Part shown: positions 1-64,000 of the stretch, one piece after another | Position numbering within the stretch: position 1 is the first letter of the stretch | Layout: every line of letters starts with the position of its first letter | NCBI RefSeq assembly: GCF_026230175.1 | Contig: NZ_CP104208.1 | Coordinates: forward strand, 1,116,001-1,180,000 | Source of the DNA: Desulfovibrio mangrovi | GTDB lineage: Bacteria > Desulfobacterota > Desulfovibrionia > Desulfovibrionales > Desulfovibrionaceae | DNA: 64,000 nucleotides | Reading direction: 5' to 3' | Made by a program: the position numbers and the translations under genes | The notes under the pieces: model-generated | What the model saw: the letters and a program-made list of their open reading frames with translations, nothing else | What the model was told of the DNA's origin: nothing | The model's database searches: none

Positions 1-216
1 AAAGGCAACGCGACTGCAGTTGCGTCCACCTGTGACCGGCTCTGGCTCGCCGTCTCCCAGAGCTCATGCATACTGATCGGACTCCCTGCCGTAATGGACA
101 GAGATCCTGTCACCCTTGCAGGACAAATACTTCTGGCCTTCTTTTTCCATACCGACTTTCAACGCCGGAATCCGGTACAATCATTACCTGAGACAAGACA
201 AGGATACATAGATTGA
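1..216 (+). CDS. C-terminal fragment of an unknown protein cut by the left edge
   Basis: Frame 1 is open from the first base to a TGA at 214-216 and encodes about 71 residues with coding-like composition and two hydrophobic stretches, ending in a polar Arg/Gln-rich tail. The stop overlaps the TTG start of the next gene (TTG 213-215, TGA 214-216), the usual sign of translational coupling. I do not recognise the family. A membrane protein C-terminus is plausible from the hydrophobicity, but too little is present to name it. Confidence 0.5.
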   Translation, partial: KGNATAVASTCDRLWLAVSQSSCILIGLPAVMDRDPVTLAGQILLAFFFHTDFQRRNPVQSLPETRQGYID

Positions 217-884
217 TCAACGCCAAGACCAGAAAGGCCATCCTCAAGGCCTTCTTCATATTCGCGGTGCTGGCAGCCGTCATATATCTGTTCAGAGTTT
301 CCGGGCTGAACGAAGTGCTGGACAAGCACTGGATGGATGTCCACATCCGCGACCAAGGCCTTTCCGGCTATGTCCTCTTTCTGGCCATTGCCGCAGGCTT
401 TACCGCAGCAGGCTTCCCCAGACAGATGATCAGCTTCTTTGCAGGATACGTCTTCGGCGCAGTGACCGGAACTGTTATGGGTACCGTGGGAACCGCCCTC
501 GGCTGTGCCGTGGCGTTCTATTATGCCCGCTACGCCGGACGAGCAGCCATCGAACGCAAGCTGGGCAAAAAAACAGCCAAGCTCAACGCCTTCCTACAAC
601 GCGAGCCCTTCCAGATGACCGTGGTCATCCGTCTGCTGCCTGTGGGCAGCAATATTCTGACCAACCTGCTGGCAGGCATCACCTCCATATCCTCCCTGTC
701 CTTTCTCGGCGGCTCCACGCTGGGCTACATCCCCCAGACGTTCATCTTCGCCCTTCTGGGCAGCGGCGTTAATGTGGACCCAGTCTGGCGCACTACAGTC
801 AGCGCGCTGCTCATGATCATATCCAGCCTGCTGGGATACCGGCTCTACAGAAAGTATCGCGTCGAATCCGAACTGGAATCATAA
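213..884 (+). CDS. TVP38/TMEM64 (VTT domain, DedA-like) membrane protein
   Basis: 223 residues. The protein starts with a short basic N-terminus, then a membrane helix (about residues 10-28), then the VTT core. The core shows the family pattern: a glycine-rich helical pair after FPRQMISFFAG, and an R-x-x-P motif (VIRLLPVGSN) followed by a re-entrant-like hydrophobic segment. VTT/DedA proteins are integral inner-membrane proteins linked to lipid scrambling or membrane homeostasis. The start is TTG at 213, preceded by an AAGGA-like ribosome site and overlapping the stop of the upstream frame. The substrate cannot be inferred. Confidence 0.85.
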   Translation: MINAKTRKAILKAFFIFAVLAAVIYLFRVSGLNEVLDKHWMDVHIRDQGLSGYVLFLAIAAGFTAAGFPRQMISFFAGYVFGAVTGTVMGTVGTALGCAVAFYYARYAGRAAIERKLGKKTAKLNAFLQREPFQMTVVIRLLPVGSNILTNLLAGITSISSLSFLGGSTLGYIPQTFIFALLGSGVNVDPVWRTTVSALLMIISSLLGYRLYRKYRVESELES

Positions 885-888
885 AAAA

Positions 889-925
889 AACGCCCCGCCG
901 ATTATCGACGGGGCGTTTCATATTT
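889..925 (+). terminator. Rho-independent terminator after the VTT gene
   Basis: A 10-bp GC-rich hairpin (CGCCCCGCCG / CGACGGGGCG, one G-T pair, 5-nt loop) lies directly after the stop codon. It is flanked by an A-run on the left and a T-rich stretch on the right, so it could work in both directions. Confidence 0.75.
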
Positions 926-1037
926 TGCGTAAATCGCACAATCCCAACGTCTTCGCCCCCCTTCCCTTCAACGCCCATAGCGGCATTCTTCCTGATTAAT
1001 GACAAGAACAGTTCGCTTCTGACGACGGTGAACAGGT

Positions 1038-1077
1038 ACAAAAACACGCCCTGCCGCGATTAACGGCAGGGCGTGTT
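1038..1077 (-). terminator. Rho-independent terminator after trkH
   Basis: A perfect 14-bp stem (1043-1056 with 1064-1077, 7-nt loop) is followed on the minus strand by a T-run. It lies about 30 bases beyond the trkH stop and closes the trkA-trkH unit. Confidence 0.85.
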
Positions 1078-1106
1078 CTTTCTGGGATCCTGCTGGATAC
1101 TCAAGC

Positions 1107-2555
1107 CTACTTACGCCAGAACTCCGGCACAAAAAGGATGAATACAGTGTAAATCTCAAGACGGCCAAGCAACATGCACCATGTGAGAATCCATTTGGCC
1201 GCCAAAGGCAGATGCGCAAAGTTCTCCGCAGGGCCTACAGTCCCAAGACCGGGGCCAATGTTGCCGATACAGGCCGCCACTGCCGCAAAGGCCGTCAGCA
1301 CATCAATACCCAGCGCAGAGAGCAGGAAGCTTGAAACTACAAAGAGTGCCACATAGAGGATGAAAAAGCCCCATATGCCGGACATGACCTCAGCAGGTAC
1401 AATACGCCCCCCCAGCTTGATGTGCTTTACCGCTCTGGGGTGCACCAGCCTGAAAAGCTCATGGTAGCCCTGCTTCAGCAACAACAGGACACGCATGCAC
1501 TTGATACCACCGCCCGTTGAACCGGCGCAGCCGCCAAGAAACATGAGAAATAGCAGAAGCGCCTGCGGGAAAGGCAGCCACAATTCGTAGTCCGCCGTGG
1601 CAAAACCGGTTGTCGTGCAGATGGAAACCACCTGAAACGCGGCATACTGCAGGGATTCAGCCACGCCGGTTGCGTTGCGCCCGTAGATATAGACGGCAAT
1701 CAACCCGGTAAAAATGATCGTGGTGACTGTGTAGAAACGGAATTCGGAATCCTTCCAGAAACAACGCACATCGCCCAGAAGCGCCCTGTAATGCAGAGAG
1801 AAGTTGGCTCCGGCGATGAACATGAAAATGGTGATCACCCAGTGGATGTAGGCGCTGTCGTAGTGTCCGACCGAAGCATTCTTGGTGGAGAAACCACCCG
1901 TCGCCATGGTGCCGAACGTGTGGCAGATGGCGTCAAACAAGGTCATTCCGCCAACCATGAGCAGCAGGCACTGTGCGACGGAAATGCCCACATAGACCTT
2001 CCAGAGCACCATGGCCGTATCCTTGATACGGGGCTTGAGCTTGTCCGGTACAGGGCCGGGCACCTCAGCCTTATAGAGCTGCATGCCGCCGACTCCAAGG
2101 AAAGGCAGGATGGCCAGAGACATGACGATAATCCCCATGCCGCCAAGCCAGTGCGTGAGACTGCGCCACATGAGAATGCTCTTCGGGGTTGCCTCTATGT
2201 CCGTCATGACGCTGGAACCGGTAGTCGTGAAACCGGAAATGGATTCAAACACACAGTCGGTCCAGGTGGGAAACACATCTGCCAGCAGAAAGGGCAAAGC
2301 CCCCGCAAGCCCTGCACCGAGCCAGCCGAGGGCAACAATTGTCATGCCTTCGCGATGATTCATGATCTGTTTGTCCTTGCGCCTGAACGCAAGAAACAAC
2401 AGCAGGCCCGCCACTACCGAGATGAACATGGCCTGAACCAATGGCCACAGACCAGAGTCCTGATAGTACAGAGCCCAGCCGATGGGAAACAGCATGGTCA
2501 GCCCGACGGAAACCACAAGGGCGCCAATGACATAGAGGCAATATGTAAATCGCAT
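1107..2555 (-). CDS. trkH: Trk/Ktr potassium uptake channel subunit TrkH
   Basis: 482 residues, the usual length for TrkH/KtrB. The four pore-loop repeats with selectivity-filter glycines are visible: TTTGSS (about 111-115), TMATGGFST, CTTTGFAT and GSTGGGIK, each between pairs of membrane helices. The protein forms the inner-membrane K+ (or K+/Na+ coupled) pathway and works with the cytoplasmic gating subunit TrkA. The trkA gene lies 6 nt upstream on the same strand, so the two form an operon read trkA-trkH. The C-terminus stops soon after the last helix, as is typical. Confidence 0.95.
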   Translation of the reverse strand: MRFTYCLYVIGALVVSVGLTMLFPIGWALYYQDSGLWPLVQAMFISVVAGLLLFLAFRRKDKQIMNHREGMTIVALGWLGAGLAGALPFLLADVFPTWTDCVFESISGFTTTGSSVMTDIEATPKSILMWRSLTHWLGGMGIIVMSLAILPFLGVGGMQLYKAEVPGPVPDKLKPRIKDTAMVLWKVYVGISVAQCLLLMVGGMTLFDAICHTFGTMATGGFSTKNASVGHYDSAYIHWVITIFMFIAGANFSLHYRALLGDVRCFWKDSEFRFYTVTTIIFTGLIAVYIYGRNATGVAESLQYAAFQVVSICTTTGFATADYELWLPFPQALLLFLMFLGGCAGSTGGGIKCMRVLLLLKQGYHELFRLVHPRAVKHIKLGGRIVPAEVMSGIWGFFILYVALFVVSSFLLSALGIDVLTAFAAVAACIGNIGPGLGTVGPAENFAHLPLAAKWILTWCMLLGRLEIYTVFILFVPEFWRK

Positions 2556-2561
2556 ATCAGC

Positions 2562-3959
2562 TTACAGTTGCTTCAAGGTTACCGTCAGCGCCTGCTCCAC
2601 GCGGGAAACATTTTCGCGCGTGGTCAGGATGATGATTCGGTCCTCAGGTTGCACCATACTGTCGCCGCTGGGTATGACCACATCCTTGCCACGAACGATG
2701 GCCAAGAGCAGTGTGCCCCGCGGGAAGGGAAGATCCTTCACCGGTTTGCCTACCAATTCCGAATCTGCCTGTGCAATGGCTTCGAGCGCTTCGGCTCCCT
2801 CTCCCCGAATGGAAACGGAAGAAAGTACCTTGCCCCGACGGATATGGTGCAGAATGGAGTTCACTGCAGAGAGACGCGGCGAAACCGAGTGGTCAATGCC
2901 AATGGCGTTTACCAGAGGCTGATATGCCACCTTGTTCACACGGGTGACCGTCTTTTTGGCACCAAGGTTCTTGGCTAGCAGCGAGGAAAGGATATTTGTC
3001 TCCTCGTCGGAAGTCAGGGAGATAACCACGTCCATCTCCCCCACATTCTCCTCGCGCAGAAAATCCTGATCCGTTCCGTCTCCGCGCAGAACCAGCGTAG
3101 AGTTCAACTTCTCGGCCAGATACTGGCAGCGCGACTCGCTACGATCCACAAGCTTCACGTGCAGACCTTTGCGTTCAAACAGCACGGCCAGACGCAGTCC
3201 TATATTGCCGCCGCCGATGATGAGCACGTCGCGCACGGGGTCGATATTACGACCGCAAACCTTGCGCACGGCTTCCAGACTTGTGTCCTTGCAGGCGAAA
3301 TAGACGACGTCGCCTGCCACAATCTCATCACGGCCGCTGGGAATTATGAGGTCTTCGCCGCGGACAATGGCAGCGATAAGCACATTGGTGTCCGGCACAA
3401 TCTCGCGGAAGGCCATGAGCTTTTTGCCCACGAGCGGCCCTTTTTCAACCCGTATGCCTACAAGTTTGACGCGCCCTTCCGCAAACTCGCTGAAATCCAC
3501 GGCACCGGGCACGGCCAGCATGCGGTCAATGGCCTTGATGACTTCAATCTCGGGATTGATGATGGTGGAGATATTCAGAGGCTTGTTGGTAAGAGCATCC
3601 TGATAGAGGTTGTATTCCTCGTTACGGATACGGGCAATCTTGATGGAATCCGGAGAGATGGCATTGGCGAAAAGACAGGAGATGATGTTGATTTCATCGC
3701 TGTCCGTTACGGCAAGAAAAATATCGGCATCCATAACTCCGGCATCGGAGAGGACAACCGGGCTGGAACCGGACCCTTGGAAGGTCTGTACGTCCAGCAC
3801 TTCAGAAACTCGGCGAAGAGCTTCGGCACTCTGGTCAATAATGACCACTTCCTTGCTCTCCTGAGCAAGACGGTGGGCAATGTGGTACCCCACTTCACCC
3901 GCTCCGACAATGACCACCTTGAGTTGTTCAACTCGCGGCGCACGACTGAAAAAACCCAT
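2562..3959 (-). CDS. trkA: Trk potassium uptake regulatory subunit TrkA
   Basis: 465 residues from the chosen ATG. Two tandem RCK units are present, each with a Rossmann nucleotide-binding half (GAGEVG near residue 19; GGGNIG near residue 240) and an RCK_C half, the duplicated architecture of TrkA. It binds NAD(H)/ATP and gates TrkH. The frame is open 18 codons further upstream to 4013, but that extension has no family character. The ATG at 3959 has a GGGGGAA element upstream, so I take it as the start. First gene of the trkA-trkH unit. Confidence 0.95.
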   Translation of the reverse strand: MGFFSRAPRVEQLKVVIVGAGEVGYHIAHRLAQESKEVVIIDQSAEALRRVSEVLDVQTFQGSGSSPVVLSDAGVMDADIFLAVTDSDEINIISCLFANAISPDSIKIARIRNEEYNLYQDALTNKPLNISTIINPEIEVIKAIDRMLAVPGAVDFSEFAEGRVKLVGIRVEKGPLVGKKLMAFREIVPDTNVLIAAIVRGEDLIIPSGRDEIVAGDVVYFACKDTSLEAVRKVCGRNIDPVRDVLIIGGGNIGLRLAVLFERKGLHVKLVDRSESRCQYLAEKLNSTLVLRGDGTDQDFLREENVGEMDVVISLTSDEETNILSSLLAKNLGAKKTVTRVNKVAYQPLVNAIGIDHSVSPRLSAVNSILHHIRRGKVLSSVSIRGEGAEALEAIAQADSELVGKPVKDLPFPRGTLLLAIVRGKDVVIPSGDSMVQPEDRIIILTTRENVSRVEQALTVTLKQL

Positions 3960-4107
3960 GATTGGCGTTTCCCCCGGGTATGACCAAAGCCGGGACGGAG
4001 AGATGCGGCCCATGGTTGCATGAGGCCCCTCTCACACCGGCCACATGCTTCATGGAACAGCCATGACGCACCGTGATCGGACTTTGGCGGATTGAGCAAT
4101 CTCGCGA

Positions 4108-4136
4108 CTATTACCAAATTGCGTGTATCACTGCAA
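4108..4136 (-). promoter_or_regulatory. Possible sigma-70 promoter for trkA-trkH
   Basis: On the minus strand TTGCAG is separated by 17 nt from TAATAG, about 150 nt before the trkA ATG. The match to consensus is only moderate. Confidence 0.3.
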
Positions 4137-4178
4137 GGTTGGCGAAACCCTCAACTCGTAAGGATAGTGGCAGACAAA

Positions 4179-4210
4179 ACAAAAAAGCCCGCAATAAAGC
4201 GGGCCTCTTT
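4179..4210 (-). terminator. Rho-independent terminator after rpsT
   Basis: On the minus strand a GCCCGC/GCGGGC hairpin (stems 4187-4192 and 4199-4204) is followed by a run of six T, 25 bases beyond the rpsT stop. Confidence 0.85.
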
Positions 4211-4234
4211 GCAAACGTATTCTTGCAAGGCGTA

Positions 4235-4495
4235 CTAGATCTCAGAAACGGCCTTGCTCAGACGAGAAATGTTACGAGCGGCATTACGCCAATGAATAAC
4301 ACCCTTGGTGGCAGCCTTGTCCAGAACGGACGTTGCGGTGCCGAGCAGGACAGCAGCCTGGTCCTTGTCCTTGAGCTGTACAGCTGCGCGAACAGCCTTA
4401 ACAGTGTTACGGACACGGGTCTTCATTGCGCGATTACGAGCAGCGCGCTTCAGGCTCTGGCGATGCCGCTTAAGGGCAGACTTGTGGTTAGCCAC
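4235..4495 (-). CDS. rpsT: 30S ribosomal protein S20
   Basis: 86 residues, full length for S20. It is very basic and has the family's three-helix bundle composition, beginning [12 protein letters not shown] after the initiator. The start is GTG at 4495, 7 nt after a strong GGAGG. The frame stays open upstream to 4591, but that part is outside the conserved protein. S20 is a primary binder of 16S rRNA in the small subunit. It is monocistronic by position: its own terminator lies downstream and a separate upstream region follows glyS. Confidence 0.96.
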
Positions 4496-4562
4496 GATAA
4501 ATCCTCCGAAAGACTTGTATGTAAGAATCTTAATGACAATTACTGGAACACGGGAAGGCAGT

Positions 4563-4591
4563 TCATTACGCTGCAACCCCCAGCATGTCAA
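4563..4591 (-). promoter_or_regulatory. Possible promoter for rpsT
   Basis: The minus strand carries a perfect TTGACA (4586-4591), but the hexamer 17 nt downstream (TAATGA) is a poor -10. The call rests mainly on the -35 and its position about 70 nt before the rpsT GTG. Confidence 0.3.
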
Positions 4592-4660
4592 GCATTATCC
4601 AAATTTTAATCACCAGTCAGGGTAATTTTCCGCAAAAACCCTGACCGGCGAAAGTATTTT

Positions 4661-6754
4661 TTACATCTGCAGCGCTGCGAAGTCTGCAAGACGTCCGAGC
4701 TTCTGCACCAGGGCGGTCAGCAGATTCAGACGGTTGCTACGCACTGCCGCATCGTCGCACATGACCATGACATTGTCGAAGAAGGCATCCACGGTCGGAC
4801 GCAGCTCACCGAGCAGACCAAACAGCGCATCAAAGTCACCGGCCTGCCACAGGCTTTCGAATCTGGGTTCTACGGCCTTGAGAGCCTCGCTCAACGCCTT
4901 TTCGGCATCATCTTCGAGCAAAGCGCTATCCACTACGCCGGAAAGAGCCACACCTGCCTCCTCACCCTGCTTGCGGATGATGTTGGCCGCACGCTTGAAG
5001 GTAAGAACGGCCTGCGCGAACCCTTCGGACTTGCTGAAGGCATCCAGCGCCTTAAGGCGGGCAGCGGCATCACAGATATCGCCGGAACCGGCATTAAGTG
5101 CGGATTCCACCAGCAGGGTCTCATAGCCCTGCGAAACAAAGTAGTTCTTGAGACGCAGGTTGAAGAACTCGACCATCTTCTCAAGAGCTTCTTCAGGAGC
5201 AAGCTTCCACTTGATCGCATCACCATATCCAGCCTGTGCGGCACGGAAGATGTCACGGGCAGCAACACGGATGTTTCTGTCCAACATGATGCGGGTAATG
5301 CCAAGGCAGCAACGGCGCAGAGCGTATGGGTCTGCCGCACCGGTGGGAATCATGCCCAGACCGAAGCAGCCGGCCATGGTATCTGCCTTGTCAGCAATGG
5401 AAAGCAACGCACCGCAGGGGGAAGAAGGCACGGGGGTATCAGGGCCGGCCGGCAGATACTGTTCTGCAATGGCCTGCGCAACCACCTCGTTTTCACCCAT
5501 CTTGCGGGCGTAGATGCCACCCATAATACCCTGCAGGCTGTCGAATTCGTAGACCATCTCGGAAACGAGATCGGCCTTGGAAAGACGCCCTGCCCTTTCG
5601 GCATCGGCCTTCAGAGCGGCGTCTACGGATTCAGCCAGCGCACCGCAGAGAGTGGACAGGCGGCGAGTCTTGTTACCCATGGAACCCAGAGGCGCAAGGA
5701 AGATGACGTTATCGAGCTTGGCAAGCCATGCATCAAAACTGTTCTTCAGGTCATTGCGCCAGAAGAAGCGGCCGTCTTCAAGGCGGGCACGCAGCACGCG
5801 TTCCCAGCCCTTGCGCACCACGTCCATATCCTTGGGCGTGATGTTCAGCACGGTCAGGAAGTACGGCAGCAGATTGCCATCCTTGTCTTCAAGGCCGAAG
5901 CTTTTCTGGTGGCTCTGCATGCTGGTCAGCAGAGCTTCCTTGGGCAGTTCGAGGAAGGAAGGATCAAAGCCGCCCAGACAGGGCACGGGATGCTCGGAAA
6001 GCCCCTGCACTTCGTCCAGCAGGCTATCCTTCCAGAGCACGGTGCCACCGATGGCAGCGGCAAGGGCATTGCCCTCCTCTACAATTCGGGCACGACGCTC
6101 GGCACCGGAGAGGGTGACGGCACACTGTTCGCGCACGACATCAGCAAACTTTTCAGCATGCGCCACGGCAAAGGGACCGGGGCCATGCACACGGTGGCCG
6201 CGAGTGGTGTTGCCCGCGGCAAGGTCGGCTAAAGAGAAGGGAACGACCTGATCGTCAAACATGGAGAGCACCCAGCGCAGGGGGCGCGCATACGTGTATT
6301 CAAGGCTGCCCCACTTCATCTTCTTGGGGAAAGGCAGCGCGCCGATGATGGCGGGACACCCTTCCGAAAGCAGGTCAACAGTGCGGGCGCCGCCAATCTT
6401 CTTACGCACGGCAAGGTACTCGCCCTTGTCGGTCTTCAGGGTAAAAGCATCGGCAAGGTCAACGCCCTGCGTCTTGGCGAAACCTTCAGCTGCCTTGGTG
6501 GGCTTGCCTTCCGCGTCATAGGCGATTCTGACAGGCGGACCGGAAACCACTTCCTCCGCCTCATTCTGAATGGCGGAAATACCGGCAACGGTGGCTACCG
6601 CGCGGCGGGGAGTGGATTCCACGATGACGGATTCGAAATCAACATGCGATTCCGTCAGAAAGGCGGCAAGCCTATCCTTCAATTCCTTTTCCAGCCCGGG
6701 CAGGAAGCGGGCGGGCAACTCTTCGGTGCCGATTTCCAACACAAATACGGACAT
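4661..6754 (-). CDS. glyS: Glycyl-tRNA synthetase beta subunit
   Basis: 697 residues, standard for the beta chain of the bacterial alpha2beta2 glycyl-tRNA synthetase. It opens with the typical FVLEIGTEELPARF N-terminus and ends with the helical anticodon/DALR-like region. The beta subunit binds tRNA-Gly and is needed with GlyQ for charging in the cytoplasm. The glyQ stop is 20 nt upstream on the same strand, so the order of transcription is glyQ-glyS. The reading frame is intact. Confidence 0.97.
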   Translation of the reverse strand: MSVFVLEIGTEELPARFLPGLEKELKDRLAAFLTESHVDFESVIVESTPRRAVATVAGISAIQNEAEEVVSGPPVRIAYDAEGKPTKAAEGFAKTQGVDLADAFTLKTDKGEYLAVRKKIGGARTVDLLSEGCPAIIGALPFPKKMKWGSLEYTYARPLRWVLSMFDDQVVPFSLADLAAGNTTRGHRVHGPGPFAVAHAEKFADVVREQCAVTLSGAERRARIVEEGNALAAAIGGTVLWKDSLLDEVQGLSEHPVPCLGGFDPSFLELPKEALLTSMQSHQKSFGLEDKDGNLLPYFLTVLNITPKDMDVVRKGWERVLRARLEDGRFFWRNDLKNSFDAWLAKLDNVIFLAPLGSMGNKTRRLSTLCGALAESVDAALKADAERAGRLSKADLVSEMVYEFDSLQGIMGGIYARKMGENEVVAQAIAEQYLPAGPDTPVPSSPCGALLSIADKADTMAGCFGLGMIPTGAADPYALRRCCLGITRIMLDRNIRVAARDIFRAAQAGYGDAIKWKLAPEEALEKMVEFFNLRLKNYFVSQGYETLLVESALNAGSGDICDAAARLKALDAFSKSEGFAQAVLTFKRAANIIRKQGEEAGVALSGVVDSALLEDDAEKALSEALKAVEPRFESLWQAGDFDALFGLLGELRPTVDAFFDNVMVMCDDAAVRSNRLNLLTALVQKLGRLADFAALQM

Positions 6755-6774
6755 GATATGCTCTTCCTGTGGGC

Positions 6775-7656
6775 TTACTTGGTTTCGGTCTTGGGCAGCA
6801 TGGGATACCCGAGGTCTTCACGCTGCTTGGCGTAGAGACGTGCCACTGCAGATGCCAGAGCGCGGACGCGACCGATGTAGCCGGTGCGTTCGGTGATGGA
6901 GATGGCGCCACGGGCATCCAGCAGGTTGAAGGTATGGGAACACTTCAGGCAGTAGTCGTATGCGGGCCAGGCCACACCCTCTTCACACAGGCGCTTGCAC
7001 TCGCCTTCGTACATATTGAACAGATTCAGCAGCATACCTGCGTCGCTGAGTTCAAAGTTGTACTTGGACATTTCCACTTCGTTCTGATGATACACGTTCC
7101 CGTAGGTCACCTTGTCATTGTACATGAGGTCGTACACCGACTCCTTGCCCTGCAGGTACATGCACAGACGCTCCAGACCGTAGGTGATTTCCACGCTGGT
7201 GGGGAAAAGGTCAATGCCGCCAACCTGCTGGAAATAGGTGAACTGCGTAACCTCCATGCCATTCAGCCACACTTCCCAGCCAAGCCCCCACGCGCCGAGC
7301 GTGGGAGATTCCCAGTCGTCTTCAACGAAACGAATGTCATGAACGGCGGGATCAATGCCCAGAGCCTTCAGGCTTTCAAGGTACAACTCCTGAATATTAT
7401 CGGGAGAAGGCTTCAGAATGACCTGAAACTGAAAGTAGTGCTGCAGGCGGTTGGGGTTCTCCCCATAGCGTCCATCCGTCGGACGGCGGGAAGGCTCCAC
7501 ATACGCGACATTCCACGGCTCAGGGCCGATAACGCGCAGGAAAGTCGCGGGGTTGAAAGTGCCCGCACCGCATTCGACATCAAACGGCTGTGCAAGCACG
7601 CAGCCCTGCTCGGACCAGAAGTTCTGCAGGGTGAGAATAACGTTTTGGAAGTGCAT
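6775..7656 (-). CDS. glyQ: Glycyl-tRNA synthetase alpha subunit
   Basis: 293 residues. It carries the very conserved class II catalytic chain sequence: the start [25 protein letters not shown], and the motif-2 region [14 protein letters not shown]. The alpha subunit makes glycyl-adenylate and supplies the catalytic site of the alpha2beta2 enzyme. It sits between recO (90 nt upstream) and glyS on the same strand. I see no T-box leader in the short recO-glyQ gap. Confidence 0.97.
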
Positions 7657-7746
7657 GATGATCCCCTGAAGTCAATATTCTATACACGTAGTAACCGTGT
7701 TGTTGTGGTCAAAAACAAAGGCGGCAGAGACAAGGTCTCATTGCGC

Positions 7747-8490
7747 CTAAACGCGCCGGAACATGCCTTTTTCCCACGCCAGCCCTATATGGAACTGGAT
7801 GAAGCCGTCCACGGCACGGGTAATCTCTTTGCGGGCTCTTGGCGACAGCAAAAGAGAAGACCAGCAAAGCGGTGGATTGTCCTGCACAAATCGCAAAGCG
7901 TCAAGTGCTTCGTTACCCATTCTGAAGCGAGGTCCCGAAGGCGCTGTGCAATTTCCACAAAACAATACGCCCTCTTGCACATGGAACACGCCGCCCCCCT
8001 CGCCTATGGGGGTACCGCATTGCATACAATGCCCTGTCTCCGGCCGATACCCTTGATCAAAGGCAAAACGGGCGCGAAAAAGCAACGGCAGAAGCGGATC
8101 AACCTGATCAACATCCTGCAGAAGCTCAAGTATTCCTTCAAAGAGCGAAAATGCAGACTGAGCTCCTTCTGCCGAAACCCCCATAGCCTCTATGAATTTC
8201 TGGCAGTTCACGGCCAGCCCCAGTCGCTGCAGGTCCGTACGCAAGCGCACCGGAGAACGAAGAAGCGTGCCCTCCTCAAGGCTGTTGTAGGCAGCCATGC
8301 GACTTCCCTTTACCCTGAAGAGCACCTGATTCAGGTGATCCAGACAGCCGCTGAAGCGCTGCCTGCTGCGGCAACCGCCAAATGCGAAGGCCGTGAATAT
8401 GCCACGCTCCGGAGACAAAAAGCGGACCCACAGGTCCGCTTCCTTAAACCGCCCGATGCGGAGGATGATTCCTTTATCCGTAAAATCCAT
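7747..8490 (-). CDS. recO: DNA repair protein RecO
   Basis: 247 residues. The N-terminal OB-fold region starts FTDKGIILRIGRFKEAD. A helical C-terminal domain contains the paired cysteines CMQCG and CGNC (about residues 164-188), the RecO zinc-finger pattern. RecO loads RecA on gapped DNA with RecR and anneals ssDNA. The gene lies 5 nt after the RodZ-like gene on the same strand, so it is co-transcribed with it. Length and motifs are normal. Confidence 0.93.
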   Translation of the reverse strand: MDFTDKGIILRIGRFKEADLWVRFLSPERGIFTAFAFGGCRSRQRFSGCLDHLNQVLFRVKGSRMAAYNSLEEGTLLRSPVRLRTDLQRLGLAVNCQKFIEAMGVSAEGAQSAFSLFEGILELLQDVDQVDPLLPLLFRARFAFDQGYRPETGHCMQCGTPIGEGGGVFHVQEGVLFCGNCTAPSGPRFRMGNEALDALRFVQDNPPLCWSSLLLSPRARKEITRAVDGFIQFHIGLAWEKGMFRRV

Positions 8491-8495
8491 CAGGA

Positions 8496-9575
8496 CTAAC
8501 GGGACTGGATAAAATTCACGGTCAGCACCTTGCCGTCAGCACCGTCAAGCTTGACGTTCTTGCCGTTGAGCGCAAGAGCAACGCCGCCGGAGTTGCCCAA
8601 ACGAAGAGTAAGCGTTTTGGGGAAACGCAGAACAAACTTCTGGCCGGAACGCAGGTACATTTCCTTGCGTTCAAAGCGTTCTCCCCATGCTTCAACCCAG
8701 CATTCTGCCGATGCGGAAAGGGTGATCTTCTGTTCGCCGCCCCCCTTGTTGATCGCAACATCCTGCATGGCAGAGCCGCTCGTCACCACACTCACGTGCC
8801 CAGCGTCAGCCGAAGGCTCCACCTCAGGCTTTGCTGCAACGATTGGCTTCTCAATGGCGGGAACCTCTGCGGGCTCTTCCGCCGGAGGTTCAACCACGGC
8901 AACAGCCTCCTCCCCTGCAGATACTGCAATGGCAACAGAAGGTTCAGCCTCGGGCTGAACAGCTTCAGGAGCAACGACGGCAGATGGAGCGGACTCAGCA
9001 GCAGATTCCTGCGACACTACACTTTCAGAATTCTCAGCCGGCACGTCCGGAGAAACAGGCTCGCCCGCAGCAGGAGCGTCCACCACAGAGGGAGACTGCT
9101 GCACAGCCGACGGCTCAACAACAGCCGGTGCAGGCTGGACAGATTCAGCAGGGAGCGATTCGCCTGCCACTACAGCAGGAGTCGCAGGGGTGCGAAAAAG
9201 GAAATACCACCCACCTCCGGCAACGACCCCCAGCACCAAAACGATGGCCAGAACCCAAATCAGACCGGAAGATGAAGGTTGAACATTCTTGCTCGTATAC
9301 ACCGGTTCCGGATCTTCCGGCTCACCGTAGGCTTCAAGATAGATCGCATCCACGGCAGCGCCAAGTTCATCGGGATTAAGCCCGACCAATCGCGCGTAGG
9401 ACTTCACGAATCCCTTGGTATAGACAAGATGGGGCAGTTCCTCCAGATCCCCGCTCTCCAATGCTTTCAGTGTCCGTATGGCTACTTTGATATTTCGCGA
9501 GACGTCCTCGCGCGAAAGCCCCCTGAGTTCTCTCTCCTGTTGCAGAAGAGCCCCCAATTCGGTCATTGAAGTCAT
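8496..9575 (-). CDS. RodZ-like protein: HTH domain, one membrane helix, DUF4115
   Basis: 359 residues in three parts. An N-terminal Xre-like helix-turn-helix (about 5-70, with LLQQERELRGLSREDV) comes first. Next is one membrane helix (about 104-128), then a long Ala/Pro/Glu/Val-rich periplasmic linker (about 130-270), then a C-terminal beta-rich DUF4115 domain. This is the plan of RodZ, the MreB-binding cell-shape protein. Whether it truly acts with MreB here is inference from architecture. It is followed 5 nt later by recO and lies 30 nt after a periplasmic chaperone gene on the same strand. Confidence 0.85.
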   Translation of the reverse strand: MTSMTELGALLQQERELRGLSREDVSRNIKVAIRTLKALESGDLEELPHLVYTKGFVKSYARLVGLNPDELGAAVDAIYLEAYGEPEDPEPVYTSKNVQPSSSGLIWVLAIVLVLGVVAGGGWYFLFRTPATPAVVAGESLPAESVQPAPAVVEPSAVQQSPSVVDAPAAGEPVSPDVPAENSESVVSQESAAESAPSAVVAPEAVQPEAEPSVAIAVSAGEEAVAVVEPPAEEPAEVPAIEKPIVAAKPEVEPSADAGHVSVVTSGSAMQDVAINKGGGEQKITLSASAECWVEAWGERFERKEMYLRSGQKFVLRFPKTLTLRLGNSGGVALALNGKNVKLDGADGKVLTVNFIQSR

Positions 9576-9605
9576 TACGCCTCCGAAGAGTCGGATGTTG
9601 AAGGA

Positions 9606-10565
9606 TTACAGATTGATTTTAACCACAGCCTTTTCACGCAACTTGGTGGTGTATTCACCAAAACGCGCTTCCAGCATGGGCTGACGCAGGGTGTTCTCAA
9701 TGGTGCTGTACACTTCTTCAAGCGGAAGCAGATCGCCATTGGTCGCCTTATCCAGCTTCAGCAGAATAGTGGCGCCGTCCTGTTCAAAAGGCTCGGCCAC
9801 CTGCCCTGCAGAGAGGGGCTCAAGAGCGCTGCGCCAATCGGCAGAAATGTCCTTCCATGCCAGATCGCCGAGAAGGCCACCGTTATCCTTGGCCGGACCG
9901 ATGGAGAACATCTTCACTGCATCTTCAAAAGACAGCTTGCCCTCACGAATCATGGCAATGGTCTTTGCTTTGTCGGCATTGGGAGCAAAGACAAGCATCT
10001 TCACTGTAGCCTTGCGTTCACTGGAAAATTCCGACGCATGCTGTTCGTAGTAAGCCTGCACATCTTCCTTGGTCACCACGACCTTGCGGCTGACCATGAA
10101 GTTGATGAGTCGGGTACGAACGATGCTTCTGCGGATTTTCTCAAAAAACATATCGTAGGAGACGCCGTCTTTCCGCATCTGTTCCTTGACCTGCTCAAGG
10201 CTCATGTTGCTGCGCTGCGCCAGCTTGCGGACCTCATTTTCCACTTCGGCATCCTTGACGGTCAGCTTGTAGCGCTCCGCTTCCTGCGAAAAAAGCTCGT
10301 CCGTAATCATGGCATCCAGCATTCTCTTCTCGATGGCATAAACATGGTCAGCATCTGCGGGGTTCGTACGGGAAAGTCCGGCCTTCAGAAGGTCAGGCGC
10401 TACGGCCTCCTGTACATCATATTGTGTGATGATCGAGCCGTTAACAAAGGCGACGATCTTGTTGAAAACGGCTTCAGCCCCAGCTTGTCCTGCGCTCAAA
10501 GTCAGCACGGCAAGAATGAGGGGATAGATGAGCAAAGTTCGAAAGGTCTTGAAATTGGAAGACAA
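9606..10565 (-). CDS. Periplasmic SurA/PpiC-type chaperone (peptidyl-prolyl isomerase)
   Basis: About 319 residues. A hydrophobic signal segment comes first, then a SurA N-terminal helical domain (AFVNGSIITQYDVQEAV), then a parvulin/PpiC-like domain in the C-terminal third (VKMLVFAPNADKAKTIA onward). Such proteins escort outer-membrane proteins through the periplasm. I take the TTG at 10565 as start because a GGGAG ribosome site lies 7 nt before it. The frame is open 12 codons further to an ATG at 10601 that lacks a good site. A second gene of the same type lies upstream. Confidence 0.8.
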   Translation of the reverse strand: MSSNFKTFRTLLIYPLILAVLTLSAGQAGAEAVFNKIVAFVNGSIITQYDVQEAVAPDLLKAGLSRTNPADADHVYAIEKRMLDAMITDELFSQEAERYKLTVKDAEVENEVRKLAQRSNMSLEQVKEQMRKDGVSYDMFFEKIRRSIVRTRLINFMVSRKVVVTKEDVQAYYEQHASEFSSERKATVKMLVFAPNADKAKTIAMIREGKLSFEDAVKMFSIGPAKDNGGLLGDLAWKDISADWRSALEPLSAGQVAEPFEQDGATILLKLDKATNGDLLPLEEVYSTIENTLRQPMLEARFGEYTTKLREKAVVKINL

Positions 10566-10777
10566 AGGCCACTCCCAGAAGACAATGGTTAAGAAAAACA
10601 TACGTTGTCGCTACAAAGGGTTACGGTTATTTCCACACCATAACAGCAACGCATCATCAGCTTACGATTCGTGTAATCTGTTTCCAATTGTTATGCAACA
10701 TTACGAAAAAAATACCGACAGTTCACGGAACCTGCCGTGAACATTGCAGGATTGCGGTAAGATTGTACCGCAACGGC

Positions 10778-11791
10778 TCATTGCGCTTTAGCGTCCTGTC
10801 CGGCGGAAGGAACTTCCTTCCCTTTCGCCGCCCCGTCTGCGGCCTTCTCTTCTGCAGCTTTCTCTTCTGCGGAATGCAGAAGCAGGCTTGAAATACGGAT
10901 ATCAGCCTTGGCCAGCTCAGATTTGAGCCACTCGTCAAACTCGGCCTGAAGCTTCTGCTCAAGCAGCACCTTTTCAACAAGAGGATAAGCATGCGAGGGG
11001 CCAAGCACCTTTTCCGGAAGATTTTCCAGCAGAACAAGCACCTCAAAACCGTTATCGCCGGAAAACACCGCGCTGGATTCTCCTTCCTTGAGCTTATCGA
11101 ACGTGGACTTCCAGTTCACAGGCATCATGTTGACCCGCATGCGCAGTTCCCTGATGGCAATCCCATCAAACGAACTCAGAATTTCATCAACAGAAGTGCC
11201 CCCAAGCCACATTTCCCGCGCCTTGGAAACATGCTCCCTGTCTGCGCCGGAAATATGAAGAAACCGGACACGGGGAGGAAGATAGAAGTCAGCCAGATTG
11301 GCCTTGTAGTACGCTTCCGCTTCCTGAGAAGTCAGCTTGATACGGGGACGCAGGATGTCAGACTTAAGAGTCTCCATGGCCAGCTGCTGACGAAGTCGGG
11401 AGCGCCAGACTTCGATATCAATATACTCTTCGACAAGCGTTTTTTCGAACTGGCCTTCAGGGTAATCCGCCCTGATCGTGGCCTCGGCCGCCGTCACATC
11501 AGCATCCGTCACACTCAGTCCGACACGGGCAAGCGCCTGATCAACCAACTCGTTGACGATAAGACGGGAAAGTACATTGCCGTAGTCTTCCCGTAACGCG
11601 TCAACGGCTGGTACCATGCCGCCCGACCAACTCAGGTTGTTCAAATCATAAAGAGCCTCGAGCTGGGCAAGATAGATTGGTTTGCCGTTGACCGTGGCAA
11701 CCACTCCCTCCTGCTCCATATCCTTGGAGCAGCCGCAGAAAACAAGCACTGCCAGCAGCAGCAGCGTGAGGGTTAGATACTTGTTGGGCAT
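10778..11791 (-). CDS. SurA-like chaperone predicted to be a lipoprotein
   Basis: 337 residues. The N-terminus is a lipoprotein-type signal ending in VFCGC (lipobox-like, Cys about residue 21). A SurA_N-type domain (VVATVNGKPIYLAQLEALYD) follows, then a PpiC-like region (RVRFLHISGADREHVSKA) and an Ala/Glu/Lys-rich tail. It is probably membrane-anchored on the periplasmic side. The mfd stop is 9 nt upstream, so mfd and this gene are likely co-transcribed. The 212-nt gap to the next chaperone gene may hold a separate promoter. Confidence 0.78.
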   Translation of the reverse strand: MPNKYLTLTLLLLAVLVFCGCSKDMEQEGVVATVNGKPIYLAQLEALYDLNNLSWSGGMVPAVDALREDYGNVLSRLIVNELVDQALARVGLSVTDADVTAAEATIRADYPEGQFEKTLVEEYIDIEVWRSRLRQQLAMETLKSDILRPRIKLTSQEAEAYYKANLADFYLPPRVRFLHISGADREHVSKAREMWLGGTSVDEILSSFDGIAIRELRMRVNMMPVNWKSTFDKLKEGESSAVFSGDNGFEVLVLLENLPEKVLGPSHAYPLVEKVLLEQKLQAEFDEWLKSELAKADIRISSLLLHSAEEKAAEEKAADGAAKGKEVPSAGQDAKAQ

Positions 11792-11800
11792 TACTGGTCC

Positions 11801-14800
11801 TTATTTCTTCAGAATGAGGGGCTCAAGCTCGGCCCGGGCGTGTTGCAGCCGTTCACGGACATCTGCTCCGGACTCCATACGAAACTCCAGACAGGCCGGG
11901 GGCACGAGCCGAGCCTGCGAAGCATGGGAGCTTACCCATTCCACAAGGGCTGCCGGGGAAACGGCATCCGACTTTTCACCCCATACAAGGCGTACCTTGT
12001 CCTTGAATATATCGGCCCGCTGTACCTGCATGGACATGAGGAAGCGCTTAAACAGGAGCACACCAAGAAAGTTGGACAATTCTTCCGGCAAGGGCCCGAA
12101 GCGGTCCCGCATCTCCAACTCAAGATCCTGCAGCATCACGGCGTCCACTGCCGATGAAAGCATTTTGTAGAAACGAAGCCGCTCGCGGCCATCCGTAATG
12201 TAATTTTCAGGAATATGGGCGTTGAGGCCGATATTGAGTTCTGTTTCCACGGCGATAAGAGACTCTTCTCCCTTAAGCCGTCTCACTTCCTCTTCCAGCA
12301 TTTCCAGATACAAGTCCAGCCCCACACGGGCCATCTGTCCGGATTGCGCTTCACCAAGGATGTTACCGGAGCCGCGCAGACGCAAATCTTCCATGGCCAC
12401 CTGGAAACCAGCTCCAAGGTAATCCATCTCCAAAATGATTCTGAGACGCTTTCTGGCGATATCTGGCACTGTTTCAAGGTTATTTACCACAAACACCGCA
12501 TGCGCCTGAACATCCGAACGCCCTACTCTGCCCCGCAACTGGTACAGCTGCCCAAGGCCGAACATCTGGGCCTGATCAACTATCAAGGTGTTGGCCCGCG
12601 GGAAGTCGAGACCGGATTCCACAATGGCTGTACATACCAGTACGTCCAGTTCTCCATGCCAGAACTTGTGCATGGTGGTTTCCAGATCCTTCTCCGACAT
12701 CTGGCCGTGTGCCTGTCCGAGTCGGGCTTCCGGCACCAGCTGACGGACATATTCCGCCACCCGCTCCAGGCCCTCGATACGGTTATGCACCCAGAAGACC
12801 TGTCCGCCACGGTCAAGCTCGCGTTTGATATAGCCGCGCAGCATGTCTGCATCGCGTTCTATGAGATCGGTCTCCACCGGCTTTCGACCGAGAGGGGCCG
12901 TTTCAATGACGGAAAGCTCGCGTATGCCGGACATGGAAAGCTGCAAGGTACGAGGAATGGGCGTTGCCGACAGCGTCAGTACGTCCACATTCTTCCTGAA
13001 CTTTTTGAGCTTCTCCTTGTGGCGTACCCCGAACCTTTGCTCTTCGTCCAGAATGAGGAGTGCAAGGTTGGGCAGGTCCACATCATCCGAAAGCAAGCGG
13101 TGCGTACCGATAAGAATATCAACCTGTCCCTTGGAAGCAGCCGCCAGAACTTCCTTCTGCTTCTGGCGCGTTACAAAGCGGCTGAGCATGCCGATATTGA
13201 CGGGAAAGCCCCCAAGACGGCTTTTGAACGTCTGATAGTGCTGTTCCGCCAGTATGGTGGTGGGACAGAGCAGAGCCACCTGCTTGCCCTCGCAAGCCGC
13301 GCGGAAAGCGGCACGCATGGCCACTTCCGTCTTGCCAAACCCAACGTCTCCGCACACCAGTCTGTCCATGGGATTGGGCTTTTCCATATCATCCAGAACA
13401 TCCTGAATAGCCCGAGCCTGGTCAGGGGTTTCCTCAAACCCGAAGGATGCCTCGAACTCACGGTAGAGCTCATTGACAGGACCGTAGCCAAAGCCCTTGG
13501 CAAGCCGCCGCCATGCATACATCTCCACAAGGTCATGAGCAATTTTCTCAATAGCCTTGCGGGCCCGCGACTTTGAGGCAAGCCAACCGGAACCGCCCAG
13601 CTTGTCGAGAGCGGGCGCGCCGCCGTCCGGCCCCTTGAATCGTTGGATCAGACCAAGCCGGTCAACAGGAAGGTACAGTTTGTCATCGCCCGCATAGCGA
13701 AGCAGCAGATAATCGTTGGAAACGCCGCCGAGTTCCATGCGATGCAGGCCGTCGAACACGGCAATGCCGTAATCACGGTGCACCAGATGATCACCCGGAG
13801 TCAGGTCATCATATTCCTTGAGTCCTGCAAAGGCACCGGTCCGCGCACGTTCTCTCCGCTCTGTCTTGGGCTGGATGACGTCCTCGCCCAGAATGAGCAC
13901 CTTGTCCCATACAAGGTCAATACCACGACGAAACGGGGCCACAAGTGCAAAAAGGCCCTTCTCTCTGGGAGCATAGCGCAGGTGGGGCATAAGCCCGTCC
14001 TGCTCGGCAAGCTTGAGGAATTTGGCCCTGCTTCGCTCATTGGCAAAGGCGAGCAGCACCTGACGCTTCTCTTGGGTCCATTTGCGCAAACGGCTGACAA
14101 GAGCCTGCCAGGGACGGTCCTGATCCTGCGACGAACTGAAAATATCTTGAAACGCTCCGTAAGAACGTTCAGCCAAATCCTCTCCCTGCTTTTCAACACC
14201 GATAACCAGGTCTTCAAAATGAGCCCTACGGTTGGCGGACCATACAGCCGTAGCCTGTTCCGGTGTACGCAACGCCATGGATGCGGGCTGTCTTAAACCG
14301 GTCTCAGCTTCCTGCTTATCCAGAAACGCGTGCCAAGTGCGCTCCGACTCTTCAAGTGATTCTTTAAGCTCCCGCTCGGAAGGCAGAATGAACACCGCAT
14401 CCTTGGGCAACCACTGCTCTAGAAAGGCTGCCTGCTCGTAGTAGCAGCCGGGCAATAGCGGCGTTCCGCCTTCATCAGCAGCATGCGAAAAGACTCCGGC
14501 CTGCCCTTTGGCAAGTTTTCCTTGTCTTTCCAGCGATTTCCACCAATCAGCAGCAATCTTTCTTTGCCCCGAGCCCATGACCAAGGGAGAGGTGGGAAGC
14601 AGCACAAGCTCCTGCATATTCCCTTTGGAACGCTGGCTTGAAGGCTCGAAAAGACGTATTTCCTCAATTTGATCGCCAAAGAACTCAAGTCGGACAGGCC
14701 GCGCATAGCCGGGACAGAAGATGTCCAGAATATCGCCACGCAGGGCCATTTCACCCGGCTGGGTTACCATGGGAACGCGCGAATACCCCCACTCCACGCA

Positions 14801-15265
14801 CTGCTCAAGCAGCAGGTCCGGACCGGTTTCATCTCCAACCGGCAGAACAAGCTCATGCGTGTCAAAAAGGGTTACCGGCGGCAATTTGGGGAGAAAGTTA
14901 TCAAGGGAGACCAAAACCCCTTGGTGCTTCTTGCGAAGACTCAGCGAATACAGGCTGGCAATGCGCGAGGACCAGGCGCTTTTCCCGTGGGAGCCTGCCG
15001 GATGCTGAGGAATGACAGTCCATGGCTGCTCCCAGACCGGCGTGACAAGGCTGGATTCCTCTGTGGAACTTTCCGGCGTGAAGAGGGTAAGCAGCCCCTT
15101 CAATTCTGCCAGTTCCTGCGAATTTCGCACCACCAGAACCACATGTTCATCCCTGTTCCTCAGGGAATGTGCCATGCGTGCCTGAGAAGCGGGCCCGCTT
15201 CTCGCTACCTGAACAATTCGCTGCTTGGAGTTCTGCAGCGCCAAAATTATTTCATCAAACAGCAC
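11801..15265 (-). CDS. mfd: Transcription-repair coupling factor Mfd
   Basis: 1154 residues, normal for Mfd. In order: an N-terminal UvrB-like module, an RNA polymerase-binding CarD-like domain (about 480-560, with GDHLVHRDYGIAVFDGL), and a RecG-like translocase with Walker A GDVGFGKTEVAMR, the DEEQ box (LDEEQRFGVRHKE) and the SATPIPRTLQ and QLRGRVGRS motifs, followed by the TRCF C-terminal domain. Mfd pushes stalled RNA polymerase off lesions and recruits UvrA. The start is a GTG with only a weak ribosome site; a later in-frame start is possible. Confidence 0.97.
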   Translation of the reverse strand: MLFDEIILALQNSKQRIVQVARSGPASQARMAHSLRNRDEHVVLVVRNSQELAELKGLLTLFTPESSTEESSLVTPVWEQPWTVIPQHPAGSHGKSAWSSRIASLYSLSLRKKHQGVLVSLDNFLPKLPPVTLFDTHELVLPVGDETGPDLLLEQCVEWGYSRVPMVTQPGEMALRGDILDIFCPGYARPVRLEFFGDQIEEIRLFEPSSQRSKGNMQELVLLPTSPLVMGSGQRKIAADWWKSLERQGKLAKGQAGVFSHAADEGGTPLLPGCYYEQAAFLEQWLPKDAVFILPSERELKESLEESERTWHAFLDKQEAETGLRQPASMALRTPEQATAVWSANRRAHFEDLVIGVEKQGEDLAERSYGAFQDIFSSSQDQDRPWQALVSRLRKWTQEKRQVLLAFANERSRAKFLKLAEQDGLMPHLRYAPREKGLFALVAPFRRGIDLVWDKVLILGEDVIQPKTERRERARTGAFAGLKEYDDLTPGDHLVHRDYGIAVFDGLHRMELGGVSNDYLLLRYAGDDKLYLPVDRLGLIQRFKGPDGGAPALDKLGGSGWLASKSRARKAIEKIAHDLVEMYAWRRLAKGFGYGPVNELYREFEASFGFEETPDQARAIQDVLDDMEKPNPMDRLVCGDVGFGKTEVAMRAAFRAACEGKQVALLCPTTILAEQHYQTFKSRLGGFPVNIGMLSRFVTRQKQKEVLAAASKGQVDILIGTHRLLSDDVDLPNLALLILDEEQRFGVRHKEKLKKFRKNVDVLTLSATPIPRTLQLSMSGIRELSVIETAPLGRKPVETDLIERDADMLRGYIKRELDRGGQVFWVHNRIEGLERVAEYVRQLVPEARLGQAHGQMSEKDLETTMHKFWHGELDVLVCTAIVESGLDFPRANTLIVDQAQMFGLGQLYQLRGRVGRSDVQAHAVFVVNNLETVPDIARKRLRIILEMDYLGAGFQVAMEDLRLRGSGNILGEAQSGQMARVGLDLYLEMLEEEVRRLKGEESLIAVETELNIGLNAHIPENYITDGRERLRFYKMLSSAVDAVMLQDLELEMRDRFGPLPEELSNFLGVLLFKRFLMSMQVQRADIFKDKVRLVWGEKSDAVSPAALVEWVSSHASQARLVPPACLEFRMESGADVRERLQHARAELEPLILKK

Positions 15266-15321
15266 AGAAAAATCCGTCGTGTTGGCATCCGCTCACTCAA
15301 GCCTCACGCATGAATGACACG

Positions 15322-15360
15322 ACAAAAAGCCGCCGTGCCCTTTGCGGGCAACTGGCGGCT
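15322..15360 (-). terminator. Rho-independent terminator after cheW
   Basis: On the minus strand AGCCGCC/GGCGGCT (15329-15335 with 15354-15360) encloses an inner GCCC/GGGC stem and is followed by five T. It separates cheW from mfd. Confidence 0.8.
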
Positions 15361-15382
15361 ATTATATCGATACGGACGCGGT

Positions 15383-15859
15383 TTAGATCTGACCAAGCAC
15401 GTTGAGGTCTTCGTTGGAGAGCAGGCGATCAAGATCAAGCAGAATAAGCAGACGATCCTGGAGCTTGCCCACCCCGCTGATGTATTCCGATTCCATACCG
15501 GCCACAACGGGCGGCGGGGGCTCAACCGTGCTCGCGGGTATACGCAGCACTTCCGATACGGAGTCCACAACAAATCCCACGATCATATTGTTGATCTCAA
15601 TAACAATAATTCTTGTGTGCTTGTCGTGCGCCTTGGAAGTCAGACCAAAACGGCGACGAAGGTCAATAATCGGAATGACCTTGCCGCGAAGATTGATGAC
15701 CCCTTCAACAAACTCGGGTGCGCGTGGAACCTTGGTGATTTCCATGGTACGGATAATTTCCTGAACTTTCAGGATATCCACACCAAACTCTTCATCACCG
15801 ATACTGAAGGTCACGAGTTGCAGAAGTTCGTCATCCTGCTTTCTCTGCGCTTCATTCAT
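15383..15859 (-). CDS. cheW: CheW-type chemotaxis coupling protein
   Basis: 158 residues forming one CheW domain: VTFSIGDEEFGVDILKVQEI, the central INLRGKVIPIIDLRRRFGL, and the C-terminal ILLDLDRLLS. CheW bridges chemoreceptors and the CheA kinase at the cell pole. The start ATG at 15859 has a GAAGGAG site. It is monocistronic: no chemotaxis gene is adjacent and a terminator follows, so it is an orphan cheW or one of several copies. Confidence 0.93.
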   Translation of the reverse strand: MNEAQRKQDDELLQLVTFSIGDEEFGVDILKVQEIIRTMEITKVPRAPEFVEGVINLRGKVIPIIDLRRRFGLTSKAHDKHTRIIVIEINNMIVGFVVDSVSEVLRIPASTVEPPPPVVAGMESEYISGVGKLQDRLLILLDLDRLLSNEDLNVLGQI

Positions 15860-15971
15860 TTCGCTACTCCTTCTAAGAAGTCTACCCCGTTTACTGGGGG
15901 ACCGAAACGTCCTGTTTCAACTAGGTCAGTTTACAATGTACCGACATTGCGTACACATGGCAACTAGTTTG

Positions 15972-16027
15972 GATAAAAGACACAAGCGAAGGCGTTATAA
16001 AAGTCCGTATAAAAGGGGTTGTAAAAG
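15972..16027 (+). repeat. Phased direct repeats of a TATAAAAG-like octamer
   Basis: The octamers GATAAAAG (15972), TATAAAAG (15996), TATAAAAG (16008) and TGTAAAAG (16020) start exactly 24, 12 and 12 nt apart. The array lies between the divergently transcribed cheW and the small gene at 16106, and its last unit overlaps a candidate -35 box. It may be a multimeric protein-binding site. Confidence 0.5.
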
Positions 16028-16047
16028 ACGATACGGTCGGATATTAG
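16019..16047 (+). promoter_or_regulatory. Candidate promoter for the small gene at 16106
   Basis: TTGTAA (16019-16024) is 17 nt from TATTAG (16042-16047), about 60 nt before the ATG. Each hexamer matches consensus at four of six positions. Confidence 0.4.
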
Positions 16048-16105
16048 TAGTCCGTCATCGGATGAAGATGACAAAACCGCCTGTACGGCAAGGAGTCTCA
16101 TTTTG

Positions 16106-16333
16106 ATGGCGAACATGTTTCCCTACCCCGAGGATGCCCCGCTCCACATGCAGATCAAATCACTTGGAGATGACGAGCTTCTTGATTTCTGGGAAGAAAC
16201 ACAATTTCTCGAACGCTTTCTTGAAGACGACATGCAAACCCGCAATCAGGCCTCCATGCAATATGAACGCCTGATCCTTCAGGAACTCCAGCTGCGGTCC
16301 TGCAGACGTTGCATCTCGGAACGCAGAGCCTAA
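16106..16333 (+). CDS. Small acidic cytoplasmic protein of unknown function
   Basis: 75 residues from the ATG at 16106, which has an AGGAG site about 10 nt upstream. A TTG codon directly before it could extend it by one residue. The protein is acidic in its first two thirds (DDELLDFWEETQFLERFLEDD), probably helical, and ends in a basic Cys-containing tail (RSCRRCISERR). It has no signal peptide or membrane helix. A clean terminator follows and a promoter with phased repeats precedes it, so it looks like a real monocistronic gene. I do not recognise the family. Confidence 0.7.
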   Translation: MANMFPYPEDAPLHMQIKSLGDDELLDFWEETQFLERFLEDDMQTRNQASMQYERLILQELQLRSCRRCISERRA

Positions 16334-16348
16334 CACAATGCCCTTTGC

Positions 16349-16377
16349 AAGGCGACCGTAAGGTCGCCTTTTTTTAT
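16349..16377 (+). terminator. Rho-independent terminator after the small gene
   Basis: AAGGCGACC and GGTCGCCTT form a 9-bp stem with a 4-nt loop, followed by a T-run. Confidence 0.9.
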
Positions 16378-16403
16378 TGCTGTCATTCCTCCCCGCGACT
16401 CAC

Positions 16404-16436
16404 AAAAAAAGGCTCCTGGCCGTAAGGTCAGGAGCC
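16404..16436 (-). terminator. Rho-independent terminator after ugd
   Basis: On the minus strand a GGCTCCTG/CAGGAGCC stem is followed by seven T, about 20 nt beyond the ugd stop. It faces the plus-strand terminator just to its left. Confidence 0.9.
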
Positions 16437-16458
16437 TCGTCATTCTATTCAAATTCCA

Positions 16459-17796
16459 CTACTTGGGATCGGGCCGGCCCACGCAGAAGTAGGCGAAGCC
16501 AAGCTCTGCCATCATCTTCGGCGGGTACAGGTTGCGGCCGTCGAACAGGATAGGCGCAGTCAGAGAGCCCTTGATGCGCTCGAAGTCGGGAGTACGGAAC
16601 TGGTTCCATTCCGTCACAACCAGCAGCGCCTGCGCACCTTCAACAGCATCGTACTGCTTGTCAACGATCTCAACCAGCGGATCGTTTTCAAACATGGACT
16701 TCACCTTCTCGCCTGCCACCGGGTCAAAAGCGCGGATACGCATTCCCTGTGCGGTAAGCTCCTTGATCATGGCAAGGGAAGCCGCCTCACGGGTGTCGTC
16801 GGTGTTAGCCTTGAAGGCAATACCCCAGACAGCCAGAGTCTTTCCTGCCACTCCACCCTGCGGGGCAAAGTATTCGATAATACGTTCCGCCATGCGGAGC
16901 TTCTGGCGATTGTTCACGTTGTCCACGGACTCAAGAAGTTCGGGACGGAAATCATATTCATGCGCGGTGTTGATCAGCGCCTTGACGTCCTTGGGGAAAC
17001 AGGAACCACCGTAGCCCACGCCGGGATAAATAAAGTGGTAACCAATGCGATGGTCGGAACCGATACCGATACGCACGTCGCGGACATCCGCACCAACGCG
17101 TTCGCAGATATTCGCAACTTCGTTGATGAAGGAAATCTTGGTGGCCAGCATGCAGTTTGCGGCATACTTGGTCATTTCCGCACTGCGCACACCCATGACG
17201 ATCATCTTCTCACGGCTGCGGGCAAAGGGGGCGTACAGAGTGCGCAGATATTCAGCAGACTTCTCGCTTTCCGTACCGACCACAACGCGGTCCGGCTTCA
17301 TGAAATCGTTAACCGCATCGCCTTCCTTGAGGAATTCAGGGTTGGACACCACGTCGAATTCGATATCTGCGCCACGCTTTGCCAGTTCCTCGCTGATAAT
17401 GCCACGGACGCGATCGGCAGTGCCAACCGGTACGGTGGACTTATCCACAACGATGACGGGCTTGTGCATGTGCTGACCGATTTCACGGGCAACCTGCTCC
17501 ACATAGCAGAGATCGCAGGAGCCGTCAGGACGGGAAGGCGTGCCAACGGTAATGAAAACAAACTGCGCACGTTCCATGCCTTCAGCAAGGCTGGTGGTGA
17601 AAATGAGATTGCCTTCTGCGTAATTGCGGCGGACCAGATCTTCAAGACCGGGCTCGTAGATATGCACCTTGCCGGCTTGAAGGGTCTTCACCACTTCGGG
17701 GTTCACATCGACGCAGGTGACGGTATTACCCATTTCTGAGAAACACGCTGCGCTTACAAGACCTACATAACCAGTACCAACTATACAAACGTTCAT
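16459..17796 (-). CDS. ugd: UDP-glucose 6-dehydrogenase
   Basis: 445 residues. The N-terminal NAD-binding domain starts MNVCIVGTGYVGLVSAACF. A central helical domain carries the catalytic cysteine motif GYGGSCFPKD (about residue 261), and the C-terminal UDP-binding domain contains WGIAFKANTDDTREA. The enzyme oxidises UDP-glucose twice to UDP-glucuronate, a precursor for surface polysaccharides. It stands alone, with its own terminator, rather than inside a polysaccharide cluster. Confidence 0.96.
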   Translation of the reverse strand: MNVCIVGTGYVGLVSAACFSEMGNTVTCVDVNPEVVKTLQAGKVHIYEPGLEDLVRRNYAEGNLIFTTSLAEGMERAQFVFITVGTPSRPDGSCDLCYVEQVAREIGQHMHKPVIVVDKSTVPVGTADRVRGIISEELAKRGADIEFDVVSNPEFLKEGDAVNDFMKPDRVVVGTESEKSAEYLRTLYAPFARSREKMIVMGVRSAEMTKYAANCMLATKISFINEVANICERVGADVRDVRIGIGSDHRIGYHFIYPGVGYGGSCFPKDVKALINTAHEYDFRPELLESVDNVNNRQKLRMAERIIEYFAPQGGVAGKTLAVWGIAFKANTDDTREAASLAMIKELTAQGMRIRAFDPVAGEKVKSMFENDPLVEIVDKQYDAVEGAQALLVVTEWNQFRTPDFERIKGSLTAPILFDGRNLYPPKMMAELGFAYFCVGRPDPK

Positions 17797-17990
17797 TCTA
17801 TACCTCTGCTATATAGAGCGGATTATCTTTATTGACAGTTCACGCAGCATTTACCCTTCACACATCGTTTCGTCAACAGCACAAAGGATCGTCGAAAACC
17901 TTGACGGAATCACGTGATATTATGCATTTACGCTTGACTTTGAAACAAGCCCTCACGATCATGCAGATATAAAAATAAGAGGAGGCTTCC

Positions 17991-18716
17991 ATGCCCGTTC
18001 TAGTAGTCAACGTCGATCATGTCGCCACGCTTCGTCAACAACGCCGGGGTATTGAGCCGGAACCGGTCACCGCAGCCCATCTTGCCGAGCTTGCCGGTGC
18101 GCGCGGCATTATCGTCCACTTGCGTGAAGACCGCAGACACATCATCGACCGCGACGTCCGGTTGCTTTCGCAATGCCTGAACTCCCGCATGCACCTTGAA
18201 ATGGCTGCCACGGAAGAGATGCAGCAAATCGCACTGGAAACCACCCCCTACATGGTCTGCCTCGTACCGGAGAAACGTGAAGAACTGACGACTGAAGGCG
18301 GACTTGCAGTTGCCGGACGCGTCGAACACCTGCGAGACTTTCTGGCTCCCATCCATGCCCAGGGCATCAAGTCCAGCCTCTTTATTGAAGCTGACGTAGC
18401 GCAGATTGATGCGGCCAAGGCCGTTGGCAGCGAGTTCATAGAAATCCATACCGGCCATTTTGCTGACGCCAAGACCCCCGAAGCACAGCGGAAGGAATTT
18501 GAAAAGATTGTGCGCGGCATTGAATATGCTCGCTCCCTTGATCTTCGCGTCAATCTCGGACACGGCCTCAACTACAATAACATATTCATGTTCAAGGACG
18601 TTCCCGGTATCGACGAGTATTCCATAGGTCACTCCATTGTTTCCAGGGCTGTGCTCGTGGGCATGGACCGCGCTGTGCGCGAAATGGTGGAAATCATCCG
18701 CACGTTTGCGGAATAA
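17991..18716 (+). CDS. pdxJ: Pyridoxine 5'-phosphate synthase
   Basis: 241 residues, a TIM-barrel enzyme starting [18 protein letters not shown], with conserved HLREDRRHI and LGHGLNYNN segments. It condenses 1-deoxyxylulose 5-phosphate with 3-amino-2-oxopropyl phosphate in the DXP-dependent route to vitamin B6. The ATG has a strong GAGGAGG site. It is the first gene of a plus-strand run that continues with acpS, nnr, a CBS protein, tsaE, lysC and cimA. Confidence 0.96.
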
Positions 18717-18755
18717 CTCCTCCGCCATAACGTATACTGCCACGGAGAGCACAAC

Positions 18756-19127
18756 GTGATCGTAGGACTGGGACTGGATGTCTGCGAATTGGACAGAATA
18801 GAACGCTCCTGGAAACGCTTCGGAGAGAAGTTCGCAGCACGCATACTGCACCCCAACGAACTGGCATCGCTCCCGACCTTACCGATTGCATTCCTCGCCT
18901 CACGGTTCGCCGCCAAGGAGGCGGCCGTGAAGGCGCTGGGCACCGGTTTCACGGAAGGCATCTGGTTCACTCACATAGAAGTGGCTCGTGCCGACTCCGG
19001 AAAACCCTCCCTGAAACTGCACGGCAAGGCAGCCGACAAAGCCCGCGAACTTGGCGCGTCACGCTTCCACATATCCCTGACACATGGCAAAGGCGTTGCG
19101 TCTGCCGTAGTCATTCTGGAAACCTGA
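18756..19127 (+). CDS. acpS: Holo-[acyl-carrier-protein] synthase
   Basis: 123 residues of the AcpS-type phosphopantetheinyl transferase. The metal-binding N-terminus is [14 protein letters not shown], and the second acid lies in [14 protein letters not shown]. It moves the 4'-phosphopantetheine arm from CoA to the serine of ACP. The start is GTG at 18756 after a GGAG site. The pdxJ-acpS pairing is common in proteobacteria and supports both calls. Confidence 0.95.
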
Positions 19128-19164
19128 TTCCATCAGCCCCCCGCAAGTGGGGCAGAGACCGCAC

Positions 19165-20748
19165 ATGAACAAGACACGGTTTACCCCCCTGCCCTCTCCG
19201 GCCGAAATGACCCTCTGGGATACAACGAGCATCCACAGCTTCGGCATCCGTGAAGAAATGCTCATGGAGAACGCCAGCCGGGAAGCCCTGCATGCCCTGC
19301 ATGACGAGATCGGCCCGGTACAGGGAAAAAGCGTGCTCCTGTTCATGGGCAGCGGCAACAACGGCGGAGATGCCGCCGCACTCGCGCGACACCTGCATGG
19401 CCTTCAGGCCAACGTGCTTGTGCTGCACACGCGACCGCTTGCCGCCCACAAAGGAACCGCAGGGTATCATATAAGATTGGCACGCAGAACCGGCGTGCAA
19501 TTCCAACTCCTGCGCCAGCGAACAATGGAATCACTGTCCGCTTCATGGTGCAATCCCGACTGCATCGTGGATGGCCTGCTCGGCACCGGATTCAAGGGCA
19601 CGCTCAGGCAGGACATTCTCCCGCTCGTCCGCTGGATCAATGAACAAAGGGGCCGAAGCTTCATTTTTGCCCTCGACATTCCCTCAGGCCTTGACGGAAT
19701 GACGGGCACCCCCTGTCCGGAAGCGGTTGAAGCACATGCGACAGTCACTTTCGAAGCTGCCAAGACCGGTCTTTTCATGCCCGGTGCCAACCACTACACC
19801 GGCACACTTCACATCCGACCAATAGGCATCCCCAGAGCGGTAAGGGAAAAGCATACTCCATCCTTCGAACTGCTGGACGCCTCAGTTGCAAAGCTTCTGC
19901 CGCGGCAGCAGCCAGACATGCACAAGGGTTCATCAGGCCACGTATTCATTATAGGTGGCTCCAGAGGCATGACAGGCGCGCCCATGCTTGCAGCTCAGGG
20001 AGCCCTGCGGGGCGGCGCCGGATACGTCACCATAGCAGCCCCCGAGCCCCTGCTGCCCCAAATTTCTTGCGGCCAACCGGACGTGCTTACCTTGGCAGTT
20101 GCCTCCGGCGACTTATGGGAAGGTATGGCGGGAGCAGCCCTCTATCAGGCGACGCAGCGTGCATCTGCATGCGTCATCGGCCCGGGCATGGGGCGTTCCG
20201 CCGGAGCGCTCTCGGCCCTTGAAGCCATACTTGGCAACATAGAACGCCCTCCCCTTGTACTGGACGCCGACGCCCTGTTCCTTCTGGCGCAGAGCACCTC
20301 TCTACGATCGCTGCTCCGGGAAAGCGACATTCTCACCCCGCACCCGGGCGAGGCCGCCCTGCTTGCAGGCATAACTACTTCGGATGTTCAGGCGGACAGA
20401 CTAGCCACAGCCCATCGTTTTGCGTTAGAATACCCTTGCGTTACCATATTGAAGGGTGCAGGCACCATCATCGCCAGCCGGAATGCGCCGCTTGTCATCT
20501 CGCCTTTTGCCGTGCCCCAGCTTGCGGTGGCGGGCTCAGGCGACGTACTGGCGGGATTGACGGCCAGTCTGCTTGCGCAAGGTCTTTGCGCGCGAGACGC
20601 GGCTTGCCTGGGAGTATACCTGCACGGTTTGGCCGGATCGCTTCTGCAAAAGGAATTTCCCTGTCGCGGCAATACGGCACAGGATATTGCCGCCGCGCTC
20701 ATTGCTGCAAAAAAGGAGACCGCATCATGCTTACCGCCCGCGATATAA
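19165..20748 (+). CDS. nnr: Bifunctional NAD(P)H-hydrate epimerase / dehydratase
   Basis: About 527 residues with both halves fused. The N-terminal YjeF epimerase domain (MENASREALHAL, MGSGNNGGDAAALARHL) is followed by the C-terminal ADP/ATP-dependent dehydratase of ribokinase-like fold (HKGSSGHVFIIGGSRGMTGAP, VAGSGDVLAG). It repairs damaged NAD(P)HX. The frame is open six codons earlier to a GTG at 19147; neither start has a strong ribosome site. The end overlaps the next gene by 22 nt, implying coupled translation. Confidence 0.93.
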   Translation: MNKTRFTPLPSPAEMTLWDTTSIHSFGIREEMLMENASREALHALHDEIGPVQGKSVLLFMGSGNNGGDAAALARHLHGLQANVLVLHTRPLAAHKGTAGYHIRLARRTGVQFQLLRQRTMESLSASWCNPDCIVDGLLGTGFKGTLRQDILPLVRWINEQRGRSFIFALDIPSGLDGMTGTPCPEAVEAHATVTFEAAKTGLFMPGANHYTGTLHIRPIGIPRAVREKHTPSFELLDASVAKLLPRQQPDMHKGSSGHVFIIGGSRGMTGAPMLAAQGALRGGAGYVTIAAPEPLLPQISCGQPDVLTLAVASGDLWEGMAGAALYQATQRASACVIGPGMGRSAGALSALEAILGNIERPPLVLDADALFLLAQSTSLRSLLRESDILTPHPGEAALLAGITTSDVQADRLATAHRFALEYPCVTILKGAGTIIASRNAPLVISPFAVPQLAVAGSGDVLAGLTASLLAQGLCARDAACLGVYLHGLAGSLLQKEFPCRGNTAQDIAAALIAAKKETASCLPPAI

Positions 20749-21179
20749 TGTCTACCAACGTTATTACGGTCACGCCGGAAACCGACATCCCCACTGCAGC
20801 ACGCCTGATGGTGGACAACAAGTTCAACGGCCTGCCGGTTGTATCCAAAGACGGCACCCTTGTAGGCATCATCTGCCAGAGCGACCTTATCAGCCAGCAA
20901 AAGAAACTGAATGTCCCCACCCTGTTCACGGTACTGGACGGCATCATCCCCATGCGCTCCATGTCCGATCTGGATGCGGAAATGCGCAAGATTGCCGCCA
21001 GCAAGGTGTCGGAAGCCATGACCTCTGCCCCCACAACCGTACGGCCCACAACCCCCATTGACGAAATTGCCTCTCTCATGGTGGATAACCAGTATCATTC
21101 GCTGCCTGTCGTCGAAAACGGACAGGTGGTCGGCATAGTCGGCAAGGAAGACATTCTGAAAACCCTCATACCCGGATAA
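20727..21179 (+). CDS. Two-CBS-domain protein
   Basis: 150 residues made of two CBS modules: LTARDIMSTNVITVTPE to about residue 60, and VSEAMTSAPTTVRP to the end. They share the repeated VDNKFNGLPVV / VDNQYHSLPVV sequence. Stand-alone CBS proteins usually bind adenosyl nucleotides and act as energy sensors; no partner domain is present. The ATG follows an AAAGGAG site inside the end of nnr. The frame is open further upstream only as an overlap with nnr, so the longer version is rejected. Confidence 0.9.
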   Translation: MLTARDIMSTNVITVTPETDIPTAARLMVDNKFNGLPVVSKDGTLVGIICQSDLISQQKKLNVPTLFTVLDGIIPMRSMSDLDAEMRKIAASKVSEAMTSAPTTVRPTTPIDEIASLMVDNQYHSLPVVENGQVVGIVGKEDILKTLIPG

Positions 21180-21188
21180 CAGGCTACC

Positions 21189-21674
21189 GTGCATCTGAAG
21201 TTACACGATTCCGAAACTACCGAACTTCTGGGGCGGGCCGCCGCCTCGGCCTTGCAAAAGGCTGGCGCGGTCTGTCCCATTCTCTTTCAGGGGCCGCTCG
21301 GCAGCGGCAAGACAACGCTGGTAAGAGCCCTTGTCGAATCCCTGCCCGGCGGAGAAAACGCCGAGGTCAGCAGCCCCAGCTTCAACGTCTACAACATCTA
21401 TCCCACCCGGCCGGAAGTGATTCATTACGACCTGTACCGGCTGGAAGGATCTCCCGTGGACAGCAGCTACCATGAATTCCTTGATGAAGGTCGATCCCTG
21501 CTGCTCGTCGAGTGGGCGGAATTCATTCCGCAAGCCGAATGGCCCGATGAGTGGTTGCTTTTTCGCTGGGTTCCATGCGATGAAGGCCGTCACGTCGAGA
21601 TTTCATACTGCGGTGCTTCCGCAAAACGTTTCTACGACGAATTGCGTCTTCTGGTGGAACATATACGCCAGTAG
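21189..21674 (+). CDS. tsaE: tRNA threonylcarbamoyladenosine biosynthesis ATPase TsaE
   Basis: 161 residues with a Walker A motif GPLGSGKTTLVRAL (about 38-51), the switch-like SSPSFNVYNIY, and the HYDLYRLE and LLLVEWAE segments typical of TsaE. With TsaB and TsaD it makes the t6A modification at position 37 of tRNAs reading ANN codons. The start is GTG, 9 nt after the CBS gene, in the same operon. Confidence 0.93.
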   Translation: MHLKLHDSETTELLGRAAASALQKAGAVCPILFQGPLGSGKTTLVRALVESLPGGENAEVSSPSFNVYNIYPTRPEVIHYDLYRLEGSPVDSSYHEFLDEGRSLLLVEWAEFIPQAEWPDEWLLFRWVPCDEGRHVEISYCGASAKRFYDELRLLVEHIRQ

Positions 21675-21748
21675 GGTTGGGTGATGGGTCGAAGACGGCC
21701 AGAGGGCCGTCCTGTGGTATAACCCCTTCAACAGACAAAGGAATCGGT

Positions 21749-22975
21749 ATGCGTATTCTGGTTCAGAAATTCGGGGGAACTTCCGTTGCCAACCTTGAGT
21801 GCATGAAGCAGGTTCGCGAGAAAACTCTTGCCGCGAGAGCCAAGGGGTACAAGGTAGTTGTTGTCCTTTCCGCCCGTTCGGGAGACACCAACAAGCTGCT
21901 TGCCCTCGCTGATGAATATTCTCGCGATCCTGATCCTGCGGAAGTAGATTCCCTTGTTTCCACCGGCGAACAGGTTTCTGTCGCCCTGTTCTCCATGATT
22001 ATGAAGGATGCTGGCATCAAGGCCCGCTCGATTCTGGGATTCCAAGTTCCCATGAAGACCGATCAGGCTTACGGCAAGGCCAGAATCCTTGGCATAGACA
22101 GCGAAAAACTCACTGCGCTGCTCGATGACTATGACGTGCTGGCAGTTGCCGGTTTCCAGGGCATTACTGAAGACAATCGCATCACGACCCTCGGTCGCGG
22201 CGGTTCCGACACTTCTGCCGTGGCACTGGCCGCAGCCCTTGGCTGCGAATGCGAAATCTACACTGACGTGGACGGTGTTTACACCACCGACCCCAACATG
22301 TGCAGCACCGCCCGTAAAATGGACAGAGTGTCGTATGACGAAATGCTGGAAATGGCCAGCATGGGTGCAAAAGTTCTGCAAATCAGGTCCGTGGAGTTCG
22401 CCAAGAAGTACAAAGTGCCCGTGCACGTACGCTCCACCTTTACCGACACTCCGGGAACATTAGTAACGCAAGAGGATTCTACCATGGAAGCAGTTCTCGT
22501 TTCTGGCATTGCCTATGACAAGGATCAGGCACGTGTAACGCTGCGCGACGTACCGGACGTTCCCGGTGTGGCCTACAGCCTTTTCGGCCCCCTTGCCGAC
22601 AAGGGTGTGGTTGTCGACATGATCGTCCAGAACCCGAGCCGTAACGGCAAGACCGATATGACCTTCACCGTACCCCGCGGTGATCTGAAGAAGACTCTGG
22701 CCCTGATGGAAGAAATCAAGCAGGAAACCGGTGCCGCCGAAGTGCTGCACGACCTGCACGTTTGCAAGGTTTCCGCCATCGGCGTAGGCATGCGCAACCA
22801 TTCCGGTGTTGCAGCCAAGGCTTTTGAAGCTCTTCGTGCCATGAACATCAACATTCTCATGATCAGCACTTCTGAAATCAAGATTACTTGTCTGATTGAA
22901 GAAAAGTACACTGAACTGGCGGTTCGCACCCTGCACGACGCCTTCGGGCTGGATAAAGACTCCATGCTTGGCTGA
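21749..22975 (+). CDS. lysC: Aspartate kinase (lysine-sensitive type, single polypeptide)
   Basis: 408 residues: an N-terminal amino-acid kinase domain (ILVQKFGGTSVAN; GRGGSDTSAVALAAAL) followed by two ACT domains (from about 265) that mediate feedback inhibition. It phosphorylates aspartate, the first step to Lys, Thr and Met. The ATG at 21749 has an AAAGGAA site. An upstream in-frame extension to 21677 lacks family sequence. A short ACGGCC/GGCCGT hairpin (21695-21710) lies in the leader. Only 2 nt separate its stop from cimA. Confidence 0.95.
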   Translation: MRILVQKFGGTSVANLECMKQVREKTLAARAKGYKVVVVLSARSGDTNKLLALADEYSRDPDPAEVDSLVSTGEQVSVALFSMIMKDAGIKARSILGFQVPMKTDQAYGKARILGIDSEKLTALLDDYDVLAVAGFQGITEDNRITTLGRGGSDTSAVALAAALGCECEIYTDVDGVYTTDPNMCSTARKMDRVSYDEMLEMASMGAKVLQIRSVEFAKKYKVPVHVRSTFTDTPGTLVTQEDSTMEAVLVSGIAYDKDQARVTLRDVPDVPGVAYSLFGPLADKGVVVDMIVQNPSRNGKTDMTFTVPRGDLKKTLALMEEIKQETGAAEVLHDLHVCKVSAIGVGMRNHSGVAAKAFEALRAMNINILMISTSEIKITCLIEEKYTELAVRTLHDAFGLDKDSMLG

Positions 22976-22977
22976 TC

Positions 22978-24600
22978 ATGAAAAAGATACAGATATACGA
23001 CACGACGCTTCGGGACGGTACCCAATCTGAAGACATCAACCTCAATAACGAGGACAAGATCAAGATCGCGCTCAAGCTTGATGAACTGGGCGTGGACTTC
23101 ATCGAAGGTGGCTGGCCGGGTTCCAACCCTGTGGACCGTGCATTTTTCAATGAGATACAGAACTATCAATTGAAAAATGCGCGCATTGCCGCGTTCGGTA
23201 GCACTCACCATCCCAACTTCCTGCCGGAGAACGATCCGAATCTGCGCAGCCTGTTGGATTCCGGTGCCAGCGTATGCACCATTTTCGGCAAGACATGGAA
23301 CATCCATGCCACAGAAGCCCTTCGTGTTCCCGAAGAGCGGAACCTTGAAATTATTCACGATTCCGTGGCATACCTGCGCTCTCAGGGCAAGCCGGTGTTC
23401 TTTGATGCAGAACACTTCTTCGACGGATACAAATCCAATCCGGAATACGCTCTTGCCGCCATAGGCAAGGCATTTGAAGCCGGTGCGGAAGTGCTTGTGC
23501 TCTGCGACACCAACGGCGGAACCCTCCCCTCCGAGGTTTCAACCATCATAGCCGAAGTGCGCAAGGCACTGCCGGAAGCCAACATAGGCATCCATACGCA
23601 CAACGACTGCGAAATGGCAGTTGCCAACTCCATAGCGGCCGTACAGGCAGGTGCTGTACATATTCAGGGAACCATGAACGGTGTGGGCGAGCGCTGCGGC
23701 AACGCCAACCTCTGCTCCATCATTCCCGTTCTTGAACTGAAGTGTAACGGTGCTTACACCACCATACCGCGCGAGAAGTTGCAGCTTATTACGGCAGCCT
23801 CCGCATACGTCTCCGATGTCGCCAACCTGCAGCCCTTCAGCCGCCAGCCCTTTGTGGGACGTTCGGCTTTTGCGCACAAGGGCGGTATCCATGCCAGCGC
23901 CGTCAACCGCCTGGCAATGCTGTACGAACACGTAGACCCCAAGGAAGTGGGCAACCGCCAGCGCGTGCTGCTCACGGAACTGGCCGGTCGCGCCAACATC
24001 GTAAGCATGGCCCGCCGGTTCGGCTTCCATCTGGATAAAGACGAACCTGTGGTGAAGGGCCTGCTCAACGAGCTGAAAACCCGCTCCAGCATGGGCTATG
24101 ACTATGCTGCCGCGGAAGCCTCGGTTGAACTGCTACTGCTCAAGAAACTGGCCCGCCGCGGGGTCCGTGAATTCTTCAACCTTGTCCAGTTCCGCGTACT
24201 GGAACAGAAGGATTCACAGGGCAGGGAGCCCTTCTCTGAAGCTTCTGTCATGGTCGAAGTTGAAGGCATAACCGAGCATACTGCCGCAACGGGCCGGGGC
24301 CCGGTCAACGCGCTGGACAACGCACTGCGTAAGGCGCTGATCGGCTTCTATCCCCGCCTCAATGAAATGCGTCTGCTCGACTTCAAGGTACGCGTCATGA
24401 CTGCGACCAACCCTGACGGGGGCGGCACAGCATCCGTCGTGCGCGTACTCATTGAGTCCGGCGACCATCAGTCCCGCTGGGTGACAGTCGGCGTCTCGTA
24501 CAACATTATCGAGGCAAGCTGGCAGGCTCTTGTGGATTCCATCACGTACAAACTCTACAAAGACGAGTACGAGAAACGGAAAAACGAGCAGGAAGCCTAG
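22978..24600 (+). CDS. cimA: (R)-citramalate synthase
   Basis: 540 residues of the HMGL-like/isopropylmalate synthase superfamily: IYDTTLRDGTQSEDIN at the N-terminus, the metal-binding HTHNDCEMA, GTMNGVGERCGN, and a C-terminal LeuA-type allosteric domain. The length and the SEDIN signature fit the CimA branch that joins pyruvate and acetyl-CoA in a threonine-independent path to isoleucine. Homocitrate or isopropylmalate synthase are less likely but cannot be excluded by eye. Last gene of the operon; a terminator follows. Confidence 0.9.
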   Translation: MKKIQIYDTTLRDGTQSEDINLNNEDKIKIALKLDELGVDFIEGGWPGSNPVDRAFFNEIQNYQLKNARIAAFGSTHHPNFLPENDPNLRSLLDSGASVCTIFGKTWNIHATEALRVPEERNLEIIHDSVAYLRSQGKPVFFDAEHFFDGYKSNPEYALAAIGKAFEAGAEVLVLCDTNGGTLPSEVSTIIAEVRKALPEANIGIHTHNDCEMAVANSIAAVQAGAVHIQGTMNGVGERCGNANLCSIIPVLELKCNGAYTTIPREKLQLITAASAYVSDVANLQPFSRQPFVGRSAFAHKGGIHASAVNRLAMLYEHVDPKEVGNRQRVLLTELAGRANIVSMARRFGFHLDKDEPVVKGLLNELKTRSSMGYDYAAAEASVELLLLKKLARRGVREFFNLVQFRVLEQKDSQGREPFSEASVMVEVEGITEHTAATGRGPVNALDNALRKALIGFYPRLNEMRLLDFKVRVMTATNPDGGGTASVVRVLIESGDHQSRWVTVGVSYNIIEASWQALVDSITYKLYKDEYEKRKNEQEA

Positions 24601-24614
24601 CCCTCCAAAGAATA

Positions 24615-24648
24615 AAAGGCCGGAACTTGAGTTCCGGCCTTTCTTATT
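24615..24648 (+). terminator. Rho-independent terminator after cimA
   Basis: AAAGGCCGGAAC and GTTCCGGCCTTT form a perfect 12-bp stem with a 4-nt loop, followed by CTTATT. The symmetry means it could also serve minus-strand transcripts from ribB. Confidence 0.88.
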
Positions 24649-24742
24649 GGCTTTTGGTAAAAACGTCGGAAGGATATCGCCATACACGCCGCTAGTCGTT
24701 CAGCGCGGGGCAGAGAGGGGTATACGGTATGCGTAACGCGGA

Positions 24743-25396
24743 TTAAGAAGCCTTGCGTTCCATCTCCATGCGGTACTGAACCACATCTTCAACCGTCAAA
24801 ACAGGCATTTTATACTTCTTGCCCAGTTCGACAATGTCCGGCAGACGGGCCATGGAACCGTCCGGGTTGGTCACTTCACACAGTACGCCGCAAGGTTCGA
24901 GCCCTGCAAGGCGCATCAGGTCAACGGTTGCCTCCGTGTGGCCACGGCGGACAAGCACGCCGCCATCACGGGCGCGAAGCGGAAACACGTGCCCGGGACG
25001 ATGCAAGTCGGCTGGTTTGGCCGTGGCGGATGCCGCGGCCTTGATCGTACGCACGCGGTCCGCTGCGGAAACACCGGTGGTTACGCCTTCGGCAGCCTCA
25101 ATGCTGACCGTAAAGGCCGTCTGGTGTTTGCTGTCGTTCTTTTCCACCATCATGGGCAGCTTGAGCTGGCGCACTTTCTCATCCGTCAGGCACAGGCAGA
25201 CGATGCCACTGCACTCACGGATAAGCATGGCCATCTGCTCCTGCGTCAGATGCTCTGCGGAAAAGATGAGATCTCCCTCGTTCTCTCTGTCCTCATCGTC
25301 AGAGACAAGTACGCCCTGCCCGTTGCGCAACGCTTCCAGCGCACGCTCAACACGCTCAAACGGGGTACCGAAAGAGGACAACAATGACTGATTCAT
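24743..25396 (-). CDS. ribB: 3,4-dihydroxy-2-butanone 4-phosphate synthase
   Basis: 217 residues with the metal-binding [18 protein letters not shown] and the substrate segment [20 protein letters not shown], followed by GHTEATVDL. It converts ribulose 5-phosphate into the four-carbon unit of riboflavin. It has only the RibB domain; no GTP cyclohydrolase II is fused. The ATG at 25396 follows a GGAG site. The same frame stays open far upstream, but that part is the FMN riboswitch. Expression is therefore expected to fall when FMN is high. Confidence 0.95.
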
Positions 25397-25437
25397 GGTA
25401 ACTACTCCTGTAGTATACAAACCAGAATCAGGGCGCG

Positions 25438-25469
25438 GAAAAAGACAGAAGCCGGAAAGAGACTCCGGC
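25438..25469 (-). terminator. Attenuator-like terminator between FMN riboswitch and ribB
   Basis: On the minus strand GCCGGA-(7 nt)-TCCGGC is followed by a T-rich tract (CTTCTGTCTTTTT), between the aptamer and the ribB ATG. This is where the expression platform of a transcriptional FMN switch would be expected. Confidence 0.65.
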
Positions 25470-25512
25470 GCAGGGGACACGAATGCCCTCGGCGGGATGC
25501 TGACTGTCTTAT

Positions 25513-25667
25513 ACTCTTCCATCCGGACTATGACCGTCGGCTCTGGCATTTCACCAGATCTGCTGACCTCCGCATCCATTGACCATCGCCGGAGCGGAGC
25601 GCTCGCGGGCTCTCCGAAGCAACTCGGAATACCGCCGGTAGGGAGTTTCACCCTGCCCTGAGAATAA
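25513..25667 (-). promoter_or_regulatory. FMN riboswitch (RFN element)
   Basis: The minus strand shows the conserved RFN blocks in order: GGGTGAAACTCC and CCTACCGGCGGTA at the 5' side, variable hairpin arms, GGTGAAATGCCAGAGCCGAC, and AGTCCGGATGGAAGA at the 3' side. It lies about 115 nt before ribB. FMN binding would stop ribB expression, most simply through the downstream terminator hairpin. Confidence 0.95.
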
Positions 25668-25723
25668 GCAGCCGGAATCTATCTCCCAATCCCCCGCCCT
25701 GTCAACAGCAGAGAGCATACCCA

Positions 25724-25751
25724 TAAAAAAACCTCCCTGAACGGGAGGTTT
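25724..25751 (-). terminator. Rho-independent terminator after the diguanylate cyclase gene
   Basis: On the minus strand an AAACCTCCC/GGGAGGTTT hairpin with a 5-nt loop is followed by a T-run, about 28 nt beyond the stop. Confidence 0.88.
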
Positions 25752-25778
25752 TAAGACTGATAGAAGCCAAACGTCAGG

Positions 25779-26867
25779 CTATTGGCCGGAAACAATCACA
25801 AAGGTATTTGACTTGACGCCGGGAACGCATTTGGCAACACGGTTACGCCCGGCACCCTTGGCATAATACATCGCTTTATCCGCAGCATCGATCAAATTCT
25901 CCTGATAGGCCCCCTTCCATGAAGGGTCTGCCTCGGCGATACCGCTGGAAATGGTGATATTGATCCCCTTTCGAAGAATATCCCCATTACTGTCGCGAAT
26001 AACAAAATTATAACGTTCCATGCGCTTGCGGATATCACTGGCAAGCTCTTCGGCAATAAGCGCAGAGGAACCACGAAGAATGACAGCAAACTCCTCGCCG
26101 CCATAACGGCAGGGATGCACCTCAAGCCCTTCACTGCCGAAAACTGCAATGGACTGACGAATAAGACATGCCACCGTAGTGAGAGCCTGATCGCCTATGC
26201 GATGGCCAAACTCGTCATTGAAGTCCTTAAAAAAGTCGATATCGAGCATCATCAGTGCAAGGGGAGCATTATTGTCCTTCCAGTCCGCAATGCCCCTCTC
26301 AAGCACCTCGTCAAAGGCACGGCGGTTATTGAGTCCGGTCAGCGCGTCGGTCTTGCTCAGTTGATCCAGCGTCTCCATATCCTGCTCCATCAGGTTGATC
26401 ACCTCACGGAACGTGGCTTGAAGCAAGGAAACGATCTCTGCCGAATCCTGACCGCTCGTCACGGCCTCCACGCTACGGGCCTCCAGATGCTTTACATCAC
26501 CCTTGCGACGCTGCATCAACCGCTTGAATTCCTCGGCGAGCTGCACCGTTTCCTGCAGGGCAGCATTGAGACGCTGCTCATAGGGAGCAACAAGAATCTC
26601 CCGGTCACGCATGAGCACTTCACTGAAGCGCTCCTCGCTGAAGTCCTGCTGCTTGAGCACATCGACCAGCAAGGCCTGAACCTGACTCTTCTGCATTTCG
26701 GAAAGATAGGAATAATCAGCCAACCCGCGCATATAGAGAATCAGAGTACGCCACTTTGCGTCACGCGGCACTCCGGCTTTATCCAGCATCTCGCAGAATT
26801 TGCCATCCTGCGTAAAGTCACAGGAAGTTGCACGGTTGCACTGAGGATCAAGTAAAGGCATTACCAT
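25779..26867 (-). CDS. Diguanylate cyclase (GGDEF domain)
   Basis: 362 residues. The N-terminal ~170 residues are helical with no recognised sensor domain and no membrane helix. The GGDEF domain starts SKTDALTGLNNRRAFDEVLERG and has the active-site motif GGEEF (about residue 255). It should make cyclic-di-GMP from two GTP in the cytoplasm. No RxxD product-inhibition site is seen just before GGEEF. A second ATG lies two codons downstream. Monocistronic, with its own terminator. Confidence 0.92.
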   Translation of the reverse strand: MVMPLLDPQCNRATSCDFTQDGKFCEMLDKAGVPRDAKWRTLILYMRGLADYSYLSEMQKSQVQALLVDVLKQQDFSEERFSEVLMRDREILVAPYEQRLNAALQETVQLAEEFKRLMQRRKGDVKHLEARSVEAVTSGQDSAEIVSLLQATFREVINLMEQDMETLDQLSKTDALTGLNNRRAFDEVLERGIADWKDNNAPLALMMLDIDFFKDFNDEFGHRIGDQALTTVACLIRQSIAVFGSEGLEVHPCRYGGEEFAVILRGSSALIAEELASDIRKRMERYNFVIRDSNGDILRKGINITISSGIAEADPSWKGAYQENLIDAADKAMYYAKGAGRNRVAKCVPGVKSNTFVIVSGQ

Positions 26868-26975
26868 TCAACCTGTATGAGCTAGATGGATCCAGCCCCC
26901 ATAACCGGGAGCAAACACACTATGATTATGACTATTCCTGAATATGCCTCAAAAACAATCAGATGTCATCGCATT

Positions 26976-27701
26976 CTATTGGTCGGGCCAAATGCCGCAG
27001 TGGCGTGCGGGGCTATACCCAAACGCAAACGCCTCATCAATGCTTGAAAACTCAACCCTGTTCTTTCGTGCTATTCTTCCCGCTCCATCACAGGACGGGG
27101 TAAACAGGCGCATACTTCGACGATTGGCTACATAAAGCGCACCACCAGTGTTCATGCTTTTCAGAACTTGCCACATGCCGATACGAATCTTCAAGGCTCT
27201 GCGTTGCAAAGCAAGCAGGGAGTTGAAATACCCTTCGGGCAGATCGTCATGATAATAAACCATGGCAGCCCCCTCAGAGACCAGTATTTCGTTCACATTC
27301 TCCCCGCCCGGCAGCATGACTTCAGCCAAAGTGCGACCGTAACGATCTTTGGACGGAGAGGAAGGTCTGACGATCACGATGTTTCCCAGAACCATGGAAG
27401 CAAGAAGCGCACGTGCCTTGGCGGCATAAAACTGATCAGACGCGCCATTTTTCCCCATTTCCGGTGCATCTATCCCGAGCAGCCGGACCACCTCGCCATG
27501 AGCAAGGACAAGGGTATCGCCATCCGGCACAAAACGGACCACCGCCCTTATCTGCTGCTCTTTGCCGGCATCACCCGCAGATGCATCTGTAGCAGAGACT
27601 GCAACAAATGCGCATACAAAAAACAGAGTGAGGAGGCGTACCACCGCCGTGGACGCGTAAGCAACCCGTAACCGTAAGACAGAAATGCTTTTCATCTTCA
27701 T
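26976..27701 (-). CDS. Exported thermonuclease-family (SNase-like) nuclease
   Basis: 241 residues. A basic N-terminus and hydrophobic signal/anchor (about 20-42) lead into an SNase/OB-fold domain: VVRFVPDGDTLVLAHGEVVRLLGIDAPE, KARALLASMV, DRYGRTLAEV. The catalytic Asp and Arg residues of the family are in these segments. A C-terminal extension (ANRRSMRLFTPSCDGAGRI, then RVEFSSIDEAFAFGYSPARHC) resembles the Ada-type zinc-binding fold, but with fewer cysteines. Its ribosome site lies directly after the rpoD terminator, so expression may need its own promoter or read-through. Confidence 0.82.
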   Translation of the reverse strand: MKMKSISVLRLRVAYASTAVVRLLTLFFVCAFVAVSATDASAGDAGKEQQIRAVVRFVPDGDTLVLAHGEVVRLLGIDAPEMGKNGASDQFYAAKARALLASMVLGNIVIVRPSSPSKDRYGRTLAEVMLPGGENVNEILVSEGAAMVYYHDDLPEGYFNSLLALQRRALKIRIGMWQVLKSMNTGGALYVANRRSMRLFTPSCDGAGRIARKNRVEFSSIDEAFAFGYSPARHCGIWPDQ

Positions 27702-27706
27702 ACCTG

Positions 27707-27738
27707 AAAAAAAAGGGCGGCCCAGAGGCCGCCCTTTT
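27707..27738 (-). terminator. Rho-independent terminator after rpoD
   Basis: A 12-bp stem with a 4-nt loop (27711-27722 with 27727-27738) is followed on the minus strand by a T-run. It starts 6 nt after the rpoD stop and ends 5 nt before the nuclease ATG. Confidence 0.92.
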
Positions 27739-27743
27739 GTCTG

Positions 27744-29513
27744 CTAGCTTTCGTAGTACGAACGCAGCGTCTGGCTACGCACAGGATGGCGAAGCTTTCG
27801 AAGCGCCTTGGCTTCGATCTGACGGATACGTTCACGAGTAACGTTGAAGAGCTTGCCCACTTCTTCCAGCGTGTGGTCGGACTTTTCGCCGATGCCGAAA
27901 CGCTTGCGCAGTACCTGCTCCTCACGGGGAGTCAGATCTGCCAGCACGCTGGCAATCTGCTCGCCGAGCTTGGTGTTAACCACTTCTTCGGCAGGCGCAA
28001 CAGCCTTCTTGTCTTCAATGAAATCGCCAAGGCTGGAATCTTCTTCGTCGCCAATGGGAGTTTCAAGAGAAATCGGCTCCTTGGCAATCTTGAGGACCTT
28101 CTTCACCTTGTCGATGGGATAGTCCATACGCTCCGCAATTTCTTCAGGAGTGGGGTCACGTCCCAGTTCCTGAACAAGGTAGCGGGAAGTGCGGATAAGC
28201 TTGTTGATCGTTTCGATCATGTGCACCGGAATACGGATGGTGCGCGCCTGATCCGCAATAGCGCGGGTGATGGCCTGACGAATCCACCATGTGGCGTACG
28301 TGGAGAACTTGTAGCCACGCTGGTATTCGAACTTGTCCACCGCCTTCATGAGACCGATGTTGCCTTCCTGGATCAGGTCGAGGAACTGCAGGCCACGGTT
28401 GGTGTACTTCTTGGCGATGCTCACCACGAGGCGCAGGTTGGAACGGATAAGTTCCTGCTTGGCACGCATGGCGGCGCTGTTGCCGCGCTTGATGCGCCAG
28501 AGCACTTCCTCAAGATCGGTCACGTTGTGACAGCACTTTTCCTGCAGGCGCTTGAGGATTTCGATCTTGCCCATGATCATTTCCTTGAAGGAGAACAGCT
28601 CCTCCACGGTCAGGCCAAGCTCGTCCGCAGCAACAACAGGATTGATTTCACGTTCCTCCAGCTTGGAGAACAGGGTCTGAATATCAGCCTGCGTCTTGCC
28701 GGTGGAAAGGATATACGCGGAAAGATCGCGCTGACAGTTATGCATCTGTCGCACATAGTCTTCCACAGTCTCGATAATGCGGTCGATGAGCGTCTTTTCC
28801 AGCTTGATGTCGCGCAGACGAAGGACGATCTCTTCCTTGTAGCTGATGATTTCCTTCTGCAGGCCGGCAACACGCTTGTCCAGCGTGGCGCACTCGTCCA
28901 GCTTCAGGTAAATCTTCTTGCGCTTCTTGTAGACGGACTTGATCTCATCAAGCAGCTTGATAACGCGTTCGCGCTGGTTGAGCTCGTCTTCGCTGGGATC
29001 ATCTTCCTCAATGGTTTTAACCACATCCTTCAACTTGATGCGGTTTTCCTTGAGGTCGTCACCCACATGGATAAGCTCTTCAACAGCAACGGGCACTTCA
29101 ACAAGGGCGTACAGTACGTCCTGCTCGCCCATTTCTATCTTCTTGGCGATGACAACTTCACCGTCACGGTCCAGCAGGGGCACAGCTCCCATTTCCCGCA
29201 GATACATGCGCACGGGGTCCGTGCTGCGGGTGGCGTAATCGGCAGAATCTTCATCGTCAGTCAGTTCAATATCGACCTCACCGGCATCCTCGTCAGACTC
29301 GCTGGGCGTAACGGCAATGGCCTTGCCTTCTTTTTCCGTGTCGACAATGGCAATGTCGAGCTGGTCAAAGATGCCGATGATCTCTTCGATCTGCTCAGGC
29401 GTGTTGACTTCGGCAGGCAGCGCCTTGTTGACCTCGTCAAAAGTCAAAAAGCCGCTGACCTTACCCTTGGCGATGAGGGTTTTGATCTGCTGGATGTCCT
29501 TAATATTCCCCAT
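27744..29513 (-). CDS. rpoD: RNA polymerase primary sigma factor RpoD (sigma-70)
   Basis: 589 residues, full length. Region 1.1 is at the N-terminus and a non-conserved acidic/helical insert lies between regions 1.2 and 2. Region 2 has [31 protein letters not shown] and [15 protein letters not shown]. Region 3 has HMIETINKL, and region 4 has [20 protein letters not shown]. This is the housekeeping sigma factor. Its start overlaps the end of dnaG by 14 nt, so the two are translationally linked in the rpsU-yqeY-mutS2-dnaG-rpoD cluster. Confidence 0.98.
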
Positions 29514-31449
29514 TGGACCTCCCCAAGGATTCTTTTAACACACGAAGAAATTCCATATCCGCGTCCGGTTCGCCACCCTGTTTCATATGCCGCATGGCGG
29601 CTACGAGGGATTGCCCTTGCTGCTGGCGGCGGTTTCGTTCCAGAAACTCGCAGACATCACGAAGCTCTTCCTGTTCCTTTTCAGCCGGAACCGAGCTTTC
29701 AACCCTGTTCCGTATCCAAAATTCCTTTTCTTTTCCACTAAGGTACATGGCGACATCGCCTGTACCGTATTCCAGGACCGCCTCCCACAACCGTTCTGCC
29801 CACGGCGACTGCAGCAATTCACGCCCGCCGTGCTCCTCAAGTACGGATTGCAGGTGCGGATAACGCACTAAAAACAAGAGAACAGTTTCTTCCAGCGGCA
29901 CCGCCAACGAAGGCTTTACCGCAGGTGGTTGCGGAACAGACGGCTGGCGACGTGCGCCTCCCCTGTTCCCGGCAGGACCACCGGAGCGTCCGGCAGGAGC
30001 CTGGGCCTGCGCCCCCGACCATCCCTGTCGATCACCCTGTCTATTCTGATACTGACGATTCGGCTTTCCGCCCTGCCGCTGTGCATATGCCGGTCCACCT
30101 GCGGTGCGGCCACCCGCTTCTGGGTGCCAGCCCGGACCGTTTTCTATGCCATATCGGGTAGCGGCCGGTCGCTTCGGAGCCATGGTGCTGCGCAAATCCG
30201 CCTCATCAAGCCCCAAGCCACTGGCAAGCCGGGAAATATAAAACGAGCGCAGCTCAGGCTGCACCAGAGAATCCAGAAATTTCGTCACCCATTCCAGCAC
30301 TTCGCGGGGAGCCCACTGCGAAACCGTGCTCATGCAGTAATCCACACCGTCCGGCGCCGCCTGCAGTTGCTGCTCAAAGGCTTCCGTGCCCTGCCCCTGC
30401 AACAGGCTGTCCACATCCTCGCCATCGGGCATGAGCACCACGCGGCATTGCATGCCCCGGCTCAGGATCATCTCACAGCTTTTGAGGGCCGCTTTTCTGC
30501 CGGCCTCGTCCCCGTCGAAAATAAGATCGATGCTGGAACAGAAACCGCCAAGCCGCTTCACCTGTTCAGGCGTCAGGGCCGTGCCAAGCACCCCGCAGGC
30601 ATTCTCGTAACCGAACTGATGCAGGGTGAGAACGTCCATGTACCCTTCGGTGAGCAACGCGCGCTTCTGGGCAGTAATGGCTCTGCGCGCCTGAAACAGT
30701 CCGTAAAGGTGCTCACCTTTCTTGTAGATGGGCGTATCGCTGCTGTTGATGTACTTTGCCTGTTCCTTGGCCTCATCCTTCACGATGATGCGGCCGCCGA
30801 ACGCGATAACCCGCCCTGCCAGATCCTTGATCGGAAAGATCAGTCTGCCACGGAAACGATCATATATATTGCCACGGTCATTGCGGGAAAGCAGACCGGA
30901 TTCCACGCCCTGCTCCGGGGTAACCCCTTCCGCTTGCAGAGCATCGCCCAGCGAATGCCATTCATCCGGTGCCCAGCCAAGCTCAAAGGCTTCCACAATC
31001 TGCGGCGCCATGGAGCGGCCTGCAATATACTCACGACACTGCGTGCCCTTGGGAGACTGCAGACAAGCCGTGAAATGATTCCGTGCAATATCATACATGC
31101 GCAGGCACTGACGTCTGACATCACGATCCTGCTGCACGCGCGGATCAGGCTTGTATTCCTGAAGCTCCACACCGGCCTCTTCGGCCAGCTGGGCTATGGC
31201 TTCGCGAAACTCGAGGCCATTGATCCGACAGTAAAAATCGATCAGGTCGCCGGATGCATGGCACCCGAAACAATAAAAGAACCCGTCATGTTCATTGATA
31301 GTGAACGAGGGGGTCTTCTCCTGATGGAACGGACACAGACCTTTCCAGCGCCCGCTTACATGCCGCAACTCCATATAGCGCCGCGCCAAGTCTGCGAGGT
31401 TCAAACGGGCCTTGATTTCCCGAACTGCTGAATAGTCCCGACCGCTCAT
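29500..31449 (-). CDS. dnaG: DNA primase DnaG
   Basis: About 649 residues from the chosen ATG (the frame is open 10 codons further). The N-terminal zinc ribbon has [11 protein letters not shown] and CFGCHASGD (about residues 39-64). The catalytic TOPRIM core has [10 protein letters not shown] and [11 protein letters not shown] Gly/Gln/Arg-rich low-complexity linker (about 435-500) joins it to the C-terminal helicase-binding domain. It makes RNA primers at the replication fork. The long unstructured linker is unusual but in frame. The gene overlaps rpoD by 14 nt. Confidence 0.97.
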
Positions 31450-31522
31450 GTGAATACTCAAAAGGGTGCGCAAAAGCACACGCCGGTCTCATATTCCAAC
31501 CGGCGGCGTGCAGCAGCCCGTG

Positions 31523-33835
31523 CTATCTGAAATCCACTATGGTCATTCCGTCGCCGCCCATATCCTCCGGTGCAAGCCGGAACTCGGAAACAGCTGGAAA
31601 TTCGCGCAGCAACCGGTGCACTTCCTTACGGAGAATGCCGGTTCCGCGTCCATGAACAATCTCGACCTGTGATACACTGCCAAGCAAGGCTTTATCAAGA
31701 AAACGTGAGAGTTCACTTAATGCTACATCAGTACGCATTCCACGTAAGTCAAGTCTCAACGCAATATTTCTTTCAGCTTTGACCGTGGCGCCGGACACAA
31801 CCGATGCCTTGGGGCCTGCAGAACCCTTTTCGTCAACAAGCGCAAGGTCTTTACCTTCCGCCCACATGGAAACACCGGAAAGATCAATCTTTACCCGATT
31901 GCGACGCCCGTCCACCTCTTCAACCACGCCGACCTTGTTCCAAGGCAGATACGAAAGGCGCTGTCCGGGCTGCACATCTGCAACATTGAAAGGCTTGACT
32001 GCAACAGCAGGTTCGGCAACCGGCTTCACCAGTTTCTCACGGGTCTTGGAAAGCTCTTTCAAAGCCGACTTGTGGCTGACCTTGCCCGCCTTCCAATCCT
32101 TCAGCACGTCCTGCGCCTGTGTCTGCACTTCGGTAAAGAGCTTTTCACGGTCACGTGTAAAACGTTCTTCAAGCTTGTCACGTTTCACCCGAAACTTGTC
32201 TCGCTCCTTGTACAGATTCTCTATCTCCTTCTCACGCGAAACAGCGAGGGAGTTCAGACGATCAATCAGAGCGGAAGTATCTTCGCCATCCATGAGCAGA
32301 TAGCTTTCAGCACGCCTGAGCACCGATTCAGGCATGCCATGCTCACGCGCCACATCAAGCGCCTGCGAAGCGCCTACCTGATCGTAGGCAAGACGGTACA
32401 AAGGCTTCTTGGTGCTGGGATCGAAAAGAACCGAAGCGGCACGCACCTTCTCACGGCTGAGGGCATAGGCCTTCAGAGCGGGGAAGTGCGTGGCGGCAGC
32501 AATGGAAGCATCCTTGTCCAGCAGCTCGTCAATCACCGCCTGAGCAAGAGCAGCCCCCTGTGCGGGGTCAGTACCTGCACCAAATTCGTCGAGAATGACA
32601 AGCGTTTCAGAATCTGCCTTCTCCCACAGCGCACTGAGGTGCTTGATCTGGGCGGTAAAGGTGGACACATGCCCTTCAAGGCTTTGCTCATCGCCGATGA
32701 AGGCAAAGACCCTGGTCCACAGAGGCAAGGTGCTACCGGCAGCCACCGGAACAGGCAGACCACTCATGGCCATGAGCGTAATCAGCCCGACGGTCTTGAG
32801 ACACACGGTCTTGCCGCCCGCGTTGCCACCGCTGATAACCAACGCCTTCTGCCCCGGCTTCAACTGCAGGTTAACGGGCAACGAGCCTTTATCGGTCAGA
32901 GCCAGCAGAGGGTGGCGCGCATCGCGCAAGTTCAGGGGCGTTTCTGCGGAAAGCTCAATGGCGGTGCCGTCAAAAGCCGCAGCCATGGCACACTTGGCCT
33001 GCAGCACATCCACCTTCACCAGAAGGTCGTGCACACCGCGCACGGAAGCGAGCTGAGAACGCACAAGGCCTGTCAGGTAGACAAGCACTTTGCGCTCTTC
33101 TTCACGCTCCTGCTGCTTCAGCTCCTGCAGTTCATTGTTCAGTTCCACAAGGAACAGCGGTTCGAAGTAACAGGTTTCCCCGGTCTGCGAATAATCGTGA
33201 ATGATACCCTGAACACGGCCTTTGAAGTTGCTCTTGAGCGGCAACACGTAACGGTCGTTGGCAAGGGTAAGATACTCGTCCTGCATGTACTGGAGCAGGT
33301 TATAGGTCTGCACCACTTCCTTGACCTTGCGGGTGCAGGTCTGGTGGATGCGGCGCACCTCCTGCCGGACGAGCAGCAACTCGGGCGAACTTTCATCACG
33401 AATCTGGCCGTTGTCGCCTATGCAACGCGCAAGCCCCGACCAAGACTGCCCGGGCCACGGATAGCGGTCCACTGCCTCCTGCAACAGGGGCCACTGCAAG
33501 GAACCGCCGGGAGCGGCAGCAATGGAATCCACCAGCTCCTTGGCCTGCGCTAGCACCTGCCGAAGCGCCCACAGATCGTCCAGATCAAGAACGTTCGCGG
33601 GAGTATCGACATAGTCGAGCATGCCTGAAAGCGGCGGAAACTGGCGCAGACGGAAGGAAGTATACTGAGACCACACCCGGCCCTGACTAAAGAAGTCGAT
33701 CTCTGCACGTGCGGAATCCGGAGACAAAGGCGCTACCTTACGACAGGCTTCGGCTCCGGCATCGGACACGGCGAGTCCGGCAAGATGCGCAAGCACCTTG
33801 TCGAACTCGAGATTCTGAAGAGTACGCTGTTCCAT
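31523..33835 (-). CDS. mutS2: MutS2 family ATPase / endonuclease
   Basis: 770 residues. A MutS-like core and clamp come first, then the ATPase with Walker A VISGGNAGGKTVCLKTV and the Walker B/signature region VILDEFGAGTDPAQGAALA. A coiled-coil (about 510-590) and a KOW-like stretch follow. The C-terminal Smr nuclease domain has LDLRGMRTDVALSELSRF and the VEIVHGRGTGILR motif. MutS2 limits recombination and, in some species, rescues collided ribosomes. It sits 11 nt after yqeY and 73 nt before dnaG in the same direction. Confidence 0.95.
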   Translation of the reverse strand: MEQRTLQNLEFDKVLAHLAGLAVSDAGAEACRKVAPLSPDSARAEIDFFSQGRVWSQYTSFRLRQFPPLSGMLDYVDTPANVLDLDDLWALRQVLAQAKELVDSIAAAPGGSLQWPLLQEAVDRYPWPGQSWSGLARCIGDNGQIRDESSPELLLVRQEVRRIHQTCTRKVKEVVQTYNLLQYMQDEYLTLANDRYVLPLKSNFKGRVQGIIHDYSQTGETCYFEPLFLVELNNELQELKQQEREEERKVLVYLTGLVRSQLASVRGVHDLLVKVDVLQAKCAMAAAFDGTAIELSAETPLNLRDARHPLLALTDKGSLPVNLQLKPGQKALVISGGNAGGKTVCLKTVGLITLMAMSGLPVPVAAGSTLPLWTRVFAFIGDEQSLEGHVSTFTAQIKHLSALWEKADSETLVILDEFGAGTDPAQGAALAQAVIDELLDKDASIAAATHFPALKAYALSREKVRAASVLFDPSTKKPLYRLAYDQVGASQALDVAREHGMPESVLRRAESYLLMDGEDTSALIDRLNSLAVSREKEIENLYKERDKFRVKRDKLEERFTRDREKLFTEVQTQAQDVLKDWKAGKVSHKSALKELSKTREKLVKPVAEPAVAVKPFNVADVQPGQRLSYLPWNKVGVVEEVDGRRNRVKIDLSGVSMWAEGKDLALVDEKGSAGPKASVVSGATVKAERNIALRLDLRGMRTDVALSELSRFLDKALLGSVSQVEIVHGRGTGILRKEVHRLLREFPAVSEFRLAPEDMGGDGMTIVDFR

Positions 33836-33846
33836 GCAGCCAAATA

Positions 33847-34290
33847 CTAGGAAAGCTTTTCGCGAACCAGCGCGCTCAGCTTCTTGCCGTCAACACGTCC
33901 CTTGTAGTTGGCCATGATGGGATTCATCACCTTGCCCATGTCCTTCATGTCCGCGGCACCGGTTTCAGCGATGGTCTCGTCGACCAGCGCAGCCAGTTCC
34001 TCGTCGCTCAGGGGCTGGGGAAGATAGGTCTTGAGCACGTCAAGCTCGGCAGCTTCGATTGCGGCAAGGTCGGGACGGTTGGCAGTATTGTACTGCTCAA
34101 TGGAATCCTGACGCTGCTTGGCCTGTTTCATGATGACGCCGAAGACGTCTTCATCCGTAAGCTCGCGAAGAACTTCAACCTGAAGATTCTTGGTTGCTGT
34201 CTTCAAATGGCGCAGCACACCGAGCTTTACCTGATCCTTAGCTTTGTACGCGGCAATGTAATCCACTTCAATCTGCTTTGCGAGGCTCAT
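33847..34290 (-). CDS. yqeY: GatB/YqeY domain protein
   Basis: 147 residues consisting of one GatB/YqeY helical domain (LGVLRHLKTATKN; ELDVLKTYLPQPLSDEEL; MGKVMNPIMANYKGRVDGK). The domain is also found at the C-terminus of GatB and of some glutaminyl-tRNA synthetases, where it touches tRNA. The free-standing protein has no firmly assigned role. The ATG at 34290 follows an AGGT element; the frame upstream to 34371 lies in the leader. It sits between rpsU and mutS2, the common proteobacterial position. Confidence 0.92.
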   Translation of the reverse strand: MSLAKQIEVDYIAAYKAKDQVKLGVLRHLKTATKNLQVEVLRELTDEDVFGVIMKQAKQRQDSIEQYNTANRPDLAAIEAAELDVLKTYLPQPLSDEELAALVDETIAETGAADMKDMGKVMNPIMANYKGRVDGKKLSALVREKLS

Positions 34291-34323
34291 GGCGGTGACC
34301 TGTGATGGTGGGGGGTGTAAAGA

Positions 34324-34359
34324 ATAAGGCGGGGACTCGAAACTAACCGAATCCCCGCT
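34324..34359 (-). terminator. Probable attenuating hairpin between rpsU and yqeY
   Basis: On the minus strand GCGGGGA and TCCCCGC pair with further inner pairing, followed by the T-rich stretch CCTTATTCTTT. It may partly uncouple the abundant S21 message from yqeY-mutS2-dnaG-rpoD. Confidence 0.5.
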
Positions 34360-34414
34360 ATAGTGCACCATGATATGCTACATGAATGCTCCCGCTTACG
34401 CGGGTTACGCGAGG

Positions 34415-34618
34415 CTAGCTCGCGTTCATCTTTCTCATCTTCTTAACAAGACGCTTGCGTGCGGCGGCTTTTTTCTTCTTGCGCATCACGCTGGGCTTTT
34501 CGAAGTGCTGACGCTTCTTCATTTCGGAGAGAACACCAGCCTTCTCAACCTGCTTCTTGAAACGACGAAGCGCGATGTCGAAGTTGTAGTCACCTTCTTC
34601 AAGGAATACACCGGGCAT
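34415..34618 (-). CDS. rpsU: 30S ribosomal protein S21
   Basis: 67 residues, very basic, with the S21 pattern [20 protein letters not shown] followed by a Lys/Arg-rich helix ([18 protein letters not shown]). S21 sits near the anti-Shine-Dalgarno end of 16S rRNA and helps initiation. The start ATG at 34618 is preceded by GGTGG. It is the first gene of the macromolecular synthesis cluster that ends with rpoD. Confidence 0.96.
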
Positions 34619-34727
34619 TAAAAATCACCACCTTCATGCAATTGTCCCCTGAACGACAAAAGTCGCCAAGGCAAGAAGACTTGATACCCCCTCACCTTTT
34701 TCTTGGCAAGCATTTTGTTGATCGGGC

Positions 34728-34760
34728 AACAAAAAAGGCCTGTTCCGAAGAACAGGCCTT
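34728..34760 (-). terminator. Rho-independent terminator after the small His-rich membrane protein gene
   Basis: On the minus strand an 11-bp stem (34735-34745 with 34750-34760, 4-nt loop) is followed by a T-run, about 20 nt beyond the stop of the 63-codon gene. Confidence 0.9.
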
Positions 34761-34780
34761 CATACCAGACAGTAACGATT

Positions 34781-34972
34781 CTAGTGGCTACCGTGTCCGT
34801 GCCCGTGTTCGTCCTGACGTGCCTGCATAACGGACTTCAGGATGACATAACCGAGACCGGAACAGAGAACAAAGAGAACAGCGTACAGAACACCAAAAAA
34901 TACGAAATGGTCAGCCATCCACCACGGAACATCCATGGGCAGGGGGCTTTGAATTGTTTCACCGTGCAGCAT
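34781..34972 (-). CDS. Small single-span membrane protein with His-rich tail
   Basis: 63 residues. A short amphipathic N-terminus is followed by one strong membrane helix (about 21-46, FFGVLYAVLFVLCSGLGYV). The polar C-terminal tail ends in repeated His-Gly (EHGHGHGSH). The gene lies 17 nt after HU on the same strand and has its own strong terminator, which supports it being real. The His tail suggests metal binding, but that is inference. I know of no named family. A GGCCTCCGAAG-like leader lies upstream, but the ribosome site is weak. Confidence 0.68.
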   Translation of the reverse strand: MLHGETIQSPLPMDVPWWMADHFVFFGVLYAVLFVLCSGLGYVILKSVMQARQDEHGHGHGSH

Positions 34973-34989
34973 TTGGGCCTCCGAAGCTA

Positions 34990-35262
34990 CTACTTAATAG
35001 CTTCCTTAAGAAGCTTGCCGGGGCGGAACTTTACCACCTTGGCGGCGGGAATGGAAATTTCAGCACCGGTACGGGGATTGCGACCCTTGCGCTCCTTGCG
35101 CTCTTCGACAACAAAAGTGCCGAAACCGGTCAGAGTGAGCTTGCCTTCCTTGACCAGGACATCTTCCACAGCGTCAATGAAAGCGTTAAGGGAACGCTCA
35201 GCATTGGCCTTGGTCAGGTTCGCCTTCTCAGCAATCTTTTCAATAAGATCCGCTTTAGTCAT
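34990..35262 (-). CDS. HU family DNA-binding protein
   Basis: 90 residues: the helical dimerisation part (TKADLIEKIAEKANLTKANA), then the beta-arm signature GRNPRTGAEISIPA and the terminal VVKFRPGKLLKEAI. It bends and compacts DNA in the nucleoid. I take the ATG at 35262 because a GGAGG sits about 8 nt before it. A second in-frame ATG at 35271 touches that ribosome site and is unlikely. Gene order on this strand is HU, then the 63-residue membrane protein. Confidence 0.95.
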   Translation of the reverse strand: MTKADLIEKIAEKANLTKANAERSLNAFIDAVEDVLVKEGKLTLTGFGTFVVEERKERKGRNPRTGAEISIPAAKVVKFRPGKLLKEAIK

Positions 35263-35416
35263 CTGCCACATCCTCCTCTCTGGGGTTTACCAAATAACAC
35301 GCTTGGCAAAAAATATATCACCTAGGGCTCATTCACGCACCGAGGTGACTTTGAGATTTTTTTCTCAAACCCAGAAAACCCTTATCAGATGCGTAAATCT
35401 GGCGCAACGGTAAATA

Positions 35417-35436
35417 TTGCCTACCCAAGTAGGCAA
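35417..35436. repeat. Perfect 8-bp inverted repeat between HU and rsmA
   Basis: TTGCCTAC and GTAGGCAA are separated by CCAA. Outside them GGTAAA (left) and TTTACC (right) extend the symmetry. It lies just after the rsmA stop and about 155 nt before the HU start. It lacks the T-run of a clear terminator, so it could be an operator, a weak terminator or an RNA-stability element. Confidence 0.5.
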
Positions 35437-35456
35437 ACACCATTTTACCCTTCAAG

Positions 35457-36275
35457 TCAAGCAGGAATCCAATTTTTTACGGTAGTTGCGAGTATCTGGA
35501 ACTGTCTTGGTGAAAGGTTCTCAGGCCGGGCCGTGGGGAGCACTCCTGCCGCCGCAAAGGCTTCGTCCAATTTTTCACCAAAATAACCACGCAAAATAGT
35601 TTGCATTTGCTTTCTTCGCTGCTGAAAACACACCTTGATAATCCACGACAAGGCAGTCGGATCAAAATCCAGCTCATGCTTGGGGAACGGCTCAAAACGC
35701 AGCACTGCAGAATCCACTTTGGGGCGCGGCTTGAAGACCGTGGGTGGCACGATAAAGGCCCTTTTAAGCTTGCAGAAACTCTGCAGCCAGACGGAGAGAC
35801 CGCCGTACTGTTTGGAGTCCGGCGCGGCGGTGATTCTGTCCCCCACTTCCTTCTGGATCATGAAGACCGCCCTGACCAGTCCGGGAGCCCTGCTGAGGAT
35901 GTCCCACATAAGCGGCGATGCCACATTGTAGGGCAAATTGCCGATGACCTTCCATGAAGGCCCCTCGGCGAGGTTCTCCCACGGAAAAAGCAGGGCATCG
36001 GTCAGCACCACGTTCAACTCAGGTTCTCCGCTCGGAGGATGCTTCCGGTGCTCCGTCGCCCAGTGGTAGTCCTTTTCCAGAATGGTGAACCACTGTGGTG
36101 CGCGCGCATGGATGAGGTGCGTCAAGGCGCCGGGACCAGGGCCTATTTCAATCACCCTGTCATCGGACGTGATGCCGAGTTCATCGACAATACGGTTGGC
36201 AATATTCTTGTCTTGAAGAAAATTCTGGCCGAGACTCTTTTTGGCACGAGGGCCGGAGTGAATATCAAGGGTCAT
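35457..36275 (-). CDS. rsmA: 16S rRNA dimethyladenosine transferase RsmA (KsgA)
   Basis: 272 residues. The N-terminal motif KKSLGQNFLQDKNIANRIV is followed by the SAM-binding IEIGPGPGALT, the catalytic NLPYNVA, and a C-terminal helical domain. It dimethylates two adjacent adenines in helix 45 of 16S rRNA during 30S maturation. The ATG at 36275 begins the family sequence. The frame is open 47 codons further upstream, but those residues do not look like RsmA. It follows the DUF2062 gene by 94 nt. Confidence 0.95.
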   Translation of the reverse strand: MTLDIHSGPRAKKSLGQNFLQDKNIANRIVDELGITSDDRVIEIGPGPGALTHLIHARAPQWFTILEKDYHWATEHRKHPPSGEPELNVVLTDALLFPWENLAEGPSWKVIGNLPYNVASPLMWDILSRAPGLVRAVFMIQKEVGDRITAAPDSKQYGGLSVWLQSFCKLKRAFIVPPTVFKPRPKVDSAVLRFEPFPKHELDFDPTALSWIIKVCFQQRRKQMQTILRGYFGEKLDEAFAAAGVLPTARPENLSPRQFQILATTVKNWIPA

Positions 36276-36369
36276 GCAGGAACATCCTGTCGGAGGTAAA
36301 AAATAGAAGCAGACAACTGCAGAAAACAACAGCCCCGAATGCCAACCGCACCCTGCACCGGAGGGGGAG

Positions 36370-37005
36370 CTAGTGGGAAGAATCTGAAGAAATGCCGCTG
36401 GCCTTACCGGAATCACGCATGGCAGCGACCGAATCAGCAGCTCCGCCAGCAGAATTGGTCAGCTGACTGTCCAGCCCACCCTGCCCTGCAGCAGCTGCTG
36501 CCAACTCGCGTTCGGCCTTTTTCTTCTGATATTTCTTGATCAGCCTGATCATGCGCTTCTGCCTGTAACTGTTCACAATCCTGAAGGACACGACATACGT
36601 AACAAAAGCACCGGGCACGCCAAGAATGACTCCACCTGTGAACATGACCACCACAAGCCCCCAGCCCTGCTGAATCATGGACTCAAGCTCAAGGTGGTGA
36701 AAGTCCAGCTCGGGGGTATCCACAGGCATGAAGAAGCGCCCCACATAGTAGAGCATGGTATAAAAGGGAATCAGATTGACGGGGTTGGAAATCCACGTTC
36801 CAAGCGCAGCAGGAATCTTACTGGCTCTGAACACAAAGGCAAAAGCCAGGGCGATAACGGTCTGAAACGGAATAACGGGCAGAAAGCCCACAAAAACTCC
36901 CACAGCCAACCCCATGGCAACGGCATGCGTAGAGGCCTTCAGGCGCATGACCCGAAGGTAATTGTATCTGAGTGACCGCTTTAATGTTTCCCACCACTGC
37001 TGCAC
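36370..37005 (-). CDS. DUF2062 membrane protein
   Basis: 211 residues. The DUF2062 core spans about residues 20-165: STHAVAMGLAVGVFVGFLPV, the conserved WISNPVNLIPFY, and three hydrophobic helices. It is followed by a basic Lys/Arg-rich helix and an Ala/Gly/Ser-rich tail. This is an inner-membrane family of unknown function, sometimes fused to glycosyltransferases. The gene lies 47 nt after fusA on the same strand; a functional link to its neighbours is not evident. Confidence 0.85.
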   Translation of the reverse strand: MQQWWETLKRSLRYNYLRVMRLKASTHAVAMGLAVGVFVGFLPVIPFQTVIALAFAFVFRASKIPAALGTWISNPVNLIPFYTMLYYVGRFFMPVDTPELDFHHLELESMIQQGWGLVVVMFTGGVILGVPGAFVTYVVSFRIVNSYRQKRMIRLIKKYQKKKAERELAAAAAGQGGLDSQLTNSAGGAADSVAAMRDSGKASGISSDSSH

Positions 37006-37052
37006 GAGTCAGAATCTCCCTGAAAGTTCGACGAGGTCTAAATCAAGATCGA

Positions 37053-39101
37053 TTACGAAAGCATGTCGAAACGGGCAAACTTGAGCATGAGCCCTGCCCG
37101 TCCCTGTGTTGCGGAGCGCAGATCCGTCGAGAACCCGAACAGCTTCCGCATTGGCGCAAGAGCCTGTACAACCTTCAGCCCCGCATGGTCAAACATGTTG
37201 CCCACACGTGCACCTTTCATCCCCAGCAGACTGATGACATCACCGACATAGGCATCCGGCACATTCACTTCCACATGCATGATAGGCTCAAGCAGCACTG
37301 GGCCCGCAAGCGCAAGAGCTTCCTTCACGGACATGACCGCCGCCATATGGTAACCTGCGGGTGTTGATACACCATCCCGACGCTCCATTCCGACGATCGA
37401 CACATCCACATCCTGCACCGGATATCCTTTCTGAACACCGCTGAGTAAACTATCAGTAATGCCTTGCTCAACGGCGTCAAGCCACTGTGTCGGCCACCCT
37501 TCGGTATCCATCTCAAAGCGCACGCGATTCCCTTTGTCACGATCGCGGGGAGCAACGCGAATGGTCACCTTGCCGAAATGGTGCTGATCGCCGAGCTCCC
37601 TGTCAAACTGGCCGGTGGCCTCTGCCGTTTGGGAAATGGCTTCCTGATACACGACCTGCGGATTGCCTACTCTGGGGGATACCTTGTATTCGCGACGCAG
37701 CCTGTCTATGACCACCTCCAGATGCAGTTCGCCCATACCGGAAATGATCCGCTGGCCTGTCTCTTCATCCTGCACGAAGGTGAGAGTGGGATCTTCCTGA
37801 AGATACCGGTCAAGCACCTCGTCCAGCTTGTCACCCTCTTCGGAATTCTTGGGTTCAAGGGCGAGGGAGATAACAGGTTTGTATCCGGCAATATTCTCAA
37901 GAAGGTAGGGAACCTCCTGCGTGGCGATGGTGTCGCCGGTACGCGTCCCCTTGAGCCCTGCGGCGGCAACGATGTCTCCGGCCTTCGCAAGCTCTATCTT
38001 TTCATGATGGCTCGCATGCAAACGGAAAAGACGCGAAACACGTTCGGATTCTCCACGGGTGACGTTGCGGTAGACCTCTCCAACCTTGAGTTCGCCGGAA
38101 TAGATACGCATGAGCACCATCTTGCGGCCGTCATCCATGAATACCTTGAAGGCCAAAGCCCCCAAGGGTGCAACAGGAGACATCTCAAGCTCACGCTTCT
38201 GGTTGGTGCCAGCCATGAGAGCAACGGGAGGCACAACATCCAGCGGGCCAGGAAGATAGTCTATAACCCCGTCAAGAACCAACTGCACGCCGGTATTCTT
38301 CAGGGCAGAACCGGCAAATACGGGAACCGCCTGCAGCTTCAGCGTGGCAGAACGCAGCACCCTGCGGATATCATCCGCAGAAGGCTCTTCCCCGCCGAGG
38401 TACTGTTCCATGATGTCATCATCAAAATCCGCAACACTCTCCACAAGCCGTTCTCTCCACGGCTGTGCAAAGGCAAGCTCGTCCTCAGTAAGGGGATGGC
38501 GCGAATACTCGCGTCCCTGCGATTCCTCATCGAACTCCACCCGTTCCATGGTCACAAGATCAACAAGGGCATAGAACTCCTCGCCCTGCCCCAACGGTAC
38601 AACGACCGGCAAGGGATTCGCCTTGAGGCGTGAACGCATAGCTTCAAGCACTGCTTCAAAGTCGGCACCCAGCCTGTCCATCTTGTTCACGAATGCAAGC
38701 TTGGGCACCTTGAACTTTTCGGACTGCCGCCAAACGGTTTCGGATTGAGGCTCAACGCCACCCACGGCACAGAACACGCCGATGGCCCCGTCCAGAACGC
38801 GCAGACTGCGCTCAACCTCTATGGTAAAGTCCACATGGCCGGGCGTATCGATAATATTGATAGTGTGCTTGCCCCACTGACAGGACGTGCAGGCGGAAGT
38901 AATGGTTATGCCGCGTTCCTGCTCTTCCGGCATAAAGTCCATGGTAGCGGTGCCTTCATGCACCTCCCCCATGCGATGGATACGGTCGGTATAGTAAAGA
39001 ATACGCTCCGTCAGCGTGGTCTTGCCCGCATCGATATGGGCAATCACCCCGATATTTCTGAGAAACTCAAGATACTTGGAAGATACTGCCTGCTTACTCA
39101 T
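37053..39101 (-). CDS. fusA: Translation elongation factor G
   Basis: 682 residues: a GTPase domain with the P-loop AHIDAGKTTL, switch II DTPGHVDF, and NKMD; then domains II-V with the domain IV and V features GYPVQDVDVSI and LEPIMHVEVNVP. EF-G moves tRNA and mRNA after each peptide bond and helps recycle ribosomes. It is not next to the S12/S7/EF-Tu (str) genes in this window. It may therefore be a second EF-G copy (EF-G2-like) rather than the main one; its slightly short length fits that, but only weakly. Confidence 0.93.
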   Translation of the reverse strand: MSKQAVSSKYLEFLRNIGVIAHIDAGKTTLTERILYYTDRIHRMGEVHEGTATMDFMPEEQERGITITSACTSCQWGKHTINIIDTPGHVDFTIEVERSLRVLDGAIGVFCAVGGVEPQSETVWRQSEKFKVPKLAFVNKMDRLGADFEAVLEAMRSRLKANPLPVVVPLGQGEEFYALVDLVTMERVEFDEESQGREYSRHPLTEDELAFAQPWRERLVESVADFDDDIMEQYLGGEEPSADDIRRVLRSATLKLQAVPVFAGSALKNTGVQLVLDGVIDYLPGPLDVVPPVALMAGTNQKRELEMSPVAPLGALAFKVFMDDGRKMVLMRIYSGELKVGEVYRNVTRGESERVSRLFRLHASHHEKIELAKAGDIVAAAGLKGTRTGDTIATQEVPYLLENIAGYKPVISLALEPKNSEEGDKLDEVLDRYLQEDPTLTFVQDEETGQRIISGMGELHLEVVIDRLRREYKVSPRVGNPQVVYQEAISQTAEATGQFDRELGDQHHFGKVTIRVAPRDRDKGNRVRFEMDTEGWPTQWLDAVEQGITDSLLSGVQKGYPVQDVDVSIVGMERRDGVSTPAGYHMAAVMSVKEALALAGPVLLEPIMHVEVNVPDAYVGDVISLLGMKGARVGNMFDHAGLKVVQALAPMRKLFGFSTDLRSATQGRAGLMLKFARFDMLS

Positions 39102-39192
39102 GAATCCCGCTCCAGCGTCTGAAAGGAAGGTTGGTTGCGGTCAGCCCCGCAAACCTGTGAACTGAATTCGCGCACATTCCAGCTACAAGCAT

Positions 39193-40083
39193 TTATATCT
39201 CGGTCACCAGCGTCAATCGGCGCTGCATGAAGAATCCCGGCTCCAGCTCCGGCCACACCCAGCAACCTTCCTGACCGGGGCCAATCATCAGAGGAATGAA
39301 ATCGGGCACTACATCGATGCAATCCGAAGAACCGGCAAAGGCAAGGACAGGCCCTTGAGTATCGCTTGCAAAAGGAAGTTCCGCTTCCCCCTCCCGTAAA
39401 AGGGCAAGCCGTTCTTCATCAAGACGGATACAGGCCAGATCTGGATGAGCCCATGAAAGCAGGCCTTCATCAAGCTCCTCCGAGTCGCCGCCATCTGCAA
39501 CGACCAGAGTCGCCGGAGACGGCTCCACCCAGCATGCAATCTGGGCAGCATTGGCCGCGGCAAAGGCCAGAACCGTTTCGGTGATGGCAGCAGGCACTGC
39601 GCCGAGAACAACAACACGCCCGCTTCCCTTGCCCTTCATGTCAGCAAGCAGGGAAGTGATTCTGTCTTGCGGAAGAGATACGACAGCTTCCTGTCCCGCA
39701 AGTTCAAAACCGGCCAGTACCGGATCTGCCCAAGGCGCTTCCACATCCGCCACACGAGCCACAAGCACATGGGGAACTCCAGCAAAAAGAGCAGGCATGA
39801 GAGCAGCTACAGAACGGGGGCCTGAGGAGTAATCACCGGCCAGCAAAAAGACGGTCCAGTCAACCGGCCGCGACTCCGCCACAGACACGAAACCTTGCCG
39901 CCACTGCTTTTCCGAACGTCCCCAAGTCATGCCGGAAGCACCATATAGCACATGCAGACGGGCGATGGCGGTTTTGAGCCACGCCCTTCTCTCAGGCATA
40001 GCAGCCTCATAGGCATCGCCGAACACATCGTCCTGTACAAGGCAGGCTTCAAGCCAGTCAGGAAAAAGACTCTCTTCAAACAT
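39193..40083 (-). CDS. Unknown conserved-looking cytoplasmic protein
   Basis: 296 residues, acidic, without signal peptide or membrane helices. The middle (ALMPALFAGVPHVLVARVADV, then PVLAGFELAGQEAVVSLP) recalls the substrate-channel part of histidinol dehydrogenase/aldehyde dehydrogenase-like folds, where a nucleotide-binding core has this spacing. No catalytic residues can be assigned and the similarity is only suggestive. It lies 10 nt before lptG and 91 nt after fusA on the same strand, so it is probably co-transcribed with the lpt genes. Function unknown. Confidence 0.72.
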   Translation of the reverse strand: MFEESLFPDWLEACLVQDDVFGDAYEAAMPERRAWLKTAIARLHVLYGASGMTWGRSEKQWRQGFVSVAESRPVDWTVFLLAGDYSSGPRSVAALMPALFAGVPHVLVARVADVEAPWADPVLAGFELAGQEAVVSLPQDRITSLLADMKGKGSGRVVVLGAVPAAITETVLAFAAANAAQIACWVEPSPATLVVADGGDSEELDEGLLSWAHPDLACIRLDEERLALLREGEAELPFASDTQGPVLAFAGSSDCIDVVPDFIPLMIGPGQEGCWVWPELEPGFFMQRRLTLVTEI

Positions 40084-40093
40084 CTGTCGCCCC

Positions 40094-41284
40094 TTACTTG
40101 GCTGTTCCGTCGGAGTCGCGTTCAGTGTGGCCCTTGCGACGAACCATGGGATTCATGCGGCGCGCATGCAACCAGCGCCTGCGGGATTCCGCACCGATAC
40201 GGCGTATCTTTCCACGGGAACGGGTAAACCAGAGAATTCGCCCGAGCGCCAGACCGCCGAACAGGAAATCAGCACCCCATGCCGCAAGGACAGGAGAAAC
40301 GATCCCCTTCTCTCCCAACGTGCCACCCAAGGTGAACATGGCGTAATAGACAAACGTGAGCAGCAGGCCGGTTCCGATGCAAATATACAGATTATCCTTC
40401 CACGTTGCCAGCATCAGCCCGACAAGCCCCATGACGATAACGGAACAGGCATAGGCCAGCTTCATGTGCAATGCGGTTCTAAGCGCTTCCACGTTGGAAC
40501 CGGTGGCCTGCAGCTGTTGAATTGCCGTCCAGAGTTTCCAGAGCGGCAATTTCTGCAAATCAGCTCTCGGATCCACAACCTGAAAGGCTGCAACGTCCTG
40601 CTTCAATGGCAGGCTATAGCTGTCGGTTCTTCCGGTCGTCAGCATACCGGGATCAAGAATGCGCACATTCTCCAGCATCCATGAGCCGGAGGTTGCGGTA
40701 AAGCGCTCCGCGCGCAAGACCTGCCTGATCTCCCTGTTATCCTCGCCAAGTTCATAAACGGTGATATTGGTGCCGACCCGCTTGGAAGGAACAACCGATC
40801 CCAACTGAACAATATATGCGCCTTCTGTGAACCAGACCTGCCGTAATTCAACATCACGCACGCTCTTCTTGCGGACCTGCTCTTTCCAGACGCGGGAGGC
40901 AAACTCTTCGCCCTGCACCCCCAGAAACTGGGAAAATGAAAGCTGCGCCACCGCCCAGACCACACCGCAAAGAATAAAGAAACGTGCCAGCCGGAGAAAG
41001 GAAATACCACCAGCCTGCAATGCAACCAATTCACGACTGCGGGCCATGATGCACAGCTGCAGAATGCAGCCGATAAGGAACACTGCAGGAAGAATCTGGG
41101 AGATGATGAGTGGAGTCTTTGCCACAAAATAGGTCACAACAACCTTGGCCGAAACGCCGGCTTCAAGGAAATCATCCAGCCGGTCAAACAGATCGGAGAG
41201 CAGATAAAGCCCTATTCCCACCCCCAACACCATGAACATGAGAAACATGTTCTGCCGGAGCAGGTAGCGAGTCATCAATGACAT
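40094..41284 (-). CDS. lptG: LPS export ABC transporter permease LptG
   Basis: 396 residues of the LptF/LptG (YjgP/YjgQ) permease family. It has three N-terminal membrane helices, a periplasmic beta-jellyroll-like region (about 130-280), three C-terminal helices (AYACSVIVMGLVGLMLATW onward), and a basic tail. With LptF and the ATPase LptB it extracts lipopolysaccharide from the inner membrane. It overlaps the end of lptF by 10 nt. The order lptF then lptG supports the assignment of each copy. Confidence 0.9.
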   Translation of the reverse strand: MSLMTRYLLRQNMFLMFMVLGVGIGLYLLSDLFDRLDDFLEAGVSAKVVVTYFVAKTPLIISQILPAVFLIGCILQLCIMARSRELVALQAGGISFLRLARFFILCGVVWAVAQLSFSQFLGVQGEEFASRVWKEQVRKKSVRDVELRQVWFTEGAYIVQLGSVVPSKRVGTNITVYELGEDNREIRQVLRAERFTATSGSWMLENVRILDPGMLTTGRTDSYSLPLKQDVAAFQVVDPRADLQKLPLWKLWTAIQQLQATGSNVEALRTALHMKLAYACSVIVMGLVGLMLATWKDNLYICIGTGLLLTFVYYAMFTLGGTLGEKGIVSPVLAAWGADFLFGGLALGRILWFTRSRGKIRRIGAESRRRWLHARRMNPMVRRKGHTERDSDGTAK

Positions 41285-42447
41285 GCATCACGCTCCTTGC
41301 GACGGTGAAAAAGGGTAGCGTGCCGCAGCATGGCCACCACGTTGAGCGAACGCTCGCGCGCAGCGCGTTGCAAGCCTATGGCCGCAATAACGGCAAAAAG
41401 CAGATTTGGCAGCCACACCGCAACAGCAGGAGCCACGGTGCCGGACTCGCCAGCCGAGAAACCGATAGACAGCAAGCTGTAGTATACCAGAAAATTCACC
41501 AATGCCATGACAACGCCCATCTGCCGTTCCATACCTTCAAAGGCGCAGGCCAACGGCATGGCGAACAGGCCCAGAATAAAACAAGCAATCGGCAGGGCCA
41601 GGCGTTTCTGAATCTCCACGGCAACCTTGCGCATGTAATTCAGGTTCTCTTCGTACTCTCCGGGATTAGCCTGCAGTTTCTGCAAACCGCCCCACGACAT
41701 CTCCTTGGGTTTGACCTCGCCAAGGTCAAAGCCCATGAACAACTTGTTAAGGTCAAGCCGGACCACATATTCGCCGAAGGAGAGAACGCTCACAGCCCCC
41801 TTCTGCTGCCGGTAGATCTTGCCATCGGCAAGGCGCACCAGAATATCGCCACGAATCTTATCCGTTTCGATGACGCCCGTTGGGGCGACAATGGCAATAG
41901 TGGCTCCCTGTCGCGTGCTGTCTTCAACCATGACATCTTCCATCTTGCCGCTGGCGTTATCAACCTTGCGGGCATAGACCATAATGCCCGGGATACTCTG
42001 GTTGAACACACCTGGCTGGACAACAATACGCGCCCTCGTCTGAACGATATCAACGATGGTAGAGCGAAAATTACTCATGCCCCATGAAAGGCCGTACATG
42101 GATATGCCCAAATTGAAGACCGTACAAAGCAGGCAGAATATGACAGGGGCCGGAAGAAGCTGATACAGGCTCAGCCCCCCCGCCTTGAGAGCGACGAGTT
42201 CCCTGTCCGTACTCATGCGCAGGAACGTCAAAAAAACGCTGAGCATGCAGGCAATGGGAACAATAAGCAGCAGGAAAAACGGCCCGAGATAGATAAAAAG
42301 CATGGCCATATCTGCCGGTCCGACTTCAAGACCGAGAAACAATTCCCGCAATTGAAGAACTCGACCGATCAAGATAAGCGACAGCAACGAGCCGAGGCAA
42401 AGACTGAAAAGGGACGACAGTTCCTTGAAAATCTGACGATGGAGCAA
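41275..42447 (-). CDS. lptF: LPS export ABC transporter permease LptF
   Basis: 390 residues with the same layout as LptG: N-terminal helices including LYLGPFFLLLIVPIACML-type membrane spans, the coupling segment SVFLTFLRMSTDRELVALKA, a periplasmic domain (about 130-260), and C-terminal helices. The STDRELVALKAGG stretch is the family's cytoplasmic coupling helix. It works as a heterodimer with LptG. It follows a 60-codon gene by 24 nt and overlaps lptG, so the three are likely one transcript. Confidence 0.9.
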   Translation of the reverse strand: MLHRQIFKELSSLFSLCLGSLLSLILIGRVLQLRELFLGLEVGPADMAMLFIYLGPFFLLLIVPIACMLSVFLTFLRMSTDRELVALKAGGLSLYQLLPAPVIFCLLCTVFNLGISMYGLSWGMSNFRSTIVDIVQTRARIVVQPGVFNQSIPGIMVYARKVDNASGKMEDVMVEDSTRQGATIAIVAPTGVIETDKIRGDILVRLADGKIYRQQKGAVSVLSFGEYVVRLDLNKLFMGFDLGEVKPKEMSWGGLQKLQANPGEYEENLNYMRKVAVEIQKRLALPIACFILGLFAMPLACAFEGMERQMGVVMALVNFLVYYSLLSIGFSAGESGTVAPAVAVWLPNLLFAVIAAIGLQRAARERSLNVVAMLRHATLFHRRKERDACH

Positions 42448-42471
42448 AGAAAGAGTAAGCAGAAAAGCCCC

Positions 42472-42654
42472 CTACTCTCCGTTATTGTCGGATTTAAACA
42501 GGTCACGCAGCATCTCTGCATCCTTAGGGCTCAGATTGAAACGCATCCCTGCCTCATCAAGAAGCACGGACAGGCTCTTTCCTTCCTTCAACATTTCATC
42601 AATATATTGTGCTGCCCTGCGAACCAGTTCGCTTTGCGGCATTACGGTAGTCAT
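42472..42654 (-). CDS. Small unknown protein upstream of lptF
   Basis: 60 residues from the ATG at 42654, which follows GGGGA by 8 nt; other in-frame ATGs at 42663 and 42669 are possible. The sequence is helical and charged (ELVRRAAQYIDEMLKEGKSL; LSPKDAEMLRDLFK), without membrane segment or cysteines. It lies 24 nt before lptF in the same direction. I do not recognise the family. The composition and good spacing make it a likely real gene; a role in the Lpt system would be a guess. Confidence 0.6.
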   Translation of the reverse strand: MTTVMPQSELVRRAAQYIDEMLKEGKSLSVLLDEAGMRFNLSPKDAEMLRDLFKSDNNGE

Positions 42655-42867
42655 TATCGGCATCCCCATGCTTGCGGTTAAGGGAAAAGGGCAAAGGGCC
42701 GCTTCCTCTGACTCGGAGAGGGCACCACGCCAAAAACACCTACACTTACACCAGTCGTCCTGTGCTTGCAACACAGCCGCGGTTGCGGTATCCCGTGACA
42801 AACCATAATTCAACCCTTTTCTTAACCTACTTCACGAAATCTCACCTTTCCTTCAAGGATAGCAAAC

Positions 42868-43674
42868 ATGCATGACATTCTTTCGGCAGTATGGCTGGGC
42901 ATAGTCGAAGGCCTCACCGAATTCCTGCCCGTCTCTTCCACGGGCCACCTCATCATCACCGGCAACCTGCTGAATGTGACAGGCCCCAAGGCTGACACAT
43001 TCGAAGTGGTTATCCAGCTGGGAGCCATTCTGGCCGTGGTGGTGCTCTACTGGGAGCGTTTTCTGGCCCTTATCAAACCCCGTCAGGACATGCGTTTTTC
43101 AGGCATGCGCGGCCTGTGGCTGCTTTTTCTCACCTCGCTTCCCGCCAGCATTGCGGGTCTGCTTTTTCATGGCGCCATCAAGGAACACCTGTTCACTCCC
43201 GTAACCGTAGGGCTCGCTCTCGGTGTCGGCGCACTCTACATCCTGTATGTTGAAGGACGCACCTCACGCAACGGAGAACGCGGCACCTACTCCACGCTCG
43301 ACGACATTACCCCGGCGCTGGCTCTCGGCATCGGCCTTTTCCAATGCCTAGCACTCTGGCCCGGCTTTTCGCGCTCAGCCGCCACCATCATGGGAGCCAT
43401 GCTCCTCGGTGCCCGCCGTTCGCTGGCAGCGGAGTATTCCTTCATCGCAGCGGTTCCCATCATGTTTGCCGCAACAGGTTACGACCTGCTCAAAAACTAC
43501 GCCCTGTTCACGGCTGACGACATGCTCTTTCTGAGCGTCGGCTTTGCAGTCTCATTCGTGGCGGCATGGGCGGCCGTAAAAACCTTCATCACGCTGGTCG
43601 GCCGCATCACCTTCCGCCCCTTTGCATGGTATCGCCTTGCTCTCGCCCCTGTAGTGCTCTACTTCTGGTACTAG
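42868..43674 (+). CDS. uppP: Undecaprenyl-diphosphatase UppP (BacA)
   Basis: 268 residues, polytopic, with both family motifs: EGLTEFLPVSSTGHLI near the N-terminus and the PGFSRSAATIMGAML phosphatase-like motif near the middle. It dephosphorylates undecaprenyl diphosphate so that the lipid carrier for peptidoglycan and O-antigen can be reused; the family also gives bacitracin resistance. It is transcribed divergently from the small gene and lptF. The ATG at 42868 follows AAGGA. Confidence 0.95.
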   Translation: MHDILSAVWLGIVEGLTEFLPVSSTGHLIITGNLLNVTGPKADTFEVVIQLGAILAVVVLYWERFLALIKPRQDMRFSGMRGLWLLFLTSLPASIAGLLFHGAIKEHLFTPVTVGLALGVGALYILYVEGRTSRNGERGTYSTLDDITPALALGIGLFQCLALWPGFSRSAATIMGAMLLGARRSLAAEYSFIAAVPIMFAATGYDLLKNYALFTADDMLFLSVGFAVSFVAAWAAVKTFITLVGRITFRPFAWYRLALAPVVLYFWY

Positions 43675-43800
43675 CAAACCAACCCCGCAGACAGAGTTTT
43701 TTCTGCCTGAATGCAAAAAGGGACTTGCCAAGGATACACGATTTGTATAATCAATTCCCCGTCGCGCGGGACCGAACAAACGGAACGGTGTGACACATAT

Positions 43801-43877
43801 GGCGAGGTAGCTCAGATGGTCAGAGCATGCGGCTCATATCCGCAGTGTCGGGGGTTCAATCCCCTCCCTCGCTACCA
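43801..43877 (+). tRNA. tRNA with CAU anticodon (tRNA-Met, copy 1)
   Basis: 77 nt including an encoded CCA. The acceptor stem GGCGAGG pairs with CCTCGCT (one G-T). The D-arm is GCTC...GAGC, the anticodon stem TGCGG/CCGCA holds loop CTCATAT with anticodon CAT, and the T-arm is GGGGG/CCCTC with loop TTCAATC. It lacks the GGG/CCC anticodon stem of initiator tRNA. Elongator Met is most likely; a lysidine-modified Ile2 cannot be excluded by eye. Confidence 0.93.
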
Positions 43878-43883
43878 GTAATC

Positions 43884-43913
43884 AAAGACCCTGCATTGCA
43901 GGGTCTTTTTTTT
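43884..43913 (+). terminator. Rho-independent terminator after tRNA copy 1
   Basis: AAAGACCCTGC/GCAGGGTCTTT hairpin with a 3-nt loop, followed by an eight-base T-run, 6 nt after the tRNA CCA. Confidence 0.92.
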
Positions 43914-44021
43914 GCTTGTCATTATCCCACACGCCCCAAACCTCTCCCTGACGAACTTTTTTCTTTTTTTACCTTGACAATCAGGCCAACTTCCAGCAAA
44001 AGCCTCTCCACGCAAAGACGT

Positions 44022-44098
44022 GGCGAGGTAGCTCAGATGGTCAGAGCATGCGGCTCATATCCGCAGTGTCGGGGGTTCAATCCCCTCCCTCGCTACCA
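44022..44098 (+). tRNA. tRNA with CAU anticodon (tRNA-Met, copy 2)
   Basis: 77 nt, identical to the copy at 43801-43877 over its whole length including CCA. The spacers and terminators of the two copies differ, so only the tRNA body is duplicated. Confidence 0.93.
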
Positions 44099-44106
44099 CG
44101 AAATCA

Positions 44107-44140
44107 AAAGCCCCGGCCGGTAATGGTCGGGGCTTTCTTC
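44107..44140 (+). terminator. Rho-independent terminator after tRNA copy 2
   Basis: AAAGCCCCGGCC pairs with GGTCGGGGCTTT (one G-T), followed by CTTCTT. It starts 9 nt after the tRNA and converges with the 3' end of the sensor kinase gene. Confidence 0.85.
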
Positions 44141-44194
44141 TTGCCGTGATTTCGCCGTCTGTCCGGCGCAGACTGCCGGGCACCAACTCTTCAA

Positions 44195-47100
44195 CTATGA
44201 TGCCTCGGAAATAATATCGGGCTGCACGGGCACACCGATGGGCAAAATAATGGTAAACGTAGTTCCCTGCCCTTTACGCGTATCCACGAAGAACTGTCCC
44301 GAATGGTTTGATGTGATGATGAAGTAGGAAACGGACAGCCCAAGCCCTGTGCCCACCCCGACAGGCTTGGTGGTAAAAAATGGTTCAAAGACACGCTTAC
44401 GGACAGATTCATCCATGCCGGGCCCGTTGTCTTCCACTTCTATACGCACCCTGTCGGCTTCCTGTGCTGTTCTCAAAATAATACGGGGCTTCTCATCCGG
44501 CTCGTAACCTTCCTGATACATGGCCTGAGCCGCATTGCGGAGCAGGTTAAGAACCACCTGCTCTATTTCCATACCGTTGCAGTGCACCTCCGGCAGGTTT
44601 GGAGCATACTCCCTGACAACATCCATCTGCCTGAAATCATACTTCTTCTTGAGATCATAATCGTTCCATGCCAGCTCAACAGCCTTATCCAGCAGTTCTG
44701 AAATATTGACTGGTGAAAACCGAGTCTCGCTTCTCCGGCTGAATTCAAGCATGTTGGAAACGATATTTGCCGCACGCTCACCTGATGAACGAACCCCATG
44801 CAGCAAATCCAGAACCTTGCGCTCTGCCAGATACTCCTGCATGCGCTCCAGAGAAAGCTCCATCCTTTCCGCCACATCCCTGTTAGCCTTTCTCTCAGGA
44901 TCAAGCCGTCTGGTAACGTTTTGCACTCCAAGCAGAATCGCCCCCAAAGGATTATTAATCTCGTGCGCCATACCGGCAGCCAAGCCCCCGACAGACATCA
45001 TTTTCTCCGTCTGCACCATCACTTCTTCCAGACGGACACGACTGGTGGCGTCATCCAGGCGCAACACCACCTGGGTTGAGGTATCAAGGGCTTCAATCGG
45101 ATACACAACAACATCCAGGATGAACAACTCTCCCCGCAGTTCTTCATTCAAACGAGGCAGGTGCTGAATCTCTCCCGTAGCCAACGCGGCATGGATTGTT
45201 TCCTCCAGGGGATACAACCAGGGGAGCAGCTCCAGAAAAGCCTTGCCAATCGCCATATCCTTATTGATTCCATAGCGATGCTCTGCCTCCCGGTTCCAAT
45301 GCGCCACCGCCATATCATTTGACACGGCAATCATTACAGAAGGCATGGCATCGATAATATTCCGCACAAACCGGGTTGCGCGATACATCTCCTCTTCTGC
45401 TCGCTTTCTCTCCGAAATATCTTCTGCAATCCCCTCGATACGGACCATCTGGCCCGATTCATCAAAAATGGCACGGGAATGCAACGCCACCCAGATTTTG
45501 GAACCATCCTTCCGATACAGGCGGGTTTCGAAACGGCTTACCTCACCGTCACTGGAAAGCAGGCGCACAAAGCGGTCGCGGTCTTCGCCGTCAACATACA
45601 GATCTTCACGCAAACTACGAATGGAAGAAATAAGCTCATCAAGACTGTCATACCCGAGCATGCGAAGAAGCGCTGGATTTGCATGGGCAATTTTGCCTTG
45701 CGGCAATGTCTGGAAAATTCCCTCAACAGCATTCTCGAAAATGGAACGATACTTTTCTTCGGCAACCACGAGCTCCTGCTGGGCTTTTTCCCGCTCTGCC
45801 ATCTCGTTCCGGAGCAAGGCATTGGCCTTGCCGAGCTCATTGGCATGGGCCTCAAGCAAGTGCTCTCGCTCCCTGTGGAAATCAAGTCTACGCAACAGCT
45901 CTTCAGGAGAGATATCCATATTCGCAAGCATTATCTTGTAAGCACGGGCGAGCTCGCTCCGCTCGGCTTCCGAAAAAAGCCCACTTGAACGGATAAGCTT
46001 GCTTGCCGATGCAGATCCTACGACACCAGCGAGCCGCTTTTCCGTTTCTGACGCTAACGTCGCCAACTCCACAACGGTAACGGATTGCCTTTCATCAAAT
46101 CCAACTGCCTTGAACAAGCTTTCGACAAGAGATTCTGCAAAGTTTTCAGGATAGTACTGGCTGAACAAGGCCACGAGCGTATCCTTCTTGCCTGACACCG
46201 AAATATTCTTGGCAAACTCGGAATCATCTGCCAGCACGCCCCGATCAAAATCACGGAAGGCTGAAAAGTCGCGCGCCGAGACGATGTCACGTTCAGCCGG
46301 GCTCCAGAGACAGGATCCGATGACATAACACAGTACGTTTAATCCGAGACTCCAAAAGACCGTGTGAGAAAGAGGGTCAAAAACATCAAGCCCGAAAAGA
46401 CGCTCCGGACGCAACCAGCCGATCCCCCATGGTCCGTTCTGTAAAATCATCCCGCCGATCAGACCGCTTTTGACGAAAACCGGCAGAATCAACGTGTAAC
46501 CCCACATGAAAAAACCGATGGTCAATCCGCTTATGACGCCAGCCCTATTGCCCTGCGGCCAGTATAACGCTCCCAAAGTAGCCGGTACCAACTGGATGGC
46601 TGCAATCATGGAGATTATGCCGAGACTGACAAGCGTATTCGACCCGCCCACCAGCAGGTACAGCACATAACTGGCCCCCAGATACACGCATACCACAACC
46701 CAACGGCACTGAAGAATGTATCGACGCAGCCAGTTCATCCGCTGGGATAAACCAAAGACCGGCAAAAGCAGGTCGTTTGAAATCATGGTGGCCATGGTCA
46801 TGGTCGTTACCACGATCATGCTCAAGCCCGCAGAAAACCCCCCGAGAAACACAAGCGTTGCCAGTCCGAAATGCCCCTCTCTGAGGGGCAACAGCAATAC
46901 AAACAAGTCGCCCTTTGATGCTTCAAGCCCCATGAGCAAGCCAGCTAAAGCCAACGGCATGACAAACAGGCTCATGAGCAGCATATTCAAGGGCAGCATC
47001 CACATTGCCGTTCTGATGTGGTTCTCGTTCGAATTCTCAATGACAGCCACATGGAACTGCCGCGGCAGCAGCAGAATGGCAGGGGCAAAAACCAACACCC

Positions 47101-47857
47101 TGAAGAACCAGTCCATACGGCTGAAATGCTCTCCTCCCACCGAAAACAGATTGCCGTATCCGGCAGCAATCGCCTTGGAAAACACGTCCTCAAATCCATC
47201 AAAAAGTCCATATGTCACAAAGATGCCCACTGCGCCGAAGGCCACAAGCTTGACAAGTGCTTCCACTGCAATGACAGAGACAACCCCGGGATGACGTTCA
47301 GTCGGATCCAAATGACGAACACCGGCCAGTATCGTGAACACTATGGTAAACAGAACAATGAAGGGACCGACAACGGATGAATGAGCATACTGCCCTCCCT
47401 GACCAGCCTCGAAAGCCAGTACGATATCAAGCGTGGCAAGTATGGCTTTGAACTGAATAGCTACATAAGGAAGACTGCCGACAAAGAATACTGAAGCAAC
47501 CAGCCCGGCAACAAGATGTGATTTTCCGTAACGCGAGCTGATAAAGTCGGATATGCTGGTGATTTTCAATCGGTTCTTCACGCGCACGATGCGGCGCAAC
47601 ACCCACCACCATGCAACGGAACCGAAAAAGGATCCCGTAAAAGTAAGAAGATAGTCAAGGCCGGACTGAGCAGCCTGCCCTACGTTGCCGTAGAAGGTCC
47701 ACGCCGTCATATAGATGGAAAGCGCAAGCGAATAAACATACGGGCTAGAAGTTACAGCGTTGCGCAATGCAGGCGTTCTCTCCACTTTCAGCGCAAGAAA
47801 GAGCATGAAAGCCACGTAGAGCAGCATGGCAATGAAAACGGCAGTTCCAAAGCTCAT
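44195..47857 (-). CDS. CbrA-like sensor histidine kinase with sodium:solute symporter domain
   Basis: 1220 residues. The first ~550 form an SSF-type transporter with about 13 membrane helices. A helical STAC-like linker follows (about 590-660), then a coiled-coil, two PAS domains (about 700-820 and 825-940), a HisKA box with His965 in AAGMAHEINNPLGA, and an HATPase with N-box NLLRNAAQAM and VGTGLGLSVSYF. This is the CbrA plan, in which a transporter module is joined to a kinase, as in carbon-source sensing in Pseudomonas. The ligand here is unknown. No response regulator lies nearby. The start overlaps the upstream membrane gene by 4 nt. Confidence 0.92.
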   Translation of the reverse strand: MSFGTAVFIAMLLYVAFMLFLALKVERTPALRNAVTSSPYVYSLALSIYMTAWTFYGNVGQAAQSGLDYLLTFTGSFFGSVAWWWVLRRIVRVKNRLKITSISDFISSRYGKSHLVAGLVASVFFVGSLPYVAIQFKAILATLDIVLAFEAGQGGQYAHSSVVGPFIVLFTIVFTILAGVRHLDPTERHPGVVSVIAVEALVKLVAFGAVGIFVTYGLFDGFEDVFSKAIAAGYGNLFSVGGEHFSRMDWFFRVLVFAPAILLLPRQFHVAVIENSNENHIRTAMWMLPLNMLLMSLFVMPLALAGLLMGLEASKGDLFVLLLPLREGHFGLATLVFLGGFSAGLSMIVVTTMTMATMISNDLLLPVFGLSQRMNWLRRYILQCRWVVVCVYLGASYVLYLLVGGSNTLVSLGIISMIAAIQLVPATLGALYWPQGNRAGVISGLTIGFFMWGYTLILPVFVKSGLIGGMILQNGPWGIGWLRPERLFGLDVFDPLSHTVFWSLGLNVLCYVIGSCLWSPAERDIVSARDFSAFRDFDRGVLADDSEFAKNISVSGKKDTLVALFSQYYPENFAESLVESLFKAVGFDERQSVTVVELATLASETEKRLAGVVGSASASKLIRSSGLFSEAERSELARAYKIMLANMDISPEELLRRLDFHREREHLLEAHANELGKANALLRNEMAEREKAQQELVVAEEKYRSIFENAVEGIFQTLPQGKIAHANPALLRMLGYDSLDELISSIRSLREDLYVDGEDRDRFVRLLSSDGEVSRFETRLYRKDGSKIWVALHSRAIFDESGQMVRIEGIAEDISERKRAEEEMYRATRFVRNIIDAMPSVMIAVSNDMAVAHWNREAEHRYGINKDMAIGKAFLELLPWLYPLEETIHAALATGEIQHLPRLNEELRGELFILDVVVYPIEALDTSTQVVLRLDDATSRVRLEEVMVQTEKMMSVGGLAAGMAHEINNPLGAILLGVQNVTRRLDPERKANRDVAERMELSLERMQEYLAERKVLDLLHGVRSSGERAANIVSNMLEFSRRSETRFSPVNISELLDKAVELAWNDYDLKKKYDFRQMDVVREYAPNLPEVHCNGMEIEQVVLNLLRNAAQAMYQEGYEPDEKPRIILRTAQEADRVRIEVEDNGPGMDESVRKRVFEPFFTTKPVGVGTGLGLSVSYFIITSNHSGQFFVDTRKGQGTTFTIILPIGVPVQPDIISEAS

Positions 47858-48186
47858 CGCCTGCCTCCATGTCTATCTCTATTTTCCTTCTCAAGCACCT
47901 CCTGCAGAGACTTCGCCCTGCGCGCCGAGAAACGGGAGTGGGAATACGCCCAGACAGCCACGCACAAAATGCCTCCACCCCAGCCCAAAAAGAGAAAACG
48001 ATACAGGGCAACAGGCCCCATCTGTTCAAAGACAACAGGGAACGGCCAGACAAGAATAAGGAACGCCATGAAGAAAATTAACGCCAAAAAAACGTTTGAA
48101 GCGAAAAACGGCCTGTTCTCTCTCATATCCCTCACCAATGACTGTGCCCTAACGCAGCAAGAGAGCTCCCGAACCAATTCTGCCAT
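47854..48186 (-). CDS. Small two-helix membrane protein coupled to the sensor kinase
   Basis: About 110 residues from the ATG at 48186. Other in-frame starts at 48240 (longer) and 48132 (MRENRPFF, after GGTGAGG) are possible. After a basic N-terminus come two membrane helices (FLALIFFMAFLILVW; FLFLGWGGGILCVAVWAY) and a very basic tail (HSRFSARRAKSL). The stop overlaps the kinase ATG by 4 nt, implying coupled translation. Small proteins of this kind accompany some SSF transporters (DUF4212, YhdT), and Pseudomonas cbrA has a small overlapping upstream gene, cbrX; a similar role here is inference. Confidence 0.7.
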   Translation of the reverse strand: MAELVRELSCCVRAQSLVRDMRENRPFFASNVFLALIFFMAFLILVWPFPVVFEQMGPVALYRFLFLGWGGGILCVAVWAYSHSRFSARRAKSLQEVLEKENRDRHGGRR

Positions 48187-48319
48187 ACTTCCAATTACCA
48201 CAATTATCACAACAGTAACAGTATGATTCAAGAGCACCAAGCAGTAATATATAACCTTATCACACGATGAACGTCTTTTTGCTTAGCTGTTCACGCAGCC
48301 ACCACACAACATCCCCCTA

Positions 48320-48335
48320 TGGCACCCTTCTTGCT
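48320..48335 (+). promoter_or_regulatory. Sigma-54 promoter
   Basis: TGGCAC-N5-TTGCT with 10 nt between the invariant GG (-24) and GC (-12), an exact match to the RpoN consensus. It lies about 60 nt upstream of the GTG start of the gene at 48397 and points toward it. Transcription would need an enhancer-binding activator, not encoded in this window. Confidence 0.8.
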
Positions 48336-48396
48336 GATTACCCGCCGAGAGGGAGAGTGAGGAAATATATGCAGGCCATCATAGGAGGTGATAGCC

Positions 48397-48978
48397 GTGA
48401 CTGTAGATGGCATTAATAGCAGCCTGAACAGCATGATAAGCATCCGGCAGCCGGATGGAGAACGGGATCAGCCTGCCGGATCAGGGACTTTGGATCTGGC
48501 CAAGCTCACGGACTCCATCAGCCTGTCGTCCATAGATCCAAAACTACGATCGGTGCTGGAAGAGATTTCCGAGCGCGGGGGGAACGTTGTTGACGCCTTG
48601 GAAGGCAACATCAACACATTGCAGGACGGCTTTCTCGAAACCCTGCATACGCGTCTCTCCGAAGCCGGAGTAAGCCTTGACGAGAAGATTACGCTTCGGC
48701 ACGGCGAAGGCGCCTCTCTGACGCTGATCGGGCAGCACCCAGACAAGGAGAGCATCGAGGGAGTTCTTGCGAACAGCCCCGATCTGACCGAGGCATTTGA
48801 CGAAATTACCGGACAATCCGAGCTTGTCAGGGACATCCGGAACATCCGCAAAGTGGTTAAAAGCAGAAGTGCCATGGCTCAATATGCCGAGGCGGCAGCC
48901 GAAGGCGACAAGGGCAATGACACATATCAACTGAGCATGCGGGGGGCCTTCTCGCACTTCTACTTCACCAAGGAATAA
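48397..48978 (+). CDS. Unknown protein under a sigma-54 promoter
   Basis: 193 residues from a GTG at 48397, placed 8 nt after a perfect AGGAGG; an in-frame GTG at 48388 overlaps that site and is rejected. The sequence is mostly helical and acidic-polar, with no signal peptide or membrane helix. A Ser/Asn-rich N-terminus (TVDGINSSLNSMISI) is followed by LRHGEGASLTLIGQHPDKES in the middle and an aromatic C-terminus (AFSHFYFTKE). I do not recognise the family. Sigma-54 control would fit a motility, surface or nitrogen-related gene, but that is only a hint. Confidence 0.78.
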   Translation: MTVDGINSSLNSMISIRQPDGERDQPAGSGTLDLAKLTDSISLSSIDPKLRSVLEEISERGGNVVDALEGNINTLQDGFLETLHTRLSEAGVSLDEKITLRHGEGASLTLIGQHPDKESIEGVLANSPDLTEAFDEITGQSELVRDIRNIRKVVKSRSAMAQYAEAAAEGDKGNDTYQLSMRGAFSHFYFTKE

Positions 48979-49000
48979 CCGGCATCTTTGCCGGTTTTTT
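48977..49000 (+). terminator. Rho-independent terminator after the sigma-54-driven gene
   Basis: AACCGGCA pairs with TGCCGGTT, followed by a T-run; the stem begins within the TAA stop codon. Confidence 0.88.
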
Positions 49001-49094
49001 CCTGTAATTTCCCCTTGCACGATCCGGTATGAAGAGGTATTGCCTACCTCCTGTTCGGGCGACCCTGCGGATTGAATTTATTTTCACCAAGGAC

Positions 49095-49122
49095 TTGTCA
49101 TACCCGCGACAGCGATTATATT
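49095..49122 (+). promoter_or_regulatory. Candidate sigma-70 promoter of ssrA
   Basis: TTGTCA (49095-49100) is 16 nt from TATATT (49117-49122), about 45 nt before the mature tmRNA 5' end, leaving a short leader for RNase P to remove. Confidence 0.55.
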
Positions 49123-49168
49123 CACTGCGACAGGAAGTTGGCCCTGTACGGCATTCGCCTTTATGAAT

Positions 49169-49527
49169 GGGGGCGCCCTGGTTTCGACGGGGATTGAAGA
49201 TGCCGGAGTGGCAGGCCGAGGCGCCGCTGGCCTCGTTAAAAGCGGCACAAAAGTAATTGCCAACGATAATTACGAATACGCTCTGGCTGCTTAATTGACA
49301 GCCACATCTGCCGGGCCGATGTCTGATAAGCCTTGCAGATGACAAACTCATCAGGCTGGCTTCCGATGGCGTTCATCCCTGAAGAAGTAAGAACTTTTAG
49401 ATGGACTGGCTGCAGGCCACCTGGTCATGGGTAACACTTGCAGCAAGATTATGAACATGACCTAAGCCTGTAGAAGCTTCGAGCGGACCATTCTCGGACG
49501 CGAGTTCGATTCTCGCCGCCTCCACCA
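49169..49527 (+). ncRNA. ssrA: Transfer-messenger RNA (tmRNA)
   Basis: 359 nt, one-piece tmRNA. The 5' end GGGGGCG...TGGTTTCGACGGG pairs with the 3' tRNA-like end CGCCTCC before an encoded ACCA. The T-arm GCGAGTTCGATTCTCGC is present. The tag reading frame runs at 49259-49294 and encodes ANDNYEYALAA then TAA. With SmpB it rescues stalled ribosomes and marks the peptide for proteolysis. The 3' end of ssrA is a frequent integration site, and the following genes look accessory. Confidence 0.97.
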
Positions 49528-49540
49528 TTCAAGGAATTTT

Positions 49541-49585
49541 AGGGTTTCACGCCGTCTTAACCGACCGTGAAACCCTTTTCCTTTT
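49541..49585 (+). terminator. Rho-independent terminator after ssrA
   Basis: AGGGTTTCAC (49541-49550) pairs with GTGAAACCCT (49567-49576), followed by a T-rich tract, 14 nt after the CCA. Confidence 0.88.
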
Positions 49586-49757
49586 GTGGGGATAGCTCCC
49601 CACCCCACCTCACCACATCACTTCACAGCGCACACAAAGCAGGATACAAGGGGCCGCACAATATTGGATGAACATCGGAAGATGGTGCAGATACGGGCAA
49701 GCATCTGGAATACAGCAATGCACACTTCCGGGATTAATCAATCACAGAAAGAGATAG

Positions 49758-50636
49758 ATGATGAACGACACGCCTTCCAAGCTTTACAAATACACATCCC
49801 CTGACTCTGCAGAGCAGATAGTAGCCAATTCTTCCCTTCAGTGGTCAAGCCCTTTGATATTTAATGATCTTGAAGAACTGCAAAAAGTTCCGACACTATC
49901 TCCAAGCATAGAAGAATCTATGCCTCTTTTTATTGACAAGGTCTTCAAGTGCGCATTCATTAGTAAAAAGAAAAATACAGCCCAGTACTCCAAGGAATTT
50001 GCGGAAGTCGCAGAAGCCACCAAATTCGCAATCAAACAAGGCATTAAAGAACAGCACCTTCGACTTTCTTTTCCAAAACTGGAAAATACCAACAGAATTG
50101 CTCAAAATCTGAAGAAACTTGTCCATAACGCTTTCAGCATTCCACAATTGAGAATACTTTGCCTTACAGAGGCAAACGATAACGAAACCATGTGGACGCA
50201 ATACGCTTCAGACAGCACAGGATGCTGCATTGAATTCACACCAGGCACATCATCTGATTCGTATTTCTCAAACGCTAAAAAAGTCGATTATCACGCTGCC
50301 AAACCAATTGTTGGAAGTGCGTACGACATGCTGGTTCATGGCGTACCTGACAACATTGCCGAAAAAGCAATCGATGCCATATACTACGCAAAGCCACCTT
50401 CCCGTTCACATGAGAAAGAATGGCGACTGATCACCTCCAAGCCAGATGAAAATGGAAAGCTATTCAGTTTCCACGAATTCAACACACAAGACCTCACTGC
50501 CATAACGTTTGGACACAAAGCAGAACCAAGCTTCATAGACAATCTATCTGAAATTGCAGTTCAAAAATATGAACATATCAGAATTTATAAAGCAGAGAAA
50601 ATAGATAGCGAAACACAGCTAGTCTGCTTGAGATAA
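49758..50636 (+). CDS. DUF2971 family protein
   Basis: 292 residues with the family's opening KLYKYTSPDSAEQIVANSSLQWSSPLIFND, the central ILCLTEANDNETMWTQYA, then GCCIEFTP, and the late HEKEWRLIT segment. DUF2971 proteins are scattered in genomic islands and have no settled function. The gene is clearly more AT-rich than its neighbours and sits after the tmRNA gene, a sign of recent acquisition. A second ATG directly follows the first. It has its own terminator. Confidence 0.85.
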   Translation: MMNDTPSKLYKYTSPDSAEQIVANSSLQWSSPLIFNDLEELQKVPTLSPSIEESMPLFIDKVFKCAFISKKKNTAQYSKEFAEVAEATKFAIKQGIKEQHLRLSFPKLENTNRIAQNLKKLVHNAFSIPQLRILCLTEANDNETMWTQYASDSTGCCIEFTPGTSSDSYFSNAKKVDYHAAKPIVGSAYDMLVHGVPDNIAEKAIDAIYYAKPPSRSHEKEWRLITSKPDENGKLFSFHEFNTQDLTAITFGHKAEPSFIDNLSEIAVQKYEHIRIYKAEKIDSETQLVCLR

Positions 50637-50647
50637 CGCACACAACA

Positions 50648-50680
50648 ATAGCCCCCCGGCGTTAGTCGGGGGGCTATTCA
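50648..50680 (+). terminator. Rho-independent terminator after the DUF2971 gene
   Basis: ATAGCCCCCCG (50648-50658) pairs with CGGGGGGCTAT (50667-50677), 11 nt after the stop codon; the T-run is short. Confidence 0.8.
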
Positions 50681-50851
50681 TTTCCTCTATCGCCCACTAC
50701 CTGCCGCGAACTCCTCAATAAAGATTCGCCCAACCCCGACCACCGGCAAACAGGGCGGGAACATTCGCAGCATAACGCTTTTTATACTTGGTATACCTAT
50801 GCGGTAGCGGCAAAATTACACTGCCCCTACCACTCTATACAAGGAGTACCA

Positions 50852-51490
50852 ATGACCTACTCAACCACTCCATTAAAACGCTGTTTTCGGGAGCCCATCC
50901 CTGCCGTAGAGCTCGCCGCCAGCCTCCTTAATCAAGCAGCTACAGCCATGCTCAAGGGAGATCATGACACAGCACAATCACTGATCAGGCAGGCAGACTT
51001 GCCGGAAGTATATGCATGGCTCGACTCCATTTGGGGAGCAAGGAGCCCCTACGTCCACAAAGTCATCATTCCAGACTCACCACCAATTATTCCCAAAGCA
51101 CAACGCCCTAAATATAGAGAGGCCAACAAGCAGCTCAAGCAAGCACTTATTGAAAGAGATGGTTACCACTGCCGATTCTGTGGAACCCCCGTTATCCGAA
51201 AAGAAGTAAGAAACAAATTCCGGAAGATGTACCCAGAGACCGTGCGGTGGGGAAAGATCAACGTTGAAAACCATGCCGCGTTTCAAGCCTTGTGGCTACA
51301 GTATGACCACATACTCCCTCATTCTCGCGGAGGAGTCACGAGCCTGGACAACATGGTAATAACCTGCTCTGCTTGCAACTACGGCAGGATGGAAAGCACA
51401 CTTGAAGAGGTAGGAATTGAAGACCCGCGGAATCGTGAACCGATACGATCGGACTGGGATGGGCTTGAAAGAATCATGTCGTTGCCCTGA
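50852..51490 (+). CDS. HNH endonuclease domain protein
   Basis: 212 residues. An N-terminal ~90-residue helical part has no recognised domain. An HNH nuclease domain follows: the first Cys pair in YHCRFCGTPV, the catalytic YDHILPHSRGG, then LDNMVITCSACNYGR with the Asn and second Cys pair. It could act as a restriction-like or defence nuclease, or as a homing-type enzyme; no methyltransferase or intron is present. The ATG follows an AAGGAG site. It lies in the accessory pocket next to the DUF2971 gene. Confidence 0.85.
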   Translation: MTYSTTPLKRCFREPIPAVELAASLLNQAATAMLKGDHDTAQSLIRQADLPEVYAWLDSIWGARSPYVHKVIIPDSPPIIPKAQRPKYREANKQLKQALIERDGYHCRFCGTPVIRKEVRNKFRKMYPETVRWGKINVENHAAFQALWLQYDHILPHSRGGVTSLDNMVITCSACNYGRMESTLEEVGIEDPRNREPIRSDWDGLERIMSLP

Positions 51491-51715
51491 CACCGACCAC
51501 TCATCACAGCTCTGCCCAGTTTAAAGGAACATTCAGCCGAGTTAAACAGAAACAGGATTACAACACCACGTGCTACTGCAAGGGATCAGTATCGTGCAGG
51601 ACTCATTACACTGCATGATATTAAAACGGGCATCCCGCCCTCTTCATGAGGTTCCAACCAAGGCTGCAAAACTACTATTGCCATTGAGCTCACAGCCTCC
51701 CCCGTTTTCCCTTGA

Positions 51716-52225
51716 TTAACACTCCCCTTCGCGCAGAACTGCCTCATACTGCCCCTTCATCCGGTCGGAGAAACAGACAAAGATCACCCGCTCCGGAATC
51801 GGATTTACAGCCATAAACTCACGCACTTCACGAACTGCAATACGGCAGGCCTGATCAGCAGGAAAGCCGTACACGCCGCAGCTAATGGCGGGAAAAGCTA
51901 TGGAACGGACGCCGTTCTCCCTGGCAAGACGAAGGCACTGTCGATAGCAAGAAGCGAGAAGCTCCGGTTCTCCGGCGTTGCCATCCTTCCAGACAGGGCC
52001 GACAGTATGAATCACATGCCGCGCGGGCAAACGGTAGCCGCGCGTTATACGGGCTTCTCCCGTGGGACAGCCGCCAATCCCCCGACACTCCTCAAGCAAT
52101 TTAGGCCCGGCAGCCCTGTGAATGGCGCCGTCCACACCGCCTCCGCCAAGAAGGGAACTATTGGCAGCATTCACAATGGCAGCCACGGACAAAGTGGTAA
52201 TGTCACCCAACCAAACTTCCAGCAT
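51716..52225 (-). CDS. Macro domain protein (O-acetyl-ADP-ribose deacetylase-like)
   Basis: 169 residues forming one macro domain: [34 protein letters not shown], the [10 protein letters not shown] segment, and [14 protein letters not shown]. These are the ADP-ribose-binding loops of the YmdB/MacroD class, which hydrolyses O-acetyl-ADP-ribose and reverses mono-ADP-ribosylation. The ATG at 52225 follows GGGAGG by 7 nt; an upstream in-frame ATG is disfavoured. It stands alone; no toxin partner is adjacent. Confidence 0.93.
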
Positions 52226-52421
52226 ACCAACACCTCCCGACAATAACGAACTCGCTAGTCAGACGCTCTCTCTGTCTTCTGCATTCTCATATACGGCCTA
52301 AACCACGCATAATCGAATACAGATGATAACTGCATGGATGATAACTGCAAGAGGCCACAGTAAGAAGAAAACACACTGGCCGACAGCACCGGACTGAACA
52401 AACGTAATCTCATATCATATA

Positions 52422-52455
52422 CAAAAAAAGCCCGAGCCGCCGAAGCGACACAGGC
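52422..52455 (-). terminator. Rho-independent terminator after pyrR
   Basis: On the minus strand GCCTG-GTCGC-TTCG-GCGGC-CGGGC pairing gives a long stem with a UUCG tetraloop, followed by seven T, about 30 nt beyond the pyrR stop. Confidence 0.82.
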
Positions 52456-52481
52456 CTTCATTCTTATCAGCATACAGCCAG

Positions 52482-53018
52482 TTACTTTGATCTGAGCAGA
52501 ACCACATCCTTGCCGTCGCGCTCCTTGGTGAGCACGTCAACCCGCTCGTTACGAGCCGTGTTCATGGTTTTACCCACATAGTCCGCATGAATGGGCAGTT
52601 CACGGTGCCCGCGATCGATCAGCACCATCAATTCCACACACTTCGGTCTGCCGAAATCAAGAATTCCCTCCAGAGCGGCACGAATGGTACGTCCCGTGAA
52701 CAACACGTCGTCCACAAGCAGGATGTTCTTGCCGTCAATATCGACAGGCAGCTCCGTGCGGTTGATCATGGGCTGCGACTCAAGAGAGGTCCAGTCGTCA
52801 CGATACAGGTTGATATCAAGGGCACCAAGCGGCAGGTCGCGTTTAAGCCTTTCGGCAAGAATGCCTCTGAGACGCGCAGCAAGATCAACGCCGCGTCGCT
52901 GGATACCTACCAGACACAGCTCCGTGCACTCACCGTGACGTTCAAGCACCTGATACGCCAGTCGCTCCAGCGTCCGGCGAATTTCCTCTTCCGACAGAAT
53001 CATCACATCATCAGACAT
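52482..53018 (-). CDS. pyrR: PyrR: pyr regulator / uracil phosphoribosyltransferase
   Basis: 178 residues of the type I phosphoribosyltransferase fold with the PRPP loop LLVDDVLFTGRTIRAAL and the early CLVGIQRRGVDLAARL. PyrR makes UMP from uracil and PRPP and, in many species, binds pyr mRNA to promote termination. The ATG at 53018 starts the family sequence; the frame upstream to 53072 is not conserved-looking. No pyr biosynthetic gene is adjacent, so RNA regulation, if any, acts elsewhere. Confidence 0.93.
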   Translation of the reverse strand: MSDDVMILSEEEIRRTLERLAYQVLERHGECTELCLVGIQRRGVDLAARLRGILAERLKRDLPLGALDINLYRDDWTSLESQPMINRTELPVDIDGKNILLVDDVLFTGRTIRAALEGILDFGRPKCVELMVLIDRGHRELPIHADYVGKTMNTARNERVDVLTKERDGKDVVLLRSK

Positions 53019-53160
53019 GCTGTTCCAACCTTGCATCGTCAAAAGTATCGCGATTCGTCCCGCAAATGTCATAAGGACGTAAGATCAACCTCATAGTCAA
53101 CTATTGTCTCTTATAGACAGATGCCGCCTGCAACGCAATGCTCATAATCCACAAGTCAGT

Positions 53161-53189
53161 TTGACATTTCTCCAACAATTTGATATATT
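53161..53189 (+). promoter_or_regulatory. Strong sigma-70 promoter for the first HesB-like gene
   Basis: TTGACA (exact consensus) is 17 nt from TATATT, about 72 nt before the ATG at 53262. Confidence 0.8.
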
Positions 53190-53261
53190 TATGAAATCTA
53201 TGGCTGATAAGAAAAAGTATTTATCCTACAAATAGCACCCTATGTGCACATTGGAGGCACC

Positions 53262-53585
53262 ATGGTTTCTCTTGAGCAAAGCGCCAAAGCAGAGCTTGAC
53301 GCTTACTTCTCCGATAAGGACAAAACTCCCATCAGAATATATCTCGCTCCGGGCGGATGCAGCGGCCCCCGTCTGGCTCTTGCCCTTGATGAGCCGAATG
53401 ACGACGACGCCACCACCGAAACCGGCGGCTACACCTTTGCCATCCACAAGGACCTGTTCGAACAGGTGCAGGGCGTAACCATCTCCGTTAGCTGTGGTGG
53501 ATTCTCCGTCATTCCCCAAGTACCCCTGCCCAGCATGGGCGGCGGCTGCAGCGGATGCGGCTCCTCTTCATCCTGCTGCTCATAA
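53262..53585 (+). CDS. HesB/IscA-like protein, cysteine form
   Basis: 107 residues. It has the A-type core with LAPGGCSGPRLALALDEPND, placing the first conserved Cys at about residue 33, and a second Cys in VSCGGFSVIP. The Gly/Ser/Cys-rich tail GGGCSGCGSSSSCC differs from the CGCGESF tail of classical IscA. A-type proteins carry Fe-S clusters or iron; the role of this variant is unknown. The ATG follows GGAGG. It has its own strong promoter and terminator and is followed by a Sec-containing paralog. Confidence 0.88.
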   Translation: MVSLEQSAKAELDAYFSDKDKTPIRIYLAPGGCSGPRLALALDEPNDDDATTETGGYTFAIHKDLFEQVQGVTISVSCGGFSVIPQVPLPSMGGGCSGCGSSSSCCS

Positions 53586-53607
53586 TCATCCCGACATTGA
53601 ACAAACT

Positions 53608-53634
53608 AACGGCCCCCTCGGGCCGTTTTTTTAT
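53608..53634 (+). terminator. Rho-independent terminator after the first HesB-like gene
   Basis: AACGGCCC and GGGCCGTT with loop CCTC, followed by a T-run. Confidence 0.88.
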
Positions 53635-53737
53635 CCTTAAAAAAATACCCGAAATCAAACTAGGAGCAATTCCTAACTAAACCTACAAGTTATACACCTT
53701 ATCTAGTTGTGAAATCTATAACTATAGGGCCAATCCA

Positions 53738-53766
53738 TTGACAATCCCTTGGGGTGTACGTACTTG
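53738..53766 (+). promoter_or_regulatory. Candidate promoter for the HesB-like selenoprotein gene
   Basis: A perfect TTGACA (53738-53743) is 17 nt from TACTTG, a weak -10 that overlaps the palindromic GTACGTAC/GTACTTGTAC sequence. The ATG lies about 30 nt further on. Confidence 0.45.
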
Positions 53767-53795
53767 TACCTCTCACACCCAAGCGGAGGAAAGCA

Positions 53796-54116
53796 ATGTT
53801 TACACTGACCGATAGCGCCCATAAAGAACTTGCGGCGTATTTCGCGGATAAGGAAAAGTCCGGCATTCGCATCTATCTTGCTCCTGGTGGCTGAAGCGGC
53901 CCCCGACTGGCATTGGCTCTGGATGAGCCAAACGATGACGATACCGTATTTACCGAAAAAGAATTCACCTTTGCCATCAACAGCGCCCTGCTTGCTCAGA
54001 CCGGCGCTATCAAGATCGACCTGTCCTACATGGGCTTCTCCGTCGAATCTGCCAATCCCCTGCCTGGTGGCGGCTCTTCCTGTGGCGGTTGCTCCAGCGC
54101 GGGCAGCTGCGGTTAG
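53796..54116 (+). CDS. HesB/IscA-like selenoprotein (in-frame TGA read as selenocysteine)
   Basis: 106 residues if the TGA at 53892-53894 is read as Sec33. The ATG follows GCGGAGGAAA. Before the TGA the frame gives IYLAPGG; after it comes SGPRLALALDEPNDDD, so the TGA sits exactly at the conserved Cys of the upstream paralog (GGCSGP). The frame then continues to a Cys-rich tail (SCGGCSSAGSCG) and TAG. HesB-like proteins are a known bacterial selenoprotein family. A SECIS-like hairpin follows the TGA. Without Sec insertion only 32 residues would be made. Likely role: metal or redox handling linked to Fe-S metabolism. Confidence 0.88.
53913..53931 (+). promoter_or_regulatory. Bacterial SECIS hairpin inside the selenoprotein gene
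   Basis: TTGGCTC and GAGCCAA form a perfect 7-bp stem with the 5-nt loop TGGAT, which has the G residues expected for SelB binding. The loop begins 25 nt after the TGA, inside the 16-37 nt range known for bacterial SECIS elements. The Cys paralog encodes nearly the same residues with other codons and cannot form this stem. Confidence 0.85.
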
Positions 54117-54141
54117 TTCCGCTCCTGAACAAGGATATTAT

Positions 54142-54176
54142 AAAAGCGGCCTTCGCATGAAGGCCGCTTTTTTGTT
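54142..54176 (+). terminator. Rho-independent terminator after the selenoprotein gene
   Basis: AAAGCGGCCTTC/GAAGGCCGCTTT stem with a 4-nt loop and a T-run, about 26 nt after the TAG. Confidence 0.92.
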
Positions 54177-54334
54177 TACCGATCAAGACGCAGAGCCATA
54201 TTTCTTCTTCACGAAAAGGATACGCATTTGCTTTCAGTGTGTCCTTCACGCGCTGAGCTACGCGGGGATCTACAGCGATGTGCCCCTCCCCTTTCAGCAA
54301 CATTCCATCGCGGCTGCATCATGTTTTAAAACCC

Positions 54335-54368
54335 AAAAAGAACCCCGCACCATTTAGGTACGGGGTTC
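54335..54368 (-). terminator. Rho-independent terminator after the unknown membrane protein gene
   Basis: On the minus strand GAACCCCG/CGGGGTTC with inner pairing (GTACC/GGTGC-like) is followed by TTTTTGGG, about 25 nt beyond the stop at 54392. Confidence 0.8.
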
Positions 54369-54391
54369 AGTATTTCCGGGAACCAGAACCA

Positions 54392-55216
54392 CTATTCGTC
54401 AATAACGGTCGGTCCAGCAGGAAGACTCCGCGGCACCTGACTACCCTTGGAGGCTGAACTCACGGGAAGAGCTTCAATGGTCTTGCCCGCTACCTCTCCG
54501 CCTGCGGTAAGCATGCGGCCATCAGCTGTTATGGCTGTTTTTCCGTCGATGATGGCGATACCGGTCTTTTCAAGCACCTCGCGGCGGAAGGCATACTCTT
54601 CAGCCATCTTGCGGGTGCGATACATAAGCCACAGCTTGGCAATGTAGCTGACAAGCCATGCGGCAAACAGGCCCAACCCAGCCCACAGGGCGAGTTCCGC
54701 AGCAGTTTCTCCCAGCTTGAGCAGGAAGTTCATCACCACGTCCATGTTGTAAAGCACAAGCCCCACAAGCAGCAGACCGGCAAGCATGATGATGGTGGGC
54801 ATTCCCTGTACAAGGCTGACCCAGCGCTTCATCTTTTCGGGCATCACTTCATTGGCAGCCGCAGTAAACTCCGGATCGCCCTGAATTATGCGCGAAAAGC
54901 CCATGCCGATTATCTGAATGATGAACATGACCCCTACCGGAGCCAGAAACACGGAGACAAGATACGCCTTCCAGGGGAAGCTGTACTCCATGGTTCCGTC
55001 GGGCAGGGTCTGCATATTGGTAACACCGTGCAGAATGGCCACCACCGTGACCACAAACTCCACAATAATGACGCCCAGAGCAATGTAGGCAAGCAGGGAC
55101 TTTCGCTCTTTTTCATTGAGCATGGCTCCCAGACCACCGGGACCAGCCCCCTTGAAAGCGGCGCTTGCGCTGCCTGCTTCTTCACGGGCTTCCTGCTGCA
55201 TGTCCTTTTCGCTCAT
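54392..55216 (-). CDS. Multi-span membrane protein of unknown function
   Basis: 274 residues from the ATG at 55216 (AAGGAATT lies upstream; an in-frame ATG at 55246 is also possible). A soluble Gly/Ala-rich N-terminus is followed by about four membrane helices (around 40-65, 80-105, 140-160, 175-205). The C-terminal ~75-residue cytoplasmic region contains the strand-like GIAIIDGKTAITADGRMLTAGG and a Ser/Pro-rich end. I do not recognise the family. It is monocistronic, with its own terminator. Confidence 0.75.
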   Translation of the reverse strand: MSEKDMQQEAREEAGSASAAFKGAGPGGLGAMLNEKERKSLLAYIALGVIIVEFVVTVVAILHGVTNMQTLPDGTMEYSFPWKAYLVSVFLAPVGVMFIIQIIGMGFSRIIQGDPEFTAAANEVMPEKMKRWVSLVQGMPTIIMLAGLLLVGLVLYNMDVVMNFLLKLGETAAELALWAGLGLFAAWLVSYIAKLWLMYRTRKMAEEYAFRREVLEKTGIAIIDGKTAITADGRMLTAGGEVAGKTIEALPVSSASKGSQVPRSLPAGPTVIDE

Positions 55217-55412
55217 TCTCACAATTCCTTTCATGGCGCGCAACAAGCGCCTGTTTCATAAAACGGTAAACGCCTTGCTACAGGACGCAAGGATAATTTG
55301 CAAGCAGATGGAAATGTGTATTTTTTCACACAATTCAGCCTGCAAACCGTAAGCAAATGTATGTCTTGGCAACATGCATATCAGCCTGACAAAACAGCGA
55401 AGGCTGGCATAA

Positions 55413-55676
55413 TTAAGGCAGAGGCAGAACACTCAGCACATGCAATTGCGCATCTTCAGGCAGGTCAGCAGCATCAACAGGGGCGAACCGAGGTTCAACG
55501 GAGCCCTCACCACGGTCAACAGTGCCGAAAAACTCATCGTAAGGTCGTGTAAAAAGAGAATAATCAGAGAGGTAGAGCGTGCGGTAAACAACCACTTGGC
55601 CTTCCGTTGCAGTATCCAGCCCCGTACCTACAACCTGATAATACTTCCCTTTGAAATGTCGATAGAAGGCGGTCAT
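55413..55676 (-). CDS. DUF1653 domain protein
   Basis: 87 residues. The DUF1653 pattern is clear: FYRHFKGKYYQVVGTGLDTATEG, VVYRTLY and a late FTRPYDEFFGTV. The domain is a small beta-rich module seen alone or near nucleotide-metabolism genes, without a settled role. The ATG at 55676 follows a strong GGAGG; the longer frame upstream runs into the lutC terminator. It lies downstream of lutC but beyond that terminator, so it is probably expressed separately or by read-through. Confidence 0.88.
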   Translation of the reverse strand: MTAFYRHFKGKYYQVVGTGLDTATEGQVVVYRTLYLSDYSLFTRPYDEFFGTVDRGEGSVEPRFAPVDAADLPEDAQLHVLSVLPLP

Positions 55677-55785
55677 GTTTTCCTCCGGTAAGTACCGCCT
55701 GTCGGCGGCCTTGCTTTGCAGCGCCACATCCATACCCGTTTCGGCATGCGGAGGCAATGCAAACGGAATAAGCATCCACACCACT

Positions 55786-55820
55786 CAAAAAAAGCGCCGG
55801 AAGTATCCTTCCGGCGCTTT
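55786..55820 (-). terminator. Rho-independent terminator after lutC
   Basis: AAAGCGCCGGAAG/CTTCCGGCGCTTT, a perfect 13-bp stem with a 4-nt loop and a T-run on the minus strand, about 33 nt after the lutC stop. Confidence 0.92.
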
Positions 55821-55853
55821 GAAGACAGATGCGGATAAACCAGAGAGTCCGGC

Positions 55854-56519
55854 TTAGTCGACCACAAACACGATGAGGTCGGTGGGACCATGCACGCCGA
55901 ACTGCAGAATCAGTTCGATATCCGCGGTCTTGGAGGGACCGGAGATAAGCAGTGCGTTGGTGGGAGCCTTGGCATTCCAGTCAAGAGCTTCGATAGCCTC
56001 GGCAAAGGAAGTCCAGATTTTGTCCGCCTTGACCACCGCAAAGTGTACGGGGGGAACAAGAGACAGCAGGCGCGGCTCTTCGGGAGAAGGCCACAGCACC
56101 ATGGCTGCAGATTCGGCAATGCCACCCATGGTGGTGGTGATGCCTGCGGATGCTTCGAACAGTTCATCACGGAACTCTTCGATGTCTGCGGTCCACGGCA
56201 CCAGAGGCGCGATATCCTTCTGGCCCTTCCATGCGGCTTCCAGCTTCTTGGAGATCTCGGTGTTCTGGCCGTACACAAGATTCTTAAGGCCGCGCTCCTT
56301 CATGATTTCCTGAAGCTTGCCAACCCACTCGTCCCCCTTCACCTGATGCACTTCAGTGCGCATGGCGCTCATCAGTTCCACAAAGCGGGCTACACGTGCG
56401 GCTTTATCTTCAATGGGAGCAGGAACCCACTTCTCCGCAACGGGAGCATAGGATGCTCCGGCAATGCTGGAGGCGTGGAGACGGGCGAAAATGTTTTCGC
56501 GGGCGCTAGTATTACTCAT
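55854..56519 (-). CDS. lutC: Lactate utilization protein C (LUD domain)
   Basis: 221 residues with a single LUD domain: AESAAMVLWPSPEEPRLLS, PPVHFAVVKADKI and the terminal LISGPSKTADIE, then QFGVHGPTDLIVFVV. LutC is the third subunit of the LutABC iron-sulfur L-lactate dehydrogenase complex that oxidises lactate to pyruvate. It overlaps the lutB end by 8 nt, so the two are translationally coupled. Last gene of the operon; a strong terminator follows. Confidence 0.93.
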   Translation of the reverse strand: MSNTSARENIFARLHASSIAGASYAPVAEKWVPAPIEDKAARVARFVELMSAMRTEVHQVKGDEWVGKLQEIMKERGLKNLVYGQNTEISKKLEAAWKGQKDIAPLVPWTADIEEFRDELFEASAGITTTMGGIAESAAMVLWPSPEEPRLLSLVPPVHFAVVKADKIWTSFAEAIEALDWNAKAPTNALLISGPSKTADIELILQFGVHGPTDLIVFVVD

Positions 56520-57942
56520 TGCGGATACCCTCTTTCTTCGCCAGATCCTTCAGGCTCTGACGGGCGAACTTGGGAGAAGTGCGGACACTGGTCCACGCCT
56601 TCAAAGGACCAACCTTGGGCAGCATGTTACCGAACAGCTGCACGCCGAGAAGCATGAGCTTGTTGCAGGTAGCATTGACCTGGGTGAGCTTCCAGCCCTT
56701 CCAGACAATCGTCTCGACCAGGCTCTTCTTGAAGCCGTGGCCCTTGACGACGCCCTCGCCATCCATGTCGTAGCTTTCGTCTCGCAGGCGGCGGATAAGG
56801 TTGGGAATCGGAATCATGACCGGACATACTTCTTCACAGGCGTTACACAGGGAAGAAGCGGTGGGCAGGCTGCCCTTCTTGTCCAGACCTTCCACCTGCG
56901 GCATCAGTATTTCACCGATGGGGCCGGGATAGGTGGAACCGTATGCGTGACCGCCGATACGGGTGTAAACGGGGCAGTGGTTCAGACAGGTACCGCAGCG
57001 GATGCACTGCAGAGTCTGACGCAGCTGCTTGTCTGCAAGAATCTTGGAACGGCCATTGTCCAGAATGATGAGGTGAACTTCCTTGGGGCCGTCCTTTTCG
57101 CCAGCCTTGCGGGGGCCCTTGATCATGTTGAAATAGGTGGTGATGCGCTGGCCGGTGGCGGAACCGCACAGCAGGCGGTACAGCGGAGGAATGTCTTCCA
57201 GCTTCTCAACAACCTTTTCAAGACCCATCAGGGCAACATGCACGGGCGGCACGGCGGTACACATACGACCGTTGCCTTCGTTTTCCACCAGACAAAGGGT
57301 ACCGGACTCGGCGATGGCGAAGTTGACGCCGGAAAGACCGATGTCGGCAGTGCGGTAGTGTTCACGCAGCTTGTGGCGGGCAATGGCCAGCAGCTCGGAG
57401 GTGTCTTCGGTGTAGGAAACGCCGGGAATGTTGTCGGCAAAGATCTGGGCGATCTGCTTGCGGTTCTTGTGTACCGCGGGAACGATGATGTGGGACGGAG
57501 GCTCGTTGTTCAGCTGAATGATGTATTCGCCGAGGTCGGTTTCCAGAGGCAGCTTGCCCTGATCTTCGAGGAACTTGTTCAGGTGCATTTCCTCGGACAC
57601 CATGGACTTGCCCTTCACCATCTTGTGGGCGCTGTGCTTTTCCATGAGGTCGAGCACAATATTGTTGGCTTCGTCCACAGTTTCGGCCCAGTGAACGATG
57701 ATGCCATTTTCCTTGCACTTGGCTTCGAGCTGTTCAAGCAGTTGAGGCAGCTTGGTCAGCACGTTGCGCTTCAGGCCGTTGCCAACCTTGCGCAGGTGCA
57801 TGGTTTCTTCAGGGTCGGAGAAAACTGCCAGACGCTTGCCGCGCAGAGTATCGGTAGCAAACTTGAAGTTGGCACGAAGCTGCTTGTCTGCCAGCGCGTC
57901 GGTGATGCTCTTCTTGAAATTGAATTTTGCGTTGCTAGCCAT
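56512..57942 (-). CDS. lutB: Lactate utilization protein B (LUD + two 4Fe-4S clusters)
   Basis: 476 residues. The N-terminal LUD domain (about 60-300, with FAIAESGTLCLVENEGNGR and PPVHVALMGLEK) is followed by a ferredoxin-like part with cysteine motifs CIRCGTCLNHCP and CNACEEVCP (about 310-385), and a helical C-terminus. It passes electrons from lactate oxidation through Fe-S clusters. The ATG at 57942 has a GGAG site; the frame is open nine codons further. It overlaps both lutA and lutC by 8 nt. Confidence 0.95.
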   Translation of the reverse strand: MASNAKFNFKKSITDALADKQLRANFKFATDTLRGKRLAVFSDPEETMHLRKVGNGLKRNVLTKLPQLLEQLEAKCKENGIIVHWAETVDEANNIVLDLMEKHSAHKMVKGKSMVSEEMHLNKFLEDQGKLPLETDLGEYIIQLNNEPPSHIIVPAVHKNRKQIAQIFADNIPGVSYTEDTSELLAIARHKLREHYRTADIGLSGVNFAIAESGTLCLVENEGNGRMCTAVPPVHVALMGLEKVVEKLEDIPPLYRLLCGSATGQRITTYFNMIKGPRKAGEKDGPKEVHLIILDNGRSKILADKQLRQTLQCIRCGTCLNHCPVYTRIGGHAYGSTYPGPIGEILMPQVEGLDKKGSLPTASSLCNACEEVCPVMIPIPNLIRRLRDESYDMDGEGVVKGHGFKKSLVETIVWKGWKLTQVNATCNKLMLLGVQLFGNMLPKVGPLKAWTSVRTSPKFARQSLKDLAKKEGIRNE

Positions 57943-58687
57943 TGATGCGCTCCAAAATGAATTCAGCAATGTGCTGGCCTTCGATGGCTACTTTTTCTTT
58001 ACCCATGTGACCGGTGATATTCATCATGCAACCGCAGTCACCAGTAAGGAACTTCTTGGTGCCGGTGTTCTTGATGTCTTCAACCTTGTCATGGACCATG
58101 GCCGCAGAGATTTCGGGCTGCTTGATGGAGAAGGTACCACCGAAGCCGCAGCATTCATGCTCACGCTCAATCTCAACGAGTTCGACATTCTTGAGCTGAC
58201 GGATAAGGGCCTTGGAATCATCAGTGCAGCCCATTTCGCGACGTGCGTGGCAGGAAGAATGCCAGGTCAGCTTAACGGGAGAGCCCTTGTCGGTGTACTG
58301 GGCCTTGAGCTCGTTGTTCAGGTAGGAAGTGAGTTCGTGCACGCGGTCACAGAACTTCTTCACTTCGTAGTATTCCGGATCATCCTTGAAGAGTTCGAGA
58401 TAGTGATACTTCATCATGCCGGCACAGGAACCGGAAGGCACGATGATGGGATAGTTGTTACCGGAAAAAACCTGAACCTGCTTCCAGGCTACATCCTTTG
58501 CTTCCTGACGGAAGCCGGAGTTATAAGCAGGCTGACCGCAGCAACCCTGTTCCTGCGGGAAAATGACTTCCACGCCTTCGCGCTGCAGCAACTTGATACC
58601 GGCCATACCAGCCTTGGGATAGGCCATATCCACAAGACAGGTACCAAAATAGTAAACTGTTTTCACTTTTGCTGGATTGTTACCCAT
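57935..58687 (-). CDS. lutA: Lactate utilization protein A (CCG-motif Fe-S oxidoreductase)
   Basis: 250 residues with two CCG domains: GCCGQPAYNSG (about residue 50) with SGSCAGMM, and ECCGFGGTFSIKQPEIS (about 195) with TGDCGCMMNI. These cysteine-rich motifs hold non-cubane or 4Fe-4S clusters in LutA and in heterodisulfide-reductase-like subunits. It is the first gene of lutABC. The ATG at 58687 follows GAGAGGAA. Lactate oxidation is central to energy supply in sulfate reducers, so this operon is likely active in growth on lactate. Confidence 0.94.
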   Translation of the reverse strand: MGNNPAKVKTVYYFGTCLVDMAYPKAGMAGIKLLQREGVEVIFPQEQGCCGQPAYNSGFRQEAKDVAWKQVQVFSGNNYPIIVPSGSCAGMMKYHYLELFKDDPEYYEVKKFCDRVHELTSYLNNELKAQYTDKGSPVKLTWHSSCHARREMGCTDDSKALIRQLKNVELVEIEREHECCGFGGTFSIKQPEISAAMVHDKVEDIKNTGTKKFLTGDCGCMMNITGHMGKEKVAIEGQHIAEFILERING

Positions 58688-58847
58688 AGTTCCTCTCGCT
58701 TCGTTAATCGGACCCGGCATTGAAGTGGCAATACCGACCCCTGCTGATATGTCCCGTTAGCCATCGGGCAAACCCCATAAGCCTGATGAGGGACATGTGA
58801 CGGACTTAGAGATATAACATGGTTACACGAGAATAGTCGACATCCGG

Positions 58848-58892
58848 ATTGGTTGAACCAATGAGAAATCATGGTTGATTTACCAATCAACC
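58848..58892 (-). promoter_or_regulatory. Candidate operator region upstream of lutABC (GntR/LldR-like palindromes)
   Basis: ATTGGT-TGA-ACCAAT (58848-58862) is a perfect palindrome matching the TTGGTnnnACCAA form bound by FadR-type GntR regulators such as LldR. A second inverted repeat GGTTGAT/ATCAACC (58873-58892, 6-nt spacer TTACCA) follows. They lie 160-205 nt before lutA. The rest of the 58688-59134 interval shows no gene; its left part is the lut leader. Confidence 0.55.
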
Positions 58893-59134
58893 CCTTGAAG
58901 ACACTGAAACAAGAGCGTACAAGCCTTTCGCTTGCCCAGTGCGTTTTTTTTATTCAACCGCTACGCAAAGTCAGAGCAAGCCAGCCCCATAAAAACACAA
59001 CAGTCTGAAATAATTGAAAACAACAAAATCGCCTCACAAAGTGGTTTGACCAATTATTTTTCGTATTTCGTTTACCAGCCCATTGCGGTATACAATGGGA
59101 TTGTCCTTCCCCCTAACCGCCTCAAGGAAACGCC

Positions 59135-59734
59135 ATGGAACACCTTACGCTGTTCATTTCCACATACATCAAAATGTTCTTCGTGCTCGCGCCGTTCTTC
59201 GTCATGACCATGTTTCTGGCTCTGACCAAGGACATGCCGCCGCAACGACAGAAGGCTACCGCGCTGCGCGTGACGCTCGCGGTCATCATCATCTGCATCT
59301 CCCTGTTCTTCTTCGGCGACACTATCTTTGCCATCTTCGGCATCACACTCGATTCCTTCCGCATCGGGGCAGGCGCTCTGCTCTTCCTTTCTGCGGTCGA
59401 GCTGGTGCGTGGCACAAAGACCCCCGTCAAAGCCGATCAGGAAGGGGACATCAGTGTTGTTCCGTTGGCCATTCCCATCACAGTCGGCCCTGCCACCACC
59501 GGTGCCCTGCTCATCATGGGAGCCCAGATGAACGGCGTATCCGCCATCGCGGTAGGCACTCTGGCGCTTGTAGCGGCAATCATTTCCATGGGCGTTCTGC
59601 TGTACCTCGCCCCCAAGGTGGAGAAGATCATCGGCACCATCGGCCTTTCCATCATGACAAAGATCACCGGCCTCGTGCTGGCAGCCCTTTCCGCCCAGAT
59701 CATCTTTACCGGCGTGAAGAACTTCCTCGCCTAA
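59135..59734 (+). CDS. MarC family membrane protein
   Basis: 199 residues, six membrane helices, with the family segments FFVMTMFLALTKDMP, FGITLDSFRIGAGALLF and the conserved PLAIPITVGPATTGALL. MarC proteins are inner-membrane proteins once linked to multiple antibiotic resistance; the transported compound is not established. It is transcribed divergently from lutA. The ATG at 59135 lies after AAGGAA, and a strong terminator follows. Confidence 0.93.
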   Translation: MEHLTLFISTYIKMFFVLAPFFVMTMFLALTKDMPPQRQKATALRVTLAVIIICISLFFFGDTIFAIFGITLDSFRIGAGALLFLSAVELVRGTKTPVKADQEGDISVVPLAIPITVGPATTGALLIMGAQMNGVSAIAVGTLALVAAIISMGVLLYLAPKVEKIIGTIGLSIMTKITGLVLAALSAQIIFTGVKNFLA

Positions 59735-59759
59735 CAGCAGCCACATTCCCGCACCAAAT

Positions 59760-59792
59760 AGGCCCGGACAGAATCATCTGTCCGGGCCTTAT
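59760..59792 (+). terminator. Rho-independent terminator after the MarC gene
   Basis: AGGCCCGGACAGA/TCTGTCCGGGCCT, a 13-bp stem with a 4-nt loop, then a T-containing tract, 26 nt after the stop. Confidence 0.85.
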
Positions 59793-59871
59793 GTTGTTAA
59801 AGCACTTCTTTAAGCATCCCTTCCAACCATCTGGCAAAAGCATCCGGCGACACACTTCTGTCCCAAGAACA

Positions 59872-59900
59872 CAAAAAAGCCGGAGCATTGCTGCTCCGGC
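59872..59900 (-). terminator. Rho-independent terminator after the exported unknown protein gene
   Basis: On the minus strand GCCGGAGCA/TGCTCCGGC (4-nt loop) is followed by six T, about 28 nt beyond the stop at 59928. Confidence 0.9.
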
Positions 59901-59927
59901 CTGAAAAGACTGCGGACACGACAAGGG

Positions 59928-61097
59928 TTAACCGCTGACGGATACGATGCCGAGCTTGCTCTTGATAAACTGCTTCATCAGGTCATGAACAAGTTCATCC
60001 CGATTCAGATGGGCGGCGTACCCCGCATCCTTGATGAGCTTCTGGAATTCCTTGCGGGAAAGAATATCATCTGCGGATGCGACCGATTCGACCTTGCGGC
60101 AGAAGGGCTGCATGGAGGCAACAAGCTCTGCTTCAGATGCGGATTCAAACTGACGCATCTGCTGTACAATAGCTTCTGCCGGAGGAAGGTTCGAATCCTC
60201 TATGATGCGACGGAATCCATCCAGAAAACGGCGGGTGCCGGAAATGATGTGGCTACGCTTGACCACGTTGAGATTTGCCCAACCAGCCTTGAGCCACTTG
60301 AACACTGCGTACTGGGTGCTCCGGCTGCCGGGGCCGTTGTCAAAAAACACGGTCACGGTAGAAGAGTCGTACATGTAGGTATCCATCCAGCCGATGCCAC
60401 GGGCGGTTGCACCGTCTTCGTCGGTGTAGACGTAATCCCAGTTGGCATCGTTACCCACAATGGCTCCCTTCTTGCCTACGGAAGACGTATCCTGCTGACG
60501 GGAGACGGAAACGAACATCCTGTGCCCCTTGTACGGCAGTACAATGAGCAGGCGGTCAAGGTTATAGCCATAATAGGAACCGCTGAATTCGTCGGGAGTA
60601 ATTTCTTCATACTCCACACCCCGCAGTACCACCGGGTCTTCAAGGCCACCGAGCACTTCCCACAGTTTCACACCGCTGTTGAGGATGTCGCTGCCTGCGA
60701 GCCAGTGACCACGCCGGATGGAGTTGGGAAACAACACGGAAGGCGGAACGCTGGGATCATAGCAGTACCGGACCAGCTTCTCCATGGGCACCTGAATCTC
60801 TTCACGCATGAAAATGCCGTTACCCTGCTCTCGCTTGCGGGGCATTTCCTTCTGCAACTCAGGGGAATTGGAGGCAATGGCAAAGTCCAGAACCGGCGCA
60901 AATGAAGCCATATCCGGAGAGGCACTCTTGTCACGGACAGCCTTTATGAGGAGGTCAAGACCTGCCTCAATGTCCTTGGACATGCCCGTATCAACGGCGT
61001 CGGAAGCCCGCGAAACGGAAAGGCCGGCTCCACAAACCAGAAACGCCGCAATAACGGCGCAGGCTAAGACTTGGGAAAAAAAGGTGTTTCGTATCAA
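59928..61097 (-). CDS. Exported protein of unknown function
   Basis: 389 residues from a TTG at 61097, which has GGAGAG 6 nt upstream; the frame is open 13 codons further to an ATG without a good site. A cleavable signal peptide is likely (hydrophobic about 8-28, ending near SRAS). The mature part is soluble, with aromatic-rich strands in the middle (SGSYYGYNLDRLLIVLP; GIGWMDTYMYDSSTVTVFF) and a helical C-terminus. I do not recognise the family; a periplasmic location is the only safe inference. It has its own promoter and terminator. Confidence 0.75.
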   Translation of the reverse strand: MIRNTFFSQVLACAVIAAFLVCGAGLSVSRASDAVDTGMSKDIEAGLDLLIKAVRDKSASPDMASFAPVLDFAIASNSPELQKEMPRKREQGNGIFMREEIQVPMEKLVRYCYDPSVPPSVLFPNSIRRGHWLAGSDILNSGVKLWEVLGGLEDPVVLRGVEYEEITPDEFSGSYYGYNLDRLLIVLPYKGHRMFVSVSRQQDTSSVGKKGAIVGNDANWDYVYTDEDGATARGIGWMDTYMYDSSTVTVFFDNGPGSRSTQYAVFKWLKAGWANLNVVKRSHIISGTRRFLDGFRRIIEDSNLPPAEAIVQQMRQFESASEAELVASMQPFCRKVESVASADDILSRKEFQKLIKDAGYAAHLNRDELVHDLMKQFIKSKLGIVSVSG

Positions 61098-61150
61098 AGA
61101 GTCTCTCCAAAAAAGTAAGAAAAAGAAGTTCGTCACTTCTTGTGAGAGAT

Positions 61151-61179
61151 ACAGTAATGCGTTACTTTATACTCGTCAA
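61151..61179 (-). promoter_or_regulatory. Candidate promoter for the exported unknown protein
   Basis: On the minus strand TTGACG (61174-61179) is 17 nt from TACTGT (61151-61156). The palindrome-like AGTAATGCGTTACT overlaps the -10, which may mark a repressor site. Confidence 0.55.
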
Positions 61180-61297
61180 GGAACGACAAAGGTAATGACA
61201 ATGCGCTCTCGCGCCGGGCAGACGATTCCGGACAGGGATGTCCTGGGATACTGCGAAGATACTCTCTTCAGTCTGATTCCATCGCATGGGGGCTACC

Positions 61298-61507
61298 ATG
61301 GCATATGACAAATCCATGATGTGGGACGCAGTCGTCGCACTGGCAAAGGTATCGCATTCCTACACGAGCAACAACCAACGTATGCTGAGCAAGGTTTACA
61401 AGAACCTGCATACACTGGGTCTTGCGTCACCAGACTTACCGCAATCCGTCACCATTCATCCTACAATCGAATCAACCACGGGCAAGGTAATCAGCAAGAT
61501 AACCTGA
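61298..61507 (+). CDS. Small unknown protein
   Basis: 69 residues from the ATG at 61298; an ATG at 61286 within GGGGG-rich sequence would add four residues and may instead supply the ribosome site. The protein is polar and slightly basic with no cysteines and no membrane helix (AVVALAKVSHSYTSNNQRML; then HPTIESTTGKVISKIT). Coding-like, but without terminator or family resemblance, so it is a tentative gene. The 218 nt to the next gene hold nothing I can name. Confidence 0.45.
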   Translation: MAYDKSMMWDAVVALAKVSHSYTSNNQRMLSKVYKNLHTLGLASPDLPQSVTIHPTIESTTGKVISKIT

Positions 61508-61725
61508 ACTCCAGATGTATTCCCGTTGCAGCGGACACCAGCCATCTCGACCTCGCTACGAACGGTTCCGGAAACATCTACAGCACAGAGGGATGAAACC
61601 GGCTTCCATTTAGCTTTCCCCGCCATTGCCGTTCCCTTGGAAAAGAGGTCCATTGCTTGACCCGTTCCTTCCTGATATTGTTATTCAACCCCATATTATC
61701 AGGCACAAATCAACAGGAAACCACT

Positions 61726-62649
61726 ATGCTCTGGTTGCTGATAAAGCTGTATTTTTCTGCCCTGCTGACAGTATCCGCCATTACCTATCTGCTCTTCTGG
61801 TATGAAGAAGGCAGCCGTCCTTACGGCCCTCACCCCGGTGTCTGCACCCGTGCAACCTGCATCCTGCGCGGCCTCATCATGAGCTTCTTCAGCATGCTGT
61901 TCGTTACAATAAGTTATCCGCTGGGATTCGTCCCGGACCGCCTTATGTTCGGCAAGCGCGGAACGGCAAGTCCGGAGAATCCGCCGATTCTGCTGGTTCA
62001 CGGCCTGTACCACAACGCCTCCGCGTGGCTGGCCTATCGCCGTTGGTTCAAGCAGGCAGGTTTCACAAACTCCCATGCGTTCACCTACTTCAGCTTTTTC
62101 ACCCGATTCGAGACTCTGCTGAGCAAATTGGAAGAAGAGGTTGCCGCACTTGAGAAACGCCACCCGTCAACCAAACCGATTCTCGTCGGCCACAGCCTTG
62201 GTGGTCTGCTCATACGTGCATGGTTGTCGGAGGGAGATAACGAACAGCGGGTCGCAGGCGTCATCACGCTGGGCACGCCGCACCAAGGGAGCAAGCTGGC
62301 CGGATTGGGTGCCGGCGCGCTATCCCGAAGCCTCATTTTCCGCGGACCGCTTATCCGCACCATTGAAGCCAACGACATTGCCCCGAGCATCCCCTGCTAC
62401 AGTCTCTCGTCGGCACTGGACAATATGGTGCTCCCTCAGGAAGGTCTGCACATCCGCAATGCGTCGTGGATAGAGGAAAGAGCTCCGCAGGTCAGCCATA
62501 TCGCCATGCTCTTCCACAAGGGAACCGCGTTGCAAGCCATCAACGCTCTGTGTGCCATTGTGGACGAACAGACGGAACCGCGCGACATTCTGCCTGACAT
62601 GGGGACTATTGAAGATACACCCGCAACGACGCATCCTGACGATGAGTAG
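61726..62649 (+). CDS. Membrane-anchored alpha/beta hydrolase (lipase/esterase-like)
   Basis: 307 residues from the ATG at 61726 (CAGGAAA upstream). Two hydrophobic segments (about 3-22 and 46-66) suggest membrane anchoring. An alpha/beta-hydrolase domain follows, with oxyanion segment ILLVHGLYHNASAW, nucleophile motif VGHSLGGLL (Ser about 165) and TLGTPHQGSKLAGLG, typical of triacylglycerol-lipase/PGAP1-like members. A late His (VSHIAMLFHKG) may complete the triad. The substrate is unknown. The frame is open upstream to 61657, but that part lacks a ribosome site. Confidence 0.82.
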   Translation: MLWLLIKLYFSALLTVSAITYLLFWYEEGSRPYGPHPGVCTRATCILRGLIMSFFSMLFVTISYPLGFVPDRLMFGKRGTASPENPPILLVHGLYHNASAWLAYRRWFKQAGFTNSHAFTYFSFFTRFETLLSKLEEEVAALEKRHPSTKPILVGHSLGGLLIRAWLSEGDNEQRVAGVITLGTPHQGSKLAGLGAGALSRSLIFRGPLIRTIEANDIAPSIPCYSLSSALDNMVLPQEGLHIRNASWIEERAPQVSHIAMLFHKGTALQAINALCAIVDEQTEPRDILPDMGTIEDTPATTHPDDE

Positions 62650-62656
62650 CTTCGCG

Positions 62657-63850
62657 CTAGAAACCGCACTCCTGCAGAAATCGCGCATAGACACCTAAAT
62701 ATCCCTGCACCATACGCTGCTGCATAAAGCGCTGCCGGTAACTCTCCATACCCGCGAGAGACAATGACCGACGAAGACTGCCGGAACCAAGCACGGACAC
62801 GCAAGCATCCACAAAACCAGTCCACTCTCCGGCCGTTACAAGCAGGCCCGTTGTTCCGTTCAACACCTGCTCCTTCACTCCGCCCGCATCAAAGGCAACC
62901 ACAGGACATCCCAGAGACAACGCCTCAAGAACAACCAGCGGATGATTATCCGCAATGGTGGGATAGGCAAAACAGTCCGCAGCGGCCATGCACAACTGGG
63001 CATGTTCCCTGTCCAGATACGGCCAGCGGACACAGGCACCGTCGCGCGAATGTGATTCGCCCCCGACCATGAAACACAAGGCTCCTTCCACCCGGGACCG
63101 TATTTCCTCCCACACTGCCTGCCAGCGATCACCGGACTTGTATGCGGCCTGCTCTCCCCCATGCGCCATGAACAGTACCATTCTCGCCTCGGGAGCAATT
63201 CCCAGTTGCTGCCGTGCAACAGAACGGGAAAGCCCGGCGGGGGGCTCTTCCACCCCATTGGGTATGACACTGCACGGCACCTGCGGCACAACAGTTCTGA
63301 CCAGCCCTTTGAGCCAGCCCGAAGGGGCAACAAGCTGCACGCCCGCGGCCTCGTGTGCAGCCTGCAATGCAGCAAGTCTGCTCCGCTGTTTTTGGGCAGC
63401 ATCCGCATATCCGCGGGGACATGGTTCATAACAGCCTTCAAAAATGCCGCGACACTCCAGCGGATACGGGCAGCCGCCTGTCAGCAGCGAGCAGTCATGC
63501 AAGGTCAGCACAGCCGGCACACGAAGAGCGGCCATTTCCGCAAGACAGGCAGCCCAATCCAATGAACCGTGGAGATGCAGCAAACGGCGGGATTCAGCTA
63601 TGGAAACAAGGTACGCGGCAAGCTCTGCCGCAGGAAGGGTACTGTCCGACAGTGCAAGCGGTTCCTTCGCCGAACCTGTGTCGTTAAGCTCGCATGACGC
63701 GCTACAGGCAACACAGCACTCTTCGAGTCCAGCCCTGATCATGCTGGCGACACGGGCCGCCCCGCCACGCCATGCAAGCACGGAATGCATATGCACGCCT
63801 GCATCGAACAGAGGTGAATCGGAAGGAATCCGGAATCCGGCATCAGACAT
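62657..63850 (-). CDS. Family 4-type glycosyltransferase
   Basis: 397 residues of the GT-B fold. The N-terminal half has a variable acceptor part with several cysteines (CPYPLECRGIFEGCYEPCP). The C-terminal half has the nucleotide-sugar region: VIPNGVEEP, FMVGGESHSRDG, then the GT4 signature DNHPLVVLEALSLGCPVVAFDAGG split over about residues 305-330. It probably transfers a sugar to a surface polysaccharide or glycan. Its start overlaps the stop of the upstream gene by one base (TGATG), so it belongs to an operon that continues beyond the right edge. Confidence 0.88.
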   Translation of the reverse strand: MSDAGFRIPSDSPLFDAGVHMHSVLAWRGGAARVASMIRAGLEECCVACSASCELNDTGSAKEPLALSDSTLPAAELAAYLVSIAESRRLLHLHGSLDWAACLAEMAALRVPAVLTLHDCSLLTGGCPYPLECRGIFEGCYEPCPRGYADAAQKQRSRLAALQAAHEAAGVQLVAPSGWLKGLVRTVVPQVPCSVIPNGVEEPPAGLSRSVARQQLGIAPEARMVLFMAHGGEQAAYKSGDRWQAVWEEIRSRVEGALCFMVGGESHSRDGACVRWPYLDREHAQLCMAAADCFAYPTIADNHPLVVLEALSLGCPVVAFDAGGVKEQVLNGTTGLLVTAGEWTGFVDACVSVLGSGSLRRSLSLAGMESYRQRFMQQRMVQGYLGVYARFLQECGF

Positions 63851-64000
63851 CAGACGCGCTCCAGAAAGTCATGCTTGAGCGCCCAGAGCAGCATAGCCTG
63901 AGCATGACAGGAAGAAACGGGGGCCCATGCACTTCCATCACCGGACGCCTGCCCTTCTTCCTGCATTCTCTTCACAAGCAAGGCGGTCAAAGCGGTAACG
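63850..64000 (-). CDS. C-terminal fragment of an unknown protein cut by the right edge
   Basis: Read on the minus strand, the frame is open from the window edge to a TGA at 63852-63850. It encodes about 49 residues (TALTALLVKRMQEEGQASG; then HAQAMLLWALKHDFLERV). It is directly coupled to the glycosyltransferase start by TGATG. It may be another glycan-assembly protein by position, but the fragment carries no diagnostic motif. Confidence 0.6.
   Translation of the reverse strand, partial: VTALTALLVKRMQEEGQASGDGSAWAPVSSCHAQAMLLWALKHDFLERV

Follow-up and report, generated by a model that had tools for sequence, protein, structure and literature searches.

The window, as we call the whole 64,000-nucleotide stretch of Desulfovibrio mangrovi DNA analyzed here, very probably contains a real selenoprotein gene from a sulfate-reducing bacterium, with one stop codon translated as selenocysteine. 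Our best overall explanation, which we hold at a probability of about 0.93, is a HesB/IscA-like selenoprotein with selenocysteine at residue 33 (Sec33), decoded via SelB and a hairpin, with iron-sulfur (Fe-S) cluster carriage as the likeliest role. SelB with Sec-tRNA would read the UGA as Sec33, guided by the hairpin that follows it. Coordinates of the features are collected in Table 1.

Table 1. Predicted features of the Sec gene, its Cys neighbor and their flanks (positions in the window).
Feature	Position	Strand	Basis
HesB/IscA-like selenoprotein gene, 106 residues with Sec33, stop TAG	53796..54116	+	translation and family match
In-frame TGA, residue 33, aligned with the first conserved Cys of IscA-type proteins	53892..53894	+	alignment
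SECIS-type hairpin, 7-bp stem, loop UGGAU, loop 25 nt after UGA	53913..53931	+	fold, conservation, bSECIS constraints
Tandem Cys paralog, TGC at the Sec position, without SECIS-type hairpin by the same rule	53262..53585	+	
Sigma-70-like promoter match upstream of the Cys paralog, TTGACA-17-TATATT, 11/12	53161..53189	+	sigma-70 scan
Terminator-like hairpin and T-run between the two genes	53608..53627	+	terminator scan
Promoter-like element before the Sec gene, TTGACA-17-TACTTG	53738..53766	+	pattern recurs upstream of relatives
Terminator-like hairpin and T-run after the Sec gene	54142..54171	+	terminator scan

Family membership and likely role

Translation gave one internal TGA in the 106-residue frame and confirmed the coordinates of the preliminary description, which had followed this frame through the TGA to the TAG. 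The same description had matched the TGA to a conserved Cys of a paralog starting 534 nt upstream, and GG-TGC-SGP is indeed found at the matching site in the alignment. The Sec protein and this Cys paralog are 57% identical.

Against the NCBIfam model NF038090 (IscA_HesB_Se; cut-off 85), the Sec protein scored 115.5 bits and passes, and the Cys paralog scored 97.3 bits; none of 14 control genomes had a match over the cut-off. The Sec protein also passes Pfam PF01521 (Fe-S_biosyn; 31.3 bits, gathering score 26.3), for which the Cys paralog lies slightly under the gathering score at 24.4 bits. Scores of the Sec protein were under the cut-offs of TIGR00049 (iron-sulfur cluster assembly accessory protein; 41.5 bits, cut-off 58.8) and, by far, of the IscA equivalog TIGR02011 (32.6 bits, cut-off 150.6), and it passes neither the ErpA nor the SufA equivalog model. 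TIGR01911 (HesB_rel_seleno) is a related model with the motif UxGP (PMC13188914), present in the window protein as USGP; we do not assign the Sec protein to it since 45.4 bits is under the cut-off of 66.35.

Solved structures matched by the Sec protein are AQ_1857 (1nwb), E. coli IscA (yfhF, 1r94; two entries) and HI1723. Similarity to these A-type proteins is weak (best E 5.8e-6), and in the alignment Sec33 falls on the Cys of their G-C-S-G motif (SGCSG in E. coli IscA 1r94). The window protein has the domain and the first Cys position in common with E. coli IscA and AQ_1857, but differs from them in carrying Sec for Cys and in the spacing of the tail Cys. In a comparison of 11 loci, from which the window's own records were possibly left out, the nearest named relatives by Sec protein were Halodesulfovibrio sp. 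SZUA-473 (94%), H. spirochaetisodalis (81%) and Halodesulfovibrio sp. N3 (79%), which suggests a Halodesulfovibrio-like host.

NF038090 was matched in at least 139 of 149 genomes of relatives, the host genome included (at least 132 over the cut-off), and in at least 220 of 395 genomes of the phylum (at least 168 over the cut-off), two sets that overlap in some genomes. We analyzed 119 loci, consisting of the window, 58 among the matches listed and 60 fetched stretches, nearly all of the latter chosen for a listed TGA copy. After two profile matches with scores near 0 were dropped from 175, the 173 kept copies have at one aligned codon TGA in 116 cases, Cys in 51 (46 TGC, 5 TGT) and neither in 6; the 116:51 ratio of TGA to Cys is not a frequency because the loci were mostly chosen for a TGA copy.

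Our finding is not new in kind. As the preliminary description recognized, HesB-like proteins are an established selenoprotein family. Its known members include Desulfovibrio proteins (NCBIfam NF038090; PMC1794560, PMC1914089). To describe the gene as hidden, as was done there, is an overstatement because NCBIfam models the family and publications from 2006-2007 already include Desulfovibrio members; the window gene is a sound additional member. In the text available from these sources, the selenoproteins listed for D. vulgaris and for D. desulfuricans include HesB-like ones (PMC1794560), and DVU_1382 of D. vulgaris is among the TGA HesB genes (PMC1914089). The window protein belongs by score to the same family as such DVU_1382-type proteins, likened to DVU_1382 itself via family only, and differs from the listed Desulfovibrio cases in its organism and in the adjoining Cys paralog. 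A legend in PMC1794560 names a D. hafniense HesB-like gene, the figure being on SECIS-like structures with Cys codons. The family is also listed in PMC13188914 and PMC9312934, and HesB-like selenoproteins were not found in the available portions of PMC2682760 and PMC11588087.

The product would be a relative of A-type Fe-S carriers in which a selenolate replaces the first ligand-type Cys and the tail is rich in Cys and Gly. In E. coli IscA, the first Cys is a cluster ligand and the ligand pattern comprises three Cys, C...CxC. The window protein has Sec at the first position and CGGC in its tail, and tails of the TGA copies contain CxC in 29/116 and CxxC in 51/116; this variable spacing and the weak similarity to solved A-type proteins count against a carrier role. 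From family membership only, we infer an A-type Fe-S carrier with a selenolate ligand. In an anaerobic sulfate reducer, its likeliest role would be to bind and pass on an Fe-S cluster or the iron or sulfur needed for one, and selenium would tune ligand strength or redox stability.

Another possibility, which we consider rather unlikely, is that the protein acts as a selenium-based thiol oxidoreductase or binds a metal or metalloid and is not an Fe-S carrier. Sec proteins are often redox enzymes (PMC13188914), and three or more tail Cys, found in 114 of the 116 TGA copies, would suit such activities. A Methanococcus maripaludis mutant in a HesB-like selenoprotein gene was moreover unimpaired in nitrogen fixation, according to an unpublished remark in PMC11097638. 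These points are set against the domain family and the closest solved structures, which are of the IscA type and favor an Fe-S carrier. PMC11097638 traces the identification of the M. maripaludis protein to mutagenesis and 75Se labelling and says of its function that it "is not clear". This archaeal protein is likened to the window protein by description, and bacterial and archaeal SECIS elements differ (PMC13188914).

Decoding of the in-frame TGA

Decoding with Sec33, as proposed in the preliminary description, is strongly supported at the level of sequence by the Sec machinery of the genome, the NF038090 match, the TGA column of the alignment and the placed hairpin. The search for selA, selB, selC and selD that had been suggested found all four in the host genome, a single contig of 3.95 Mb, including selB and selC, whose absence would have spoken against Sec. 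Profile searches gave 364 bits for selB (cut-off 242), 616 bits for selA, 344 bits for selD and 78.6 bits for tRNA-Sec (cut-off 47), the last also called by ARAGORN as tRNA-SeC with anticodon tca (UCA). Among the 14 control genomes, scores over the cut-off were obtained for selB in 2, tRNA-Sec in 5, selA in 1 and selD in 2. The selD gene at G000:C1:1381215-1382147 (locus L020) is a TGA gene too: a single internal TGA lies within the sequence GUAAK.

The hairpin described earlier, with a 7-bp stem and loop TGGAT, was located at the position given in Table 1. It has the sequence TTGGCTC / TGGAT / GAGCCAA and starts 18 nt after the TGA. Published bSECIS constraints are a loop of 3-9 nt, a stem of 4-16 bp, a G in the first two loop positions, a distance of 16-37 nt from the UGA and a minimum free energy of -7.5 kcal/mol or lower (PMC13188914); the window hairpin has a 5-nt loop, a 7-bp stem, G at loop position 2, a distance of 25 nt and -10.1 kcal/mol. 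This energy was reached by 0/200 synonymous codon shuffles. The whole 54-nt fold is not exceptional relative to dinucleotide shuffles (z = -1.19, 26/200 as good), so the evidence consists of the placed hairpin and its conservation. The 10 matches with E up to 5 in an Rfam scan of 52500-54800 all stayed below their cut-offs.

To compare the copies, we searched the 48 nt that follow the site for hairpins whose first two loop positions include G, leaving out the six rows with neither Sec nor Cys (2 Ser, 1 Glu, 1 Ala, 1 Asp, 1 gap). A 5-nt loop starting exactly 25 nt after the TGA is present in 115/116 TGA copies, as UGGAU (94), UGGAC (20) or UGGCU (1). Mean hairpin energy in the TGA copies is -8.5 kcal/mol versus -1.4 in synonymous shuffles, with 99/116 at p <= 0.05 and the other 17 failing to beat 95% of their own codon shuffles; the Cys copies average -1.5 versus -1.2 in shuffles, with 5/51 at p <= 0.05. 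By the same rule, some hairpin of -3 kcal/mol or better occurs in 10/51 Cys copies. The hairpin alone reaches -7.5 kcal/mol in 79/116 TGA copies and falls short in 37. All 116 reach it with the 48-nt fold, a measure that hardly discriminates because codon shuffles average -11.7 and Cys copies -14.5.

Covariation in the stem (0.176 versus 0.093 in shuffles) was reached by 0/500 shuffles, although part of this signal is not independent because the stem is also coding sequence and the rows share ancestry. One covarying pair is GC in 90 rows, UA in 20, AU in 2 and GU in 1. Slid versions of the stem score 0 to 0.090. Cells changed on both sides number 31 and 30 in the versions slid by +1 and +2 versus 25 in the true stem, and cells pairing make up 51% and 40% versus 90.5%. 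Codons 34-46 of the Sec gene show 1 synonymous and 0 nonsynonymous changes relative to each of three close congeners, versus 6, 8 and 6 synonymous changes in the Cys copies; relative to two more distant congeners they show 3 and 3 synonymous and 0 nonsynonymous changes, versus 9 and 9 synonymous in the Cys copies. So strictly placed a SECIS hairpin is usable as a reference for the HesB-like selenoprotein family.

Sec-geometry hairpins are found in one of the 51 Cys copies, that of locus L022 (TGT, -8.5), which looks like a recent Sec-to-Cys change. The Cys copies of L041 and L106 have strong 8-bp hairpins (-9.6 and -9.3) with the loop one nucleotide further, at 26 nt, which may be shifted remnants of such changes. 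Locus L131 has three tandem copies, two of them with TGA; its second TGA copy is very divergent, lacks the placed hairpin and has the longest branch in the tree.

A pseudogene or a sequencing error, with the TGA as a real stop or a miscalled TGC or TGT, would fit the neighboring gene having TGC where the TGA stands. Yet the 116 copies with TGA at this codon span many genera of the phylum, the placed hairpin accompanies the TGA, and few nonsynonymous changes follow the TGA among close congeners: synonymous to nonsynonymous codon changes are 10:4, 19:7 and 13:5 for three of these, and 19:17 and 20:15 for two more distant ones. A miscalled base, which the preliminary description had named as grounds for rejecting Sec, is excluded in practice because a TGA copy is present in each of ten same-genus genomes searched (G000-G009, among the matches listed). 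In practice, conservation across the copies already refutes this explanation.

It is equally improbable that the TGA is a genuine stop followed by an independent frame. Such a frame is mechanically present (TTG, 53913-54116, 67 aa), but it would lack the N-terminal third of the domain and begin at the first codon of the hairpin, and selection also acts on the 32 codons ahead of the TGA (1, 1 and 1 nonsynonymous changes relative to three congeners). Insertion of Trp or Cys as an ordinary amino acid at the TGA, through a suppressor or general reassignment and without selenium, has next to no probability either, as the final stop is also TGA in 44/116 TGA copies, the genome has tRNA-Sec and SelB, and the SECIS-type hairpin would be purposeless. 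In addition to the column read here as Sec, the aligned set of 119 loci contains no second in-frame TGA within the first 97 residues of any copy. The residue after Sec is Ala, Gly or Arg in many Sec copies.

The tandem pair and its surroundings

Sampling of the same family (f1) covered 72 loci, of which 43 have both Sec and Cys copies, 25 Sec only and 4 Cys only; outside this family both occur in 4/47 loci. These are counts of loci and not of genomes, and a partner can be missed where contigs or flanks are short. The 54 gaps between neighboring copies have a median of 157.5 nt, and 39 contain a run of five T. Sec precedes Cys in 35 gaps and Cys precedes Sec, as in the window, in 12.

On a quick tree, 22 changes of the Sec and Cys labels are required; from the starred branches alone, the minimum is 11 for the Sec label and 10 for the Cys label. 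The tree was built on 95 columns, has long branches and does not distinguish gain from loss. The partner is the nearest Sec row in 13/47 pairs. By this tree, the Sec and Cys kinds do not form two old clades, and the number of Cys-label changes forced on starred branches points to repeated duplication, conversion or loss. Loci L035, L039 and L045 each have, after the Sec and Cys copies, a third tandem paralog with Glu, Ala or Asp at the site, so that the first ligand is absent. At L083 and L086, an upstream paralog has Ser at the Sec/Cys site and no Cys-rich tail.

The upstream Cys paralog would be a related isoform, perhaps a selenium-independent counterpart. Tentatively, the tandem genes could represent a two-isoform Fe-S carrier system kept in Desulfovibrionaceae-type bacteria, with the Sec protein as the selenolate-ligated carrier and the Cys protein as its replacement under selenium shortage or its heterodimer partner. 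A title-level search found no paper title naming a tandem Sec/Cys arrangement, which does not imply absence from print; the pair appears less documented than HesB-like selenoproteins themselves. Such pairs provide a natural setting in which selenium and sulfur can be compared at one site within a single cell.

The Cys and Sec genes are probably transcribed separately because a terminator-like hairpin lies between them and a recurrent element precedes the Sec gene; the promoter match of the Cys gene is at chance level. Terminator-like sites number 5 in 1.6 kb versus 1.7 expected from shuffles, and sigma-70 promoter-like sites 2 versus 1.7 expected by chance. The element before the Sec gene is not listed by the sigma-70 scan. 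It consists of TTGACA(AA) followed about 17 nt on by TAYYT, some 60 nt before the start codon, and its -10 part is unlike TATAAT. The pattern TTGACN-15..19-TANYT was found upstream of 61/116 Sec genes (versus 0.55 in shuffled sequence) and 13/50 Cys genes (versus 0.2). Genome-wide, TTGACA-17-TACYT has 7 matches and the reversed pattern 0; the frames downstream of these matches share no common theme by eye, and we claim no regulon. A putative regulatory 5'-UTR hairpin before the Sec gene (CTTGGGGTGT...CACACCCAAG) was dropped since, in ten same-genus rows among the matches listed, it was clear by eye only in the window and L101.

The ORF at window positions 51716-52243 (-) is by eye presumably a macro-domain protein, and the three ORFs at 55854-58720 (-) resemble by eye what we take to be an LldEFG-type lactate utilisation operon.
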